The position numbers and the translations under genes were made by a program. DNA of 64,000 bases from contig JAGXFU010000004.1 of the NCBI GenBank assembly GCA_024637115.1, positions 1 to 64,000 of the forward strand, given 5' to 3'. This DNA comes from Actinomycetes bacterium (GTDB lineage Bacteria > Actinomycetota > Coriobacteriia > Anaerosomatales > JAGXFU01). Shown piece after piece: positions 1 through 64,000 of the stretch. Under the pieces are notes generated by a model, which saw only the letters and a list, made by a program, of their open reading frames with translations, searched no databases and was not told the origin of the DNA. Each line of letters begins with the position of its first letter. Within the stretch, counting starts at the first letter, position 1.

Positions 1-122
1 CCGGCTCTGGCTCGGGTTCTGGTGCTGGCTCGGGCTCGGGCTCGGGCTCCGGCTCCGGTTCGGGCTCGGGCTCCGGCTCCGGTTCGGGCTCGAGTTCGGG
101 CTCGAGTTCGGGTGCTGGCTCA
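1..122 (-). repeat. Glu-Pro dipeptide-coding repeat
   Basis: Read on the minus strand, this stretch encodes an almost uninterrupted series of Glu-Pro pairs with occasional Ala or Leu. The DNA is correspondingly a near-tandem six-base repeat (GAGCCG/GAACCC variants). In proteins such tracts form stiff extended spacers. It runs off the window edge, so its full length and whatever domain follows cannot be seen. Confidence 0.85.
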
Positions 123-1204
123 GTCTCGGCCGGCGCTTCTAGAACGGCACCCATCATCTGCTCAAAGACGGCCATATCCTGATCAGTCGCAGAATCGGCT
201 CCACCAGAAAGGAACTCCGGCATCTCCGAAGGCTCGTGATGCTCGATCGGAATAGCGGGTTCCTCGGGAGGCACCGACTCGGGTCTCGCTTCGGCTTTGG
301 GCTCGGACGCACTCTCAGTGTCGGCCTCTTTGGTAACACGCGCTTCAGCACTGGCGGCCAAAGCCGCCTCACGCTCGAGAGCTTCCTGAGCGACCTCAGC
401 TTCCTTGGCCGCCTGCGCCGCCTTGATTTCCGTGACGATCTTCTGCTGTTCAACGCGCTCGCTGCGCAAACGCTCAATCTCGTCGTCTTGAGCAACCTCA
501 AGCAGGCCCGCCGAGAACAGTCCGTACATGATGCGAGCGACCTCGAAATCAGTGCGGTTTGTGGTGCTCGCAAGACCCGCAACGCTGCGCGTGCCGTCGA
601 CAAGCAACAGCAGGTTCCACTCGATCGGCTTGAGTGAGATTTCGAATGTGCCCTCTCCCGGAGCCGTAGCCATCTTGAACACAATATCCATCGACGGGAT
701 CTTCTTCTTGATCCGCGCCCACTCCTCAAGTCTACGGGAGCCCTCCATGATCACATTCTCGATCGACACGGAGAGACCGATGTCTTCATCGACAACGTCG
801 GGCAGGACTTCGAAGTCGAACTCGCCTTCATCCCAGCGCATCAAATCAAAGATGGTGTCCTGAATCTGCTCCTGGACGAAGGTCTCCAGCACCTTATCTG
901 TGATGTATCCGTCGTCAACCAGAATCTGTCCGAGACGTCGACCGGCCTCGCCCTCCGACGCGCGTGTGGAAAGAGCTTTGGCAAGAGCGCTTGGTGTGAT
1001 TCTGTTCGCATGGACCAGACGTTCGCCCAGCGGTTCGCCATGCCAGTTAGATTGTGCGAAGAATACCTCGCCATCGCGAAACCAGACACTGCCCGAAGCG
1101 TCGTCGGCTCGTCGAATGCGCAACACACCCGTCTTCTTGCTGAAAGTAACCAGCTGGAAGACATCGGGAAGGCTGAAATCCTTAAGGTTGCCACGCAAGG
1201 CCAT
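1..1204 (-). CDS. DUF4388 (PatA N-terminal-like) protein, C-terminus cut by window edge
   Basis: The gene has an ATG at 1204 and stays open to the left edge, so about 401 residues are visible and the end is missing. The N-terminus begins MALRGNLKDFSLPDVFQLV and continues with a KKTGVLRI segment, the DUF4388 fold found at the front of PatA-like and gliding or pilus-signalling proteins. A second module around residues 85-130 carries RRLGQILVDDGYIT, resembling the N-terminal domain of PilB-type ATPases. A charged helical stretch follows, then a Glu-Pro repeat to the edge. The gene lies 41 bp downstream of a roadblock/LC7 gene on the same strand and is probably co-transcribed with it. DUF4388 plus roadblock is a combination familiar from polarity or surface-motility regulation near type IV pilus genes. 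The biochemical role is unknown; the family call is fairly secure. Confidence 0.8.
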   Translation of the reverse strand, partial: MALRGNLKDFSLPDVFQLVTFSKKTGVLRIRRADDASGSVWFRDGEVFFAQSNWHGEPLGERLVHANRITPSALAKALSTRASEGEAGRRLGQILVDDGYITDKVLETFVQEQIQDTIFDLMRWDEGEFDFEVLPDVVDEDIGLSVSIENVIMEGSRRLEEWARIKKKIPSMDIVFKMATAPGEGTFEISLKPIEWNLLLLVDGTRSVAGLASTTNRTDFEVARIMYGLFSAGLLEVAQDDEIERLRSERVEQQKIVTEIKAAQAAKEAEVAQEALEREAALAASAEARVTKEADTESASEPKAEARPESVPPEEPAIPIEHHEPSEMPEFLSGGADSATDQDMAVFEQMMGAVLEAPAETEPAPELEPELEPEPEPEPEPEPEPEPEPEPEPAPEPEPEP

Positions 1205-1245
1205 GGGCTAGCTTCGATCCCTTCACGCACATCAGTGCGACCCGT

Positions 1246-1863
1246 CTAGCCGAGAATATCGGCGATTGCTGCTGCGGTTGCCTTCATGTCATACAGGACC
1301 AGCCCGAGTTTGGAATCTGGATGGGCCAGTGTCGTGAGCACAGCGCGCGCACCTGCTGCAATAAGGACGACATATCCATCGTCACCCTCGATGAACACCT
1401 GGGTAAGCTGGCCTCGCCCGAGTTCCGTCGCGGCACGCTCACCGAGCCCAAGAATCGCCGCCGACATCGCCCCTACACGGTCCTCCTGCATGCCCTTTGG
1501 CATCGCTGAGGCCATGGTAAATCCATCCATACTCACAAGTGCTGCCGCCTGAACGTCCGGCGACTCGTCCATGAGCGCATCGAGCGCAGCGGCGAGTCGT
1601 TCTTCGCGAGTTGGTGGGCGCACGGTAGTCTGCGGCCGTGCGGCCACAGGAGTCTCATGCGCCACGGCTGCCGCTGCCGGTACGGGTGCCGCCGCAGGCG
1701 TGGGGGGTGCTTGCGGCGCTGGAGGCACAGGTGCCGATGCCGGGACTGACCCAGCAACAGGCGCAGGTACCACTACAGGTGCCGCTATGAGCTCATCTTC
1801 TTCATCAAGCAACTCATCATCCATATCACTGATGAAGTAGTCGCCAATGCCGTTGTCAGCCAT
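1246..1863 (-). CDS. Roadblock/LC7 domain protein
   Basis: 205 residues. The first 30 residues are strongly acidic (DMDDELLDEEDEL). A Pro/Ala/Val-rich linker follows to about residue 75, and the C-terminal half (about 85-205) has the roadblock/LC7 pattern: a helix with LDALMDESPDV, the strand AAALVSMDGFTMA, and the closing segment VFIEGDDGYVVLIAAG. Members of this family (MglB and relatives) act as dimeric regulators of small Ras-like GTPases, often in polarity or pilus control. No MglA-type GTPase is seen in the window; one could lie beyond the left edge. The gene stands between pilB and the DUF4388 gene on the same strand, which suggests a role in type IV pilus regulation. That role is inference from context. 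Confidence 0.82.
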   Translation of the reverse strand: MADNGIGDYFISDMDDELLDEEDELIAAPVVVPAPVAGSVPASAPVPPAPQAPPTPAAAPVPAAAAVAHETPVAARPQTTVRPPTREERLAAALDALMDESPDVQAAALVSMDGFTMASAMPKGMQEDRVGAMSAAILGLGERAATELGRGQLTQVFIEGDDGYVVLIAAGARAVLTTLAHPDSKLGLVLYDMKATAAAIADILG

Positions 1864-1989
1864 ACTCCCTTGACACCTCCCAGGCCGGGCAGGCGAACGT
1901 TACAGACGTACGCACTAGACCCACCCGTCGGGCAGGCCTTTTTAGTCTCTCACGAAGGAAGGGTGCTTACAACCAATGAAACGCCCCTA

Positions 1990-2008
1990 CCTGCGGATAT
2001 ATCGCAGG
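1990..2008 (-). terminator. Weak hairpin after pilB
   Basis: CCTGCG and CGCAGG form a 6-bp stem around a 7-nt AT-rich loop, 18-36 nt past the pilB stop on the minus strand. There is no good T-run after it, so it may be a weak or factor-assisted terminator, or part of the leader of the roadblock gene. Confidence 0.3.
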
Positions 2009-2025
2009 CAAACTCACTCATACGA

Positions 2026-3696
2026 CTACACTACGACGCGGAGAATCTCCTCGATCGACGTCTGACCCAGAAGCACCTTCGCAAACCCGTCATCCCTCAG
2101 CGTTCTCATACCCTCGGCGATCGCCTGCCGCTTGACCTCATCGGTGGAGGCATTCTCGACCGCCATGCGCTCGAGCGTCTCTGACATAGTCATGACCTCG
2201 TGAACTCCCATGCGCCCCTTGTAACCGATTCCGTTGCATTTCTTGCAGCCCACTGCCCGGTATAGCTTGGGAATCCGTCCCGGCTCAAATGGGAATCCCA
2301 CCCTGCGTAGTGCGTCCTCTTCGGGCAGATACTCCTCTTTACATGACTTGCACAGGCGTCGGGCAAGTCGCTGCGCGAGTACACACGTGATCGCCGATGC
2401 CGTGAGAAACGGCTCAATGCCCATTTCGGTCAGCCTGGTGATTGCCGAGGGAGCGTCGTTCGTGTGTAGCGTGGAGAGTACGAGGTGGCCAGTCAGAGCT
2501 GCCTCGATAGCGATCGTGCCTGTCTCTTTGTCTCGAATCTCTCCGATCATGACCGTGTCGGGGTCCTGGCGGAGAATCGAGCGGAGGGCCGCCGCGAATG
2601 TGAGTCCCGCTCGTTCATGCACCTGAACCTGCGACAACCCGGCAAGACGGTACTCAACAGGATCCTCAACAGTAATGAGATTGGTGCCGATGTCGTTCGT
2701 CTTGTTGATCGCTGCGTACAGCGTGGTCGATTTTCCTGATCCGGTTGGTCCGGTCACCAGGATTGCGCCGTACGGAAGCGAGAGCGAATCCATGAGCCGC
2801 TCGAGTGGCTGCTCCAGGAACCCAAGATCCTCGAGCGACATCATGATTGAATCCTTGCGCAGGAGTCGCAGAACAGCCATCTCGCCGTTCACGATCGGCA
2901 AGACTGCCACTCGGAAGTCGATAGACTTTCCATCAAGCACCACGCCAAACCGACCGTCTTGCGGCTGTCTGCGCTCGGCAATATCCATTCCCGACGAAAT
3001 CTTGAGACGGCTGATCAGCTGTCGGTGTTTGCTCTTTGGGCTCTTGAACACCTCCTGGCACACGCCGTCAATGCGATATCTGACCCGCATTTCCTTCTCA
3101 TACGGCTCGATGTAGATGTCGCCAGCACCCTGGCGAATCGCCTCGGTGATAATGAGATTCATGAGCTTTGAGATGTCAGATTCGCCGTCTTCGAGCTCCT
3201 CGTCAATCTCTTCTTCGGCTCCAATTGAATCCTCGAGATTGTCCACCATATCGCCAACGTTTTGTTGGGATGCCGAGAACTTCTCTATGGCTGCGAGCAG
3301 ATCGTTTTCGGCAGCGACCACTGGTCGAATCTCGTATCCGGTGACAATGCGGAGGTCATCGATTGCGAAGATATTCGCCGGATCCGACATTGCCACAACG
3401 AGTTCGCCGTCTTGAATCTTGACCGGCAGCACAGTGTAACGACGCGCTAGTTCAGAGGAGAGGTTCGTAGCAGCATTCGGATCGATGTCATATGTACCAA
3501 GGTCAACAAAGACCAGACCCATCTGATCGGCGACCGCCTGTGCGATCTTCATCTCATCGGCGTATCCGAATTCCGCGAGGGCGGCGGGCAGCGAACGCTC
3601 CCCTGCCTCGGCAAGCGCCTGATCAAGTTGATCCTGTGTGATAACGCCTGACTGGACGAGAATCTTGCCCAGCCGCTTACCGCTCGCGGCGCTCAC
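2026..3696 (-). CDS. pilB: Type IV pilus assembly ATPase PilB (GspE family)
   Basis: 556 residues, a normal length for PilB. An N-terminal MshEN-type domain (about 1-150) contains RLGKILVQSGVIT; such domains bind c-di-GMP in some homologues. The secretion ATPase core follows, with Walker A GPTGSGKST near residue 315, then the Asp box and Walker B region (MIGEIRDKETGTIAIEAALTGHL). The zinc-binding tetracysteine (CKSC about 449, CKKC about 482) is typical of PilB/GspE extension ATPases. It should act on the inner face of the membrane and power pilin assembly. It starts 2 bp after the aroE stop, so it belongs to the long alaS-aroE operon, and the roadblock and DUF4388 genes lie downstream. No pilT, pilC or pilin gene is in the window. 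The PilB assignment over GspE rests on context. Confidence 0.93.
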   Translation of the reverse strand: MSAASGKRLGKILVQSGVITQDQLDQALAEAGERSLPAALAEFGYADEMKIAQAVADQMGLVFVDLGTYDIDPNAATNLSSELARRYTVLPVKIQDGELVVAMSDPANIFAIDDLRIVTGYEIRPVVAAENDLLAAIEKFSASQQNVGDMVDNLEDSIGAEEEIDEELEDGESDISKLMNLIITEAIRQGAGDIYIEPYEKEMRVRYRIDGVCQEVFKSPKSKHRQLISRLKISSGMDIAERRQPQDGRFGVVLDGKSIDFRVAVLPIVNGEMAVLRLLRKDSIMMSLEDLGFLEQPLERLMDSLSLPYGAILVTGPTGSGKSTTLYAAINKTNDIGTNLITVEDPVEYRLAGLSQVQVHERAGLTFAAALRSILRQDPDTVMIGEIRDKETGTIAIEAALTGHLVLSTLHTNDAPSAITRLTEMGIEPFLTASAITCVLAQRLARRLCKSCKEEYLPEEDALRRVGFPFEPGRIPKLYRAVGCKKCNGIGYKGRMGVHEVMTMSETLERMAVENASTDEVKRQAIAEGMRTLRDDGFAKVLLGQTSIEEILRVVV

Positions 3697-3698
3697 GG

Positions 3699-4595
3699 CT
3701 AGCCGTCAACCTCCCCGGTATGCATCCGACGCATCGCCTGTTCGGCGGCGGATCTCATGGTCTCTCTCGGCGTTCGTATCTGAGCCGAATCACTCCAGAT
3801 ATCGATAGCGATGGCGCCTTGTGCGACAAGCATTCCCAAACCATCCACGGGCGTGGCGCCGACCTCTTGTGCGCCCACCAACAACTCAGTCGGTTGGGGC
3901 TTGTAGATCATGTCGCACACAACCTGATCCTCATGTATCCACTCGAGAGGAACGGGACTGCCGTCGCCCGGCTGCATGCCGATAGGCGTCGCATTCACCA
4001 CGAGGTGTGACGCACGGATGTGCTCCTCGGCGGCAAACAACTCGATTGCAGTGAACTCTGTGCCCCTGGAGTGCGCCTGCAGTCTGGCAACGAGCTCCTG
4101 CGCCTTCTCGATATTGCGGTTGGCGATGGTGAGATGCGACACTTTGCCAAGCATAAAGGACACGGCTGCGGCCCCTGCCGCGCCACCCGCGCCCACGATC
4201 GTTACATGCTTTGACTCTGGGTTGAACCCAACATCCGTCTCGAGGGACTCCACCAGCCCGCGTCCGTCAGTGTTGTAGCCGATGAACCGACCATCCACCA
4301 CGTGAACCGTATTAACAGCACCTGCCATCTGGGCCATCATCGCCACTTCATCGCACATCGACAGCATCGCCTGCTTGTAGGGCATGGTGATGTTGAATCC
4401 AACGAATGGCAGAACTCGTGCGGCTCCAAGGAACCGCATGAGATCAGTCTCGTCGTCAACCGGAAGTGGAATGTACGCCCAATCGAGCTCAAGTTCCTCG
4501 TAGACCGCATTGTGCATTGCCGGTGAGAGACTGTGACCGATGGGTTTTCCAACGATACCGGCGAGCTTTGTGCGACCGCTGATTCGCAAGGTCAC
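3699..4595 (-). CDS. aroE: Shikimate dehydrogenase
   Basis: 298 residues from a GTG at 4595, chosen because AGGGCGGAG lies 5 nt upstream and the protein then begins just before the conserved GKPIGHSLSPAMHN shikimate-binding segment. An upstream ATG would add 44 residues overlapping yqeG and is unlikely. Other landmarks are the catalytic Lys in ITMPYKQAML, the NTDGRG substrate motif and the NADP-binding GAGGAAGAAA turn. It reduces 3-dehydroshikimate to shikimate with NADPH in aromatic amino acid synthesis. aroE between mltG and pilB is a common actinobacterial arrangement. Confidence 0.95.
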   Translation of the reverse strand: MTLRISGRTKLAGIVGKPIGHSLSPAMHNAVYEELELDWAYIPLPVDDETDLMRFLGAARVLPFVGFNITMPYKQAMLSMCDEVAMMAQMAGAVNTVHVVDGRFIGYNTDGRGLVESLETDVGFNPESKHVTIVGAGGAAGAAAVSFMLGKVSHLTIANRNIEKAQELVARLQAHSRGTEFTAIELFAAEEHIRASHLVVNATPIGMQPGDGSPVPLEWIHEDQVVCDMIYKPQPTELLVGAQEVGATPVDGLGMLVAQGAIAIDIWSDSAQIRTPRETMRSAAEQAMRRMHTGEVDG

Positions 4596-4632
4596 GTCGA
4601 CTCCGCCCTGTGTGAGTTTACCTGCATCAAGT

Positions 4633-5127
4633 CTACGGTAGTGGAGTTCTACCTGCCAGCACCAACGCCTCAAGCTTTCGCAGCATGAGTGTGTGCGGCA
4701 GGTCAGTTGCCGACAGGGGTTCGACAAGTATGGTCTTCATGCCCAAGAGATTGCCGCCAAGCACGTCGGTGAAGAGCTGATCACCGATCATCACGGCGTT
4801 GCGTCGCTTCGAGCCGAGACGACGCAACGCTATCAAGAATGCGAATGGGAACGGCTTGACCGCCTTGGCGACGAGGTTGAAGCCCAACTCCTCGGCAACA
4901 GCATTGACCCGCTCGTGCCAGTTGTTGGAGACGAGGGAGACCTTGAAACCGGAATCCACAAGCCCACAAGCCCACTCCCTCAGTGAATCAGGCACCTCGT
5001 TGGTGTCCCGGGGCAGCAAGGTGTTGTCGAGATCGACCAGTATCGTATCGACACCTGAGGCACGAAGCGCTTCAAGGTCGATTGCATGTACATCTGTGTG
5101 AAACAGATCAGGGCTGAACAGACTCAT
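4633..5127 (-). CDS. YqeG family HAD IIIA-type phosphatase
   Basis: 164 residues with the HAD motif I DLDNTL at about residue 32-37. Motif II (VSNN) follows, then a Lys before KPFPFAF, and the Asp pair in MIGDQLFTDVLGGN. The length and arrangement match the YqeG family of small cap-less HAD phosphatases. In Gram-positives yqeG often sits next to aroE and other housekeeping genes, as here, and it has been linked to phosphatidylglycerophosphate dephosphorylation in photosynthetic relatives. The substrate here is not shown by the sequence. It is 6 bp downstream of the preceding small gene and 37 bp upstream of aroE, in the same operon. Confidence 0.88.
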   Translation of the reverse strand: MSLFSPDLFHTDVHAIDLEALRASGVDTILVDLDNTLLPRDTNEVPDSLREWACGLVDSGFKVSLVSNNWHERVNAVAEELGFNLVAKAVKPFPFAFLIALRRLGSKRRNAVMIGDQLFTDVLGGNLLGMKTILVEPLSATDLPHTLMLRKLEALVLAGRTPLP

Positions 5128-5133
5128 AGCCGC

Positions 5134-5448
5134 CTAATGATCGGGTTGGCCATCACCATCGTGGTCGTGCTCGCTTGACGGCAATCGATCGCCGATCTCA
5201 GCATCGAGACGCTCTATCTCTGCCAGCACGAACGCGACTCGCTCATCATACCCTGCATTCTTGTAGAGCGAGGAGAGAACTGCATAGGAATCATGCTGCT
5301 CGCTTGCGTCTCTCCACAGCACGTTTGGTTGCAATGCAAGATCGGCCTGCTCGACAGCAGCAGGAAGGTCATCGGCGAAAGCCCAAAGTGTCTGCGCGTA
5401 GGTCTTTCGTGCTCCCTCGATCAGGATAGCGTCAACTGTGGTGTCCAT
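5134..5448 (-). CDS. Small conserved hypothetical protein
   Basis: 104 residues from an ATG at 5448; a longer upstream start would overlap mltG and was rejected. The sequence is mostly helical and amphipathic, with paired Ala/Leu-rich helices (KTYAQTLWAFADDLP, EQADLALQPNV, YAVLSSLYKNAG) that resemble one or two TPR-like hairpins. It closes with an acidic, His-containing tail (SSEHDHDGDGQPDH). The tail resembles calcium- or metal-binding Asp/His clusters, but the protein has no signal peptide. It begins 3 bp after the mltG stop and is followed 6 bp later by yqeG, so it is almost certainly co-transcribed. I do not recognise the family. Confidence 0.65.
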   Translation of the reverse strand: MDTTVDAILIEGARKTYAQTLWAFADDLPAAVEQADLALQPNVLWRDASEQHDSYAVLSSLYKNAGYDERVAFVLAEIERLDAEIGDRLPSSEHDHDGDGQPDH

Positions 5449-5450
5449 GG

Positions 5451-6545
5451 CTACTGCCCGAACACCTCTTTCGACTTGCGCTTGGCGGTGAGGAACTCCT
5501 CCCACGTCTCCGTGAAGGTGTGAGATCCGTCCGGGTCAGTCAGCACGTAGTAGATATAGTCGGTCTCCGCGGGATTTACCGCCGCCTGAATGGCTCCTAT
5601 CCCGGGCGAAGCGATCGGTCCCGGCGGGAGCCCCGCGTACATGTAGCTATTGTATGGACTATCGATCCTCAGATCGCTGTTTTGAAGCCGGAATCGGTTT
5701 CCGGGGAGTATGTATTCGATCGTAGCGTCGATCTCGAGACGCATACCCTTCTCGATACGGTTGTGAATGACCGAGGACACGAGCACTTGTTCCGCAGCAA
5801 CCTGAGCCTCGCGTTCGATCATTGACGCGAGCGTGATGACCTCGTGAAGACTCATCTCCCGCGATGAAGCGGGAGCCATGTTCACGGCCGCGATCTCGCG
5901 GTCGAATTGATCGAGCATCATCTCTATGACCTCGCGCGCTCCCGCGCCCTCCTTGATACGATATGTCTTGGGAAAGAGATATCCTTCAAGGGAGCCCAGA
6001 TAGCCTGCGGCCAGATACGGATGCTCAGGGAATTCCTCGGCACCACCGGTCTTGGCCAGTGCAAGGAACTCCTCGGCAGGGATGTTGGCTTGTTCCTCAA
6101 GCCGCTCCGCTATCTGCTCTATCACGAACCCCTCTGGAATCGTCACGGTCGAGTAGATGATCTCGGGACCGGCAGTGAGTTCGGCGATGGCGTCGTCATA
6201 AGACATGCCGGTGGTCAACTCATAGACACCTGCCTTAAGATCCGCATCCGCGCCCGCCAAGCGTGCCTGGATGCGGAACATATTCGCATTCGAGACGACC
6301 CCGGAATCAACAAGGATGTCTGCGATTGCCGCCGTGGACGCGCCTGTCGGGACTTCGAGTTGCACCGGTTGCCCGGCTTCGACATCGGCTTGTGACTGAT
6401 ACAACACAAACCACGCACCGACAAGAAGGGCGATAGCAAGCAATGTGAGTACCCCGGCGCATCCAAGCAGAACCTGCACCCGGCCGCGACGCTTCGATGA
6501 CGCGGGACGACGACGCCGCCCCGATGGGTTCCGTTGCTCAGTCAT
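5451..6545 (-). CDS. mltG: Endolytic murein transglycosylase MltG (YceG family)
   Basis: 364 residues. A basic cytoplasmic N-terminus (GRRRRPASSKRRGR) is followed by one membrane segment at about 25-50. The LysM-like region holds VPTGASTAAIADILVDSG. The catalytic YceG domain contains IEREAQVAAEQ, with the active-site Glu, and the later NSYMYAGLPPGPI and YYVLTDPDGSHTF motifs. The enzyme cuts nascent glycan strands at the membrane and helps set glycan length. It overlaps ruvX by 8 bp, the usual ruvX-mltG-aroE order of Gram-positives. Length and motifs are complete. Confidence 0.94.
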   Translation of the reverse strand: MTEQRNPSGRRRRPASSKRRGRVQVLLGCAGVLTLLAIALLVGAWFVLYQSQADVEAGQPVQLEVPTGASTAAIADILVDSGVVSNANMFRIQARLAGADADLKAGVYELTTGMSYDDAIAELTAGPEIIYSTVTIPEGFVIEQIAERLEEQANIPAEEFLALAKTGGAEEFPEHPYLAAGYLGSLEGYLFPKTYRIKEGAGAREVIEMMLDQFDREIAAVNMAPASSREMSLHEVITLASMIEREAQVAAEQVLVSSVIHNRIEKGMRLEIDATIEYILPGNRFRLQNSDLRIDSPYNSYMYAGLPPGPIASPGIGAIQAAVNPAETDYIYYVLTDPDGSHTFTETWEEFLTAKRKSKEVFGQ

Positions 6546-6975
6546 CCCGCATAATCCCGTCTCGCTCGGGGCCGGTGCCGTCCAGGTACGCCTGCAGGAG
6601 TATCGAAGCCGCGACCATGTCGACCGACCCCCGTTTCTGCTTCTCGTTCAATCCCGCCTCGGTCATGACCCGTTTCGCCTCTGCCGAGGAGAGACGTTCA
6701 TCTTGGAACACAACCCGCAGCGCGAGAGCCGTTCCGATAGCCGCGGCTGCCTCACGAATCCGCACAGCCTGTGGGCCCTCTTCACCTGCCATGGTCAATG
6801 GCAAACCCACGACAAGCAACTCGGCCTCATAGTCTTCGACGATCCGGCGCAGTGCACTGAGATCAGCCGAAGGCATGACGTCGAGCACTTTGAGCGGAGT
6901 AGCGACGCGGGCGGTCGGGTCCGAGACCGCGACACCCACACGCTTCTCACCAATGTCGAGACCGATCATTCGCAC
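6538..6975 (-). CDS. ruvX: Putative Holliday junction resolvase RuvX (YqgF)
   Basis: 145 residues with an RNase H-like fold. It starts MRMIGLDIGEKRVGVAVSD, which carries the first catalytic Asp. VVGLPLTMAGEEG and VVFQDERLSSAEA, with the second acidic residue, follow in the usual order. The family is implicated in resolution of recombination intermediates and in pre-16S rRNA end processing. It lies 14 bp downstream of alaS and overlaps mltG by 8 bp. Confidence 0.94.
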   Translation of the reverse strand: MRMIGLDIGEKRVGVAVSDPTARVATPLKVLDVMPSADLSALRRIVEDYEAELLVVGLPLTMAGEEGPQAVRIREAAAAIGTALALRVVFQDERLSSAEAKRVMTEAGLNEKQKRGSVDMVAASILLQAYLDGTGPERDGIMRDD

Positions 6976-6989
6976 AGCGGCGCCTCCTG

Positions 6990-9620
6990 CTAGGTCAGCC
7001 CAAGCAGAGAGCGTGCCGCCTTGAGTGCTTCATCGATACCCTCAGGATTACTGCCACCGGCCTGGGCCATCGTGGGCCTGCCACCGCCTCCGCCGCCGAT
7101 GTGCGGTGCCATCGTCTTTATCAACGTTCCTGCGTTGAATCCGGCTGCAACTGCTTCATCGCCACCCGCAGCCAGGAGGATCGGCTTGCCGCTCTCACGG
7201 TCAACGGCGGCCAAGACAACGGCTCCGCCCTTCATGCGAGCGCGGAAGTTGTCCGATATCGTGCGCAACCCCGTGGCCTTCATGTCCGGCACGCGTGCGA
7301 CCAGGATCGGATACCCAACATCTTCGACGTGCTCGAGAATCTCGATAACGCTCGTTTCAGACAGACTGTCTGCGGTCGCCTGGGCAGCCGACTCAAGCTC
7401 TTTGACGCGTGCAACGAGTGAACTTACGCGCTCGGATATGTCCAATCGCGCGACCTTGAGCACCGCGGCGGTCTCATCGATCTCGCGCTCCTCCCGCTCC
7501 ACCCACTCAAGGGCGTCAAAGGAGGTGACTGCCTCCATGCGTCGCGTATTGGCCCCGACACTACCCTCGCTGGTGATCTTCAAGAAACCGATCTCTGTAC
7601 TACGGGATACATGCGTGCCGCCGCACAACTCCTTGCTGAAGTTACCGATTTCCAACACTCGAACGAATTCGCCGTACTTCTCACCAAAGAGCGCAGTCAC
7701 GCCGCCCTCACGCGCCGAAGACAACGAGGTCTCGTAGGCACGAACCGGATGTCGCTCCATGATCTTGGCGTTCACCATGCGCTCTACCTTGGCGAGCTGC
7801 TCTGAGGTGGGTGCCTCGAAATGAGTGAAGTCAAAGCGAAGTCGGTCCGGAGCCACATGAGAACCCGACTGCTTCACGTGTTCCCCGAGCACGAGACGAA
7901 GCGCCCAATGCAACAGGTGTGTCGCCGTATGATTGCGTCGAATACGTTCGCGGCGCAACACATCGATTGATGCGGTGATGGACTCCCCTACCGAAAGCGA
8001 CCCCGCCTCAAGGACGCCCTTGTGGGCAACCAGCCCGGCGAGCGGAATAACGGCGTCATCAACACGAAACACCGCTCCTCCCGAACTCGCGATCGTACCC
8101 GTGTCGCCTACCTGCCCGCCCTGCTCGCCGTAGAACGGAGTACGGCTCAACACGATTTGCGCCGTCTCACCTTCGGCGAGAGAAACCTTCTGCTCACCGT
8201 CACGGATAATGGCGACAACTGTGGCGTCACTCACGTCCGACTCATACCCGACGAACTCGGTCTCACCGTCCGACGAGAGCGTGTCACTGAAGGCACCGCC
8301 GTACGTGTTCCACGACTCATCCTTGACGGCCGCACGTGCGCGATCTCGTTGGGCTTCCATCTCGCGCGTGAACGCTGCGGAGTCAACGGTGAGATTCTTC
8401 TCTGCGAGAATCTCGGTAGTCAACTCGAACGGGAATCCGTATGTATCGTGCATGGTGAAGGCCTTTACTCCGTCGAACTCAGTCTTGCCCTCACGGAGTA
8501 AGGTAGCGACCTCTTCTTCAAGGAAGACCAACCCTTGACGGAGCGTGGTTCCGAACCGTTGCTCCTCGGCATCTACGATGCGTGAAATGAGGTCATGGTG
8601 TTCGACGGTTTCGGGATACGCATCGCCCATCTGCTCAATCACCAGGTCAATCATTGCGGGAAGGAACGGCTCGGTGCGACCGAGCAACCGGCCGTGACGG
8701 ACGGCGCGTCGTAGGAGACGACGCAGTACGTAGCCGCGGCCCTCGTTGGAGGGAAGAATGCCATCGGCGATCATGAAGGTAACCGCACGTGCATGATCGG
8801 CCACGATGCGCAGGCTGATGTCGGACTTCTCACCGCTGCCATACGAGACACCCGTGAGTTCCTCGGCTTTGCCCATCAGCGTGCGCAAAACATCGGTCTC
8901 AAAGTTTGACTCAACGCCCTGAAGAATCGCCGCAATGCGCTCAAGGCCCATTCCAGTGTCGATATTCTGCTTTGGAAGAGGCGTGAGGACCCCATCCTCA
9001 TCGCGGTTGTACTGCATGAACACGAGGTTCCAGTACTCGAGATAGCGGTCGCAGTCACATCCGGGCGCACAATCGGGCGAATCACAGCCCAATTCGGGAC
9101 CCTGGTCATAGTAGAGTTCGGAACACGGACCGCATGGTCCGGTCGGTCCGGCAGACCAGAAGTTGTCTTTGGCCCCCATCCGAACGATGCGATCAGCTGG
9201 AACGCCCACCTCATCGCGCCAGATGACCTCGGACTCATCGTCGTCCTCGTAGATCGAATACCAGATGCGGTCAGGATCCAGACCGAGAACATCGACGGAG
9301 TACTCTTGCGCCCAGGCACATGCCTCTGACTTGAAGTAGTCGCCAAAGCTGAAGTTACCAAGCATCTCGAAGAAGCTGTGATGGCGGCCCGTGGTCCCAA
9401 TGATATCGATGTCAGTCGTGCGCACACACTTCTGCACGGTTGTCGCACGCGTGAAACCGAGGTCCTTCACACCCAAGAACACCGGTTTGAACTGAACCAT
9501 GCCCGCCGTCGTCAGCAGCAAAGACGGGTCATCGGGTATCAGGGATGAGCTGGGCAGACGTTTGCCGCCTTTGCTCTCAAAATACGAGAGGAAACTCTCG
9601 CGGATCTCAGCGGAGTTCAC
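6990..9620 (-). CDS. alaS: Alanyl-tRNA synthetase
   Basis: 876 residues, full length for AlaS. The class II catalytic core opens with the usual FLSYFESKGGKRLPSSSL and includes TTAGMVQFKPVFLG. The editing domain has HTATHLLHWALR near residue 562 and CGGTHVSRSTEIG near 664, giving the zinc ligands. The C-Ala domain ends with the Gly-rich HIGGGGGGRPTMAQAGG. It charges tRNA-Ala and clears Ser/Gly mischarging. An extra Cys-rich segment near residues 170-190 (CDSPDCAPGCDCD) is also seen in many Gram-positive AlaS proteins. It begins directly after the AI-2E-family gene with no gap and is followed by ruvX. Confidence 0.97.
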   Translation of the reverse strand: MNSAEIRESFLSYFESKGGKRLPSSSLIPDDPSLLLTTAGMVQFKPVFLGVKDLGFTRATTVQKCVRTTDIDIIGTTGRHHSFFEMLGNFSFGDYFKSEACAWAQEYSVDVLGLDPDRIWYSIYEDDDESEVIWRDEVGVPADRIVRMGAKDNFWSAGPTGPCGPCSELYYDQGPELGCDSPDCAPGCDCDRYLEYWNLVFMQYNRDEDGVLTPLPKQNIDTGMGLERIAAILQGVESNFETDVLRTLMGKAEELTGVSYGSGEKSDISLRIVADHARAVTFMIADGILPSNEGRGYVLRRLLRRAVRHGRLLGRTEPFLPAMIDLVIEQMGDAYPETVEHHDLISRIVDAEEQRFGTTLRQGLVFLEEEVATLLREGKTEFDGVKAFTMHDTYGFPFELTTEILAEKNLTVDSAAFTREMEAQRDRARAAVKDESWNTYGGAFSDTLSSDGETEFVGYESDVSDATVVAIIRDGEQKVSLAEGETAQIVLSRTPFYGEQGGQVGDTGTIASSGGAVFRVDDAVIPLAGLVAHKGVLEAGSLSVGESITASIDVLRRERIRRNHTATHLLHWALRLVLGEHVKQSGSHVAPDRLRFDFTHFEAPTSEQLAKVERMVNAKIMERHPVRAYETSLSSAREGGVTALFGEKYGEFVRVLEIGNFSKELCGGTHVSRSTEIGFLKITSEGSVGANTRRMEAVTSFDALEWVEREEREIDETAAVLKVARLDISERVSSLVARVKELESAAQATADSLSETSVIEILEHVEDVGYPILVARVPDMKATGLRTISDNFRARMKGGAVVLAAVDRESGKPILLAAGGDEAVAAGFNAGTLIKTMAPHIGGGGGGRPTMAQAGGSNPEGIDEALKAARSLLGLT

Positions 9621-10823
9621 TTAGTCACGCTCCTTGGCAGGTAGGTCGCACGATTCGTTGCCGGACCCTTTGGCAGACTCGGCTTCTTGCTCCGCCGGCG
9701 TCGGCTTCTTGCGGAACAACACCCCTTGCTCGGTGCCAAGAGGACGCTGCGTGTTCTTCTCGTAGTAGTACACGAACACGCCCTTGATGATCGCCGCCAC
9801 AGGAATCGCAACTACCAGCCCGACAAAACCGAATAGGACCCCGCCAACGAGCAGTGAGAATATCACGAGCAACGGGTGAAGGTCGACTTGCTCAGACATC
9901 ACTCGAGGAGTAACAAAGAGGTCCGTGATTTGCTGCGCAGCGAACGTCACCACGATCGCCAGAACAGGCGTCCACGGACCAACTGTCACGGCAGCCACAG
10001 CTGCAATCAGGCCGCCGAGGAGCGCGCCAACGTATGGGATGACGTTGAGAACGCCAGCGATCAGTCCGAGCACGAGTGCGTAGGGCACCCCGATGATCGC
10101 GAGGAAGACGGCGACCAACGTGCCCGTCATGAGGGACACGATGAACTGACCGCGAATGTAGCCGCCGAGCACATGGAGTACTGTGCTCCCGATCATCTCG
10201 GCTTCTTCGCGACGCCGGTCCCCGATAAGAGTGAGGATTTCAGTGTGCATCCGCGGCATGTCTCGCAGAATCCAGAATGCGATCACAAGCGAGAAGACGA
10301 TATTGAACAGAAAGCCGGCTGCCGCCCCGCCAGCTGAGACTAGGCCACTGGCGAGCGCCGCGCTCCACTGACCGAACCGGGCAGTGATCGTAGAACTGAT
10401 ATCGTCGAGCGCTTGTTGCGCCCACTGTGGTATCACGATACCTGCCAGACGGTCCTGCATTTGAAGCGAGAATGCCTGGGCACGCTCGTAGTAGCCGGGG
10501 AAGTCTCCAAGGAACTGCCCTATTTGATCTCCCAACACAGGGACAACGAAAGCGCTGAACGCCGAGAGCACGACGAGTCCACCCAGGTACCAAATCACCA
10601 CTGCAAGCGAGCGAGGCATGCCGCGAGCCGCCAGCTTTCGCACAGGTTGACGCAGCAGAAGAACCAAGAGTCCCGCCATGATGAACGGGGTCAGAGCCGC
10701 CGAGATGAGATTCAGGAACCACAGAATCCCGGCAACAACAATCACGACGCCGATCGTCGTCCATGCCCCGATTCCAACGCGAAGCACGCGCTCCCGTGCA
10801 CCTGGTGTTGATTGCTGATCCAT
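9621..10823 (-). CDS. AI-2E family transporter
   Basis: 400 residues, polytopic. Two or three hydrophobic segments occur near the N-terminus (ISAALTPFIMAGLLVLLL). A central amphipathic stretch follows, then a cluster of C-terminal membrane spans including VLGLIAGVLNVIPYVGALLGG, the signature of the AI-2E/PerM/YtvI family. The C-terminal tail is long, charged and cytoplasmic. Family members have been proposed to export autoinducer-2 or act as Na+/H+ antiporters; the substrate cannot be told here. The gene is often found directly before alaS in Gram-positives, as here. It starts 2 bp after the sigma-factor stop. Confidence 0.9.
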   Translation of the reverse strand: MDQQSTPGARERVLRVGIGAWTTIGVVIVVAGILWFLNLISAALTPFIMAGLLVLLLRQPVRKLAARGMPRSLAVVIWYLGGLVVLSAFSAFVVPVLGDQIGQFLGDFPGYYERAQAFSLQMQDRLAGIVIPQWAQQALDDISSTITARFGQWSAALASGLVSAGGAAAGFLFNIVFSLVIAFWILRDMPRMHTEILTLIGDRRREEAEMIGSTVLHVLGGYIRGQFIVSLMTGTLVAVFLAIIGVPYALVLGLIAGVLNVIPYVGALLGGLIAAVAAVTVGPWTPVLAIVVTFAAQQITDLFVTPRVMSEQVDLHPLLVIFSLLVGGVLFGFVGLVVAIPVAAIIKGVFVYYYEKNTQRPLGTEQGVLFRKKPTPAEQEAESAKGSGNESCDLPAKERD

Positions 10824-10825
10824 TG

Positions 10826-11617
10826 CTAGTAGGGCTCTCTCACGATGTTATCGCGTAGCACCTTGAGGGTCTTGCGCAGCAGTCGAGACACCTGCATCTG
10901 CGAGATATCGAGTTTGCGAGCGATCTCAGTCTGCGTCAATCCTTCAAAGAACCGAAGGTAGAGTACCCTCTGCTCTTGCGGAGTCAGGAACTTCAGTGCG
11001 GCCGACAGAGTCGTTCGGTCCTCGACTGTTGCCATGAGTTGATCGTCTTTTCCGATGTATTCAAGAATGCTGAATGAGTCCGAACCGTCACCGCGATCAC
11101 TCTCAAGTGAAACGAAGTTGTACGCCTCTGACGTCTCCATCGCCTCAAGAACCTCCTCGGTGCTGACACCGAGTTCTGTCGCGATCTCCGCAATCGTTGG
11201 CGAGCGCTGCAGTCGCTGCGTCAATGCGTCTATGGCCCTATTGACCTTGAAGGATAGCTCCTGCAAACGCCGCGGGACTTTGATCGCCCAGCCTTTGTCT
11301 CGGAAATGGCGCTTGAGTTCCCCGACGATGGTAGGCGTTGCGTACGTGGTGAACTCGACCTCACGCCCCGTGTCGAATCTGTCGATCGCCTTGATCAGAC
11401 CGATCGTGCCGACCTGGATCAGGTCGTCGATGGGCTCACCGCGATTCCGGAACCTGCTCGCAAGGTACTTCACCAGGTTCAAGTACATGGTGATGAGTTC
11501 GTCGCGAGCCTCCTCATCATTGTTATCGCGATAGCGCGCGAACAGTTCCCGGGTCAACTTCTTGTCCCAGGAGAGTTTACGTGACTGTTTCTTTTGAGAG
11601 TTCCTAGCTCTCGGCAT
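10826..11617 (-). CDS. SigB/SigF-type RNA polymerase sigma factor
   Basis: 263 residues. Region 2 shows LVKYLASRFRNRGEPIDDL followed by QVGTIGLIKAIDRFD. Region 3 has the KVPRRLQEL motif, and the region 4 helix-turn-helix reads LTQTEIARKLDISQMQVSR. This is the group 3 (SigB/F/G) layout of general stress and sporulation sigma factors. The gene overlaps by 14 bp the HATPase gene just upstream, which should encode its anti-sigma factor. No RsbV-type antagonist is nearby, so the release switch must be encoded elsewhere or work differently. The family is certain; the regulon is unknown. Confidence 0.93.
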   Translation of the reverse strand: MPRARNSQKKQSRKLSWDKKLTRELFARYRDNNDEEARDELITMYLNLVKYLASRFRNRGEPIDDLIQVGTIGLIKAIDRFDTGREVEFTTYATPTIVGELKRHFRDKGWAIKVPRRLQELSFKVNRAIDALTQRLQRSPTIAEIATELGVSTEEVLEAMETSEAYNFVSLESDRGDGSDSFSILEYIGKDDQLMATVEDRTTLSAALKFLTPQEQRVLYLRFFEGLTQTEIARKLDISQMQVSRLLRKTLKVLRDNIVREPY

Positions 11618-12008
11618 TAGGCAGCTCCACAGAAATGCGCTTCACCAAGCGCAGGTAGGGACCCTGCTCGTCAGAAGACAGCTCGTAGTGATCACAGACT
11701 GACTGCAGGATGAACGTCGCGTATGCCGCGCGTCGCTCGGCTTCTTCGTCGGTGACACGCACTTCACCAGACAGGGCAACCCGGACTTCGAAAGAGTCTT
11801 CGGCAACGGTGAACGCAAGATCGATCACCGAATCGTTATGAGCGTGATCTACCGCATAGACAAATGCTTCCTCGGCGGCAATGCGCACGTCGTCGACATC
11901 TTCATACGTCATATCAAGCCGGCTCACGAGTGCTGCAGCCGTCATTCTGACGGTCTTGGCATACTCCGCTCGTGACGGCACGGAGAGCACAATACGATCT
12001 GCGGACAT
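11604..12008 (-). CDS. Anti-sigma factor, RsbW/SpoIIAB-like HATPase
   Basis: 134 residues from an ATG at 12008, chosen because GGAGG sits 4 nt upstream; an ATG 15 bp earlier is possible. The GHKL ATPase pattern is present: DVRIAAEEAFVYAVDHAH carries the N-box acidic/Asn region, and a closing segment with DEQGPYLRLVKRI completes the fold. Proteins of this type hold SigB/SigF sigma factors inactive and may phosphorylate an antagonist. The overlap with the downstream sigma gene strongly suggests translational coupling and a partner relationship. The N-box reads EEAFVYAVDHAH rather than the classical EAxxNAxxH, so an Asp stands at the usual Asn position and ATP binding or kinase activity could be altered. 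Confidence 0.85.
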   Translation of the reverse strand: MSADRIVLSVPSRAEYAKTVRMTAAALVSRLDMTYEDVDDVRIAAEEAFVYAVDHAHNDSVIDLAFTVAEDSFEVRVALSGEVRVTDEEAERRAAYATFILQSVCDHYELSSDEQGPYLRLVKRISVELPNAES

Positions 12009-12045
12009 CATTCCTCCGAACATCCAGGTACTTTGTCAGGCGCGG

Positions 12046-12399
12046 CTAGCGGGCGCGGGCGCCACGCATGAACCGCCTCAACGTCGTTCCAATCGCACTC
12101 GCGGCAATCGAGGGGGCATTCGCGGCTTCTCGCACCACGTTGGTTGCCGAGGACACCGTGTCTGACACCTCTTCGAAGCGCGTCACGATTCCATCCACTC
12201 TAAGGAGCTCGGCGTTGACGGCATTGACCGTCACTTCCGCATTCTCCAACAATGGCATCAATCGCTCATCGACATCATCCATCAACTGTCGGGCCGATCG
12301 GGATGTCTTGAGCACATCGAGCAACACGACGACCAAAGCGATACAGGCCGCGGTCGCAGCGATGATAAGCACAACAAGCAATACAGACTGAACTTCCAA
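12046..12399 (-). CDS. DUF948-like membrane-anchored coiled-coil protein
   Basis: 117 residues from a TTG at 12399 with GAGG 5 nt upstream; a GTG 6 bp earlier is an alternative. One N-terminal membrane segment (about 5-28) is followed by a long helical region with heptad-like spacing of hydrophobic residues (LMDDVDERLMPLLENAEVTVNAV). It ends in a basic tail (RRFMRGARAR). This is the shape of DUF948 proteins such as YtxG, which are associated with general stress operons. It lies 37 bp upstream of the anti-sigma gene, which fits a stress-operon role. Confidence 0.75.
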   Translation of the reverse strand: MEVQSVLLVVLIIAATAACIALVVVLLDVLKTSRSARQLMDDVDERLMPLLENAEVTVNAVNAELLRVDGIVTRFEEVSDTVSSATNVVREAANAPSIAASAIGTTLRRFMRGARAR

Positions 12400-12467
12400 A
12401 ACCACCTCGCATGCAGTGCGAACAGGTCATTTGAGTGTAGCAGAGGGTCGCGGGCATCGACAGATAC

Positions 12468-13784
12468 TCAGGAGTCACTCTCTTTGGCGCGAAGCGCCTT
12501 CAGAAGCGCCATTCGCTCGGCTTCCCAACCCCGCTCTCCCGGACCGAAGAACACATCATGCTCGAGTCCCTCGGGTAGATAGCGCTGCTCCACCCAGTGA
12601 CCAGGATGATCGTGCGGGTAGAGATACGGTCCGTACTCCTCGGCACCAGGCCTGTGTCGATCTCGAAGGTGAGCCGGAACGTGTCGAGCCGGACCGCTTC
12701 GCACATCGGCAAGTGCGGCGTCGATCGCAAGGTAGCCCGCATTCGATTTGGGAGCGAGTGCCATGTAGACCGCTGCCTGCGCAAGATTGATGCGACACTC
12801 AGGCCAGCCAATGAACTCGGCCGATTTCACGGCCGCATGCGCGATCAGTAGCGCACGAGGATCAGCGTTTCCAACATCTTCGGAGGCAAATATCAGGATC
12901 CTGCGAGCGATGAATTTAGGGTCCTCGCCCCCGTGAATCATGCGTGCCAGCCAGTAGATGGCCGCGTCCGGGTCAGACCCTCGCATTGATTTGATGAACG
13001 CGGAGATCACATCGTAGTGAACGTCCCCGTCCTTGTCATACGGAAGGGAGCGGGTCTGCGTGACATCGCGCACGGTGGGCTCGTCGATGAGAATCGGTCG
13101 CTCTTCTCCGACAGATCCGCCTGCGGCGAGCTCCAGAGTGGTGAGCGCCACGCGCGCATCGCCTCCTGCGGTTAGGACGATGAAATCCTCGGCGGCCTGA
13201 TCCAAGGCGTACCGACCCGCGAGACCGCGCTCATCCTCGACAGCCCTGCCAACGATTCGCCGAATCTCCTCGTCACTCAGAGCCGCAAGCTCGATGACGC
13301 GAGAACGACTAATGAGCGGTGCGTTCACTTCGAAGAAGGGATTCTCCGTGGTGGCCCCCACGAGCGTGACCAGGTTGTCTTCGACCGCATGGAGCAGCGC
13401 GTCCTGCTGAGACTTTGAGAACCGATGAATCTCGTCGACAAAGAGAATGGTCCGACGAGCGTTGAGCTTGAGGCGCGACGATGCCGCCTCTATCTCTGCA
13501 CGCAGTTCCTTTACGCCGGACGTGACGGCCGAAACCTCAGCAAAATGCGCCTTGGTGATGCCGGCAATGATTCGCGCGAGCGATGTCTTGCCGGTCCCCG
13601 CCGGGCCGTAGAGGATGAGTGACTGCAGACGGTCCTGCTCGATTGACGCTCGCAGAGCGGTACCTTCGCCAAGGACCGCACCCTGCCCAACGAACTCTTC
13701 GAGCGTGCGCGGTCGCATACGAGCAGCAAGTGGTGCAGCCGCTCTCAGGGCCTCACTGGCAGATTCATCGAACAGACTGTCCAC
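12468..13784 (-). CDS. rarA: Replication-associated recombination protein RarA (MgsA)
   Basis: 438 residues from a GTG at 13784, 16 bp after the preceding stop. A longer frame to 13856 would overlap the neighbour. The AAA+ core has RPRTLEEFVGQ, Walker A GPAGTGKTSLAR, Walker B LFVDEIHRF, sensor I ATTENPFFE and the C-terminal MgsA domain with SMRGSDPDAAIYWLARM. RarA acts at stalled replication forks together with SSB and clamp-loader components. In Bacillus the homologue (yrvN) lies close to the 6S RNA bsrA and aspS, and the same grouping appears here. Confidence 0.95.
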   Translation of the reverse strand: MDSLFDESASEALRAAAPLAARMRPRTLEEFVGQGAVLGEGTALRASIEQDRLQSLILYGPAGTGKTSLARIIAGITKAHFAEVSAVTSGVKELRAEIEAASSRLKLNARRTILFVDEIHRFSKSQQDALLHAVEDNLVTLVGATTENPFFEVNAPLISRSRVIELAALSDEEIRRIVGRAVEDERGLAGRYALDQAAEDFIVLTAGGDARVALTTLELAAGGSVGEERPILIDEPTVRDVTQTRSLPYDKDGDVHYDVISAFIKSMRGSDPDAAIYWLARMIHGGEDPKFIARRILIFASEDVGNADPRALLIAHAAVKSAEFIGWPECRINLAQAAVYMALAPKSNAGYLAIDAALADVRSGPARHVPAHLRDRHRPGAEEYGPYLYPHDHPGHWVEQRYLPEGLEHDVFFGPGERGWEAERMALLKALRAKESDS

Positions 13785-13800
13785 GCGACGCGCGACGCGT

Positions 13801-14400
13801 CTACTCGGTCGCGCGCAGCACCTGGCGCTCAATGAGTTCACTATCAACGAACCCACGGTAGCGGTAGGTGATGTACCCGTCGGAGTCGACGAAGATCAGG
13901 TACGGCGTGAAGGAAATCCCCAGAAAATCCTCGGACATGAGGCGCGCAACACGGTTTGCGGTGTCATCCTCAAGCAGATCAGGTGAAACTGTGATCTTGC
14001 CCGTGTCGGAGATGACCACGTACGTGCCGGCGTCATACGCAACGAGTTCAATGAGTCCTCGGTAATCCTTGAGAACCGTGTCAATCTCCTCACGCTGATC
14101 ATCGGACGTCTTCTGATTGCTGTCGTAGAAGAAGACGATCATTGGCTGACCGGTATCGAGACGATCGGCGAGTTCTGATGTAATGACCTCGGAATCCGTG
14201 GGGAACGGTTCGTATGTCTGTTCCTCAAGAGCGGTCATGTCCGGCGTGGCTTCTTCATCGGTCGCCGCTGCGCCGCTTGCAGGCGGTGCCTGCGTCTGGG
14301 CAGTGACCTCACCGGACGATTCCGTATCTCCCCCGCCGCCACATCCAGCGAGTGAGATAACCATCAGTGCTACTACAAGTGCTGCGACTAGTCTGCGCAT
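13801..14400 (-). CDS. Thioredoxin-fold lipoprotein without the CXXC site
   Basis: 199 residues from an ATG at 14400 with GGAGGAAAC just upstream. A lipobox (ISLAGCGG) ends the signal peptide, so it should be anchored outside the membrane. After a Thr/Pro/Ala-rich linker comes a thioredoxin-like domain. It contains MIVFFYDSNQKTSDDQ, where thioredoxins have a CXXC helix, and later the cis-Pro strand ISFTPYLIFVDSDG. Both redox cysteines are missing, so disulfide exchange is unlikely. The position downstream of ccsB and resB suggests a link to cytochrome c maturation or surface redox proteins, perhaps as a chaperone. It may be transcribed by read-through from the 6S RNA gene ending about 30 nt upstream. 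Confidence 0.75.
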   Translation of the reverse strand: MRRLVAALVVALMVISLAGCGGGGDTESSGEVTAQTQAPPASGAAATDEEATPDMTALEEQTYEPFPTDSEVITSELADRLDTGQPMIVFFYDSNQKTSDDQREEIDTVLKDYRGLIELVAYDAGTYVVISDTGKITVSPDLLEDDTANRVARLMSEDFLGISFTPYLIFVDSDGYITYRYRGFVDSELIERQVLRATE

Positions 14401-14429
14401 TCTGTTTCCTCCGCCCGCCCGCCATAACG

Positions 14430-14604
14430 AACCCCGCCTTGCCGTGGTACGACGCGGTGAATCCCCGCCTAAGCAGGTGGGTGCCCGCACCGCCGTTTCC
14501 AGCTTCCTCCGAAGAGGATACCTGTCTGCGACGAGATGTGAGGCTCCCGTACAAGTAGTGTTGGTCCAACCGATTATGCCGAAACCACGAGCAAGGCGAA
14601 GCCC
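14430..14604 (-). ncRNA. ssrS: 6S RNA
   Basis: The RNA would be about 175 nt, the usual size. Its ends (14604-14585 and 14447-14432 on the minus strand) form a closing stem of about 16 bp: CUUCGCCUUGC-U-CGUGG pairs with CCACGGCAAGGCGGGG with one bulged U and some G-U pairs. Inside are a UUCG-capped hairpin (14505-14518) and, in the 3' half, GAAGC, AAACGGCG and GGGCACCCACCUGC followed by a hairpin and UUCACC. These are the conserved 6S landmarks as I remember them from Gram-positive and deltaproteobacterial sequences. 6S RNA mimics an open promoter and holds sigma-70 RNA polymerase. A good promoter lies exactly upstream. Synteny (aspS, 6S, rarA) matches Bacillus bsrA. No alignment or covariance search could be run. 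Confidence 0.82.
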
Positions 14605-14611
14605 TGTTTGT

Positions 14612-14640
14612 AGTGTACCGCCTGGAAGTGACACCGACAA
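14612..14640 (-). promoter_or_regulatory. Sigma-70 type promoter of the 6S RNA gene
   Basis: On the minus strand the -35 hexamer TTGTCG (14640-14635) is followed by a 17-bp spacer and the -10 hexamer TACACT (14617-14612). A start at G14604, 7 nt after the -10, coincides with the 5' end of the closing stem of the 6S structure. That agreement is independent support for both calls. Confidence 0.7.
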
Positions 14641-14661
14641 CGACACGCGCGACGAGCGGTC

Positions 14662-15489
14662 CTAGTTGAAATACTCAGAGTGCAGTGACGTGGTGAGCAA
14701 GGAGGTGAAGAACAGTGAGCCTACAGCGAGGGCGAAACCGATTGTGAGCAGCAGAGCTGCCGATCGACCCTTCAGGCCAAAGAATCGCCTTAGGTGAAGG
14801 TATATCCCGTATACGAACCAGGTAATGAGCGACCACGTCTCGACCGGATCCCAGCCCCAGTAGCGCCCCCAGGAGTAGTAAGCCCAGATGGCGCCCGTCA
14901 ACATGCCGATTCCCCAGAATGCGAACGTGAGCCCGGCGAATCGATAGGACTCTCGATCGAGTACGTCTCTCGAAGGCGGCGTGAATCGCTGCACGAATTC
15001 CGAGCTGTGAAACACGTAGAAGACCGATGCGCCGAGGGACATCAAAGCTGCTGCGAACGCAACGAAGTAAAAGCACACGTGCAAGACCAGCCACACGCCG
15101 GTGAATGTAGGAGGCAGCATCTGGACTTCAGGGCCGGTGTAGATACCGAGCCCGAGCACAAGGAGTGTGGCGGGATAGATGATCACCGAGAGTGATCTGA
15201 GCCGAGGAGTACGCCAGACGAGGAACAGAAACAGCGCCATCGCCATCCACGAGTTCGACGAGAGTACCTCATAGCGCGTCAGATACGGTCCGTGCGAAGC
15301 ACCATACCAGCGGAGAAGCAGCGCGCAGCTCTGGATAACAAAGCCGATTGCGGCGAGCAGATGCCCCGCCTTCTCGAGCCGTGGTTTGGACATGATCGTG
15401 CCAAAGACGGCAAGACCCACCGCAATCGCGTACGTCACCATCGCGAACAGGTGCGCGACAACTTCAGCCGATAGTGCCCACTCTCTCAT
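14662..15489 (-). CDS. ccsB: Cytochrome c biogenesis protein CcsB (CcsA/ResC type)
   Basis: 275 residues, about eight membrane segments. The Trp-rich haem-handling signature WGRYWGWDPVETWSL lies near residue 206-220, with conserved His residues in flanking loops (LVLHVCFYF and others). With ResB it forms system II, which carries haem across the membrane and attaches it to CXXCH cysteines of secreted apocytochromes. It overlaps resB by 4 bp, and resB in turn follows the giant cytochrome gene by 32 bp, so enzyme and substrate are in one operon. Confidence 0.93.
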   Translation of the reverse strand: MREWALSAEVVAHLFAMVTYAIAVGLAVFGTIMSKPRLEKAGHLLAAIGFVIQSCALLLRWYGASHGPYLTRYEVLSSNSWMAMALFLFLVWRTPRLRSLSVIIYPATLLVLGLGIYTGPEVQMLPPTFTGVWLVLHVCFYFVAFAAALMSLGASVFYVFHSSEFVQRFTPPSRDVLDRESYRFAGLTFAFWGIGMLTGAIWAYYSWGRYWGWDPVETWSLITWFVYGIYLHLRRFFGLKGRSAALLLTIGFALAVGSLFFTSLLTTSLHSEYFN

Positions 15490-16775
15490 TCACGCTCTCC
15501 GTTCGTGCCGAGTATCTGATCTCGCTCCTCATGGTACGCATGCGGCATCCGCGCCGCGCGCCAACCATAACGCACACCCACGCCTTCCTCGGCCATGACG
15601 ATCTCTCTCGGAATGAAGACGTAGATCATCAGCGAACCGAGCGCGATAACACCGAAACCAAAGAATATGACGTTCACGGCAACGGGACGCACAATGATAA
15701 GTCGCGCCCATTGGCCCTCGAATTCAAAGCTCGCAGAGTATGGTCCGAACTCAGCGCTCTCGCCCTCTTCCAGCACTACCTGGTGAATGGTTTCTCCGGC
15801 GACCACACGTAGCGCAAGCGGCTTGTCGCCGCGAGTCATCTCGGGATCCCACCGTGCTTCGACGACGGGCCATCCGTCCGGCATGACCTCGGAGTAGCTG
15901 GGCTCCCCTGCGGCAACCATGGGGAACTCGATGCGCACAGGGCTATCCGGAAGGCCTTCCGCACTCAACTCGACGAATGCCGCATCGCCAAACTCTCCGG
16001 GACTCACGTAGACAACGTATCCGTCAACACTCACGGGATAGTTCGCCGAGGCCGAGAATGGTTCCCATGTATCGCTCCCCCGCAACACCGATATCTGCGC
16101 CTCAAGCGATTTGACCTCACCGGTCGGCCACATCACGGGATCGATGCGGTCGAGCCGCACCGGAGTGCCAAACTCCGGAACGCTGCCCAGAGGACCTGTT
16201 TCCTTGTAGAGGTAGCCGGCGTCGCCGGGTTCTCGCACCTCGCCAACTGAGAAGTCGACAATCGCGGAACCTGCGAATGCCGAGGAAACAAGCGCTGCAA
16301 TCACCGCAACGACCATACCCAAGTGCATGAGAGCGGATCCCCACCAGCCGAAACGATGGCGGGCGAAGCGGCGCATGCCACCTGCGCCCGGCACTTCATG
16401 GTAGCCGGCAGCCTCGGCTCGAAGAGCAATTTCCTCGGCACTCACACCCTCAAGCAGCGTGTGCGGATCCAGGCCACCGCCGCGATAGCGGCTCGATGCG
16501 CGGCTGATCATGCTCCATGTTGCTGCGCTCAGAGACAGTGTGAAGAGCGCCAACCCGACGAGGAACCACCAGCTCGAAAAGACGTGGTCCATTTGGAGCG
16601 CACCGACTGCGGCAGCAACACCCGGATTGGCGCTCTGCCAGTCAGTGAAACTTTTGAGCGAGGTGCTTGAGCGCTGAGGCACAACCACACCGATCACGGC
16701 CGCGCCCAGGACGAACGTCATGAGCGCGACCGAGATACGGCGCGATATCAGTCTATCCAGCAGCTTCTTGTTCAC
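15486..16775 (-). CDS. resB: Cytochrome c biogenesis protein ResB
   Basis: 429 residues from a GTG at 16775. Membrane segments near 17-33 and 68-90 and around 150-170 surround a large extracytoplasmic domain (about 185-355). A final span (VNVIFFGFGVIALGSLMIYVFIP) precedes a short cytoplasmic tail. This matches the ResB/Ccs1 family, the second half of the system II haem ligation complex. The gene lies between the 2636-residue cytochrome and ccsB with very short gaps, pointing to dedicated maturation of that cytochrome. Confidence 0.9.
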   Translation of the reverse strand: MNKKLLDRLISRRISVALMTFVLGAAVIGVVVPQRSSTSLKSFTDWQSANPGVAAAVGALQMDHVFSSWWFLVGLALFTLSLSAATWSMISRASSRYRGGGLDPHTLLEGVSAEEIALRAEAAGYHEVPGAGGMRRFARHRFGWWGSALMHLGMVVAVIAALVSSAFAGSAIVDFSVGEVREPGDAGYLYKETGPLGSVPEFGTPVRLDRIDPVMWPTGEVKSLEAQISVLRGSDTWEPFSASANYPVSVDGYVVYVSPGEFGDAAFVELSAEGLPDSPVRIEFPMVAAGEPSYSEVMPDGWPVVEARWDPEMTRGDKPLALRVVAGETIHQVVLEEGESAEFGPYSASFEFEGQWARLIIVRPVAVNVIFFGFGVIALGSLMIYVFIPREIVMAEEGVGVRYGWRAARMPHAYHEERDQILGTNGERE

Positions 16776-16807
16776 AACGTCATTGTGACGCGCGGATCAT
16801 GTGCTGC

Positions 16808-19800
16808 CTACCAGTTTTCCGTGAGGCTGTTACCGGTCGAGTGATTGGTCTTGCACGCTGTTGACGTGCGCGCGTAACTCGTGAGCTGACAGTTGCTCTT
16901 AGAGTATGCAGACGGATCCGCACTCTTGGTAAAGCTTGAAATGTACATGGTTCGCTTGTCGTTGTTGTACGCGTATCGTGCCGGCATGCTGCCGTCTCCA
17001 TCGCCAAGTAGCTTGGACATTCCTCCTCCGTGGGGAATCGAAATGTGGCAGTTCACGCATGCGGCACTCCCGTGCGCGCCTTGTCCACCGCCGTGCACCT
17101 TGTTCTCCCGGACGCCGGGGTGGCAGTTCGAGCAGAACAGGTTGTCATAATCGGTGAGCAACATGTTCATGGTGATGAGCTGACCGGCTCCTGCGCCCTC
17201 GGTGGCAATCGGCCAGTCGGTACGCGGTCCACGCAGCGAGTACTCCACCGAGGAACCGTGCGGCCCCTGAGCATAGTTCTCCATGTCGGGGTCGAGCGTC
17301 GGATCCCCATTGCCATCGAGGATCACATCGCCGTTGACGTCGAGAAGCCAGGGACTTGGAGCGTTCGGGTCGCCATGACAGTCAGAGCAATACATCGTGT
17401 CGCCGACGCTCCATCCCGCAGCCAGCTGACCAGGGGTGATATTGGTAGTGCCGTAGGTCGTTGTGTCGGCGAACGCACCGTTCGGCGCAGTCACGGGATG
17501 TCGGGACTGGTTGCCCACGTTGAAGTCCGCCGCAAGATTGGTCCAGCGGTTGACGGTGACGGCAGGACTTGGCCCGGTGTAGCTTGACCAGCCATACGGC
17601 TTGGCATTACCAACGTTCGAGAGGCTGGTGATTGTTCCGCCCCAGCCCGCGAGACCGGCGTTCGCGCTGGTATGGCATTTAAAGCAGATCTCGTACTCAT
17701 AGTCCGAGTAGACCTTGCGCGACAACCTGGAGTTCACCTGGACGTCGGTCGGACGGTTCGTTGTCGCCAATGCTGCGGAGTTGAACGCCTGACCTGAGAC
17801 ACCCCGCAGGGCCTCGGAAACCGTGTTCGTGGAACCGAATTCGTGCCGTGCGTCGCCGACCACATGATGATTATGGCAATCCGCACACTCGACATGCTTG
17901 TTGGCAGGGTTGCTCAGGTATGCTTGGCTTTCATCGCCACTCGAGAGCCTGTGCTTGTTGGTGTAGAGGTACGGCTTGTGACCATATACGCTGGCATGCA
18001 TCTGCGAGTTGATCACTTCGTTGGAGACGCTCATGGGCTGCGTTCCGTACCAGTCCCAGCGACCCGATGTCTGCACTGAATCAGGCGACCTGGAATCCCC
18101 CGTGAGCAGAGTGCCGCCGTTTTCCACGAAGTCCGTCCACTGACTGTGGCAGCGGAAGCACATCTCCTCTTCGTTGATCTCAAGAGTAGCCGGTGCCGGT
18201 CCGCCGAGCGCGTTGATCAAACGCTGTTCCGCTGATGTGTGGACCGAGAACTTCCCGCTCGAGAGGGTGCCCTCAAGGTTGCCATGGCACTTGGCGCAGT
18301 TGGCTCGGAAGATCGATCCGTCGTTGAATGCGCCAGGGGCGTCGTAGTTGTGTGGCGATGCCTCGAACCAGTCGGCGTCAAGACTCCATATCTCACTCTC
18401 ATAGAGAACATTCGCCTTCTGACCTGTCTGATTGCGGACAAGTGAGGATGTATGGCAGCTCAAACACAGCGGTGCATCAGTATCCGACGCTGTCGGATTA
18501 GCATCAGTGGCACTGTTGCGCAGGCTGAACGCCTTGCCCGATCCACCCGGCAACGCCTGATACTCACTGTGATCAAGGTGGCAGGTAACACACGAGATGC
18601 TCGTGGTGTCCGTGGGATACGTCCCATCTCCAGGTGCGATCCAGGGATCAGCCGCATCGAGTACATGATGATATGAATCTGTAGCGTTCACCATATCGGT
18701 GTATGCCGAGGCCGTGTGGCAACCCGAGTTGTTGCACGACTGGCCGCCACTGGATCCGCCGTGGTTCGTGTGGGTGTGACTCGTGTGACATGCGAGTCCA
18801 GTCGCGCCGCTACCACAGCCCATGGTGGTAGCCGCCATTTCAGTATCGAGTTGGTGACATGCGGGGTTAGTTCCGAGCGTGTCACTGCCCGAAGCAGAGC
18901 ACCCTGCGCTCGCCTTGTCATGGATTGCGCGCACGTCGGTCGTGTTGTCGTGACAAGCGCCGATCGTGCAACCGCTGCCTGGTGTTGCCTGGTGCTCAGA
19001 AGCGGTTGGCCATTTGTCGTGCTTCGTCGTGTGACACGCCTCGCAGGTACCGTTGTTCCATGTTGTGTTCTTGATGATGTTGACCGAGTTCGGCGACGTG
19101 CTGTTGTGACAGTTCAGGCAGTACGGCAACGTCCAGCCCGCACGCGTGGTGTGTGCGGTCTTGAGCGTGAGCGTGTGGCAGTTCACGCATGCTGTGCTCT
19201 GCGTGTAGCCGCCGATCGATGCCGCTGCATTGCCCGCAGCGCGGTGCTTGGTCGTGTCGTCGCCGGTGAGGCCGTTGTGGTTCGTGGAGGTGAACGTCGC
19301 GCTCGTGTGGCAGCCACTCGCCTGTCCGCACGTCTTCGTAGCCGAGGTCATATCCTTATCCTTGGCATCATGACAGCCCGAGAGCGTGCAGCTGCGGTCC
19401 TTGTGCAAGGTGTGCAGGTTGTAGGTGTTGTGACACCCGTTGCCCACAGCCCCGCACCCGGCAGTGGAGCTACCGGTGACCACGGGAGCGGTCGTGGCAC
19501 TGTGCATCGCCTGATTCGCGCCCATGTCAGTGGTGTTGTGACAGTCCGCGCAGTTGCTGTTCTGCCAGCTGAGCGTCTTGACCTCAGTTGTCACGTTGGC
19601 GTTGTAGCTATGACACTCGGAGCATGTGACTTTCGCACCCCGAGTCTTGGAGCTGAACCCTGACGTCGCATCGTGGGCGTCTTTGAGGTTGAGGTCGTGA
19701 CAGACGGAACACGCCGCGCTTCCGGAGCCTCCGCCACTGAGCGTTCCGAGACCGGCGGTCGCGGTGTGCAGTGCGGTGCTGTAGTGACCGCCCGGTGTCG

Positions 19801-22800
19801 GATCGGTGAGCGGCTTGGTATCGACTGCGCCGGAGAAGGCACCTGAGTGGCACACAGCGCACTCGGCGCCGTTGTTGCCGGCCTTCCATGCCGCATTCAT
19901 TGTCGAGCTCGTGTGGCATGCGCTCGAAAGGCAGCTCACCGCGCCCGCCGGGTGGAAGGTGGTCACAGCATCTCCCGATGTGGCGCTTGAGTGACAGCCC
20001 GCGCCTGATGCGGCGCATCCGGTCTCGATGCCTTCGCCCGAGCCGTCGGAATACGCGCTCACGATGGTGTAGTCGTGGTCCGGCCCGTGGTTCGAGTCGG
20101 TCTTGTCGGTATGGCAGCCGCCAGAGCCTGAACCGCAACTCATGAGCGCAGAGCTCATGTCTTTGTCGAGCGCATGGCAGTCCGCGTTGGCACAGCCGGT
20201 TGCGGCGGTGTCGTGGATCGTGCGCACGTCGGTGGTGTTATGGCAGCCGCCGTTGGCGCAGCTCACGGCCACGCCTACCGTACCGAGGGTCGCAGTGTGC
20301 GTCCCGGTCGTGTAGGTCGTGTGGCTCGCAGTGTGGCAGTCCGCGCACACAGGGGTGGGCCAGCTCGCCTTGACCTGTATCGGGGACGCGGGAAGCGCTG
20401 TGGAGTTGTGGCAACCCAGGCTGCCCGTACCACCGCTCGAACACGACACCGCACCGATGCTGCTCGTCGCATGAGCAGCAAGCAGCGTTGAGGTGTGGCA
20501 GTCGTCACATGCGTTCTCGAAGCTGTATGCGCCGAGCGTGCTCGTCATGTTCGAGGCGGTGTGCTTCGAGTCATCGCCGTTGACCTCGCTGCCCTGTCCG
20601 ATGCTGTGGACCTTGGTGGCAGTGCTGTAGTACGCGCTCGTATGGCATCCGGACGCCTGACCGCAGCTCTTGGCGCTCGGAGCGTAGGCCAGGTTGCCGG
20701 AAACGCCGTAGCTCCAGCTCGCCGCACCCGCCGGGTCGTGGCAGGTCATGCAGTCGTTGTGGATGTTCACGCTCTTGTCCGCTCCCGCACGCGAGAGGTT
20801 TGCTGTGTTGTGGCAGCCCACACCGGTCGATCCGCAGCCGGTGTTGGTGGCGCTGTGAGCGCTCACGTTGCCATGAGCCGCGGTGATGCCTGAGCCGTCG
20901 TGGCACGCGTTGCACAGATCAGTGCTCCAGTTGCCCGTGATCGCGGTGGTCGAACCCGTGTTGTTGTGGCACTTCAGGCAACCCGAACCCGAACCCGACA
21001 TCGCAGAGGTGGACTTTGTGTGCTCGGCATTGAGGACCATGCCGTGGCAGGCGGAGCATGTGTTGCTCTGGCCATTGAGGCTGTAGGCCGCCGCACCCTG
21101 CGTCGTGCTCGTGTGCAGGCCGGCGTTGTAGTGGTTTGCCTGGGTGTAGGTGTCGTGGCATGCATCAGTGTTGCCACAGCTCTTGGCCGTCGGTCTGGCG
21201 TCGATAGTGGCGGCCTGATGGCAACCCGATAGCGCGCAGCTCGCGGCGTCTTTGTGGAGCGTGTGCACATCATAGGTGTTGTGGCAGTTCGTGCCGGTCG
21301 CACCGCAGCCCTCAGTCGATGTCGCCAGAGCGACAGGTGCCGTGATGGTGTGGTTGATCGTATGGCACTCGGCACAGTCGTTGTTGGTCCAGCTGTCCGT
21401 CTTGACCTCGGAGCTTGTGGAGCTGTGGCACTCGCCGCAGGTCACCTTCGCGCCCATAGTAGCGGCACTGAAGCCTGCACCCTGGTGGGCGTCTTTGAGA
21501 CTCAGTTCGTGGCACGTGGCACACGATGCACTCGCGGTACCACCCGCAGTCACGTTGCCAAGGCCCGTGGTGGCGGTATGAAGATCGAGATCATAGTGAC
21601 CGGCGCTGGTCTCGTCACCGAGCGCAATGGTGTCCGGAGCGCCGGTGAAGCTCCCGTCGTGGCAACGCGCACAGTCGGCATCGTCACCGCTGGTACGGAA
21701 CGCCCCGGTGAAGCTCGCCGAGGAGTGACATGCCCCGCTCACGCACCCGCTCGCAGGATGATATGCGGTTGCAGCGTCTGTGCGCAGCGCGTCCGTGCCG
21801 TGACAGCCAGCGCCGGAATTGGAGCAGCCCGTCTCTACACCCTCGCCCGCACCATCAGAGTAGTCGCTCGCGGCGTCGTATGAGTGGGCGGCGTCGTGCA
21901 TGCCGGTGTGGCAGTCGACGCAACCAGTGATCGCGGACAGGTCCGTGTCCGCATTGGTGTGGCACACATTGCAACTCGTAATCGAGCTGTCGAGGGAGTA
22001 GACCGCATCCGCGTGCAGGACCGAGACGTCACTCGTTTCGTGGCACCCGCCCTCACAGCCCGGGTTTGCCAGGTCGTGTGCAGAGCCAAGCGAGTTGTGT
22101 AGGCTGCCGTGGCAGTCCGCGCAGGCGTCGTTTGTCCAGCCGGCGGCAATCACGCTCCTGGCGTTGATCGGTGCGTTCATAGTGTGACAATCGAAGCACT
22201 CGACCGCGCCTGCGCTGAGTGTGAAGGTGTGCTCTGCCTTGAGCGAGGTGGCGTGGCAGCTCGAGCACGTCTTGTTGGCGATCGCTGTGCCCATGCCGGT
22301 CGCTGTATGGTCGGCGAGGTACGGGTCGTAGTGGTTCGGGTCGTAGGGCTGGTAGTCGTAGGTGCCGAGCACCGTGGAGTTGTGACAGTCCGTGCAGCGA
22401 GCCTCGTAGTTGTCCTGGAGGTAGTCATCGAGAGCTGCATCCGAGCGATCGTGGCAGCCATCACATCCGCCGACCATCCCACGGGTCACATGCTGCACGA
22501 GACTCGTGAACGTCGAGTGACAGGTCAGACAGTCCGCATTGTCGGTGGTGAGCGTGGGGGTCTCCTGCGTATCGTGCAGCATCGCATGATCCGTGTGACA
22601 GTCATAGCAGCTGTTCACGGTCGGCACAGCATTGGGTGTCGTATGACAGCTCTGACAGCTTGAGCCGCGAGGGCCGGTGACTGTCGCGTTGAGAGGATCA
22701 GTGTGGATGAAGTCGATCATGTCGGTGTCGTGGCAGCTGCCGCAACTCCCACCCATGGTCGCTGACCAGTCGTGCTTGGAGGCGTACTCGGCGCTCTCGT

Positions 22801-24718
22801 GAGGCTCACCCGCAGTGGCCGCGCCCGGATCGCCGGAGTCCACCACGTGGCACGCCTGGCAGGTGTTGTTCGGAACGGTGAGCCAGCCTGCCGGGAAGTA
22901 CCCGGCGGCGTGGCAGTCAGCACAGCCGATCGCTGCAGCGCCCGGATCGGTAAGCGAACTCGACTTGCCGTGCTCGGACGTGAGCTCGAGGATGTGGCAG
23001 GTGGAGCAGAGCTCTCCGCCGGTCCTGGGAACGCTCACGTTGGCGTTCGAGCCGTTGTGTGGGGGTGCCGGGTGGCTGACCATGTCAACGACACCGGAGC
23101 CAGTGTGGCATCCGGAGTCGGTGCAGTCCTTGGTCGAGGGGAACACGTCCGGGCCGTGACAGGTCAGACAGTCCGTGGCCCAGCTGTTGGAAACGAGCGA
23201 CGCATGCTGCGAACGAGCTGCATTCGTGTCGTCGTGGATGATCGAAAGGTCATTGCCGTGGCAGGCGCGACAGTCGGCCGTAGCAGCAACGCCGCCCCCG
23301 TCGTGATCTGAGTCGATGAAGTTGTGAGGCTGCTCCGAGTTCGCGAGCTGGTGACAACCGGTCACCGAGCCGTCGCCGGCCCACGTGCACGAACCGTAGC
23401 CGGTGCTCGCGGGGTTTGAGAACTCATCGAGCGCGTAATCGGCGTAGACCGTATGGCATGCTGCACAGCCCGCCGCCTCGGTCTTGGAGCTTGTGCGGCC
23501 ATGTTCTGTCCACATGCCAAGCGAGTGGCAGTCCGTGCAGTCGAATCGACCGGCCGGGTAGAGCCCGGCGGTCCGGGTCGCCTCGTGATCGAAACTGCCG
23601 CCGTGATCGGAGGCCTTGTCTGCGTGACAACTCTCGGCGCAGTCCGGCGCTATCGAATCAGGCAGCACAGAATAGGTCTTGAAACAGTCGACTGTCACAT
23701 AGTTGTACCGGGCCGAGGGATTCTTGGAGCCAGTCGCGCGCACTTCAATCGTATGAGTCCCCGCAGCGAGAATTCCTGACTCAAAGACAACTGCCTGGTT
23801 GATCGTTGTGGGTGCGTACATGTCTACCGTGGCCGCAAGCCCACCGTCGATCCAAACCTGAGCGATTCCTCGGTATGGATCCCTATCCGACACGAGGACG
23901 ACCTTCTCACCCTCGAACGTGATCGACAAACCTGCATTCGTGACATTCGAATAGGACATCCGACCGAGCGTGTACACGGGCTTGTAGCTCATCCGCCACG
24001 ACGAAGCGCTCGGTGTGAGCGCGACAACGTTCTCCGGCAGACCGTACTCGACGCTCGCGGGATGACTGAAGTTCTCTCGGGTCACAGCACCATTGTCCTG
24101 TGTGCTGGCAAGGTCGTGGCATCCGGCCGTGGCGCAGTAGTTCGTCTCGGTAGTCGCTGAATAGATGGTCTGATCGCCGTCAACCACGCCGTGGGCGACT
24201 CTGCCACTCCATGGTGACTGGACCGACGAACTGTGCGCAGCATGGGTAGCGCTCGTAGCGGACTGATGGCACGCATCGCAGCTGGCCATTGCATGGCAAC
24301 TCGCACAGCGGCTGTCTGCCGTGTCGATGTCTGCAATCCAGCGACTGGACGAATGAATGATGTGGAGCAACGCCGGATCGGTGTTGATGGACGTAGGCGA
24401 AGCGAATGACGCACCGGAAACGGGATCCGTATAGGTAGGGAGAGCAGCTAGCAGAGACTGCCCCCACCCGGGATGGCAATACGCACCGCAGTTGGCACCT
24501 GCCTGGTGATACGGATGAGTTCCAACCATGCTCGCGTTATGACACGCGATACAGGCGGTATCTCTGTCCACAGGGCCGACCTCAAACTCCACGGAAGCGC
24601 TGTGGCACGCCAGACACGTAGAATTATCCGCAGATGCAACAGAAACACCGCCCAACACCGCTGCAAAAGACAACAGAACGATGATGGCGGCTCGAGCGAC
24701 TCTGAGTCGCCTGCACAT
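16808..24718 (-). CDS. Giant secreted multihaem c-type cytochrome
   Basis: 2636 residues from an ATG at 24718 with GGGAG 7 nt upstream. The signal peptide (RRLRVARAAIIVLLSFAAVL ... VASA) ends near residue 30. By hand I count about 48 CXXCH haem sites and about 26 longer CXnCH variants (n = 3 to 13), so 48 to about 74 haems. Many Gly/Ser/Thr-rich spacers carry extra His residues that could be distal ligands (LKDAH, AEHT). One non-haem beta-sandwich insert lies at about residues 240-350. There is no C-terminal membrane span or sorting motif; the end reads NSLTENW. It should form a long haem wire on or beyond the cell surface for extracellular electron transfer. The resB-ccsB genes follow in the same operon. 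Close homologues and the true haem number cannot be determined here. Confidence 0.93.
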   Translation of the reverse strand: MCRRLRVARAAIIVLLSFAAVLGGVSVASADNSTCLACHSASVEFEVGPVDRDTACIACHNASMVGTHPYHQAGANCGAYCHPGWGQSLLAALPTYTDPVSGASFASPTSINTDPALLHIIHSSSRWIADIDTADSRCASCHAMASCDACHQSATSATHAAHSSSVQSPWSGRVAHGVVDGDQTIYSATTETNYCATAGCHDLASTQDNGAVTRENFSHPASVEYGLPENVVALTPSASSWRMSYKPVYTLGRMSYSNVTNAGLSITFEGEKVVLVSDRDPYRGIAQVWIDGGLAATVDMYAPTTINQAVVFESGILAAGTHTIEVRATGSKNPSARYNYVTVDCFKTYSVLPDSIAPDCAESCHADKASDHGGSFDHEATRTAGLYPAGRFDCTDCHSLGMWTEHGRTSSKTEAAGCAACHTVYADYALDEFSNPASTGYGSCTWAGDGSVTGCHQLANSEQPHNFIDSDHDGGGVAATADCRACHGNDLSIIHDDTNAARSQHASLVSNSWATDCLTCHGPDVFPSTKDCTDSGCHTGSGVVDMVSHPAPPHNGSNANVSVPRTGGELCSTCHILELTSEHGKSSSLTDPGAAAIGCADCHAAGYFPAGWLTVPNNTCQACHVVDSGDPGAATAGEPHESAEYASKHDWSATMGGSCGSCHDTDMIDFIHTDPLNATVTGPRGSSCQSCHTTPNAVPTVNSCYDCHTDHAMLHDTQETPTLTTDNADCLTCHSTFTSLVQHVTRGMVGGCDGCHDRSDAALDDYLQDNYEARCTDCHNSTVLGTYDYQPYDPNHYDPYLADHTATGMGTAIANKTCSSCHATSLKAEHTFTLSAGAVECFDCHTMNAPINARSVIAAGWTNDACADCHGSLHNSLGSAHDLANPGCEGGCHETSDVSVLHADAVYSLDSSITSCNVCHTNADTDLSAITGCVDCHTGMHDAAHSYDAASDYSDGAGEGVETGCSNSGAGCHGTDALRTDAATAYHPASGCVSGACHSSASFTGAFRTSGDDADCARCHDGSFTGAPDTIALGDETSAGHYDLDLHTATTGLGNVTAGGTASASCATCHELSLKDAHQGAGFSAATMGAKVTCGECHSSTSSEVKTDSWTNNDCAECHTINHTITAPVALATSTEGCGATGTNCHNTYDVHTLHKDAASCALSGCHQAATIDARPTAKSCGNTDACHDTYTQANHYNAGLHTSTTQGAAAYSLNGQSNTCSACHGMVLNAEHTKSTSAMSGSGSGCLKCHNNTGSTTAITGNWSTDLCNACHDGSGITAAHGNVSAHSATNTGCGSTGVGCHNTANLSRAGADKSVNIHNDCMTCHDPAGAASWSYGVSGNLAYAPSAKSCGQASGCHTSAYYSTATKVHSIGQGSEVNGDDSKHTASNMTSTLGAYSFENACDDCHTSTLLAAHATSSIGAVSCSSGGTGSLGCHNSTALPASPIQVKASWPTPVCADCHTASHTTYTTGTHTATLGTVGVAVSCANGGCHNTTDVRTIHDTAATGCANADCHALDKDMSSALMSCGSGSGGCHTDKTDSNHGPDHDYTIVSAYSDGSGEGIETGCAASGAGCHSSATSGDAVTTFHPAGAVSCLSSACHTSSTMNAAWKAGNNGAECAVCHSGAFSGAVDTKPLTDPTPGGHYSTALHTATAGLGTLSGGGSGSAACSVCHDLNLKDAHDATSGFSSKTRGAKVTCSECHSYNANVTTEVKTLSWQNSNCADCHNTTDMGANQAMHSATTAPVVTGSSTAGCGAVGNGCHNTYNLHTLHKDRSCTLSGCHDAKDKDMTSATKTCGQASGCHTSATFTSTNHNGLTGDDTTKHRAAGNAAASIGGYTQSTACVNCHTLTLKTAHTTRAGWTLPYCLNCHNSTSPNSVNIIKNTTWNNGTCEACHTTKHDKWPTASEHQATPGSGCTIGACHDNTTDVRAIHDKASAGCSASGSDTLGTNPACHQLDTEMAATTMGCGSGATGLACHTSHTHTNHGGSSGGQSCNNSGCHTASAYTDMVNATDSYHHVLDAADPWIAPGDGTYPTDTTSISCVTCHLDHSEYQALPGGSGKAFSLRNSATDANPTASDTDAPLCLSCHTSSLVRNQTGQKANVLYESEIWSLDADWFEASPHNYDAPGAFNDGSIFRANCAKCHGNLEGTLSSGKFSVHTSAEQRLINALGGPAPATLEINEEEMCFRCHSQWTDFVENGGTLLTGDSRSPDSVQTSGRWDWYGTQPMSVSNEVINSQMHASVYGHKPYLYTNKHRLSSGDESQAYLSNPANKHVECADCHNHHVVGDARHEFGSTNTVSEALRGVSGQAFNSAALATTNRPTDVQVNSRLSRKVYSDYEYEICFKCHTSANAGLAGWGGTITSLSNVGNAKPYGWSSYTGPSPAVTVNRWTNLAADFNVGNQSRHPVTAPNGAFADTTTYGTTNITPGQLAAGWSVGDTMYCSDCHGDPNAPSPWLLDVNGDVILDGNGDPTLDPDMENYAQGPHGSSVEYSLRGPRTDWPIATEGAGAGQLITMNMLLTDYDNLFCSNCHPGVRENKVHGGGQGAHGSAACVNCHISIPHGGGMSKLLGDGDGSMPARYAYNNDKRTMYISSFTKSADPSAYSKSNCQLTSYARTSTACKTNHSTGNSLTENW
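19382..20055 (-). repeat. Internal duplication, copy B, in giant cytochrome
   Basis: A segment of about 220 codons repeats, in the same order of motifs, a segment about 600 residues closer to the N-terminus. Matching landmarks are SDGSGEGIETGC, the FHP motif, HYSTALHTATAGLG, CSVCHDLNLKDAH, GAKVTCSECHS and CHNTYNLHTLHKD. The sequences have diverged at the DNA level, so the duplication is old. Confidence 0.75.
21230..21860 (-). repeat. Internal duplication, copy A, in giant cytochrome
   Basis: This is the partner of the segment at 19382-20055. Landmarks are SDGAGEGVETGC, YHPASGC, HYDLDLHTATTGLG, CATCHELSLKDAH, GAKVTCGECHS and CHNTYDVHTLHKD. The cytochrome appears to have grown by duplication of multi-haem blocks and not of single haem motifs. 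Confidence 0.75.
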
Positions 24719-24779
24719 ATTGAACTCCCAGTCCCATTTGCGACCCGAGTGACCCACCCCTGATCACTCCGACCTGATA

Positions 24780-24797
24780 GCGATCTCGTCAGATCGC
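24780..24797 (-). promoter_or_regulatory. Perfect leader hairpin upstream of giant cytochrome
   Basis: GCGATCT and AGATCGC form a perfect 7-bp stem with a 4-nt loop, about 62 nt before the start codon. It is in the predicted 5' untranslated region and could affect mRNA stability or bind a regulator. Confidence 0.35.
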
Positions 24798-24829
24798 CCA
24801 GAACATATCGAGCCTCCCGAAATCGAGTG

Positions 24830-24848
24830 CCGCAGCAATAAGCTGCGG
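24830..24848 (-). promoter_or_regulatory. Perfect hairpin in cytochrome leader
   Basis: CCGCAGC and GCTGCGG form a perfect 7-bp stem with a 5-nt AT-rich loop. It lies about 25 nt after the predicted transcription start. No T-run follows, so it is more likely a leader structure or protein site than a terminator. Confidence 0.35.
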
Positions 24849-24878
24849 ACGGTACCGACTCGTATTGTTTCAGGTTCA

Positions 24879-24907
24879 ATAATGGGTAAGGACTGATGAA
24901 GGTTGAA
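24879..24907 (-). promoter_or_regulatory. Candidate promoter of the giant cytochrome operon
   Basis: On the minus strand TTCAAC (24907-24902), a 17-bp spacer and CATTAT (24884-24879) resemble a sigma-70 promoter. A start near 24872 would give a leader of about 154 nt. The match is moderate and was found by eye. Confidence 0.4.
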
Positions 24908-24918
24908 TAGGGATAAAC

Positions 24919-24943
24919 AGCGGTCCTTGCGGGACGAACCGCT
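24919..24943 (-). terminator. Hairpin after aspS, possible terminator
   Basis: AGCGGT and ACCGCT pair as the outer arm, with a partly paired GTCC/GGAC inner arm. On the minus strand it is followed by GTTTAT. It lies about 115 nt past the aspS stop, so it may end aspS transcription just before the cytochrome promoter. Confidence 0.35.
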
Positions 24944-25056
24944 CTCACTGGCCCCTCATGACGTCAGGTCGATCGACATAGTGGCACGCCTTGGAACAAT
25001 TCCATCTGGCGGAAGCCCCTGTGCCCTCTGTTGCTGCGAGAACTCCGCACCTGACG

Positions 25057-26826
25057 CTAGTCGGTCTTAAGATGCACCTCTCGGAGCTGACGCGCTGAGA
25101 CGGTGTCCGGAGCGCCCGTGAGCGGGTCTCCCCCACTGCTCGTCTTGGGGAATGCGATCACGTCGCGTATCGACTGAGCTCCGGCAAGTAGCATCACGAG
25201 ACGATCCAAGCCAAGCGCAATTCCGCCGTGCGGTGGTGCGCCGAGCGAGAGAGCCTCGAGCAAGAAGCCAAACTTCTCGTTCGCGTCCTCGGCGGAATGA
25301 CCGAGAAGTGCGAGTACGCGGCGCTGAAGGTCGGCGTTGTGGATACGAAGCGTCCCGCCGCCGATCTCAAGCCCGTTCATGATCAGGTCGTAGGAGTACG
25401 AAAGCGCTGCGGCAGGATCGTCTTCGAGAGAGTCGACCTGCTCGGCAAAGGGCATCGTGAACGGGTGGTGATTGGCCGTCCAACGTTCCTCGTCAGCGTC
25501 GTACTTGAACATCGGGAAATCGACCACCCAGAGCGCGTCAAAGCCCGTGCGCTCGATCTTGAGTTCATCGGCCATGCGCAGGCGCAGGGTTCCAAGCACC
25601 TCGTTGGCGACATCGTGTGCGTCGGCGACCATCAGCACCAGGTCGCCTGACTCAACATCCATCTTGTCGCGGAGGTCAGCCATCTCGGCCTCGGTGAAGA
25701 ACTTGGCGATCGGAGAGCGGACATCACCCTCAGTCGGAAAGGCGACCCAGGCAAGACCCTTGGCACCGCTATCGAGCGCAAGCTGGTTGAGCGCATCGAT
25801 CTTGCTACGCGACCAGTCCCCTGCCCCCTTGGCGTTGATTCCTTTGATACGGCCACCGGAGGAGAGCACGCTTGCAAACACCTTGAACTCACTTGTGGCA
25901 AACGTCTCAGTCAGGCAGGTCAACTCCATACCGAACCGAGTGTCCGGACGGTCGCAGCCGAACCTGTCCATCGCCTCCGAATAGGGCATACGACGCAGTG
26001 GGACCTGAAGGTCGACGTCGGCCTCCTTCATGACCTCGTGCATGACCTCCTCCATCATCTGGAGAACGTCGTCCTGCTCCATGAAGGACATCTCGATATC
26101 GACTTGCGTGAACTCCGGCTGACGATCCGCGCGCAGATCCTCGTCGCGGAAACACCGTGCGATCTGGTAGTAGCGCTCAAGACCCGAGACCATCAGAAGC
26201 TGCTTGAACAACTGCGGCGACTGCGGGAGAGCATAGAACTTGCCCGGATTCATCCGACTCGGAACAATGAAGTCGCGTGCACCCTCGGGGGTGGACTTGG
26301 TGAGAATCGGCGTCTCGACCTCCATGAACCCGCGGTGCTCAAGCGACTTGCGGAATCGCTGGGTCACGCGGTCGCGCAACTGCAGAGCCGCAAGGACCTC
26401 GGGGCGGCGGATATCCACGTAGCGATAGCGCATGCGCGTGGTCTCGTCGGTATCGATGCCCGCCTCAACCTCGAACGGCGGCGTCTCGCTCGTGTTCAAC
26501 ACCTCTGCCGAGGTGATCAGCACTTCGACTGCACCCGTATCCATTCCCGGGTTCACCGTGCCCTCCGGACGAGGACGGACCGTTCCGGTGAGCTTCATGA
26601 CCCACTCCGGACGCATGCGCTCGGCGATTACGAACGCTTCGCCGCTCGCATCAGGGTCAAAGACGCACTGCACGATGCCGCTGCGGTCACGCAAGTCGCA
26701 GAAGATCAAGCCACCGTGGTCACGGCGCTTGGCCACCCATCCGGCTAGTACGACCTGATCGTCATTATTCTCGGCGCGAAGTGATCCGCACGTATTGGTC
26801 CTGAACGAATAGCGTGCATCGAGCAT
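25057..26826 (-). CDS. aspS: Aspartyl-tRNA synthetase
   Basis: 589 residues, the bacterial AspRS length with the GAD insertion. The N-terminal OB-fold has [23 protein letters not shown]. Class II motif 2 is seen in [18 protein letters not shown], preceded by [11 protein letters not shown], and motif 3 is near the C-terminus ([15 protein letters not shown]). It charges tRNA-Asp; whether it also misacylates tRNA-Asn is not obvious by eye. It follows hisS by 84 bp on the same strand, the hisS-aspS order common in Gram-positives. The start at 26826 has GAGGA upstream. Confidence 0.97.
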
Positions 26827-26852
26827 GAATGCAGTCCTCTTCCCGTATCGTT

Positions 26853-26872
26853 GCGCGACCCCAGGGTCGCGC
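26853..26872 (-). promoter_or_regulatory. Strong hairpin between hisS and aspS
   Basis: GCGCGACCC and GGGTCGCGC are exact inverse complements separated by 2 nt, so the folded form would have an 8-bp stem and a 4-nt-or-larger loop. It lies in the 84-bp gap between hisS and aspS with no T-run after it. It may be a partial terminator or processing site that adjusts expression of the two genes. Confidence 0.45.
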
Positions 26873-26910
26873 GCTGTCTGCTGAAACCACAGGGTTCCTC
26901 TGCAGGTGTG

Positions 26911-28182
26911 CTATGCGAGCAGTGCGGCGATGCGGCCGGCCATACCTTCGATCGGAACGCGCACCTCTTCTTTCGTTCCCATGTCGCGGACTGTGACCTC
27001 ACCCGCATCGAGTTCGTCGGGGCCGACAATCACAGTCAAACGCGCGCCAAGGCGATCCGCCTGCTTGAATTGCGCCTTGAGCGAGCGAGCCTGGTGGTCC
27101 ATCTCGGCTGCGATACCCGTCTCGCGCAAGGCCGAGGTGAAACCGAACGCCATGCCGGAGACCGATTCATCGACGCGCGCAACGTAGACCTCGGCGAGCG
27201 GCGGCGCAGGGATCTCCACACCTGCGGCCTCCAGGGCGAGCAGGGTACGCTCAAACCCGAGCGCAAAGCCGAGGCCGGGCGTGGGCTTGCCACCGTACTG
27301 CTCCATGAGCCGGTCATAGCGGCCTCCCCCACCGATCGCATTCTGAGAGCCGAGGCCGGCGTCGACCTGGACCTCAAATACGGTGCGCGTGTAGTAGTCG
27401 AGCCCGCGCACGAGCTTGGGGTCCTCTTCGTAGGTGATTCCAAGGCCGTCGAGATACTCCTTGACCGCCTCGTAGTGATCGGCGCACTCATCGCAAAGCT
27501 CGTCACGGAACAACGGGGCTTCTGCCATCACCTCGACGCATCCGGGGTTCTTGCAGTCGAACGCGCGCAGCGGATTCGTCTCAGCACGACGATTGCACTC
27601 CTCGCAGAGTGCTTCACCGTGGTCGCGAATGAATGTAGCGACGGTCTCTCGATACGCGGGTCTGCAGGTCTCATCGCCCATCGAGTTGATGAGCAGACGC
27701 ATATTCTCAAGCGGGATGCCGACCGCCTCAAAGAAGCGAATCAGTACCGCGATGACCTCTGCGTCCACGCTTGGCTCAGCGGCACCAAGACACTCGATGC
27801 CGATCTGCCAGAACTGACGCATGCGGCCCTTTTGCGGACGCTCGTAGCGAAACATGGGACCGGCATAGTAGAGCTTCACATAGCTGCCCTGCGGTACGAG
27901 GCTGTGCTCAAGCGCCGAGCGGACAACGCTCGCTGTCCCCTCCGGACGCAGCGTGAGCGAGCGATCGGAGCGATCCGTGAATGTATACATCTCTTTGGAG
28001 ACGATATCGGTCGCCTCACCGATGCCACGCGTGAATACCTCGGTATGCTCAAAGAGTGGCGTGTAGATGGGCTCATAGCCATAGCGAGCAAAGAGCTCCT
28101 GGGCTGTCCGGGTGAGATACTCCCACGCCCGGGCAACCTCGGGAAGCATGTCAGCTGTACCTTTGGGTGCTCGTACATTCAT
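26911..28182 (-). CDS. hisS: Histidyl-tRNA synthetase
   Basis: 423 residues. It begins with the standard RAPKGTADMLPEV. Class II motif 2 is MFRYERPQKGRMRQFWQIG. The histidine motifs are LVRGLDYYTRTVFE and GGGGRYDRLMEQYGG, and the anticodon-binding domain is C-terminal. A GGAAGG lies about 20 nt upstream, and a TACACT hexamer further up could be part of a promoter. The gene interrupts what otherwise looks like one long cytochrome locus, with the second cytochrome block upstream and the first downstream of aspS. Confidence 0.96.
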   Translation of the reverse strand: MNVRAPKGTADMLPEVARAWEYLTRTAQELFARYGYEPIYTPLFEHTEVFTRGIGEATDIVSKEMYTFTDRSDRSLTLRPEGTASVVRSALEHSLVPQGSYVKLYYAGPMFRYERPQKGRMRQFWQIGIECLGAAEPSVDAEVIAVLIRFFEAVGIPLENMRLLINSMGDETCRPAYRETVATFIRDHGEALCEECNRRAETNPLRAFDCKNPGCVEVMAEAPLFRDELCDECADHYEAVKEYLDGLGITYEEDPKLVRGLDYYTRTVFEVQVDAGLGSQNAIGGGGRYDRLMEQYGGKPTPGLGFALGFERTLLALEAAGVEIPAPPLAEVYVARVDESVSGMAFGFTSALRETGIAAEMDHQARSLKAQFKQADRLGARLTVIVGPDELDAGEVTVRDMGTKEEVRVPIEGMAGRIAALLA

Positions 28183-28253
28183 GCGTGCGTCAGACGCCTT
28201 CCAAACTCAGGATACCTGCGGGTTCCGAGTGTATCGGAAGCGTCTCCCCCGCG

Positions 28254-28616
28254 CTACGAGTCCGCGTTGTCCTCGATCATGCCTTTGACACGCCTCCAGA
28301 GCACCACTCCCGCAGCAACCGCTGCGAACTCAACGATGTGCTTGACCGCAATCGCCGGCATGAGATCGTCACGAAGCGCGCCAAGGTCATAGGTATTGAA
28401 GTAGATCAGCCGAGGAATACCACCAATGATGATCCACGCAAGCGATCCCCACGCGAACTTGGTGAGCGTCGGATAGAACTTCGCAAGCGCAGCACGCTCC
28501 GGTGCCGATCCGCGCTCTGCCTGCTTGCCAAGGACCCACATCACGACCGCTGCCGAGAACAGAACAGCCGTAGCTACGTCGTGAAAGTAGTTGTTCATGA
28601 TGATCAGGATGCTCAC
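28254..28616 (-). CDS. Small polytopic membrane protein, possible cytochrome partner
   Basis: 120 residues from a GTG at 28616, chosen because GAGGAG lies 7 nt upstream, while the ATG 18 bp further in lacks a ribosome site. Three or four membrane segments are visible: FHDVATAVLFSAAVVMWVL, FAWGSLAWIIIGGIPRLIYF and VKHIVEFAAVAAGVVLWRR. His residues near membrane faces (YFHDVA and VKHIVEF) could bind haem, as in small CopD- or cytochrome b-like proteins. This is only a suggestion. It follows the lipoprotein and the 19-haem cytochrome with short gaps, so a role in passing electrons through the membrane is plausible. Confidence 0.7.
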   Translation of the reverse strand: MSILIIMNNYFHDVATAVLFSAAVVMWVLGKQAERGSAPERAALAKFYPTLTKFAWGSLAWIIIGGIPRLIYFNTYDLGALRDDLMPAIAVKHIVEFAAVAAGVVLWRRVKGMIEDNADS

Positions 28617-28641
28617 GCTAGGGCTCCTCGGAATGCGCGGT

Positions 28642-29166
28642 CTACTCGCCCGAAGATGGAAGCAGGTCTGACTCATCCAGCGACTCGATGTTCGCTACGA
28701 CCCAGCGACCGTTGACGGGAATCAGAGTGTACTGCAGGTGATACTCGACCGCGATTTCCTCGGCAATGAGTTCACCTGTGTCGATGCTGAGTCGCCGATA
28801 GCCCCACGTCTCACGCGTCTCGACGGTGGCGGTGGACTCACCGGAATTCGACGTGCCGAACTCAATGTCGACGAGCGTGGCTTCGAGTCGCATCCGCCCC
28901 TCGCCCAGGGCGGTCATGTAGGCAAACTCGCGTTCGGCTTGGTCCTGCGTCGCGATTGGCTCCAGCACTCCCATGTCAAGCTGAGCGAATCCCTCGATCA
29001 GGAGCCGATTGTACTCGCGAATCGAAGACTCGAGATCGATCGAAGAAGGAATGTCCCGCGTGTCCACGCAGCCAGAGACGAGCAATCCGACCATCAACAC
29101 GATGAGGGGCAGGACACGTTTCAGGGCTCGCAGGCCGATGTGTCCGCGCCAGCTCTCGGCGCCCAT
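28642..29166 (-). CDS. Lipoprotein with NTF2-like C-terminal domain
   Basis: 174 residues from an ATG at 29166, 2 bp after the stop of the upstream cytochrome gene. A signal sequence (RALKRVLPLIVLMVGLLVSGC) ends in a lipobox Cys. The rest looks like an NTF2/SnoaL-like or IMS-type fold: a helix pair (IREYNRLLIEGFAQLD, EREFAYMTALGE), then strands including TATVETRETWGYRRL and EYHLQYTLI and ending in GRWVVANIESLDE. The gene is tightly coupled to the 19-haem cytochrome and followed 25 bp later by a small membrane protein. It is probably an extracytoplasmic accessory of that cytochrome. I do not recognise a specific family. Confidence 0.75.
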   Translation of the reverse strand: MGAESWRGHIGLRALKRVLPLIVLMVGLLVSGCVDTRDIPSSIDLESSIREYNRLLIEGFAQLDMGVLEPIATQDQAEREFAYMTALGEGRMRLEATLVDIEFGTSNSGESTATVETRETWGYRRLSIDTGELIAEEIAVEYHLQYTLIPVNGRWVVANIESLDESDLLPSSGE

Positions 29167-29168
29167 CG

Positions 29169-32100
29169 CTACCAATCCTCGTTGGCATTCGTGCCGCCAT
29201 GCGCCGAGCCGCATGCGGAGGTGGAGTCAACCAGACAGTCGTTTCGGGTGTCGTATGTCGTGTTCTTGCGGAAGCGCCGGATACTCGCCCCTGCGCCGAC
29301 GTAGGTTGCGGGTGTCGTGTCGGCATCAACGATCAGACGCGAGACCTTGCCACCATGCGGACGTGAGATATGACAGGAGGTACATGGGTAGCCCTGGTGC
29401 TGGCTTCTAATCTCATGTGCGGCACTGATGAAACTCCCGGCACTGTACATCGGATGACAGTTCAAGCACAGCAGGTCGGTGGCAGTTCCAGCCGCAACCA
29501 TGCTGAGCGTGTACGACGTCGTGTCATTCGCCATGAGCGGATAGTAGCCCTTGAGAACCCTGCGCGCCGTCGAGCCATGCGGACCCATGGCTGCAGGGTC
29601 TCCCGCCTTGGCGCCGTGGCAATCCGAGCAATACATCGTCATCCCCGGAGTCCAACCACCACCCAGCTGAGCCGCCGTGAGCTGGCTGGAACCGTTGTTG
29701 ATACCCGCATCTGTGACCGGGAGTGCCCCGAACACCGGATGATAGGAATCGTTCTTGGTGTTGAACTCAAGATCGACCTGAGTCCAGTTGCTGTTCCACG
29801 CGGTGAGTTGCGCGTTGCGCGAGGAGTGGCACCCCAGACACATGCCGTATTCCTTGGTGACTCCGGTAGCCGTCCATGTGTACGTCATCCCAGTAGTCGA
29901 CCACTCGGTTGCGGTCCCCTGAGCCCAGTTGAAGCCTCGCACACCCGCAAGCACCGAGGAGATATTGTTTGTCCCAATTGAATGGGTTGACGAGGATCCG
30001 TTGGTAAGCTGTCCGGTCGCGTGGGGGTTGTGACAATCTGCGCACTCAACATGCTTGTTGGCCAGTGTATTGAAGTAGGCTGAGCCCTCATCAGTGGCAG
30101 AAGGCTTGTGCAGCCCTGCATAGGTGGCAACACCGTGCTTGTAGAGAGTCGCTCCATTGGCGGGCGAGTTCACGAACTGCTGGTAGATGTTCTGGGATGC
30201 CGCGCTCATCACGGAACCCGCCGCTCCGTACCAATCGCGGTTCGCGGTGCCTTTGAGTCCGTCGGTGGAGACCGAATGGCAGCGGTAGCAGAATGCCTCA
30301 TCGGCAAAGGGACTATCCGAAACCGGAGTCGCCCGTCCGAGCGCGGCGAGAATCCTGCGAGAGCTATCCCAGTGGGTCCCAAACTTGATGCTCGACGTCT
30401 GGAACTGCTTGTACGACCCCTGGTTCTCGTCGTTGTGGCACTTGCTGCAGTTGCCCTGGAATGAGGTCGCATCGGCATAGCCCGAGCTCACCGCATACTG
30501 ATGCGCAGACGTTGCGAACGCTGAACCGGAGATCGCCGGAGTGTTCGCCGTGTTGTCAGCCCCGACCGTGTTTGCCGAGGACTTCTGATTCGCAACATCC
30601 TTGGCGCGCCCGGCGGCATGACACCCGAGGCAGATTCCATAGGGCGAAGCGACGTCATAGTCGCTATTGGTCGGAGCGGCAATACCCGCAACACTGTTCT
30701 TTCGCAGGTTGCTCGCTTTGTTGGCGTTGAACTTGTCGTGATCGACATGGCAACTCAGGCAGTACACATCGGTTCCTGAACCTGGATACGACGTAGCGCC
30801 AAAGGCAGTGTCGCCGGGCGTTCCCGCCTTGCCGAGCACATGATGATAGTAGAGGGTCCGACTCGAACCGTTGTACTCCATGGGAGCCTCATACACACTG
30901 TGGCAGCCGTAGCACGCCTCTCCACCCTCGGAGACGCCGCCGCTGGGGTTGTGAACGTTGCTGCCGCCCGCGGCGTAGCTGCGACCATGACACGTGTAGC
31001 AATTCTGTAGGTCGCCCTGATAATGGCCGCTCGTGACCGGGATCCTCAGGCGGTTCACTCCGGTGGCATTGGACTGGCCCGCCAGCAGGGTGCCGTCGCG
31101 GCGCAGGCCCTCTACCCGGGACGTGGTCCCAACCGGAATGTAGGCCCCCGACACAGAATCCCATCCGGCTGTCGTGTCGCACGTTGAATGACACGTGAAG
31201 CAGAACCGCCTCACGGCCGCGTTATCGGCCGCGGATGTGCCGGTCGACGTTGGGGACAGATTCTGCCCCAGTTCATCGGATATGAGCATCGTGTTGCCGC
31301 GCGAGGAACCATGCGGGTTATGACAGTCGTAGCACGGGAGCGGAGCCCCGAGAGGTAGGGTGCCTCCGCTTGTTTCGATGCGGTGACCCGACCGTTCTTT
31401 GCCAGCCGCCACAAACTGCTTGACGTTGACAGGAAGCGTCGTGAACTCGGATCGCAAGACCCCGCCGTGGCAATCAAAACAACTGGCTGCGTAGGTACCG
31501 TTCGTCTGATCATCAACCACCGACGTCGGCGATGACGGCGTGAACAACTCAACCAGAGCGTCATAGGCATTCGCAGCACCGTGCGATGCATGGCAATACA
31601 GGCAATCGCCCGATTGCCGGACCGTGCCCGATGCAGGAATCGACGCGTGCGCGTTCTTGGTCGAGTCTTCGTAGACCGTACGACCGGGGAAAGTCCCAGC
31701 ATCAGGATATCCATTGGAAAGCCGAACTGGCAGTGAGAGCAACGGATAGGTGCCAACGTACCAATCGCTTGAGTCGTTATGACACGCGAGACACCACGTG
31801 TTGTCAGCACCATCCACATCGGCGCCATTGATACTCTTGCTCGGAAGATATCTGCTGCTCGCACTGTACGAGAGGTGGGGGTTGTGGCAACCCGAGCACT
31901 GGTCGGTCAGGTCACCGCCGCTGCCGGACGCTTCCACAGTATGACCACTTGCCAGCGCAAAGGAGTTCTCCGGCCCGGAGATGATGTTCTTGGATGCACC
32001 TTGGCCGTCGTGGCATGCACTGCAGACCGCCAACTCACCAGAAGTGCTGCCGGTCTGACGCATGAGCTTGCCTTCTTCGGCAGCAGCATGCGGCGTATGG

Positions 32101-32585
32101 CACAGCTTGCAATACGAGCCGGTGCCTGTATACGTCGCGTGCGGCAGCTGAGACCACGTCGCGCGAACGGGACCAACGAGCGATGATCGTGACGAGGTGT
32201 TTCGCGCGGCATCGAACGCAGCCACGCTGTAGTAGTAGTCCTGACCCGGAACACCCGTCTGATCGAGGAAGGCCAGAGCGGCAACCTCGCCCGCCAGAAC
32301 GGGAGATGCCGTGGTAGTCACGGCACGATAGACGTAATAACCCTCAACTGCAACGTCGTCAGTCGAGGCATTCCAGGTCACAGTGGCAACGAGGGGCGCG
32401 GCGCCACCGGCCATGGCCGCAACACCTGTAGGCGTCGACGGCGGCGCCGTGTCTGCGGCCAGCGCGGCAAGCGGGAATGCCAAGACAAGCGCAGCGCACA
32501 CAGCGCAGCACATTAGACCGAGACTCATGGGACGTCGAGAACGTCGCAATTGACCTCGCATTTTCATATCAGTTGGCAGTCTCAT
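29169..32585 (-). CDS. Secreted 19-haem c-type cytochrome with FN3-like domain
   Basis: About 1138 residues if the ATG at 32585 is used; the start is uncertain because no clear ribosome site is seen, and 32561 is an alternative. A basic signal peptide (RRSRRPMSLGLMCC ... AALAAD) comes first. A fibronectin type III-like domain follows (about 45-140, including GYYVYRAV and YYYSVAAFDAARN). After that come 19 CXXCH motifs by hand count, several in the CHNPH or CSDCHG contexts of doubled CXXCH cytochromes. The C-terminal part (CTSCHISRPHGG to the terminal NEDW) matches the end of the giant cytochrome. It should be a surface electron carrier. Downstream are a lipoprotein and a membrane protein. Confidence 0.92.
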   Translation of the reverse strand: MRLPTDMKMRGQLRRSRRPMSLGLMCCAVCAALVLAFPLAALAADTAPPSTPTGVAAMAGGAAPLVATVTWNASTDDVAVEGYYVYRAVTTTASPVLAGEVAALAFLDQTGVPGQDYYYSVAAFDAARNTSSRSSLVGPVRATWSQLPHATYTGTGSYCKLCHTPHAAAEEGKLMRQTGSTSGELAVCSACHDGQGASKNIISGPENSFALASGHTVEASGSGGDLTDQCSGCHNPHLSYSASSRYLPSKSINGADVDGADNTWCLACHNDSSDWYVGTYPLLSLPVRLSNGYPDAGTFPGRTVYEDSTKNAHASIPASGTVRQSGDCLYCHASHGAANAYDALVELFTPSSPTSVVDDQTNGTYAASCFDCHGGVLRSEFTTLPVNVKQFVAAGKERSGHRIETSGGTLPLGAPLPCYDCHNPHGSSRGNTMLISDELGQNLSPTSTGTSAADNAAVRRFCFTCHSTCDTTAGWDSVSGAYIPVGTTSRVEGLRRDGTLLAGQSNATGVNRLRIPVTSGHYQGDLQNCYTCHGRSYAAGGSNVHNPSGGVSEGGEACYGCHSVYEAPMEYNGSSRTLYYHHVLGKAGTPGDTAFGATSYPGSGTDVYCLSCHVDHDKFNANKASNLRKNSVAGIAAPTNSDYDVASPYGICLGCHAAGRAKDVANQKSSANTVGADNTANTPAISGSAFATSAHQYAVSSGYADATSFQGNCSKCHNDENQGSYKQFQTSSIKFGTHWDSSRRILAALGRATPVSDSPFADEAFCYRCHSVSTDGLKGTANRDWYGAAGSVMSAASQNIYQQFVNSPANGATLYKHGVATYAGLHKPSATDEGSAYFNTLANKHVECADCHNPHATGQLTNGSSSTHSIGTNNISSVLAGVRGFNWAQGTATEWSTTGMTYTWTATGVTKEYGMCLGCHSSRNAQLTAWNSNWTQVDLEFNTKNDSYHPVFGALPVTDAGINNGSSQLTAAQLGGGWTPGMTMYCSDCHGAKAGDPAAMGPHGSTARRVLKGYYPLMANDTTSYTLSMVAAGTATDLLCLNCHPMYSAGSFISAAHEIRSQHQGYPCTSCHISRPHGGKVSRLIVDADTTPATYVGAGASIRRFRKNTTYDTRNDCLVDSTSACGSAHGGTNANEDW

Positions 32586-32753
32586 GTTGGTTGAAATCGT
32601 GCCCGTCTCAGGGCATCGGTCGGATACCGTCAGGCACACTCATGCCAGTGTGTTCGCATGGCGCGGCACAGCGTTAGCGGCAATCGCTCGACAAGGACAA
32701 GGTGCGCGCACGAGCGGATGAACCGCTGAAAGTAAGTCTCCTCCGAACCACGT

Positions 32754-33374
32754 CTACGCGCGAGGAAAGAAAGGGTTGCCTCTGCGCTCTCTCGCAATGG
32801 TCGTGTCAGGCCCATGCCCCGGGTGGACGGCCGTCCCATTGGGCAAAGGCGCCAGGCGTTCAACGATCGATTTCTTGAGCGCCCGTCCATCCCCTCGAGG
32901 GAAATCTGTGCGACCAACGCTACCTGCAAACAGTGTGTCGCCAGAGAACAGGTGACCTTCGCCGAGAAGGCATATTCCACCAGGTGTGTGACCAGGGGTG
33001 TGCAGCACCTCCAGCGAGACTCCGCCCGCCGTGACCACGTCTCCATCCCTCAGCTCCCGGTCTGCCGGGGGGGCAGTATCCGAGTAGCCAAAGAGTGCCG
33101 CGCCTGTACCCGTCGAATCAACGATCCACGGGGCATCGGCGATGTGAACCGCCAAACGACCACCGCAGGCGGCAAGAATCTCTCCCGCAGCTCCTAAGTG
33201 GTCAAAATGTCCATGAGTGAGCACCACCCAGGCAACATCGCGACGAGCGATGGCCTCAAGCAGAACGGGTGCATCGCCCGCCGGGTCAATGACCACGAGT
33301 GGACCCCCTGCTCCATCATCAACCAGCCAGCAGTTAGTCTGCAGCGGCCCGAGAGACAAACCACGCACTCTCAC
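32754..33374 (-). CDS. Metallo-beta-lactamase fold hydrolase (glyoxalase II-like)
   Basis: 206 residues. It has the metal motif THGHFDHLGAAGE and further ligands in TPGHTPGGICL and FSGDTLFAGSVGRTDFPRGD, with a final HPGHGP. This is the compact YcbL/GloB-type layout that hydrolyses thioesters such as S-lactoylglutathione or related small molecules; the actual substrate is unknown. It overlaps the (p)ppGpp synthetase gene by 4 bp, and an MBL gene directly after rel is a frequent actinobacterial arrangement. Confidence 0.92.
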   Translation of the reverse strand: MRVRGLSLGPLQTNCWLVDDGAGGPLVVIDPAGDAPVLLEAIARRDVAWVVLTHGHFDHLGAAGEILAACGGRLAVHIADAPWIVDSTGTGAALFGYSDTAPPADRELRDGDVVTAGGVSLEVLHTPGHTPGGICLLGEGHLFSGDTLFAGSVGRTDFPRGDGRALKKSIVERLAPLPNGTAVHPGHGPDTTIARERRGNPFFPRA

Positions 33375-35587
33375 GATGCCCCACCGGTGGATCGCACTCC
33401 ACCGTCACCCGGCAGCATCCGCGAAGCGTCGAAGACGCCCTCCAGCGATTGCACATCCCTGAGCAACGACTGAAGCTGGTCCATATTCCCGAGCTCGAAT
33501 AGGAAGCGCATCGTGGAGATGCCCTCCCGCGAGGTCGCCACATTGGCGGAAAGGATGTTTACTCCAGCCTCGGCCAGCGTGGCTGAAACCTCCTGCAAGA
33601 GCCTCATCCGATCCACGGCCTCGATCACGATTTCTACCTGATAGGTGGACTCGCTACCAAGATCCCACTCGACCTCGAGTATTCGCTCGGGTTGTCCGAG
33701 CAGATCCCGGGCATTGGGACAATCCTTGCGGTGTACCGAGACTCCTCTGCCTCGCGTAACGAAGCCCACGATCTCGTCTCCCGGCACGGGATTACAGCAC
33801 CGCGCCAGACGCACGAGAACATCATCGATGCCTTTGACACGAACGCCTGCACCGGTCTTGCGACGTTTGGCCCGTGGCGCTTTCATGGGCTCACCGATAG
33901 GGAACAATGTGCCCACGTCTGCTTGTGGCTTGGGTTCCTCGACCGACATATGCTTCAGAAGTTTTCCGGCAATCTGCTTCGCGGAGATCTTTCCTGCGCC
34001 GATTTGAGCGAGCAGATCATCAGCGCTCTGGAAGTTCATCTCGGCGGCCACACTGTCGAGCGCCTTCGTCGATCCTGACGAGGTCAGCCCAAGACCGTGT
34101 TTGCGCATTACCTTGGCGAGCTCATCCTTGCCATGAGCAAGATCGTCTTCGCGGCTCTGTTTCGAGAAGTGACTCCTGATCTTCGAGCGTGCCGAGGAGG
34201 TCTTGACGATATTGAGCCAGTCGCGTGAGGGATGAGAGCTCTTGTTGGTGAGTACCTCGACCTGGTCGCCCATCTGGAGCTCATAGGTGAGCGGAACAAT
34301 CGAGCCGTTGACCTTGGCTCCAACGCAATGGTGGCCCACCTCTGTGTGAATCGCATACGCGAAGTCCAGCGGAGTGGACCCACGCCGGAGAGACCGAACA
34401 TCACCTTTTGGGGTGAATACGAACACCTCGTCCTCGAACAGGTCGATCTTGAGGGCCTCCATGAACTCGCGTGGATCCTTGAGCTCCGTCTGCCACTCGA
34501 GCATCTGACGAAGCCACGCGAGGCGCTCGTCAAACGTGTCTCCCCCCTTGCCGCCTTCCTTGTAGCGCCAGTGCGCCGCGATTCCGTATTCAGCGGTTCG
34601 GTGCATCTCCTCGGTACGAATCTGAATCTCGAGGGGTCGACCAGCGGGTCCAATGACGGTCGTGTGCAGAGACTGATACATGTTGAACTTGGGCATCGCC
34701 ACGTAGTCCTTGAAACGTCCCGGCACCGGCTTCCATATCGAATGGACAGTACCCACTGCTCCATAGCAGTCCTTGACCGAATCGACTTTGACCCTCAGCG
34801 CAATCAGGTCATATATCTCGCTGAAATCCTTACCCTTGTACGACATCTTCTGATAGATCGAATAGAGGTGCTTGGGTCGACCGGAGATTTCGGCATCGAC
34901 ATGCACCTCGTGGAGTTCGCCCTGCAGAGTGTCAATCACTTGATGCAGGTAGTCCTCTCGGGCTTTGCGACTCTCCGCGACCATCTTCTGCACCTGATGG
35001 AACTTCTTTGGCTCGAGATAGTAGAACGCAAGATCCTCAAGTTCCCATTTGATGCTGGATATCCCGAGCCTATGCGCCAAAGGCGCGTATATCTCCATCG
35101 TCTCCCGTGCCTTGTCGATGCGCCGGGCGGGAGGAAGTGCGGAGAGTGTTCTCATGTTGTGCAAGCGATCAGCGAGCTTGATGAGAATGACCCGGATATC
35201 CTTTGCCATGGCTATCAGCATCTTGCGGAGATTCTGTGACTGAGTCTCCTCAAGTGACTGGAACTTGATCTTTCCGAGTTTGGTCACGCCATCGACGAGT
35301 GCAGCAACCTCGTCACCAAAGAGCTTCTTGATCTGCGACAGCGGAACGGCACTGTCCTCAACCACGTCATGGAGTAGAGCCGCTTGCAAAGTGGACGTAT
35401 CCAGGTGCAACTCGGCCAGGATCAGACAGACCTCGAGCGGGTGGCCAATGAACGGTTCGCCGGACTTTCGCGCCTGACCCTCGTGTGCCGCCAGTGCGAA
35501 CTCATATGCCTCAACGAGCCCACGCGTGTCGACTCCGGGATTGTACTCCTGGACCTTCGCCTCGATTTGTGTGATATCAGCAGTCAT
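33371..35587 (-). CDS. rel: Bifunctional (p)ppGpp synthetase/hydrolase (RelA/SpoT)
   Basis: 738 residues, full length. The HD hydrolase domain is intact (HPLEV, ALLHDVVED near residue 72, LADRLHNMRTL). The synthetase domain has RFKDYVAMPKFNMYQSLHTT near 289, with Met where Gly is usual. A TGS domain (about 385-450, VFTPKGDVRSLRRGSTPLDFAY), a zinc-finger-like region and a C-terminal ACT domain (about 655-735) follow. It should make and degrade (p)ppGpp in the stringent response. The rel gene near recJ, hisS and aspS is conserved in Gram-positives. Confidence 0.95.
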   Translation of the reverse strand: MTADITQIEAKVQEYNPGVDTRGLVEAYEFALAAHEGQARKSGEPFIGHPLEVCLILAELHLDTSTLQAALLHDVVEDSAVPLSQIKKLFGDEVAALVDGVTKLGKIKFQSLEETQSQNLRKMLIAMAKDIRVILIKLADRLHNMRTLSALPPARRIDKARETMEIYAPLAHRLGISSIKWELEDLAFYYLEPKKFHQVQKMVAESRKAREDYLHQVIDTLQGELHEVHVDAEISGRPKHLYSIYQKMSYKGKDFSEIYDLIALRVKVDSVKDCYGAVGTVHSIWKPVPGRFKDYVAMPKFNMYQSLHTTVIGPAGRPLEIQIRTEEMHRTAEYGIAAHWRYKEGGKGGDTFDERLAWLRQMLEWQTELKDPREFMEALKIDLFEDEVFVFTPKGDVRSLRRGSTPLDFAYAIHTEVGHHCVGAKVNGSIVPLTYELQMGDQVEVLTNKSSHPSRDWLNIVKTSSARSKIRSHFSKQSREDDLAHGKDELAKVMRKHGLGLTSSGSTKALDSVAAEMNFQSADDLLAQIGAGKISAKQIAGKLLKHMSVEEPKPQADVGTLFPIGEPMKAPRAKRRKTGAGVRVKGIDDVLVRLARCCNPVPGDEIVGFVTRGRGVSVHRKDCPNARDLLGQPERILEVEWDLGSESTYQVEIVIEAVDRMRLLQEVSATLAEAGVNILSANVATSREGISTMRFLFELGNMDQLQSLLRDVQSLEGVFDASRMLPGDGGVRSTGGAS

Positions 35588-35653
35588 CGTGTGATATGTA
35601 TTCCCTGCTCAGACGGGTAGAATCGCAATCCATCACGCAACGGGCCCCGACAC

Positions 35654-38600
35654 TCAGGACGTAGATGGAAGAATAGGTCGATTAAAGCGCGCCAGCAACT
35701 CCGTTTCACCGGCCCGGAGCACCCAGTCACGAAATGCCGTGAACTCCGCAATTTCCTCAAGCCCCTCCGCATATCGAACCGACGCGGTCAACTCGACCTT
35801 GTGATCCGGCGCCGGCAGCAGCCTGAGCCGCCTGAAGGCACCAGCACCCTCCGACTCAACGAACCCGAGCTCTCGAAAGACTCCGATAGCCGAGGATACA
35901 GCTCGATCATTCATTCCGCTCTTGCCTCGACGCTTGGAGACGCGCTCGGCCAACTCCGCATTGGTGATTTCAAAGCTGTCAGCCGATTCGGTCGCAGCCA
36001 ACTCCTTGAGTTCCATGTAGAGGGCTGCCATATCATCTCGATCAGGCGCAACCGAGGACAACACCATATCGTTGATCTTCCCGTCGCCCGCGCCAAAGAG
36101 CGGGTGCACCCTGGCAATCGCGCCATCTCGTCCGGAACGACCGCACATCTGGTTGAATTCAATCACATTGAACGGAAGATGATACAACACCACATGGCGC
36201 ACATCAGGGATGTTGACTCCCTCGCCGAATGCACTGGTCGAGATCACCACCTTGATATCCCCTTTGCGAAACGCATGCTCGACCGCATGTCTCACCGAGC
36301 GATTAAGCCCGCCATTGTAGAACGCCACCTGCAGCGCGAGTTCGGGAATTCGCTTGCGTAGCATCCGGGCGAGTCTCACCGACTGGTCTCGCGAGTTCAC
36401 GTAGACGATCATCTTGTCGCCCCGACCGGCAAGAGCAACGAGATATCCGTCCTTGTCCTTGGTGCCGCGTCGATCCTCGAGCACAAGATTGTCCCGCACA
36501 GTCGGGTCCGCGATGACAACATCAATGCTCAGTACCGAGGAAATGGTCGCGGCAACGTCATCACCGGCAGTGGCGGTGACCGCGAGGACACCAGCGGGAT
36601 TCACTACCGCGAGTGACTCGTTGAGTCGCGCGTAGGCGGGCCTGTGACCGGCCCGGGACATCGCGACGTGATGCGCCTCATCGACGACGACGAACCCGAT
36701 GCGCCCTGCAGCCGCAAAACGCGCTGAATGGTAGTCAAAGAACTCGGGTGTGGTAAGCACCACATCAAGTTGGCCGTCCCCGAGTTCAGCAAACGCGATG
36801 TCCCGCGCGTTCGGCGGCGATTCTCCGGTCAGAATACCCACGCGCAGGCCGATCTCAGCGAACGCTTCCTCAAGATGAAACGCTTGATCGGCAACGAGCG
36901 CGCGCAGGGGGAAGATGAACACTGACGCCAGGTTCTCTGAGAGCGCCTGACGTGCGGCATGCAGATGGAAGATGAGAGACTTCCCACGCCCGGTGGCCAT
37001 CACCGTCAAAGTACGCTGACCGGCGGCAAGAGCATCCAGAGAGCGCTGTTGCGCATCGTGCAAAGAGCGCTCGCCGATGAAATGCCTGGTCAATTCCGCC
37101 GTCAGCGCATCGCTCTCCAACGCTACCAGCTGTGCTCGCCGCTCGACACGGACCTCTTCGGCGGTCTCATCGGCATCGGTCGGCCTGCGGGCGACCAGCA
37201 CGTTCACTCCCCGACTCTGACCATCGGTCCCGCCCGTGACATCCGCCACTTCAACGTCATAGTCCACCCCGGCGTCCAGCACCGGCGCGAGCACCGCAGC
37301 TAGTCGTCGATTGAGAAAACCCACCTGCGCGCCATGGGGCTCAAAGAGCGCCACCGCGTTGGGGTCGTATTCGTTCTGTGGCTGCCTCTCAACACGAAGC
37401 GGTGTGCCGACTTCGAGATGGGAGGCTACATCCTGCCTACCCTCGAACGTCACGCCGGCAAGCTTGGTGTGGAAGGAGTCCGCATCTTCAATACCCGAAT
37501 ACTCCTCGCGAGCGAGAATCTGATCCGCGCGGTCAAACAGGTCCTCCACGAGTTCAGCAGCAGGTCCGTAAATGGCATCGGATGGCCGTGCGAATACATC
37601 GCGAACGTGCAACTGGACGCGACGTCGGCCCCGCCATTCATCGGCGACCAACTCGAAGGCAAGGTCCACAGCCCCCTCATGGTCCGACAGGCGCTCGATG
37701 TCCGGGCACCGAAACGCGATCGCCGGAATAGACGTCGTACCATCGAACGCCGTGAAACGCAGATGATCCGCGGTCCGACCGACCCGCTGACGGGCATTCA
37801 TGAACACCCCGCTCGCGGAGAACATCGGACGACGGTTGGCATGACCGAAGGGTTCAAGCAGGGCAAGCTCAGCAGCCAGCTCGATACTCGCATCCTCCAA
37901 CTCGAGCTCAGCATCAGCACACTTCTCCACCAGGAATTGCCGGGCAGGAAGCCGAGAGAGAACCTCGCCGAGGCGGCGTCTGAACTCGGCAAGATCGGAG
38001 GTTCGGATCGTCACGCCCACGGCCGCCTCGTGTCCCCCGAAGCGCACAAGGAGATCTGATATCTCAGTGAGCGCGGAGAACAGATCGACTGAGCCGACCG
38101 AACGACCAGACCCCTGTGCTTCATCGCCATCAACGGCAAAGAGGATCGTGGGCACACCGAACGTACCGGTCAATCGCGAAGCCACGATGCCCTTCACGCC
38201 CTCATGCCATCCCTCGCCTGCAACCACCAGCGCGCGATCGTCTGAATTGAACTCGCGCTGCGCGAGCGCCGTGGCAGCAATGCTGAGATCCTGCTCAACG
38301 CTTTGACGCATGCGATTCTGCTCATCGAGCGAGCGAGCGGCCTCCTCGGCAATGTGCGGATCATCTGTCAGCAGAAGGTCGAGGGCCGCCTTCGGGTCGC
38401 TCATCCGCCCCGGTGCGTTGAGTCGTGGAGCCAGGCCGAATGCCACTGAATCGGACGTGAGCGTTTCCGGAGTAACGCCGGCAACGGCACACAGCGCTGA
38501 GATCGGTACCCGGGGAGAGCGGTTGATGCGAGAGATACCATCAGCGACCAACGCCCGGTTCTCGCCAAGAAGCGGGACGACATCTGCGATCGTTCCGAGT

Positions 38601-39304
38601 GTCGCGAGGTCGGTCAGCCCGAGCCACACATCCGGATGACCCAGTATCTCCCCGGTCAGTTGCACGAGCTTGAGCGCAACGCCCGCACCTGCTAGCTCAC
38701 ACGATGGACAGTCGGAATCCAGTTTGGGATTGGCGACGGGAACCCCACCGGGCACGAACTCGCCGGGCTCATGATGATCGGTGATGATCACATCCACGCC
38801 GGCCTGTCTAAGTCGGTCAACCTCACGACCCGCCGAGATGCCGCAATCGACCGTGACTACCACTTCGGCACCCATGGCGAGCAGCCGCTCCATCGCCGGC
38901 CCTGACAGGCCGTATCCCTCACGAAATCGATTGGGTACGATGGCGCGCACATCGGCGCCGAACGCGGCGAGGCCACGCGCCGCCACAGCTGCCGAGGAGA
39001 TACCATCCAGGTCGAAATCGCCGAATACGACGATGCGCTTGCCCTCACGAACAGCGCGCGCTGTGGCCTCGGCGGCGTCTCTCATGCCCGGAATCAGGTC
39101 AGGAGCAAGCCAATCACGCCCGAGGTCCGGCTCAAGGAATCGCCGTGCCGTCTCAGGCGTATCGATGCCTCGCGCCAGCATGACACGTGCCACCACGCGC
39201 GACAGTCCCGTTGCCGCTGCAAGATCGGCAATGAGCATCTCATCGGCAGGTCGGACGGTCCATTCGGCGCTCTGGCATCTCTCCTGGTTCTCGACCGTAT
39301 TCAC
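35654..39304 (-). CDS. recJ: RecJ exonuclease fused to HIRAN and RecQ-like SF2 helicase domains
   Basis: 1216 residues from a GTG at 39304, about twice the usual RecJ length. RecJ part (1 to about 570): the DHH region with FGDFDLDGISSAA, VVTVDCGIS and IITDHHEPGE, then DHHA1 with GGHEAAVGV and an OB-like segment. A HIRAN domain (about 640-730, GVTFEGRQ, EYDPNAVALFE) follows. The helicase part (about 750-1110) has motif I MATGRGKSL, VVVDEAHHV, VTATAGDD, VNSRDQ and QMCGRSGRDG. The C-terminus may be a winged helix. The joined protein would unwind DNA and degrade the freed 5' strand, a job normally shared by RecQ and RecJ. Motif I has Arg in place of the usual second Gly or Ser. It sits between secF and rel. 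Confidence 0.92.
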   Translation of the reverse strand: MNTVENQERCQSAEWTVRPADEMLIADLAAATGLSRVVARVMLARGIDTPETARRFLEPDLGRDWLAPDLIPGMRDAAEATARAVREGKRIVVFGDFDLDGISSAAVAARGLAAFGADVRAIVPNRFREGYGLSGPAMERLLAMGAEVVVTVDCGISAGREVDRLRQAGVDVIITDHHEPGEFVPGGVPVANPKLDSDCPSCELAGAGVALKLVQLTGEILGHPDVWLGLTDLATLGTIADVVPLLGENRALVADGISRINRSPRVPISALCAVAGVTPETLTSDSVAFGLAPRLNAPGRMSDPKAALDLLLTDDPHIAEEAARSLDEQNRMRQSVEQDLSIAATALAQREFNSDDRALVVAGEGWHEGVKGIVASRLTGTFGVPTILFAVDGDEAQGSGRSVGSVDLFSALTEISDLLVRFGGHEAAVGVTIRTSDLAEFRRRLGEVLSRLPARQFLVEKCADAELELEDASIELAAELALLEPFGHANRRPMFSASGVFMNARQRVGRTADHLRFTAFDGTTSIPAIAFRCPDIERLSDHEGAVDLAFELVADEWRGRRRVQLHVRDVFARPSDAIYGPAAELVEDLFDRADQILAREEYSGIEDADSFHTKLAGVTFEGRQDVASHLEVGTPLRVERQPQNEYDPNAVALFEPHGAQVGFLNRRLAAVLAPVLDAGVDYDVEVADVTGGTDGQSRGVNVLVARRPTDADETAEEVRVERRAQLVALESDALTAELTRHFIGERSLHDAQQRSLDALAAGQRTLTVMATGRGKSLIFHLHAARQALSENLASVFIFPLRALVADQAFHLEEAFAEIGLRVGILTGESPPNARDIAFAELGDGQLDVVLTTPEFFDYHSARFAAAGRIGFVVVDEAHHVAMSRAGHRPAYARLNESLAVVNPAGVLAVTATAGDDVAATISSVLSIDVVIADPTVRDNLVLEDRRGTKDKDGYLVALAGRGDKMIVYVNSRDQSVRLARMLRKRIPELALQVAFYNGGLNRSVRHAVEHAFRKGDIKVVISTSAFGEGVNIPDVRHVVLYHLPFNVIEFNQMCGRSGRDGAIARVHPLFGAGDGKINDMVLSSVAPDRDDMAALYMELKELAATESADSFEITNAELAERVSKRRGKSGMNDRAVSSAIGVFRELGFVESEGAGAFRRLRLLPAPDHKVELTASVRYAEGLEEIAEFTAFRDWVLRAGETELLARFNRPILPSTS

Positions 39305-39310
39305 TCTTGC

Positions 39311-39316
39311 ATAGTA
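39311..39316 (-). promoter_or_regulatory. -10 element directly before recJ fusion gene
   Basis: TACTAT on the minus strand ends 6 nt before the GTG start. There is no ribosome binding site, so the transcript may begin at or next to the start codon (leaderless). No good -35 is seen; part of the upstream region is a terminator-like hairpin. Confidence 0.4.
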
Positions 39317-39319
39317 GCA

Positions 39320-39351
39320 GGAAGGACCGACACGAATGTGCCGGTCCTTCC
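39320..39351 (-). terminator. Strong hairpin after secF
   Basis: GGAAGGACCG and CGGTCCTTCC are exact inverse complements, and inner GCAC/GTGT pairs extend the stem to about 14 bp with one G-U. It lies about 40 nt past the secF stop. There is no T-run, but the stem is strong enough to be the end of the yajC-secD-secF transcript. Confidence 0.6.
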
Positions 39352-39391
39352 ATAAATGCGTGCTCAAACTGCGCAATTGCAGCCCGGAATC

Positions 39392-40294
39392 CTATGAAGC
39401 GTTCGGGTACTTCTTCTTGAGTGCCTGGAACTTGGGCTCGCGCTCTTTCCAGATCGCGTAGATCGGGCTCGCAACACCGATCGACGAGTACGCACCCGCC
39501 ACCAGTCCGATAACCAGAGCAAACGCGAAGTCCTTGAGCGTCTCGCCGCCAAAGAACAGCAGTACGAGCACCGGGAACAGCGAGGTGATCGAGGTGTTGA
39601 TCGACCGGACGATAACCTGGTTGATCGACTCATTCGCCATAGACATGAACGAACGTTTCACCAGGCGCTGGCCATTCTCGCGCATCCGGTGGAACACGAC
39701 GATCGTGTCGTAGATCGAATACCCCATGATCGTCAGAAGCGCTGCGATCGTGTTTGGAGTGACCTCACGCCCCACAAGAGCGTAGATGCCCAGCGTGATG
39801 ATGATGTCGTGGACCAAGGCGATAACCGCAGTCACGGACATCTTGTACTCGAACCTGAGCGACGTATACAGCAGGATGGCTGCAATCGAGAGCCCGAGTG
39901 CAAGGATGGCCGCGTCGGTGATGTTCTTGCCCCATCCGGGACCGATCGTGGTCACCATGCCGGAATCCTCCGGCAACCCAAGTGCATCGACGACCTCAAG
40001 ATACGCCGTGTTCGCAACATCGGGATCACTTTCGGACGTGCGGACGATAAACCCGCCGCCCTCGGTGGACTGGACGCCCGTATTGTCCATCCCGGCATCT
40101 GCAAACGCCGAGCTCATGTCGTCGGCAGTCACACCTGAAGCGCTCGGGAAGTCAATCACGGTACCACCGAGGAACTCGATGCCAAACTGAAGTCCGTTGA
40201 CCGCAAGAGAGCCGAGGCTGATCGTAACCAACAGCGCAGAGAAGCCGAGGAACCAATACCGCTTGCCAAGGAAGTCTATGTTGAGTTTACGCAT
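39392..40294 (-). CDS. secF: Protein translocase subunit SecF
   Basis: 300 residues from an ATG at 40294 that overlaps the secD stop by 8 bp; a start 9 bp earlier is possible. Six membrane segments and the SecF signatures are present: NGLQFGIEFLGGTVIDF in the first periplasmic region and TIMGYSIYDTIVVFHRMREN in TM4. It forms SecDF with SecD, which uses the proton gradient to complete protein export. That would matter for cytochromes of the size encoded nearby. Confidence 0.95.
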   Translation of the reverse strand: MRKLNIDFLGKRYWFLGFSALLVTISLGSLAVNGLQFGIEFLGGTVIDFPSASGVTADDMSSAFADAGMDNTGVQSTEGGGFIVRTSESDPDVANTAYLEVVDALGLPEDSGMVTTIGPGWGKNITDAAILALGLSIAAILLYTSLRFEYKMSVTAVIALVHDIIITLGIYALVGREVTPNTIAALLTIMGYSIYDTIVVFHRMRENGQRLVKRSFMSMANESINQVIVRSINTSITSLFPVLVLLFFGGETLKDFAFALVIGLVAGAYSSIGVASPIYAIWKEREPKFQALKKKYPNAS

Positions 40295-41924
40295 CGGTAC
40301 CACCGCCCTTCACGCCAAAGAGGCCCGGCATCTTGGGTATCACCGATTCTGCAAGCCAGACAACCACCGTCCGGGTGAACAGGATTGCCACCGTAAGGTC
40401 AATGACCAGGCCGATCATGAGCGTAAGCGCAAAGCCACGAACCGGGCCGATAGCCACGAGGAACATCACGAGCGCGGACACGAACGTAACGAGGTTCGCA
40501 TCGAGTGAGGTCATGATCGCGTGGCGGGTTCCCGACTTGGCGGCTGAGCGATATGTCTTTCCCATGCTGACTTCTTCTTTGAAGCGTTCAAAGATCAGAA
40601 TCGATGAGTCGGCCGCGAGACCAATGGTAAGCACGATACCCGCGATACCCGGGAGCGACAGGGCAAACGCACCGAAGCTCGAGAGCATTGCGAGAACGCC
40701 CAGGAAGATCGATGCAAAGAACGACAAGCTCACCCAGGTGATCACACCGAGACCTCGATAGAAGAGCGCCATGTAGATAGCCACGAGCCCCAGGCCAATG
40801 AGCGCGGCGAGAACACCCTGACGCAATGACTCCTGGCCAAGTGTCGGGCCGACAACGCGGGACTCGGAGAAGTCGAGGGTAACGGGCAATGCACCAGTCT
40901 CGAGGACTGTCTGCAACTGCTTTGCCTCCTCGGCAGTGAAACTACCGGAGATCGACGTATTACCGCCGAGAATCGGCTCGTTGATGCTGGGTGCCGACTG
41001 GACCTGTCCGTCGAGCACGATGGCGATACGGTTGCCAACGTTCTGGCTCGTGTACTGACCCCATATCTGAGAACCCTCGGCACTCATGGCAACTTGTACC
41101 TCGAGATTGCCGAGATTGTCGGAACCGATGCTTGAATCAGTAACCACCTCGCCGGTCATGAACGGCGTATAGCTACCGGGCGGGAGCGTCGGGCGTTGCT
41201 GTCCGGGCTGACCGGTATACGCCAGTACTGAAGCCTGCACTGCAGGATCAGAGATACTGTTCACATCAACGAATTCAAGCTGACCGGTCGAACCGAGCAC
41301 GTCGAGCGCTTCGTTCGCGTTCTTGATACCCGGAAGCTGAACGAGGATCGAGTCCGCACCCTGACGCTGGATTACCGCCTCACTTGCACCGAGCTTGTCC
41401 ACTCGGTTGCGAACAATGAGCTCAGCACGATCCATCACGTCATCGGTGATTGCCGTCTGAGATGTCTCGCGCGCCGTGAGAATCACGGAGAGGCCACCCT
41501 GGATATCAAGGCCCTGAGTGATGCTCGTGCGACCCTCGCGGAGCGTGTAGCCCTGGAAGCCGACCGTGAAGCCGTCGTCGTAAGCGAGCTGCGTGTCTGC
41601 TGTGACCGTCGCGGTCTCAATGAACACCTCTGCTCCGCCCGGTACGAGCCACCACTGCGAAAGCCCGTCCTCAGCCGTGCCCTCGCGCGCCTCAATCGTC
41701 ACACTTGAGGTGGATTCCACGCCGTCCTCAACCGGACCGGCAGTTCCAAGCGAGACGCTCGTCCCATCAAGTGAAACCGACTGACTGTCGAACCCGCCGT
41801 CCACGTTTGCAACCTGATACTCAACGTAGTCCGTGCCGCGCGCGGGCAGCAACGCCCACCACGAGAGCACCACGAGCGCGATGACGATCGCGATCCCGAG
41901 CGCGTTTCTCTGTTTCGGATCCAT
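40287..41924 (-). CDS. secD: Protein translocase subunit SecD
   Basis: 545 residues. An N-terminal membrane segment is followed by a large extracytoplasmic domain with LDIQGGLSVILTAR and VRNRVDKLGASEAVIQRQG. Five C-terminal spans include GIAGIVLTIGLAADSSILIFERFKEE, the SecD TM4 signature. The start at 41924 has AAGGAG 3 nt upstream. It is followed by secF with an 8-bp overlap and preceded by yajC after 110 bp; that gap holds only a GC-rich hairpin (near 41964-41981). Confidence 0.95.
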   Translation of the reverse strand: MDPKQRNALGIAIVIALVVLSWWALLPARGTDYVEYQVANVDGGFDSQSVSLDGTSVSLGTAGPVEDGVESTSSVTIEAREGTAEDGLSQWWLVPGGAEVFIETATVTADTQLAYDDGFTVGFQGYTLREGRTSITQGLDIQGGLSVILTARETSQTAITDDVMDRAELIVRNRVDKLGASEAVIQRQGADSILVQLPGIKNANEALDVLGSTGQLEFVDVNSISDPAVQASVLAYTGQPGQQRPTLPPGSYTPFMTGEVVTDSSIGSDNLGNLEVQVAMSAEGSQIWGQYTSQNVGNRIAIVLDGQVQSAPSINEPILGGNTSISGSFTAEEAKQLQTVLETGALPVTLDFSESRVVGPTLGQESLRQGVLAALIGLGLVAIYMALFYRGLGVITWVSLSFFASIFLGVLAMLSSFGAFALSLPGIAGIVLTIGLAADSSILIFERFKEEVSMGKTYRSAAKSGTRHAIMTSLDANLVTFVSALVMFLVAIGPVRGFALTLMIGLVIDLTVAILFTRTVVVWLAESVIPKMPGLFGVKGGGTDA

Positions 41925-42034
41925 GTACTCCTTGCCTTCCGGTCAGTGTGCTTACCTGAACAGCCGCCCGTGATCAGGCGGGACCTTGCTTCACGCACAC
42001 CCGCACGCGCCCGTAGACGCCCGGGTGAGATGTG

Positions 42035-42304
42035 CTACTCGTCGTCGCCCGGCGACACCTTGCTGGCGATAGCCGCTCGCTCAAAGACGACCTCGACTCC
42101 GTCAGCGAGACGAAGTGTGGCCGTCTTGTCCTCGAGCCAGCTCACACGACCGTGCAGACCACCAATAGAAATCACTTCGTCACCAACAGCAAGCGACGCC
42201 ATCAATTCCCGCGCTTCCTTCTGACGCTTCTGCTGCGGTCGGATGATGAACATGTACATGAAAGCGAAGAATCCGCCAAATATGAGCAGTCCGGTGTAAT
42301 CCAT
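42035..42304 (-). CDS. yajC: Preprotein translocase subunit YajC
   Basis: 89 residues from an ATG at 42304, chosen because GGAGG lies 8 nt upstream; an upstream ATG would add 7 residues. One N-terminal membrane segment (LLIFGGFFAFMYMFIIRPQQKRQK), with the standard RPQ motif at its cytoplasmic end, is followed by an SH3-like domain (VGDEVISIGGLHGRV). It belongs to the SecDF-YajC complex. The tgt-yajC-secD-secF order is standard. Confidence 0.95.
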   Translation of the reverse strand: MDYTGLLIFGGFFAFMYMFIIRPQQKRQKEARELMASLAVGDEVISIGGLHGRVSWLEDKTATLRLADGVEVVFERAAIASKVSPGDDE

Positions 42305-42401
42305 AAGAAAATCCTCCGATAGCATGCAATACGGATGCTCCGACCACTGTTCCGGGCGGAGCCACAGTCACTCATCATACACTGAACAACTGGCTTTTCG
42401 A

Positions 42402-43634
<1,233 letters not shown>

Positions 43635-43654
43635 TCAAACGAATCAGGATGGTC

Positions 43655-44209
43655 ATGGTTCCAGGTGAGCAACCCGACGAAGCCTCGCTTGTCGAGGCAG
43701 CCAAAGGCGGCGATGAGGCCGCATTCGAGGCCCTGATGCGCGCTCACGCGAGCGCGGTGTATGCGCATGGCCTGCGCTTCTTTGGCGAATCATCCACTGC
43801 GGACGATGTCGTCCAGGAGGTCTTCATCAAGGTGTATCGCTCATTGCCCACATATGATGGCCGAGCCCGATTCTCAACGTGGCTTTTCCGTGTGACTCGA
43901 AATGTATGTCTGGATATGCTCCGCAAGGGCACTCGTAGACCGGTTCCGGTAGATCCGATCGATTTGGTGGCGAGTCGCGACCAGGGCGATCACGCACAGT
44001 TCGTTGTGGACACGATTGCCATCGAAGAAGCGATGCGCGCCCTCCAGCCTGAGGATCGAGAGGCACTTGGCGCAGTGACGATATTCGGCCTCTCCTACCA
44101 GGAGGCGGCCGAGTCACTGAGTATCCCGGTCGGCACCGTCAAATCGCGCGTGTTCCGAGCTCGAAGAACTCTCGTTTCCCTTCTCGACACTGAAGGTGGT
44201 GATCGCTGA
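43655..44209 (+). CDS. ECF-type RNA polymerase sigma factor
   Basis: 184 residues from an ATG at 43655 (AGG 6 nt upstream; 43649 is an alternative). Region 2 has YAHGLRFFGESSTADDVVQEVFIKVYRSL followed by FSTWLFRVTRNVCLDMLRK. Region 4 has LSYQEAAESLSIPVGTVKSRVFRARR. This is the extracytoplasmic-function layout lacking region 3. The next gene begins inside its stop codon (TGATG) and encodes a membrane anti-sigma factor, so the pair should respond to an envelope signal. An ECF-type self-regulated promoter was not recognised. Confidence 0.92.
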   Translation: MVPGEQPDEASLVEAAKGGDEAAFEALMRAHASAVYAHGLRFFGESSTADDVVQEVFIKVYRSLPTYDGRARFSTWLFRVTRNVCLDMLRKGTRRPVPVDPIDLVASRDQGDHAQFVVDTIAIEEAMRALQPEDREALGAVTIFGLSYQEAAESLSIPVGTVKSRVFRARRTLVSLLDTEGGDR

Positions 44210-45321
44210 TGGACGCGCGCTGTCTGCAGGTCCAAGAAGCCATCTCTCGCGCTGCCGATGGCGACAAGGTCACAGCCGATGAAGCTACACTTGCCAAGCG
44301 CCACTGCGCGGAGTGCGCGGAGTGCGCCGCGTTCGCCCGAGTGCTTGTGGCCATGCGACGACATCCCGTACCTGACGTCGCAGAACAGACGGTAGAGCGC
44401 GCCCTGTCCGCGGTACGCGATATCCGACAGACCGAAAAGCTTGAGACCGCCCGTGCGGCGGCTGCTGCTCGTGCGACCGCCCTCACACCCGCTGCCGGTG
44501 AGGAAAGCGCCAACGACGCGGGGTCGGACGCCGCCGTCACGAACAAGAAAGGTCTCATCTCGCTGAATGAACGCGATTCACGCGGCGTTGAAGTCGTGCG
44601 AATCGGCAATCGCATCATCTCTCAGCAACGCTTCGTCGGGCTGGTCGCCTCTGCGGCGGTTCTGCTCCTGGTAATCGTTGTTGCCGCAGACCAGGGCGTG
44701 AGAGTCATGAGGGATGCGGCCATGGTCAGCGAAGAGACAGCCTCCGATATCCGTGAGGCCCAAGACGGAGATGTCGTCCTGGATCAACTTCCCGCACAGG
44801 ACAACGGCGCGGCCGCGTCCGCCCCGAGTGTCGCAGGCGCGGTCGCACAGTACGTTACGTTCGAGGATCGCGTCTATCGGTACATGGGAGTCGCTTCAGG
44901 GAGTGCCGCAGATCTCTCGACGGCTGGAACGGTGCGCTCGGCACTCGACACCGGGGATGCTGCGGCGAACCGGAACGCGTACACCTCGGAGACTGCGGGT
45001 CAGATCATCATTGAGAATGAGGGCTCACTGCTCAACTTCTCCCTCGTGACTCGAACGTTCGGCGACAACACCTACGCTCTGAAGTCCGAATCCATTACGG
45101 CATTCGGCGAATGGCCGAGCCTACCCAACGGCATTCCTGAACCTTCATCGGCCGACGGCGGCAGTACGTTCGATGAAGCCGGAACGGACGATCTCGGAGT
45201 GGCGATCTTCACTCGGCCGGGTCGTGATCCCGAGAGCGGATTTGCGGTCGCCCCGGGAACAGCATCCGGCGATCCAGCCTCGGGCAACCCCGACTGGACG
45301 TGGTGGGAGCCGGTCGACTAG
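44209..45321 (+). CDS. Membrane anti-sigma factor with zinc-finger motif
   Basis: 370 residues, translation-coupled to the sigma gene through TGATG. The N-terminus has an HC2-type zinc motif (KRHCAECAECAAF). A cytoplasmic Ala-rich linker is followed by one membrane span (about 143-165, LVASAAVLLLVIVVA). An extracytoplasmic region of about 200 residues contains YVTFEDRVYRYMGVASG and ends DWTWWEPVD. The zinc motif should bind the partner sigma factor at the inner membrane face. The outer domain is larger than in minimal anti-sigma factors and may sense the signal; I recognise no family in it. It ends 10 bp from queA, which converges. Confidence 0.82.
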   Translation: MDARCLQVQEAISRAADGDKVTADEATLAKRHCAECAECAAFARVLVAMRRHPVPDVAEQTVERALSAVRDIRQTEKLETARAAAAARATALTPAAGEESANDAGSDAAVTNKKGLISLNERDSRGVEVVRIGNRIISQQRFVGLVASAAVLLLVIVVAADQGVRVMRDAAMVSEETASDIREAQDGDVVLDQLPAQDNGAAASAPSVAGAVAQYVTFEDRVYRYMGVASGSAADLSTAGTVRSALDTGDAAANRNAYTSETAGQIIIENEGSLLNFSLVTRTFGDNTYALKSESITAFGEWPSLPNGIPEPSSADGGSTFDEAGTDDLGVAIFTRPGRDPESGFAVAPGTASGDPASGNPDWTWWEPVD

Positions 45322-45330
45322 CTCCGCGCG

Positions 45331-46368
45331 CTAGAGGATGAGCATCGCATCGCCAAAGCTCAGAAAGCGATAGCGTTCCTCCATGGCCGTCTCGTACGCG
45401 CCCATCACCAGTTCGCGCCCGGCGAACGCGCTCACCATCATCAGCAAGGTAGAACGAGGTGTGTGGAAGTTCGTCACAAGCGCGTCCACCACCCGGAACC
45501 GATACCCGGGCAGAATGAACAGTTCCGTCGCACGTTCCTGGGCAATCACCTGTCCGACTTCATCATCGAATGCACTCTCAAGAGCGCGCACAGACGTCGT
45601 TCCTACAGCAATCACCCGATGTCCGCGCTCCCGCGCCTCATTCACGATCTCAGCGGTCCGCTCGGAGACGCGGAAATGCTCGCTGTGCATCTTGTGCTCT
45701 TGTGGGTCGTCTTCAGAGACGGCGCGAAACGTATCGATACCCACGTCGAGTTCCACCCGTTCGATGCGCGCACCGGCCTCTTTAACGCGCTCCATGAGTT
45801 CCGGAGTGAAGTGCAGGCCCGCGGTGGGTGCGGCGGCCGAGCGCTCATCGCGAGCAAAGATCGTTTGATAGCGCGATGGATCGTCAAGCTTCTCGGTGAT
45901 GTACGGCGGCAAAGGCATCTCTCCGATGCGATGAACAACGTCGAGAAACGAACCCGCTCCTTCGACCTTGAACCGGATGAGACGAACCCCTGACTCCTCC
46001 AGCGTATCGACCACCAATCCGCTGAGCTCACCATCGCCAAAGAGGATTCGAGCGCCGGGCTTGAGGCGGCGACCGGGCCGAACAAGGCACTCCCAGGTCT
46101 TGTCGTATCGCTCCCTGAGCAGCAGAACTTCAACAGCTCCGCCGGTCTCGTCCTTGGCACCCTTGAGCCTCGCTGGCAAGACACGTGTCTCGTTTACAAC
46201 GAGCACGTCTCCCTGTCGCAGATACTCAGGAAGATCAACAAAGGTGCGATGATCCACCTGACCGCTCATTCGGTCGAGCACGATCAGGCGGCTGGAATCT
46301 CGTGGCTCGACCGGACGCTGAGCAATGAGTCCGCTCGGAAGGTCATAATCGAAGTCGTCAGTGCGCAC
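45331..46368 (-). CDS. queA: S-adenosylmethionine:tRNA ribosyltransferase-isomerase
   Basis: 345 residues from a GTG at 46368 with AGGGG 7 nt upstream; a longer frame to 46485 was rejected because QueA proteins begin at DDFDYDLPSGLIAQRP. Other motifs are VVNETRVLPARLKG, SAAAPTAGLHFTPEL and FHTPRSTLLMMVSAFAG. It transfers the ribosyl part of SAM to preQ1 in tRNA, giving epoxyqueuosine. It is divergent from the PHP gene and convergent with the anti-sigma gene. Confidence 0.95.
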   Translation of the reverse strand: MRTDDFDYDLPSGLIAQRPVEPRDSSRLIVLDRMSGQVDHRTFVDLPEYLRQGDVLVVNETRVLPARLKGAKDETGGAVEVLLLRERYDKTWECLVRPGRRLKPGARILFGDGELSGLVVDTLEESGVRLIRFKVEGAGSFLDVVHRIGEMPLPPYITEKLDDPSRYQTIFARDERSAAAPTAGLHFTPELMERVKEAGARIERVELDVGIDTFRAVSEDDPQEHKMHSEHFRVSERTAEIVNEARERGHRVIAVGTTSVRALESAFDDEVGQVIAQERATELFILPGYRFRVVDALVTNFHTPRSTLLMMVSAFAGRELVMGAYETAMEERYRFLSFGDAMLIL

Positions 46369-46458
46369 GTCACTACCCCTCTGGCGCGGTGGTTTCCTCG
46401 GCACGAAGCATACCGCATGGAGATGCCTGATGGCATAGCGGCCGGCAGAAGAGTCAGG

Positions 46459-46464
46459 TACGAT
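46459..46464 (+). promoter_or_regulatory. -10 element directly before PHP gene
   Basis: TACGAT ends 6 nt before the ATG of the PHP gene and no ribosome site is seen. A leaderless transcript is possible; no clear -35 is visible. Confidence 0.35.
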
Positions 46465-46470
46465 GCTTCC

Positions 46471-47202
46471 ATGCGCCGTCGCCACCTCTCCACTGCCGAT
46501 CTACACATTCACACGACCGCCTCAGATGGCACCGCCACTCCACGCGAAGTCGTCGAGTGGGCCGTTTCGCATACAGACCTTAAGGTCATTGCGATCTGCG
46601 ACCACAATTCGGTTACCGGAGCACATGAGGCAGTTGAGATCGCGAGAGATCTTCCCATCGAGGTAGTCATTGGGCAGGAAGTCGAAAGTTCCGACGGTCA
46701 CATCCTTGGTCTCTGGACACGAGACGCGATTGCTCCAGACCGATCGGCGGCAGAAACCATCGCAGACATCCACCGCCAGGGAGGCCTCGCTGTGATCGCC
46801 CATCCCTTCGCTCCGCGCTGGTGGCATAAGCACGGTCTCTGTCGTGGGGAGCGCGATGTCTATGACACCTGCGACTACGATGGTGTGGAATGCGCAAACT
46901 CGACGCCTCTGCTGTTCCTCGCGAACTTCTACGCACGCGGCTATTGGCGCGCGAATCGCACCCGCCTCGCGGCAACCGGTGGCAGTGACGCGCACATGCT
47001 CGAAGTGATCGGCACGAGCCGTACGCTCTTCGAAGGAGAGACCGCCCAGGATCTACGTCGCGCGCTCGAGACTCGTGCCACCCGCATCTGGGGACCCGTG
47101 TGGTCGCCGCTGCGAACATGGCGCTACTCGCGCAAGATTCCGGAGATCCAGGAACGGAGTGCCGCAATGGCGCAGCGTGACGTCAAGCACAAGCACGACT
47201 AG
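46471..47202 (+). CDS. PHP domain phosphoesterase
   Basis: 243 residues from the ATG at 46471; upstream ATGs (46417, 46423) would add up to 18 basic residues. The PHP metal motifs are all present: STADLHIHTTASDGT, ICDHNSVTGAHEA, VIGQEVESSDGHILGL, VIAHPFAP and GGSDAHMLEVIG. These proteins hydrolyse phosphoesters such as 3',5'-nucleotide bisphosphates or sugar phosphates; the substrate is not evident. Its stop codon shares the palindrome CTAG with the stop of queH on the other strand. Confidence 0.88.
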   Translation: MRRRHLSTADLHIHTTASDGTATPREVVEWAVSHTDLKVIAICDHNSVTGAHEAVEIARDLPIEVVIGQEVESSDGHILGLWTRDAIAPDRSAAETIADIHRQGGLAVIAHPFAPRWWHKHGLCRGERDVYDTCDYDGVECANSTPLLFLANFYARGYWRANRTRLAATGGSDAHMLEVIGTSRTLFEGETAQDLRRALETRATRIWGPVWSPLRTWRYSRKIPEIQERSAAMAQRDVKHKHD

Positions 47203-47771
47203 CGGCCGCGCGCGGCTTTCCGCGCTGCGCGACGGGCCTCACGGTCGTGCTGAGCCTCAGCATCTGAGAGCGAACAGCCACAGTAGTTCTGGCGATACAT
47301 GCCAAGTTCCCGAGACCGACGGGTCGCTTCTGGATACCGCTCTCGGAAGTCTCGATGGATATACGTCAGCCCGTGCGCAGAGGCTGCAGCCATTCCGGCC
47401 GCTCGTACCGCGTCTGAATCCTGATAAGGACTCACCGTGAGCGTCGTAGCGATAGCCTCGAAGCCGTGGTCGGTCGCATACTGCGCGACCATCGACAGAC
47501 GCAACTCGAAGCAGGCGCGACAACGAGATGGTCGATCGTCTTCGCTACCGGCAATCGCCTGCGCCCACCTGTCCGGCTCATAAGGCAGTTCGTAGACAGG
47601 AATGCCGCGTGCCTGCGCGTAGTCGGCCAGTGTGTCGCGACGCCGAACGTACTCCTCGGCAGGATGGATATTGGGATTCGCATAGGCGACCTCAACATCG
47701 TGCTCGGCCACCAGTGCGTCAAAGGGCTCAAGCAGGCAGGGTCCACAACAGGCATGAAGTAGCAGTCTCAT
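47199..47771 (-). CDS. queH: Epoxyqueuosine reductase QueH (DUF208)
   Basis: 190 residues from the ATG at 47771. Metal-site cysteines are in HACCGPC near the N-terminus, SRCRACFELRL in the middle and YCGCSLSD near the C-terminus, the QueH iron-sulfur and extra-metal pattern. PEEYVRRRDTLADYAQ-like and TTLTVSPYQD segments also match the family. QueH is the cobalamin-independent enzyme for the last queuosine step and replaces QueG. With tgt and queA this covers preQ1 insertion to queuosine; the preQ1 synthesis genes are not in the window, so preQ1 may be imported or made elsewhere. The gene may be leaderless. Confidence 0.93.
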   Translation of the reverse strand: MRLLLHACCGPCLLEPFDALVAEHDVEVAYANPNIHPAEEYVRRRDTLADYAQARGIPVYELPYEPDRWAQAIAGSEDDRPSRCRACFELRLSMVAQYATDHGFEAIATTLTVSPYQDSDAVRAAGMAAASAHGLTYIHRDFRERYPEATRRSRELGMYRQNYCGCSLSDAEAQHDREARRAARKAARGR

Positions 47772-47778
47772 GATCGAG

Positions 47779-47784
47779 ATTCTA
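47779..47784 (-). promoter_or_regulatory. -10 element of queH, probable leaderless start
   Basis: TAGAAT on the minus strand stands 7 nt before the queH ATG, the same arrangement as at tgt. Part of it overlaps the stop codon of the upstream transporter gene. Confidence 0.45.
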
Positions 47785-48423
47785 CCCGCCCAGGAGAACC
47801 GAGGCGATTGACAGCACGCCAAAAGCGATGAACACGGCCCCGGATACGCGTGCGATCACATGCGGCGATAGCCGGGCTCCAAGTGCGGCGCCCAACACGA
47901 CAGCGAGGCCGTTGACCAACATCATACCGAGCGTTGAACCGAGCCACACAGCGATATACGCGCCCGGACCGGCCTCAACAGCGGGCACGATGCCGCCGAG
48001 GAACCCCAGAGAGCGAGCAGCGACCCCTGGATCCGCCGCGATGGACATGGTCATGAGTTGCGTCTTGTCGCCGAGCTCTGCGAGAAAGAATGCGCCTGCG
48101 ACTCCCAGCACCGGCCCGAAACGACCTCGTGCGCGGGCGTCTGGGTCATGATCGTCTTCACTGGTGCTGCGAAGCGTCCACACGCCGAACCCAATGAACA
48201 GGAGGCCGGCAACAATGCCGACCGTGCTGGCAGGAAGCAGGTTGCCGACCAGGCCTCCCGCCGCCACCGCGAGCGCCTGGAGAGCGAGCACTGCCAGGAA
48301 CACGCCAAGGAGCACCTGCCGTGGTTTGTAGCGGGCGGCAAGAACCAGCGTGAGCATCTGCGTCTTATCGCCGAGCTCGGCAAGTGAAACGAGGCCCGCT
48401 GATATGAGGAACACCCAGAACAC
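47782..48423 (-). CDS. GDT1/TMEM165 (UPF0016) family cation transporter
   Basis: 213 residues from a GTG at 48423 with a strong AAGGAGG 5 nt upstream. It has two homologous halves of three membrane spans each, and each half opens with the family motif: SLAELGDKTQML near residue 14 and FLAELGDKTQLM near 113. The halves are joined by a polar loop rich in Asp/Arg. Family members move Mn2+ or Ca2+ out of the cytoplasm. No manganese riboswitch (yybP-ykoY) was recognised; the gap before it holds the terminator of the cold-shock gene. Confidence 0.9.
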   Translation of the reverse strand: MFWVFLISAGLVSLAELGDKTQMLTLVLAARYKPRQVLLGVFLAVLALQALAVAAGGLVGNLLPASTVGIVAGLLFIGFGVWTLRSTSEDDHDPDARARGRFGPVLGVAGAFFLAELGDKTQLMTMSIAADPGVAARSLGFLGGIVPAVEAGPGAYIAVWLGSTLGMMLVNGLAVVLGAALGARLSPHVIARVSGAVFIAFGVLSIASVLLGG

Positions 48424-48435
48424 TCGGACCTCCTT

Positions 48436-48472
48436 GAGAAACAGAAAGGCGACCCCGCGTTACGGAGCCGCC
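48436..48472 (-). terminator. Rho-independent terminator of the cold-shock gene
   Basis: On the minus strand GGCGGCTCC pairs with GGGGTCGCC (9 bp including G-U pairs) around a 7-nt loop, followed by TTTCTGTTTCTC. It lies 25 nt after the cold-shock gene stop and before the transporter gene. Confidence 0.75.
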
Positions 48473-48496
48473 CGATTCTGACTCTGTGCTATACGG

Positions 48497-48700
48497 CTAG
48501 GCCTTGTTGACGTTGCTGGCCTGGAGCTTGCCGTTCTGACCGGTCGTGACCTCAAAGGTGACCGCTTGGCCCTCGTCGAGAGTCTTGAAACCGTCCGTCT
48601 GGATCTCGCTGAAGTGAACGAAGAGGTCGTCTCCATCCTCACGCGAAATGAATCCATAGCCTTTGTCCGGGTTGAACCACTTGACGGTACCTTCGGGCAT
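48497..48700 (-). CDS. cspA: Cold-shock protein (CspA family)
   Basis: 67 residues from the ATG at 48700 with AAAGGA upstream. It is a single cold-shock domain with the nucleic-acid motifs DKGYGFI and DLFVHFS, starting [10 protein letters not shown]. It binds single-stranded RNA or DNA and melts secondary structure. It has its own promoter, a leader of about 110 nt and a terminator. The long leader with a hairpin near the ribosome site would fit cold-regulated translation, as in other csp genes. Confidence 0.95.
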
Positions 48701-48716
48701 ACTGACCAATCCTTTC

Positions 48717-48730
48717 CCCCACTCATGGGG
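48717..48730 (-). promoter_or_regulatory. Hairpin next to the cold-shock ribosome site
   Basis: CCCCA and TGGGG form a 5-bp stem with a 4-nt loop right before AAAGGA, the ribosome site of the cold-shock gene. It could tune access of the ribosome with temperature. Confidence 0.35.
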
Positions 48731-48817
48731 TAACTCTCGCGCGACCACCTGCACGCCCGACATCAGGACGGTAGGATCTAGCCGCAGTCCATAGCGGATC
48801 TCCTCGATCCAAAGAAG

Positions 48818-48846
48818 ATTCTGGCACAGCACAAAAGGGCAGGCAA
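48818..48846 (-). promoter_or_regulatory. Candidate promoter of the cold-shock gene
   Basis: On the minus strand TTGCCT (48846-48841), a 17-bp spacer and CAGAAT (48823-48818) resemble a sigma-70 promoter. Transcription from near 48811 gives a leader of about 110 nt. Confidence 0.45.
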
Positions 48847-48865
48847 CACTTGCGCTGTTCCCGGA

Positions 48866-49693
48866 CTACTCGTCGATGTCGACAGGAGCCCTGCTGCGCT
48901 GCGTCGCGACTACCACCAGGAGGACAAGCACGGCGATTGCGAGGAGAATCAACACGATCGTGAGTGGATCGATTCCGCCACCTGACGTCACAGCTCCCGC
49001 ACGCGCATATGAAGCGCTGAACGTGAGTACGTCGCCAACGGTGGGGGCGACAGTCGCGAGGGTATAGAGACGCTCCCCTACCTCATTGGTCTGAGGCGAA
49101 CCCGGCGCATCTGGAGAGAGCTGTAGATCCTCAGTACCTGCAGGCACACGCCACGCGACCGAAAGACTGGCGAAAGGCAGAGATTGGGTCCAATCGAACG
49201 CTGTGGTGATTCGATCACCCTGCGTGACGGGCGGTGCGACATAGGCCTCGTACTGGAACACGCGATACTGAGAGACCGTGAACTCGACGGCCTTGCCGCC
49301 GGGGACATCAACGATCGTGGCCGCAACCTGAACGTCTGACTCAGGTCCCGCACCCCCGATCTCTCCAGCCCAGATCAGTTGTGCGCCATCGGGAATCGGC
49401 AGCCGCACGGTGGCCGGCAGCGGAGTGTCAGTCGGTAGTCCGGAACCTACGATCATGACCGTGGCACCTGGCTCGGCTTCAAGCCATACCTGAACCTGCA
49501 CCGGCATCGTATCCAACGATGCAAGCGGCGCTGCTGCTACCGGAGGGACAACGGGCGTCGTTTCTTGAGCCAGCGCGACCGACGGCATGGCAACCATAAG
49601 TGCGAGAACGGCCGTGATGACGCCCGTACTCAGAGATCTTGTGTTGAACAATGAAATCAACCACCTTTGCCAAGTAGGCTGCTCCGCACGCAC
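48866..49693 (-). CDS. Exported beta-rich protein with C-terminal membrane anchor
   Basis: 275 residues from the first ATG; the true start may be a TTG about 30 bp further in, beside AAAGGTGG. It has a signal peptide (GVITAVLALMVAMPSVALAQ), then an extracytoplasmic region of mostly beta strands (PVQVQVWLEAEPGATV, AVEFTVSQYRVFQYEAYV, FASLSVAWRVPAGTEDL). It ends with a membrane span (PLTIVLILLAIAVLVLLVVVA) and a short charged tail. It lies 36 bp downstream of a NapH-like iron-sulfur membrane protein gene on the same strand and is probably its partner. I do not recognise the family. Confidence 0.75.
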   Translation of the reverse strand: MRAEQPTWQRWLISLFNTRSLSTGVITAVLALMVAMPSVALAQETTPVVPPVAAAPLASLDTMPVQVQVWLEAEPGATVMIVGSGLPTDTPLPATVRLPIPDGAQLIWAGEIGGAGPESDVQVAATIVDVPGGKAVEFTVSQYRVFQYEAYVAPPVTQGDRITTAFDWTQSLPFASLSVAWRVPAGTEDLQLSPDAPGSPQTNEVGERLYTLATVAPTVGDVLTFSASYARAGAVTSGGGIDPLTIVLILLAIAVLVLLVVVATQRSRAPVDIDE

Positions 49694-49729
49694 GAAGCCG
49701 ACTGAATGTCACACATTGTAGCGGAGCAA

Positions 49730-50707
49730 TCAGATATCAGGTGCCACAATCGTCGCCGCGGCTGCGTGAACCGCTGATGGAACCACCTCTGCGCATCCAC
49801 CACACCCGGCCCCGGGGAGCCACCAGCCCATCGAGTACGCCGTCCCTATGAGCGCGAAGAAGAGCGCAATGGTCGCGATGCCAAGCGCAATCGGACGCAG
49901 AGACTCTCCATCGGCTCCTGTGGAAACCTTCAGGGTCCCAGGCCTTGGACACGAGTCCATGCATTCCATGCACATGGTGCAGTGTTCATCTGCGACCGCA
50001 GTGAGCCGATGAACTTGAATCCTCGACGGACAGGCGCGTGAACACAACGAGCAATCCGTGCAGCCCTCGCCGTCGCGACGAACCTTGGTGAATCCGAAGA
50101 CTCCGACCGCGCCGGTCAGAGCCCCGAGCGGACAGAGGTACAAGCACCAGAAGCGTTCAACGAGCAGACCGCCCAGCACAGTCCCCGCCACCAGCGCGAT
50201 TGGAATCCATGACTCGAACTTGAAATGGAACAGCGCCCGGAACGGATCATAATCCGCGAACCACAACGAGAGGTATCTACCGCTCATGTAGACGATCACG
50301 CCCAACACAAGCCAACGACCATATTTGAGCACATTGTGGACGCGCTTCGGAATCACATACGCGCGTCCGATCGTCTTGAAGCGAATCCACGCGAGGAGAT
50401 CTTGTATGGCCCCGAACGGACACAGCCAACCACAAAACGACGCGCCCAGAGCGAGCGTCACGATTCCGAGGGAACCAAGTAGCACAAGATTGGACGTTCC
50501 AACCTTCGAGATGAAGCCCATTCCACCCAGCAGCGACGGGAGTGACTCAATCGCACCGAACGGGCAGAACGAATCGAGTGGAGCAGCTCCGCCTGATCCT
50601 CCCACGACTTGATGGCGCACTCCGATGTAGGCGATCAACGCCACCATCCCGAGCTGAACGATGCGTCGAAGGTATCGAGGACGGGTCGAACGTCGACCAG
50701 GGCGCAT
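49730..50707 (-). CDS. NapH/NosR-like membrane protein with 4Fe-4S clusters
   Basis: 325 residues from an ATG at 50707 with AAGGA 8 nt upstream. Four or five membrane segments carry the polyferredoxin motifs FCPFGAIESL, CGWLCPFGAIQDLL and LCPLGALTGAVGV. A cytoplasmic ferredoxin part follows, with CTDCSLCSRACP and CTMCMECMDSCPRPG, the ligands of two 4Fe-4S clusters. A final span ends in a Gly/Cys segment (PGAGCGGCAEVVP). Such proteins pass electrons between the quinone pool or ferredoxin and extracytoplasmic redox proteins. It could feed the cytochromes of this locus, but that is inference. The immediate partner is the unknown exported protein downstream. Confidence 0.87.
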   Translation of the reverse strand: MRPGRRSTRPRYLRRIVQLGMVALIAYIGVRHQVVGGSGGAAPLDSFCPFGAIESLPSLLGGMGFISKVGTSNLVLLGSLGIVTLALGASFCGWLCPFGAIQDLLAWIRFKTIGRAYVIPKRVHNVLKYGRWLVLGVIVYMSGRYLSLWFADYDPFRALFHFKFESWIPIALVAGTVLGGLLVERFWCLYLCPLGALTGAVGVFGFTKVRRDGEGCTDCSLCSRACPSRIQVHRLTAVADEHCTMCMECMDSCPRPGTLKVSTGADGESLRPIALGIATIALFFALIGTAYSMGWWLPGAGCGGCAEVVPSAVHAAAATIVAPDI

Positions 50708-50742
50708 TCCGGTAGTCCTTCATTGGCGTGACAGAGCTTGAT

Positions 50743-50760
50743 TCGTTAGCATTCTAACGA
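50743..50760. promoter_or_regulatory. Perfect palindrome upstream of the NapH-like gene
   Basis: TCGTTAG and CTAACGA form a perfect 7-bp inverted repeat with a 4-nt centre, 36 bp before the start of the NapH-like gene. The spacing suits an operator for a dimeric repressor or activator. It is not a standard FNR or Fur box. Confidence 0.4.
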
Positions 50761-50807
50761 GCCAGCCAAAATTACGCCAGGGGGTATTCTCCTGTGTCGG
50801 AATGCTT

Positions 50808-51650
50808 CTACGTGGATCGACTGGCGGCGGCCACGGTATTTGCAAGCAACATGGCTCGCGTCATGGGCCCTACTCCGCCCGGCACCGGGGTGATTGCGGA
50901 TGCCAGCGGCTCGACCGCTGCGAAGTCGACATCCCCGACCATCCCTTCGGCAGTTCGGTTGATGCCCACATCAATGACCACCGCTCCCGGCTTCACGTAG
51001 TCAGCATCGATCATCTTGGGACGGCCAACGGCCGCAATGAGGATGTCGGCCTCGCGGCAGATTCCGGGCAAGTCCACGGTTCGGGAGTGGCAGACCGTTA
51101 CGGTGGCATTGCTCTCAAGCAGCATGAGTGCCTGAGGCTTGCCAACGATCGATGACCGACCGATCACGACGGCGCGTTTGCCCTCAAGCTCAACGCTATA
51201 GCGCTCCAGCATCTTCATGACACCCCACGGAGTGCATGCACGTGGGGCCTCGATGCCCCGCACGAGAGAGCCGAGGTTCATTGGATGAAGACCGTCGACG
51301 TCCTTCTCGGCACTTATGCGAGCCAGTGCCGCTTCCTCATCAAGATGCGAGGGCAACGGTAGCTGAACAAGAATACCGTGGACTGCATGATCCTCGTTGC
51401 ACGAATCGATCAGCGCATTCAGCTCGTCTTGGGTGATTCCCGCAGACCTGCGATGATCGAAGCTCGCAATCCCGACTTCTTCGCAATCCTGCTCCTTCAT
51501 TCTCACGTAAGAGTGAGATGCCGGGTCATCGCCCACAAGTATCACAGCGAGACCCGGGACTATTCCACGTGACTTGAGTGCTCTCACCTGCTCGGCGATC
51601 TGGACCCGAGTATCAGCTGCGAGTTGCTTGCCATCGATGATCATCGCCAT
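50808..51650 (-). CDS. folD: Bifunctional methylenetetrahydrofolate dehydrogenase/cyclohydrolase FolD
   Basis: 280 residues. Substrate motifs include [17 protein letters not shown] with the catalytic Lys, [15 protein letters not shown] and [11 protein letters not shown]. The NADP site has [17 protein letters not shown], followed by [13 protein letters not shown] and [14 protein letters not shown]. It interconverts methylene- and formyl-tetrahydrofolate in one-carbon metabolism. It is separated from the NapH-like gene by 100 bp and follows an isochorismatase-fold gene by 27 bp. Confidence 0.95.
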
Positions 51651-51677
51651 GTGCCAGAACAGTCCTTTCCGCGTCTG

Positions 51678-52262
51678 TCAGTCCTTCACGATGTGCAGAA
51701 GAGCCCGAAACTCATCGGTACCCGCAACGCCCACGGCCTCATACATGACCGACTCGTGGTGGGTGATGATGATGCCTTCAGCGCGCATACGAGCAAGCGC
51801 GATCTCGTGTGCCTCACGATCACGACTGCAGCATGCATCCGCAACGACCTGTATGCGCATGCGATCTTCCAGGAGCGCAAGCGCCGTCTGCGTCACGCAG
51901 ATATGGGTCTCCATACCTGTGAGCACTACCTGGTCACGTCCGGTCGCAGCGAGAGCGTCACGGAACGTCGGCTCAGAAGCACAGCAGAATGCCATCTTGT
52001 CCACCCCAAGCACCCGAGCCCCGCCGTGTGCCAACTCAAGCAGAAGCGACTCCAACTCTGGCACCACAGGTCCAAGCCCTTTGGGATACTGCCGTGTCAG
52101 GATGATCGGTGCGCCAACAAGCGCCGCAGCCCGTGCAAGTTTCATGGCTCGAGAAACAACCTTGTCGCGGTTCTCCATCGCCACTGCCAGTCGCTCCTGC
52201 AGGTCGACAAGAACCAGCACCATACTCGAAGGGTCAACTACTGATGTGTGGGATGCTGTCAT
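51678..52262 (-). CDS. Isochorismatase-family cysteine hydrolase
   Basis: 194 residues from an ATG at 52262, chosen because AAGGAGG lies 7 nt upstream. The catalytic triad pattern is present: Asp in VLVDLQERL, Lys in GVDKMAFCC, and Cys in LTGMETHICVTQTAL, with the cis-peptide segment just before it. These enzymes cleave small amides or vinyl ethers; this one most resembles the YcaC/nicotinamidase-like hydrolases of unknown substrate. It is divergent from the superoxide reductase gene, with about 107 bp between the starts. Confidence 0.87.
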   Translation of the reverse strand: MTASHTSVVDPSSMVLVLVDLQERLAVAMENRDKVVSRAMKLARAAALVGAPIILTRQYPKGLGPVVPELESLLLELAHGGARVLGVDKMAFCCASEPTFRDALAATGRDQVVLTGMETHICVTQTALALLEDRMRIQVVADACCSRDREAHEIALARMRAEGIIITHHESVMYEAVGVAGTDEFRALLHIVKD

Positions 52263-52369
52263 CGTCATTCCTCCTTGGTGGTAATCACCGATTCTACCTG
52301 AGCGAAACCAGACGCGGTACGAGCGGGTATATATAGCGCTGTATCGCAACCAAACACGAAGGAGACCCC

Positions 52370-52717
52370 ATGAGTGACGCTCCCATTCTCAGCGCCTTGA
52401 ATCACGTCACTGACCTCGCTGGCGCCGACGACTTCGCCAAGAAGCACACCCCGTTCATTCAGACGGGCGATGAGGACGGCAAGACAAGGATCGATGTCGC
52501 GCTTGGTCACTACGTGGCACATCCCAACCAGCCGGATCACTTCATCCAGTGGATCGAGGTCCTCGCAGGAGACAATCCCATCGCGCGCTTCGACCTGTCG
52601 CCCGTTGCCACCGACCCGAAGGTTTCCGTTGTGGTCGATCTCGACGCCGGAACCACAGTACGAGCCATGGCATATTGCAACTTGCACGGGCTATGGGCTG
52701 CAGAGACAGTCCTCTAG
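52370..52717 (+). CDS. Superoxide reductase (neelaredoxin, class II)
   Basis: 115 residues with AAGGAG 5 nt upstream. It lacks the N-terminal desulforedoxin domain, so it is a one-iron enzyme. The iron ligands are His in KKHTPFI, His in GHYVAHPN, His in PDHFIQW, and Cys plus His in the C-terminal AYCNLHGLW. It reduces superoxide to hydrogen peroxide without making oxygen, a protection typical of anaerobes. The active-site EKH(V/I)P motif reads KKHTP here, so the usual axial Glu is replaced by Lys while the functional Lys is kept. A TATATA-containing stretch upstream may be its -10. Confidence 0.92.
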   Translation: MSDAPILSALNHVTDLAGADDFAKKHTPFIQTGDEDGKTRIDVALGHYVAHPNQPDHFIQWIEVLAGDNPIARFDLSPVATDPKVSVVVDLDAGTTVRAMAYCNLHGLWAAETVL

Positions 52718-52725
52718 GCGATATC

Positions 52726-53391
52726 TCAGCGTCCAAAGAACCCCGATACGGAGCCCTTCGCCAGAACATGGCCCTCGATAGCCTCGAGGAACGCTCCGTG
52801 ATCGGGGTTTCTCTCTACGTCGAGCGTGGCGACATCGAGTGCATACACAGTTGCCCGGTATTCATGACCCCCGCTGCCCTCGGGTGGTTGCGGACCCTCA
52901 TAGCCCGCCTCGCCAAACGTGTTCTCCAGCTCACGCGCACCCGCCGGTATCTCGATTCGACTCGCGCCCTCCGGGAGGGCAACGGTGTTGGGTGCCATAT
53001 CGACGACCAGCCAGTGCACCCATTCGTGTGCGATTGGATGCAAATCGACCACGATAAGCGCGAGAGAACGTGTCCCCGAAGGCATGCCGCTCCATTCATA
53101 TGGAATCGACACATTCGCGCCCCCCTCAACGCCCACCCTCGCATAGAGCGCGGGAATCTCGGCACCAGGCTCGAACGCCGTTGTTGACAGCGTCATCGCA
53201 CCGACCTCAGGCTCAGATGCGGTGATCTCTTCGGGTGCCACTATCTCGTCATCACCACGTGGAGCGACAGTATCAGTTGATTGCCACGGCGTACTCGACC
53301 CGCTGCATCCGGCGAGGGCGAACCCGGACCAGATGACAGCCGATACGAACAGCATGACGCGCATGAAATGCGCAGGGGATTCCTTGATCAT
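52726..53391 (-). CDS. YbhB/YbcL-type PEBP-fold lipoprotein
   Basis: 221 residues. The signal peptide (MLFVSAVIWSGFALAGC) ends in a lipobox. After a linker the PEBP fold shows YEWSGMPSGTRSLALIV, DLHPIAHEWVHWLVVDM and the ligand-pocket segment with EGSGGHEYRATVYALD. This family is called Raf-kinase-inhibitor-like, but the bacterial role is unclear and may be binding of small phosphate or lipid ligands. It converges with the superoxide reductase gene, leaving only 8 bp between stops. Confidence 0.9.
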   Translation of the reverse strand: MIKESPAHFMRVMLFVSAVIWSGFALAGCSGSSTPWQSTDTVAPRGDDEIVAPEEITASEPEVGAMTLSTTAFEPGAEIPALYARVGVEGGANVSIPYEWSGMPSGTRSLALIVVDLHPIAHEWVHWLVVDMAPNTVALPEGASRIEIPAGARELENTFGEAGYEGPQPPEGSGGHEYRATVYALDVATLDVERNPDHGAFLEAIEGHVLAKGSVSGFFGR

Positions 53392-53451
53392 TCGACCTGC
53401 TTCCGTTCTTCTCGCTCTCCTGAAGGGATAATACCCTCAGCAGAACCCAGC

Positions 53452-54558
53452 CTACTCTTCGAGACGGGCTTGCGCGCCATCCACACCCAGCACCTCTCGC
53501 AGACGATCGAAACGACGTACCTCGACTCGCTCCACCGCGGGGGTTCCGCTGGTCTGAGCATAGAAGATCGCATCATACGATGCGTCGCTGTCTCCAATGA
53601 GGTTCGATGCCTTGACCGACTTGCGAAGCGCAGACAACATGGGCATTGGATCCTTCAACAGGAGCATTCCTTCGGCGTCCGATTTCTCATGCGACGTGCG
53701 ATGCAACACACGTCCCCAGACAGTAACGATCCATGCGGCAGTCAGCACGGCCGCATACGTGAGCGCGAGCACGACTGCTGCGAAGATGACGAACGCAATG
53801 CCTGTGAGGCACCCATCGGCGGAATCCGCATCCCCCAGCCCATCGATACAGCCGTCGCCCGAAGAACAACACGAATCCACCACCGAGAATCCAAAGTCAG
53901 AGACGGCACCATCGGGTTTGTCCGTCCCCCCTCGAAGGTCGCGCAAAGCCTTGACGGGGCCCATGAGCGCAGCGAGCGCGGTAGCGAAGAACACATCCCC
54001 CGATGCAACACGCGAGAGTAGTGCTGCGACGACCGCGCGCAACTCAGATTCCTCAAGTGAACTAAGCATGCCGGTGGTGAATGCGATGGCGGGATCAGTG
54101 CGTGACACGCCAATCACGCACGCATTGAGAGAGTCCGAGTCGATAGCCAGTATGCGAGGCGGACCGCTGAGGCCTGCAGCAAGTGCCATCCCGGCGACTG
54201 CGCGCTCGATACCCGGCCCACCGTCCGACTCCATGTATGGCCGCGCGCGAAATCGACTGGTCACCCAGTCCTCGGCATTGGCGATCTGTACAGCAGCAGC
54301 CACTCCTCCGACAAGAAGCAGTCCGCCAAAGACCATAACGAATGTTGTGCGAAAGCCCTCCCAATATCCCGCTGGTTCTGACTCTCCCACCTCGACAGCC
54401 AGGCCGATCAACGATCCCGGAACGCCAACAAAGGCAATCGTCAACAACGTGGCGGAGCCCAGCACGAAGAGCCCAATGAACACTGCGAGTTTGACCCGGT
54501 TCTGGTCAACACGGATCCACAGGGCCTGTGGCTTGATCGGGCGAGTCGTCCGCTCCAC
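53452..54558 (-). CDS. Degenerate M48 (HtpX-like) membrane protein
   Basis: 368 residues from a GTG at 54558. It has two N-terminal membrane segments (about 24-52 and 70-95), two more at about 260-290, and the HtpX scaffold: GPPRILAIDSDSLNACVIGVS, IAFTTGMLSSLEESELRAVV and SDAEGMLLLKDP. Where HtpX has HEXXH, this protein has ALLSR (residues 179-183), so both zinc His residues and the catalytic Glu are gone. It is probably a non-catalytic relative that binds or regulates. A Cys/Asp-rich insert (SCCSSGDGC and on to ADGC) lies between the core and the later spans. It follows a lipoprotein gene by 8 bp. Confidence 0.75.
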   Translation of the reverse strand: MERTTRPIKPQALWIRVDQNRVKLAVFIGLFVLGSATLLTIAFVGVPGSLIGLAVEVGESEPAGYWEGFRTTFVMVFGGLLLVGGVAAAVQIANAEDWVTSRFRARPYMESDGGPGIERAVAGMALAAGLSGPPRILAIDSDSLNACVIGVSRTDPAIAFTTGMLSSLEESELRAVVAALLSRVASGDVFFATALAALMGPVKALRDLRGGTDKPDGAVSDFGFSVVDSCCSSGDGCIDGLGDADSADGCLTGIAFVIFAAVVLALTYAAVLTAAWIVTVWGRVLHRTSHEKSDAEGMLLLKDPMPMLSALRKSVKASNLIGDSDASYDAIFYAQTSGTPAVERVEVRRFDRLREVLGVDGAQARLEE

Positions 54559-54566
54559 GCCTAATC

Positions 54567-55133
54567 CTACTCAGTGACCTCGACTTCTACGATCTCGTTG
54601 ACGTCCACGATGTCTCCCGTAGCGGCGTCGATCTCAAATGCATGCCACTGATCACTGCCCTTTTCCCACGCGATGGAGCGACTTCTGACCTCAGTGCTGC
54701 CGTCAGCCTTGTACACGGTCAGCGTGGCTGTGGCCGAATCAACAACATTCTCCTCTTCGGCAAAGTAGACCGACACCACATACGTGCCTGTGGCGTAGTC
54801 GCCGGTGAGGTCGAGGTACTCACGACCGGTATCGCCGTCGGTCACGTCCCCGCCGTTCTCCAGCCCGGCGGAGGTAAGCGCGTTCTCGCCCAGGCTGTCC
54901 CATAGCTCGAGATCCATGTCGATCGGCTCGTCCCAACCGAGCGTGACGCGCACTGCTCCGTCGGACAGCGCGGGTACGGTGTCGGGACCCTGTGCTCCCG
55001 CCGTGGAGGAACTCCCCGGACCGGATGTCTCATTCGGAGGAGAGACGACGCCATCCGATGAGTCAGATGAGCCACACGCGACCAGCATCATGCTGAGCAC
55101 GAGCACTAGCAGAATCAAGGTAGCCCGACGCAT
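54567..55133 (-). CDS. Lipoprotein with beta-sandwich domain
   Basis: 188 residues from an ATG at 55133 (GGAGGGG upstream; the adjacent ATG 3 bp earlier is equally possible). A signal peptide ending LVACGSS gives lipid attachment. A Ser/Gly/Pro linker is followed by a beta-rich domain beginning VRVTLGWDEPIDMDLELWD and including YATGTYVVSVYFAEEE. This resembles DUF2135/YfaP-like or calx-beta-type modules, in which an Asp-rich strand start can bind a metal. The C-terminus is acidic (IVEVEVTE). It is followed after 8 bp by the HtpX-like gene, so the two may work together at the membrane. Confidence 0.75.
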   Translation of the reverse strand: MRRATLILLVLVLSMMLVACGSSDSSDGVVSPPNETSGPGSSSTAGAQGPDTVPALSDGAVRVTLGWDEPIDMDLELWDSLGENALTSAGLENGGDVTDGDTGREYLDLTGDYATGTYVVSVYFAEEENVVDSATATLTVYKADGSTEVRSRSIAWEKGSDQWHAFEIDAATGDIVDVNEIVEVEVTE

Positions 55134-55207
55134 CATGTTCCCCTCCCAGCGAGTGTATTCCAGCAAAAGGGTAGCACGAGAACCTTGGTCGTGAGAGACC
55201 TACGCGC

Positions 55208-57034
55208 TCAGCGCAGAAGGTCTAATCGCGATACTGACATCCCGAGGATCCACCCTCGTAGCAGGCGACCTGTCACGCGCACACGGCTTGGCTGCACGTG
55301 CGAGGCGGTGTCACTCGTCGTGTGGTACACCGGATCGTCTCGCCACTCAAGCCATGCTGAAGGAATTCCCGCGAGTTCGAATGAATCGTGATCGCTCCAG
55401 CCCGGATCCCTGAGATAGACAAGCCGCTGACCCACGTACGACGCCCGAGACTCGAGCGAACGGACCGCGGATTGAGGGCCCACCCCGAGACTTCTCACAT
55501 TGAACGTGGAACCGTATCCCACCATGTCGATCGAGACCATGCCTTGAATGCGCGAGCGTGCGCTCGACGAAAGCGCGGACACATACTGCTTGGATCCGAA
55601 GTGGTGGTCATTCGCGGTCGCCCCGCTGATCTCCTCGGCACCAAAGGCGATGAAGCGCACGGTCGGAGTGACGGGTGCCTGCGCAAGCAGCCGCGCAAGC
55701 TCAAGCATGACAGCCACTCCAGAGGCGTTGTCATTCGCACCCGGGGACGGAGATTTCGAGTCGACATGGGCGCCCAAGACAAGCACGCCCGACTCGCTGC
55801 CGCGCTTCTCGGCAATCACGTCGCGAGAGGTCTTGCCGCCGGGAAGATAGATCGTCTGCGTGGAGACCACATATCCGTAGTCGCGCAGCTCGTCTGCGAT
55901 GTAGTCGAATGCGGCGCCTTCTGCGCTTCCACCTGCCGGGCGCGCCCCCAGCGCGGCAATCGCTCGCACGTGACCCATGGCGCGGTTCACCTCAAACGGA
56001 GGGGTTGCTCGAGCAAGCACGGCCTCCTGGCGTACGTGTGAGGGAACAGCGCTGCTGCCACCGAACACTGTGAACGCTGCAACACGGTGGTATATCCAGC
56101 GAGATACGCTGTCCGGAACCTCATGCGGAGCCACGAGGATCAACGGCTCACGTCGCAAGGCCAGGTACGGCCCGCACGACGCCGCGTCAGCCCAGTCGTA
56201 TCCGGTTGCCACACCGACTCGTTCGTAGCCAAAACCCAGCTCCCGATCTGCGAACTCGGCAATTCGGGTCGCGGTGGAGAAGCGTGTGGCCCCACCGATG
56301 CGATCGACATGTGGCGATCCGCCCAGTTCTTGCATCAGCAGACCCGCAAAGGAGTCGGAAACCGCCTCGGCGCCGCCGAGCAGGGTCACGTCGGTGATTC
56401 CCGCGGCTTTGATCGAATCGATGGTCGCCTCATAGCGGCCCGGGTCCGTCAGATAGACCGGGTCCGCGGTTGCTGCGGCAACGGGACCGATGCTGAGGGC
56501 GTCGGCGAAGTTACGACCGGTGGTCACGAACGCGTGACCGCTCGGTGTCCCCTGAAGATCAAGCGTAGCCGAGGCAACCCTCGACGCGGTGGCGTACCTG
56601 TCTCGTCCTGCTATCCGCACGATATCGTCGGCATCGATGCCGAGCTTCTCGATCACCGCAAGAGACCTGTCTGAGATTGCGCGTTCGCCACCGAGAACAT
56701 AGACGGTATCCGGCGAGAGCGCCTGAATGGTCGCCCGGGTCGTCGCCGGAACCGTCCATCGTGTGGTGAGCAGGATGGGAGCAGCAACGGCTCCGGCCAA
56801 TGCGCTACCACCAACAGCATCAGGCCACGCCTGACCGGTGGTGAGCACGACAGATGAGCAGCCGTCCGGATACGCTGCGCGCGCAATAGCCGATGCGGTC
56901 TCATAGCGGTCGGCGCCTGCAAGCTGATCGAGCCTGGCGAGCGCTTCGGTCCGCGCAGCGAGGCTGGATTGAGGGACCAGCAAGGCCACAACACAAACCA
57001 CACAGAGAATCGCGCTCATGGTGCGTGAATACAC
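55208..57034 (-). CDS. Surface M28 aminopeptidase with CWB2 repeats
   Basis: 608 residues from a GTG at 57034 with AGGAG 6 nt upstream. A signal peptide is followed by three cell-wall-binding repeat 2 units (about 35-340) with the repeated patterns RLAGADRYETASAIA, VYVLGGERAIS, RIAGRDRYATASRVA and VTLLGGAEAVSDS. The C-terminal part is an M28 zinc peptidase: VLGAHVDSKSPSPGANDNASGVAVML and FGAEEISG supply metal ligands and the catalytic Glu, with SIDMVGYG and WSDHDSF further on. CWB2 repeats hold proteins to secondary wall polymers in Gram-positives, so this is a wall-bound peptidase. It follows ruvB by 93 bp but is probably transcribed separately. Confidence 0.93.
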   Translation of the reverse strand: MYSRTMSAILCVVCVVALLVPQSSLAARTEALARLDQLAGADRYETASAIARAAYPDGCSSVVLTTGQAWPDAVGGSALAGAVAAPILLTTRWTVPATTRATIQALSPDTVYVLGGERAISDRSLAVIEKLGIDADDIVRIAGRDRYATASRVASATLDLQGTPSGHAFVTTGRNFADALSIGPVAAATADPVYLTDPGRYEATIDSIKAAGITDVTLLGGAEAVSDSFAGLLMQELGGSPHVDRIGGATRFSTATRIAEFADRELGFGYERVGVATGYDWADAASCGPYLALRREPLILVAPHEVPDSVSRWIYHRVAAFTVFGGSSAVPSHVRQEAVLARATPPFEVNRAMGHVRAIAALGARPAGGSAEGAAFDYIADELRDYGYVVSTQTIYLPGGKTSRDVIAEKRGSESGVLVLGAHVDSKSPSPGANDNASGVAVMLELARLLAQAPVTPTVRFIAFGAEEISGATANDHHFGSKQYVSALSSSARSRIQGMVSIDMVGYGSTFNVRSLGVGPQSAVRSLESRASYVGQRLVYLRDPGWSDHDSFELAGIPSAWLEWRDDPVYHTTSDTASHVQPSRVRVTGRLLRGWILGMSVSRLDLLR

Positions 57035-57046
57035 GTCCCGGCTCCT

Positions 57047-57080
57047 CGCGTAGGTGTGAGCTTGAGGTCAACCCTACGCG
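57047..57080. promoter_or_regulatory. Inverted repeat upstream of the CWB2-M28 gene
   Basis: CGCGTAGG and CCTACGCG are exact inverse complements separated by 18 bp, ending about 12 bp before the start codon on the minus strand. It could be a leader stem-loop or a regulator site. No terminator-like T-run follows. Confidence 0.4.
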
Positions 57081-57127
57081 CGGTACGGTCTCCCGTCCAG
57101 ACAATGAGACCTGTGTGGCGAAGCGGG

Positions 57128-58198
57128 CTAGAACAACCCACCCTGCGGCTTGTCCGCGGCTGGCACAGAAAGGCCCAAGTGCTCATAGGCGCGTGGCGTG
57201 GCTTGTCGCCCCTTTGGGGTACGCGAGAGAAAACCGAGTTGGAGCAGGTAGGGCTCATAGACGTCCTCAAGCGTGTCTGTCTCCTCGCCCACAGCCGCCG
57301 CCAGCGTATTGAGGCCGACAGGTCGCCCGCTGAACGTGCTAACAAGCGTATTGAGAATCGCCAGATCCATCTTGTCGAGACCCATATGGTCGACCTCGAA
57401 GAAGGCGAGCGCCTCTGCCGAGATATCTTCGGTGATCTTCCCGTCGTGGCGCACCTGAGCATAGTCGCGCACCCGCTTGAGCAGCCGATTCGCCAGACGC
57501 GGTGTCCCTCTCGAACGACGGGCGATCTCCGCGGCCCCGTCGTCGTGAATCTCCACATCCAGGATACGAGCAGACCGCTTGACGATACTCGCAAGCTCAT
57601 CCGGCGTGTAGTAGTCCAGTCGAAACGCCATCCCGAACCGATCGCGAAGGGGGCCGGTGAGCAGGCCCGTCCGTGTCGTGGCGCCGACAAGCGTGAAATG
57701 TGGCAGATCAAGACGCAGGCTCCGCGCCGCAGGACCCTTGCCGATGATGATATCTATCGTGAAGTCCTCCATCGCCGGATAGAGCACCTCTTCGACCACG
57801 CGATTCAAACGATGTATCTCATCGATGAACAGGACGTCGCGCTCCTCGAGGTTCGAGAGGATCGCCGCGAGATCACCTGCGCGTTCGATTGCCGGACCGC
57901 TCGTGGTCTTCACTTTGACGCCAAGTTCGTTGCCGATCACATTCGCAAGGGTGGTCTTCCCGAGTCCCGGAGGGCCTGAGAGAAGAATATGATCGAGAGG
58001 TTCATCGCGTGCACGGGTCGCCTCGATCAGGACGCCCAGGTTCTCTTTGACCCGCTCCTGTCCAAGATACTCATCCAGGCAGCGCGGACGTAGCGTTCGA
58101 TCGATCTCCAGATCGTCGTCGGTATAGTCGGCGCTCACGAGGCGCTCCGGCTCCTCGCTCAAGGGCGCGTCGCCGTTGTTCTCCCACACCGTACTCAT
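57128..58198 (-). CDS. ruvB: Holliday junction branch migration ATPase RuvB
   Basis: 356 residues. AAA+ motifs are Walker [13 protein letters not shown], Walker [10 protein letters not shown], sensor [19 protein letters not shown], the arginine finger in the last of these, and a C-terminal winged helix with [20 protein letters not shown]. It drives branch migration together with RuvA. Its ATG directly follows the ruvA stop. Confidence 0.97.
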
Positions 58199-58786
58199 CT
58201 ACGCCCCTCCCCCGAGTCGCTTGAGGGCGTAGCGAAGCATACTTCCCGCGTCGTTCGGCGAACCATCGTATCCCCTGAGGGCCGTCGCTGCCTCTGCCGA
58301 GGAGAAGCCCATGGCTGCGAGGGCCTCGCGTGCCTCTCCCGCCGCCTGCGGAGCCGTGCCGTCCCCGGTCGGAAGCGATGAGGACGCTCCGAGCTTGTCC
58401 TTTAACTCGAGAATCAGACGTTGTGCTGTCTTCTTGCCAACACCCGGAATCGAACTCACGAGCGCAACGTCTTCGGCCATGATTGCCGCGACGAGAGCAT
58501 CGGGGTCGAAACTCGATAGCGCGGCGAGCGCCACCCTCGGCCCAATGCCGCTCACCGTGATGAGTCGGGCGAACAACGCTTTCTCGCCAGGGCTCTCGAA
58601 CCCGAACAGCGAGATATCATCCTCACGCACATGCATGTGTGTGTGCACCATGACTTCATCGCCCTCGGCGGGCAACGCCGAGAGTGAGTTCGTCGACATC
58701 GCCATGCGATAACCAACACCATGCACATCGAGCACCGCATGGTCTGCGCCCTTTTCTACAAGACGTCCCGTCAAGAACGCAATCAT
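58199..58786 (-). CDS. ruvA: Holliday junction branch migration protein RuvA
   Basis: 195 residues. It has an N-terminal OB-fold (MIAFLTGRLVEKGADHAVLDV), helix-hairpin-helix motifs (ITVSGIGPRVALAALSS and VSSIPGVGKKTAQRLILELKDK) and a C-terminal RuvB-binding domain (AREALAAMGFSSAEAATALR). It overlaps ruvC by 4 bp and abuts ruvB. The ruvC-ruvA-ruvB operon is complete. Confidence 0.97.
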   Translation of the reverse strand: MIAFLTGRLVEKGADHAVLDVHGVGYRMAMSTNSLSALPAEGDEVMVHTHMHVREDDISLFGFESPGEKALFARLITVSGIGPRVALAALSSFDPDALVAAIMAEDVALVSSIPGVGKKTAQRLILELKDKLGASSSLPTGDGTAPQAAGEAREALAAMGFSSAEAATALRGYDGSPNDAGSMLRYALKRLGGGA

Positions 58787-59295
58787 CGAGCCACCCCGGT
58801 CGACCGGGCAGCAGCTGCGCCGATTCCGCCATTCATGTGCGCGTGGCAGATCGCCGTCGCGAGCGCATCGGCGGCATGATCGGGCTTTGGATCGTGATCG
58901 AGTCCAAGCAGAACGCGCACCATGTACGTGACCTGAGCCTTATCGGCAGTACCTGAGCCAACGACCGTGCTCTTGATCTGGACCGGGCTATACTCCCCGA
59001 GTTCTAGTCCCGCATCCGCCATCGCGAGCAAAGCAGCACCGCGCGCCTGACCGGTCGCGAAGGCCGACTTCACGTTCGTGGAGAAGTAGATGTTCTCAAC
59101 CGCACACGCAGCAGGCCGGTACTTCTCGATCACCTCGACGATCTCGCGGTGAATGAGCGCCAATCGGTTCGGCGTGGGTTCCTTGGCAGACGTCGTGATA
59201 CATCCGTAAGCGACGCAGCGATGGCGCGACTTCGAGCTGTCGATCAATCCCCAGCCAGTATTAGCCAGACCAGGGTCGATGCCGAGAATAATCAC
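58783..59295 (-). CDS. ruvC: Crossover junction endodeoxyribonuclease RuvC
   Basis: 170 residues from a GTG at 59295 (GGGGAG upstream); the longer frame to 59343 would add 16 unlikely residues. The catalytic acids are Asp in LGIDPGLANTGWG, Glu in VENIYFSTN, and the C-terminal Asp pair in DHAADALATA. It resolves Holliday junctions moved by RuvAB. Confidence 0.96.
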   Translation of the reverse strand: MIILGIDPGLANTGWGLIDSSKSRHRCVAYGCITTSAKEPTPNRLALIHREIVEVIEKYRPAACAVENIYFSTNVKSAFATGQARGAALLAMADAGLELGEYSPVQIKSTVVGSGTADKAQVTYMVRVLLGLDHDPKPDHAADALATAICHAHMNGGIGAAAARSTGVAR

Positions 59296-59405
59296 ACCGT
59301 CTCCCCGCTTTCCTGCTGTCACAAGGATAAGATACGTACCCAATCGAACATATGTTCAGGGTAGCGCAGGGGTGGGTGGGCGGCAAGGCACTCTCGCGCA
59401 GAGCA

Positions 59406-60101
59406 TCAGCGCCGGGACCGCTCCGGTGGGGCCTGATCGATAAGCTGACACAGTCCGCCATCTTCTGAGACCGTGCACATCCAATGCCGCGTATCGGGCG
59501 ACGCCAGCGGCTGAGCGATCGCAACGACGGGAACGGGAGGAGCCACAAGTTCTCCCACCAGAACACGCAGCAGACGCTCTGCGACTGCATCGGGCATATC
59601 TTCCACAATGGCCCAGAACTGCGTCTCACTTCTGATTTCACGGACAACGGGAAGCCAACTTGGCGGCACGCCGATAGAGAGCAGATAGTCATCCGTAACG
59701 CGAGAGAATGCCCCGTCTGTTGCGCCCGGGTCCTCGACCGAGGCAAGCGGGGCAAGGTGCCCCATTCCCACGTCTGGAGACTCGACGATTTGAAGCGCCC
59801 CCGTAACCACATTGCACTCCACACACTTTGTGCGAGCCCAACCGTACGCAATGTCGTGATGATTGACATACAGAAGCAGCAGAACACCGGCGTCCTGGTG
59901 CAGAATGACCCGCAGCTCGCGAGAGACGCGCGCGGAGCGAATCTTGGGGTCACGCGCATCGTTGACGCGCTCGAAATTGAAACTTGATCGAGTCGGATCT
60001 TCCATGAGCCGATCGATGAAGATCGCCGTGCGACGCGCATCAGCACCATCGAGCCTGGCGAGCGCGTCAACAAACGATTTGGACATCTGGATGTCGGACA
60101 C
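59406..60101 (-). CDS. RelE/ParE-fold protein resembling the front end of a UvrD-type helicase
   Basis: 231 residues from a GTG at 60101, chosen because GGAGG lies 5 nt upstream; a GTG 21 bp earlier is possible. The first 95 residues have the RelE/ParE-like pattern found at the start of some large UvrD/Rep helicases: MSKSFVDALARLDGADARR, NFERVNDARDPKIRSARVSRELR and LLLLYVNHHDIAYGWA. The next 120 residues also follow the linker of those helicases, including LLSIGVPPSWLPVVR and LASPDTRHW. The protein stops where the helicase core would begin. It lies between yebC and ruvC in a DNA-repair context. It may be a relic, a free regulator or a toxin-like protein; the function is unknown. Confidence 0.7.
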   Translation of the reverse strand: MSDIQMSKSFVDALARLDGADARRTAIFIDRLMEDPTRSSFNFERVNDARDPKIRSARVSRELRVILHQDAGVLLLLYVNHHDIAYGWARTKCVECNVVTGALQIVESPDVGMGHLAPLASVEDPGATDGAFSRVTDDYLLSIGVPPSWLPVVREIRSETQFWAIVEDMPDAVAERLLRVLVGELVAPPVPVVAIAQPLASPDTRHWMCTVSEDGGLCQLIDQAPPERSRR

Positions 60102-60128
60102 GTTGCCCTCCGGGGTACTCACGCGCGA

Positions 60129-60884
60129 TCAGTCCGCTTCGAGAGCAGCTGCGATCTCTTCGGTAAGCTCCATCGTGTGGTACACGCTCTGAATGTCATC
60201 GAGTTCTTCGAGTTGGTCGACCAGTCGCAATACCTTCTTGGCATCACTCACGCCGACCGATGTCTCGGTGGTGGGCTCCATCACGAGTTCTGCGCCCATG
60301 ACGCTCACCCCCGCCGCTTCGAGAGCAGCCTTCACGCCCATGACTTCGCCCGGAGCAGTGTAGACGAGAGTCTCATCGTCTCCGGCGTCAATATCCTCAC
60401 CACCCGCATCGGCTACAAGGAGAAAGAGTTCGTCTTCGTCCAGATCGGTTGGCTCGACTCTGATCTGGCCCCTACGCTCGAACTGAAACGCAACAGAGCC
60501 CGTGGCACCGAGATTGCCGCCTGAACGGGCGAATGCGCTTCTCACATCTGCCGCTGTGCGATTGCGATTGTCGGTGAGCGCCTCCACGTAGAGCGCAACA
60601 CCTGCGGGTCCGTATCCCTCGTAGTCGACCTCTTCGAAGTTCGCCCCTTCGCCGGTGCCAAAGGCCTTGGCGATTGCGACTTCGATCTTGTCCTTGGGAA
60701 GTGAGTAGCTCTTGGCCTTGGCAATCGCCGCGGCGAGCGTTGCGTTATTGTCGGGATTCGGGTCTCCACCCTCTTTCGCAGCAACGGTGATCACCCGAGA
60801 AAGCTTGCCGAACAGGGCGGAACGCTTCTTGTCCTGCGCCGCCTTGCGATGCTTGGTGGTTGCCCACTTTGAGTGTCCGGACAT
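60129..60884 (-). CDS. yebC: YebC/PmpR family protein
   Basis: 251 residues, starting MSGHSKWATTKHRKAAQDKKR, the family hallmark, and with AAGGG upstream. Other conserved segments are YEGYGPAGVALYVEALTDNRNRTAADVRSAF-type (seen in parts) and GSVAFQFERRG. The YebC1-type members act as transcription regulators or, as shown more recently for some, aid ribosomes at proline stretches. yebC just upstream of ruvC is a very common order. The Glu-Pro-rich DUF4388 protein at the left edge would be an example of proline-dense translation in this genome, although its prolines are not consecutive. Confidence 0.95.
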   Translation of the reverse strand: MSGHSKWATTKHRKAAQDKKRSALFGKLSRVITVAAKEGGDPNPDNNATLAAAIAKAKSYSLPKDKIEVAIAKAFGTGEGANFEEVDYEGYGPAGVALYVEALTDNRNRTAADVRSAFARSGGNLGATGSVAFQFERRGQIRVEPTDLDEDELFLLVADAGGEDIDAGDDETLVYTAPGEVMGVKAALEAAGVSVMGAELVMEPTTETSVGVSDAKKVLRLVDQLEELDDIQSVYHTMELTEEIAAALEAD

Positions 60885-60915
60885 GCAGCGAATCCCTTCT
60901 TGCCCACGGAACGGT

Positions 60916-61491
60916 CTAGGAGCTGACTACGTGCTCGATGAAGTAGCGATGAACTCGCGGATCTCCCGTGAGTTCAGGATGGAAGACGGTGGCGAGCAGC
61001 TGTCCCTGACGGGCCGCGATTGCCACACCCTCGTGTTCTCCGAGTACCTCAACACCGTCACCCACAGATTCGATCCAGGGCGCGCGGATGAATACACCTC
61101 GGTAGTCTTCGCCAAGGTGCGCGAGACTGAGATCGGCTTCGAACGAATCCACCTGACGCCCAAAGGCGTTGCGGCGGACCACGATATCCATCAACTCAAG
61201 AGAACGCTGTCCGGGCACCGCATCGAGAACCTCGCGTGCGACCAGGATTGCGCCGGCACACGTTCCCCAAACGGCCATGCCTGCACCATGCTGCTGCTTG
61301 ATCGGCTCATAGAACTCATACGTCTCCATGAGCTTGCCGATCGCCGTCGACTCGCCTCCCGGAATGATGAGGCCATTCAAGTCACCAAGCTGCTCGGGAA
61401 GACGCACGGCCACGGCTGTGACATCAAGCGCTTCGAGCATCATGATGTGTTCGCGGAACGCCCCCTGGAGGGCAAGAACCCCAATTCGCAC
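60916..61491 (-). CDS. pdxT: Pyridoxal 5'-phosphate synthase glutaminase subunit PdxT
   Basis: 191 residues from a GTG at 61491, 1 bp after the pdxS stop. Class I glutamine amidotransferase motifs are present: LIIPGGEST, the nucleophile Cys in VWGTCAGAILVA, and the catalytic His-Glu in TVFHPELTGD. It releases ammonia from glutamine for PdxS. The pdxS-pdxT pair is the DXP-independent route to vitamin B6. Confidence 0.96.
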   Translation of the reverse strand: MRIGVLALQGAFREHIMMLEALDVTAVAVRLPEQLGDLNGLIIPGGESTAIGKLMETYEFYEPIKQQHGAGMAVWGTCAGAILVAREVLDAVPGQRSLELMDIVVRRNAFGRQVDSFEADLSLAHLGEDYRGVFIRAPWIESVGDGVEVLGEHEGVAIAARQGQLLATVFHPELTGDPRVHRYFIEHVVSS

Positions 61492-61492
61492 C

Positions 61493-62389
61493 CTACCAGC
61501 CCCGCTCCTGCATGCGCTCCGCATCGGGAATATCCGAAATATTGATGCCGACCATCGCTTCACCGAGATTTCGCGAGACCTTAGCAATGATCTCCGCGTC
61601 TTCGTAGTGAGTAGTTGCTTCAACGATCGCCTTGGCGCGCTTGGCCGGATCCCCGCTCTTGAAGATGCCGCTGCCAACAAAGACGCCGTCGCAGCCCAAT
61701 TGCATCATCAGTGCGGCATCCGCCGGGGTTGCAATACCGCCAGCGGAGAAGTTCACAACAGGAAGTCTGCCATTGTCGGCGACCCACTTCACGAGATCAT
61801 AGGGTGCTTGCAGGTCCTTTGCCGCCGCAAACAACTGCTCTGAGCGAAGGCCTTTGAGCCACGCAATCTCGTCGGTCACCGAACGAATGTGGCGGACAGC
61901 CTCGACAACGTTACCTGTGCCCGGCTCACCTTTGGTTCGTACCATCGATGCCCCTTCGGCGATGCGCCTGAGCGCTTCACCGAGATTGCGACATCCACAC
62001 ACGAAGGGGACATTGAAATCCCACTTGTTAACATGGTGCTCTTCGTCAGCCGGAGATAGAACCTCAGACTCATCGATATAGTCAACACCGAGCGACTGGA
62101 GTATCTGCGCCTCGACGAAGTGACCGATTCGACACTTGGCCATCACCGGGATAGAAACCGAACCAACGATCTCCTCGACCCTCGTGGGATCGGCCATCCG
62201 CGCCACACCGCCGGCCGCACGAATATCGGCGGGAACACGCTCAAGGGACATAACGGCGACGGCGCCCGCGTCCTCGGCGATCTTGGCCTGCTCGGCGTTG
62301 ACGACATCCATGATGACGCCGCCTTTGAGCATCTCGGCCAAACCAGTCTTCACACGCAAGGTGCCGGTATCTCTAGAACTCTCAGTCAC
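61493..62389 (-). CDS. pdxS: Pyridoxal 5'-phosphate synthase subunit PdxS
   Basis: 298 residues from a GTG at 62389 with GGAG 7 nt upstream; the longer frame to 62599 overlaps the neighbouring gene and was rejected. Family motifs are [50 protein letters not shown] and [18 protein letters not shown]. The barrel joins ribose 5-phosphate, glyceraldehyde 3-phosphate and ammonia into PLP. Confidence 0.97.
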
Positions 62390-62475
62390 AGGAAAACTCC
62401 TCGTTCGTGGTATCCGGATGCGACAATCGACCGCGAGTCGCAAAATAATCGTGCGGGTAACTCCGAGATTGTACG

Positions 62476-63552
62476 CTACTGCATCGCGATATTCACGTTG
62501 GTAGGCACAACCTGGAACCATGTATTGCCGGGAGAGAGCCTCACCTGAGTGCCATCTGCCGCCTTGAAGGTGGGGGCCGACCCTTTGGCTCCGGTCCATG
62601 TCATGTCGATCTTCTGCCCATTTCGAAACAGTGTGCCGCGTCCAGTACCAAGCAACTCGATGTCATAAGTGGTTGAACCCGTGACGTCCCGCTTTGACTG
62701 GGCGATCGTTTTGGCCCATAGGACAACAACGTTGACCGAACTAATCTGTTCACCTGTAGAGCGATCCGTATGCACCTTGCCGTTATTGACTCGGAGATAG
62801 GCGTCTTTGTCCGCGTCATACGTCCACACTGCTGTGTTGGCGGGCGAGAACGGCACGGTGATCTTCGAAACCTGCGGGGTATCCTGGCTCGCCCCTCTCA
62901 CGAACGCCAGGGGCAGGATAGTCTGTGTCTCATCGTAGCCGCGCCGTGTACCTTCCTCACGCATTTTTGAAAGGCTCATGAACAGGTTGTGCGGAGCCGG
63001 CTTGAAGGTCACGCGCGTATAGCCGTTCGTCACGCCGGCGTCCTCAGATAGATTCTCAAGTCCCGCGTCGCGAATCCTCTTGTTGACCTGAGAGTTGGCT
63101 CCGGAGAACACGAAAAGCGCTTTGTACTGCGGCACGATGCTCACATCGGACAGGCGGGCGCTGCGTACCGGCCCGACCAACTCACCCGGATCTGTAGAAT
63201 GGAACAGGCAGTTGAAACGCGTGATACCGCCCTCTGTGATGCTCTCGTAGACAACGTCAGCAGATTGGATACCCGACTGTGGTCGTGCAGATGGTGAGTT
63301 CTCGATCTTCACGGAGACCACACGCGTGTCAACAGGCGTCTGTCCGTCCGGGGCAGGCAACCCGGTTAGCGGCCAGATTGGTGGCAGCTCCGGCTTTGCA
63401 ACAGCGCGCTCCGAATCGGTCTGCGGCCATGCAGAAGCGACCTCCACCGGCTCCGCACCGGCAAAGAATAGGAAGTACACCGCTGCCACACCCAGAACAA
63501 TCAGAATGGCAATCGACGCACCAATGGTGATGCGGGTTCGTTTTGAGTCCAT
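62476..63552 (-). CDS. DUF3048 domain protein (YerB-like), membrane-anchored
   Basis: 358 residues with GAGGAGG 6 nt upstream. A single N-terminal membrane segment (about 8-30, [21 protein letters not shown]) is followed by the extracytoplasmic DUF3048 domain. The domain includes [55 protein letters not shown] and, near the end, [12 protein letters not shown] with [16 protein letters not shown]. The family is common in Gram-positives; YerB is a lipoprotein of unknown function. It lies 86 bp upstream of pdxS. Confidence 0.88.
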
Positions 63553-63740
63553 CAGTCCTCCTCGGTACCACGCAGAGTCTAAGGTTGCGCATCGGGCGGG
63601 TCAAACTATTCGATGACGACTGAGGACTTCGTCGCCGTATGATCATCTTCAGCACGACCGTTCCCACCAAGCAACATACGCACCGTATTGTGAGCACTGC
63701 CGTTGCAGGCGGGTGAGCCGAGCGGATAGAGTGACCAAGG

Positions 63741-63971
63741 ATGCTACGAAGGGACTACAGCCGCATGCCCTGCTATTTGTTGCATATGGTCGAACAGCCA
63801 GACGCTGAGGCCTACGCCAACGAGAATCTAAAGGATCTCGTCGGCTCGTTTCCGCGTTGCTTCTGTGCTCACTGCAACCCTCCTCGCGCCCTCACGCCGG
63901 GCGAAGTCGTGAAGTGTCTTGAGCGCACAGAGCCTTGCTGGAAACCGGCCGAACGAATCTGCGAGCCGTAG
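63741..63971 (+). CDS. Small cysteine-rich hypothetical protein
   Basis: 76 residues at most; an internal ATG at 63765 would give 68. No strong ribosome site is visible. The sequence has a Cys-rich centre (RCFCAHC, then CLERTEPCW and a final ICEP), which could bind a metal ion. Its third-codon-position use is only moderately GC-rich. It is the only plus-strand candidate at the right end and is divergent from the DUF3048 gene. I do not recognise it and it may not be real. Confidence 0.4.
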   Translation: MLRRDYSRMPCYLLHMVEQPDAEAYANENLKDLVGSFPRCFCAHCNPPRALTPGEVVKCLERTEPCWKPAERICEP

Positions 63972-64000
63972 CGACGTTCCGTTGCACGAAGCTTGCCTAA

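Follow-up and report, generated by a model that had tools for sequence, protein, structure and literature searches.

How a bacterium of the Coriobacteriia comes to encode a single exported chain with 74 candidate haem sites, and what such a chain might do at a Gram-positive surface, is the question that this locus raises. In the window (the whole stretch of 64,000 nucleotides analysed, from an Actinomycetes bacterium of the order Anaerosomatales), the gene of this giant multihaem cytochrome lies at 16808..24718 on the minus strand. Its open reading frame spans 16808-24757 when taken from the first GTG; the ATG at 24718, with GGGAG six bases 5', opens a frame of 2636 residues that begins with a signal peptide and runs without an internal stop codon to the stop at 16808, which bears out the original prediction of a 2636-residue multihaem cytochrome. 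Similarly long open frames occur in several relatives, and the giant is real, large, and well conserved. What we add to the first reading is a family, evidence on the long-spaced haem sites, a jelly-roll module, and a proposed origin by fusion.

By script, the protein has 48 CXXCH motifs among 74 CH dipeptides, each of which has a cysteine 2-13 residues upstream; the remaining 26 sites thus have spacings of 3-13 (three CX3, ten CX4, three CX5, six CX6, and one each of CX8, CX9, CX10, and CX13), so that an earlier hand count of about 48 and about 26 proved exact. Haem motifs take up 148 of the 152 cysteines, and shuffled sequences contained a mean of 0.6 CXXCH (maximum 5) and a mean of 9.5 CH. 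The mature chain is 269 kDa, to which haem would add about 46 kDa if every site were filled. Two claims of rank did not survive. With one site per 35.6 residues the giant does not stand out as one of the most haem-dense chains, as another protein of the source genome, of only 642 aa, has 29 CXXCH; nor does it lead in haem number, since the published giant cytochromes of ANME-2/3 and Methanoperedenaceae (MHC-A/B/C) have up to 86 (PMC9012536) and 113 haems (PMC7082337), relatives of the giant have 61-107 sites, and a record was accordingly rejected. The giant is exceptional in size, but neither a record nor the first of its kind. The denser 642-aa cytochrome (L072:6460-8388; contig C1 of the source genome, ~89.5-91.4 kb) has ~22 residues per haem and lies downstream of a 386-aa relative with 15 CXXCH. 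Statements about the source genome as a whole rest on searches and selected stretches; such a search gave 683 DNA matches coding CXXCH, as compared to 164 with a reversed control pattern.

The only hydrophobic segment of the giant is its signal peptide (residues 1-30, 24629..24718, minus strand, ending VASA before DN), which is of the signal-peptidase-I type and has no lipobox. A scan of the sequence found no second hydrophobic segment after residue 31 and no LPXTG, and a Pfam search of the giant returned cytochrome domains only. The protein thus has the makeup of a multihaem c-type cytochrome, with 48 CXXCH and 26 CX3-13CH in an exported chain, and the earlier description of a single secreted chain holds.

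The count of 74 depends on whether the long-spaced motifs bind haem. System II synthases are known chiefly for CXXCH, and smaller cytochromes linked to the corresponding resB-ccsB pair in related genomes have almost no long motifs, as would fit if only the 48 CXXCH held haem and the other 26 were disulphides or metal sites. We aligned residues 1-940 of the window protein with those of eight relatives. The CH of each of the 25 sites as far as residue 869 is kept in nine of nine, and the upstream cysteine is missing from a single site of a single protein only. The spacing at certain of these conserved sites drifts, however: CX2, CX3, or CX4 at site 360; CX4, CX10, or CX13 at site 444; CX2, CX4, CX5, or CX7 at site 659; and CX2 or CX4 at site 704. 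Such drift speaks against a separate role for the longer motifs, and so do the histidines. A bis-histidine haem needs one additional histidine, and among 61 cytochromes of the fetched loci the number of non-motif histidines rose by 1.10±0.03 per CX2CH and by 1.16±0.07 per CX3-17CH, over a background of 0.41 per 30 other residues; in the 22 giants alone the slopes were 1.17 and 1.18, respectively. As the 61 cytochromes are mutually related, these errors are underestimates; the two slopes nonetheless agree, and each long motif is accompanied by about one extra histidine. OmcZ provides a structural precedent, as one of its haems sits at a motif whose loop has 14 residues (PMC9473688). We therefore regard a restriction of haem to the 48 canonical motifs as very unlikely; judged from the alignment and the histidine counts, most of the 26 long-spaced motifs, and with them most of the 74 sites, are probably real haem sites. 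A count restricted to CXXCH would then miss about a third of the haems of such proteins.

The chain is modular. Its N-terminal module (residues 31-940, 21899..24628, minus strand) has 28 haem sites. The central haem repeats that follow (residues 941-1976, 18791..21898, minus strand) have 36, of which 19 are long-spaced, and self-comparison revealed two copies of a repeat within them (residues 936-1196, 21131..21913, and residues 1535-1814, 19277..20116, both minus strand) that are ~50% identical. The C-terminal module (residues 1977-2636, 16811..18790, minus strand) has 10 sites and ends in ENW. As far as about residue 1960 the giant is most closely related to other giants; from about residue 2000 onward its closest relatives are cytochromes of ~1085-1180 aa with 19 haems and almost no long-spaced motifs, referred to here as W-tail cytochromes; the nearest relative changes sharply at residues 1960-2010. 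Over the last 660 residues, identity per window is 60-82% to the C-terminal part of a 1179-aa, 19-haem cytochrome of genome G003. The window encodes a cytochrome of this class as well, a 1156-aa open reading frame with 19 CXXCH (29169..32639, minus strand), next to a 190-aa putative lipoprotein (28642..29214, minus strand) whose counterparts in related loci lie with W-tail cytochromes and resB-ccsB. After the last haem, giants and W-tail cytochromes share PH(G/A) and a basic stretch ending RL(L/I) (e.g., window 16811-17100), followed by C..C..H, with W or WP at the very end. That this ending is a general sorting signal was considered and rejected, as among the loci read it occurs only in cytochromes, the sole non-cytochrome with a similar end being one NlpC/P60 protein whose match looks like chance.

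Directly downstream of the giant gene, in the same direction, are resB (15486..16775, minus strand; PF05140, 76.4 bits against a cut-off of 24.6) and the gene of a CcsB-type haem lyase subunit (14662..15489, minus strand; PF01578, 111 bits, above cut-off; TIGR03144, 157 bits, below the equivalog cut-off of 187.6), so that both domains expected of System II cytochrome c maturation are present. In eight genomes (G003, G012, G005, G013, G024, G026, G066, and G015) it is a W-tail cytochrome that directly precedes resB, with ccsB after it counted where the locus reaches far enough, and the CcsB of the window is 69% identical to that of G003. Because the C-terminal 660 residues match the very G003 cytochrome that precedes resB-ccsB, the giant gene appears to be a fusion of a giant's N-terminus to a W-tail cytochrome within its operon, which is the simplest history that these comparisons suggest, and the linkage to resB-ccsB was probably inherited with the old W-tail cytochrome gene. 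One could instead suspect that the assembly, a draft of 17 contigs, joined a giant and a W-tail cytochrome gene by mistake, and the sharp switch of nearest relative at residues 1960-2010 would fit such an error. Yet the DNA across the junction occurs only once in the genome, the N-terminal half of a W-tail cytochrome is not found stranded anywhere else, and an independent 2755-aa protein of G043, which adjoins a lipoprotein, resB, and ccsB, is collinear over the whole length and has the W tail; a chimera is for these reasons highly improbable.

Beyond ccsB, a 6S RNA (Rfam RF00013, 53.8 bits) lies at window positions 14427-14605 on the minus strand, before the next gene. The longer open reading frame of that gene overlaps the RNA, and we therefore corrected its start; it probably begins near 14400 and encodes a putative lipoprotein (13801..14400, minus strand) that weakly matches a thioredoxin fold and lacks CXXC.

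The original prediction had called the adjoining genes the giant's own system II set. The linkage is real, but the corresponding pair follows smaller cytochromes in related genomes, and the source genome also holds a second resB-ccsB pair as well as System I, with CcmE, CcmF, ABC ATPase, CcmB, and CcmC-like genes in one stretch (L071; C9:158000-172000). It thus combines Ccm with two System II pairs, and either system may load the giant. A maturation system specific to the clade and to long-spaced motifs was rejected: CcmF-like genes occur in every one of the order's 69 genomes and ResB in 61 of them, and neither tracks the giants.

Within the N-terminal module is a domain without haem motifs (residues 240-352, 23663..24001, minus strand). 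AlphaFold2, given this segment with 48 homologous domains, returned a jelly roll with a pLDDT of 93.4, for which the Foldseek matches were the xylan-binding module MiXBM (7ehg, TM 0.74, E 6e-6) as well as CBM6, CBM35, CBM36, and a glycosyl hydrolase domain; PDB profile searches likewise led to carbohydrate-binding modules. No Pfam model reached its cut-off on the giant's own copy, and sister copies match CE2_N. Tandem copies of the domain are also part of an L,D-transpeptidase and an NlpC/P60 protein from related genomes, as well as of a 2171-aa NHL/Ig-like protein encoded in the source genome. Because it resembles carbohydrate-binding modules and is common to peptidoglycan-active proteins, it is plausible, given the modelled fold, that it holds the cytochrome to glycan, although the domain is common to other surface proteins as well, whose use of it may differ. 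The giant had been described as having no wall anchor and no membrane span; LPXTG and membrane spans are indeed absent, but with a CBM-like domain in the chain a claim of no wall attachment is too strong. Elsewhere in the window, an M28 peptidase (55208-57034, minus strand) has three CWB2 wall-binding repeats, from which it follows that the organism uses CWB2 anchoring for other proteins. AlphaFold2 on the N-terminal 940 residues (nine sequences) reached a pLDDT of 32, and this model was discarded.

A search of Coriobacteriia genomes showed the giant to be a member of a family rather than a singleton: some match to it was found in 57 of 69 genomes of the same order, and where relatives come from named records, these are Coriobacteriia or Actinomycetota MAGs. 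The full N-terminal module was found at nine loci in eight genomes, belonging to five families of the order; in a sample of 400 genomes from the class, none beyond the order had it, and nearly all matches listed there were to the jelly roll only. As most genomes of the order do not have the full module, it is not essential to the respiration of the clade. Counts among the relatives include 61 (the second copy in the source genome), 61, 52, 80, 79, 68, and at least 107 sites, and the family can serve as a natural series in which haem repeats were gained and lost. The cytochrome frame at L018 (G031:C40) is open at the contig end, with at least 4305 aa, 68 CXXCH, and 39 long-spaced motifs, and G051:C19:1-52000 (L020-L022) encodes three giants of ~2816, 3357, and 3100 aa within ~45 kb.

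The partners of the giants recur too. Most giant loci read include an NHL-propeller gene and a gene for a 6-CXXCH cytochrome, four include a TPR protein, and several include a large NHL protein, which in G064 has CWB2 wall-binding repeats; glycosyltransferases or a sugar transferase accompany giant loci, and polysaccharide glycosyltransferases adjoin them. A cassette of giant, TPR, NHL propeller, hexahaem, and large NHL genes beside glycosyltransferases recurs at L016, L027, L076, L077, and L050.

We consider the giant, with somewhat better than even confidence, to be an exported electron conduit for extracellular electron transfer, retained at the surface of this Coriobacteriia bacterium in wall or polysaccharide. 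The motif numbers, their conservation, the modular makeup, the synteny, and a confident jelly-roll fold model are established; we infer haem filling and ligation, location, sugar binding, and conduction with its direction. Its signal peptide indicates export by the Sec route, and haems would be attached outside the membrane, probably by the adjoining ResB-CcsB, with System I (Ccm) genes also present. The 48 canonical motifs and the majority of the 26 long-spaced ones would bind bis-histidine-ligated haem, and the resulting row of up to ~74 haems would pass electrons, presumably outward, from membrane-side cytochromes. The jelly roll, judged by its fold, may retain the chain in wall glycan or capsule, and electrons would hop along the haems to minerals, electrodes, or partners, as suggested by the family and by a cultivated relative in the class that reduces Fe(III). 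In the layout of OmcZ eight haems take 58 Å (PMC9473688), so that 74 haems laid out in that manner would span at most ~54 nm; this is an upper bound rather than a model, and would be enough for a Gram-positive wall. The giant as wire is plausible.

Alternatively, one could envision the giant released from the wall, its jelly roll binding exopolysaccharide, minerals, or partner cells and the chain wiring a biofilm. The likeness of the jelly roll to polysaccharide binders, the polysaccharide glycosyltransferases beside related giants, and the lack of a covalent or membrane anchor would all suit such a role, but the same module in an L,D-transpeptidase and an NlpC/P60 protein points to the glycan of the cell's own wall, as does the CWB2 NHL protein encoded next to one relative, and we think this unlikely. 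It is less likely still that the haems serve mainly as a capacitor, storing electrons at the surface while an acceptor is absent, with the order of the chain irrelevant. The very high number of sites, the irregular repeats, and the variable length among relatives could be read in this manner, and large cytochromes have been proposed to store charge (PMC7399161); however, the exact conservation of sites in the N-terminal module suggests a fixed geometry, with which storage as a second function would still be compatible. To extend the surface-retained conduit to the whole clade, as a monoderm-type lineage that builds single-chain haem wires of ~40-110 sites, about a third of them long-spaced, held in wall glycan by a CBM and altered in length and end modules through duplication and fusion, is a generalization that we offer tentatively and regard as possible but doubtful.

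Like the giants of ANME-2/3 and Methanoperedenaceae, the window protein is a very large exported chain with tens of haem motifs and a proposed role as an envelope electron carrier. Those proteins come from archaea, and many of them are linked to the S-layer and carry a transmembrane helix at the C-terminus; the non-haem surface domains fused to them are S-layer, peptidase-like, or pectin-lyase-like. The window giant, in contrast, is bacterial, has a CBM-like jelly roll and no transmembrane helix, and has about a third of its sites long-spaced. OmcS, OmcE, and OmcZ of Geobacter also place rows of bis-histidine haems outside the cell, and OmcZ shares the long-spaced motif (PMC9473688), but they are small subunits that polymerise into filaments; a sequence relation to them was rejected, as none was matched by phmmer with the whole giant or by the profile of the linked hexahaem cytochrome (PDB). 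With MtrC/MtrF and the Gram-positive OcwA/OmhA the likeness is in the C-terminal module, which matches Pfam Mtrc-MtrF_II-IV above cut-off (PF22113, 63.7 bits against 30, residues 2077-2195 only). Those proteins have ~9-12 haems as compared to ~74 sites, and MtrC is an outer-membrane lipoprotein; with its 74 sites and no lipobox the giant is not a decahaem lipoprotein of the MtrC/MtrF family, nor does it reach the cut-off of the DmsE family decahaem model (TIGR03508, 56.6 bits against 192.2). Closer to home, cultivated Anaerosomatales have 17-18 multihaems, and one of these organisms is an obligate Fe(III) reducer (PMC9686372); large multihaems in uncultivated Coriobacteriia/Anaerosomatales have been inferred to serve Fe(III) or electrode respiration (PMC5520028, PMC7399161, PMC9686372), in reports that do not describe the giant family, the jelly roll, long-spaced motifs, or modular fusion. 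How electrons pass across a thick Gram-positive wall is poorly known, and the Gram-positive carriers studied experimentally have ~6-12 haems (PMC9012536, PMC7829351); with its 43-107 sites per chain, its sugar-binding-like domain, and partner genes that can be recognised, this bacterial family provides concrete proteins with which to test it.
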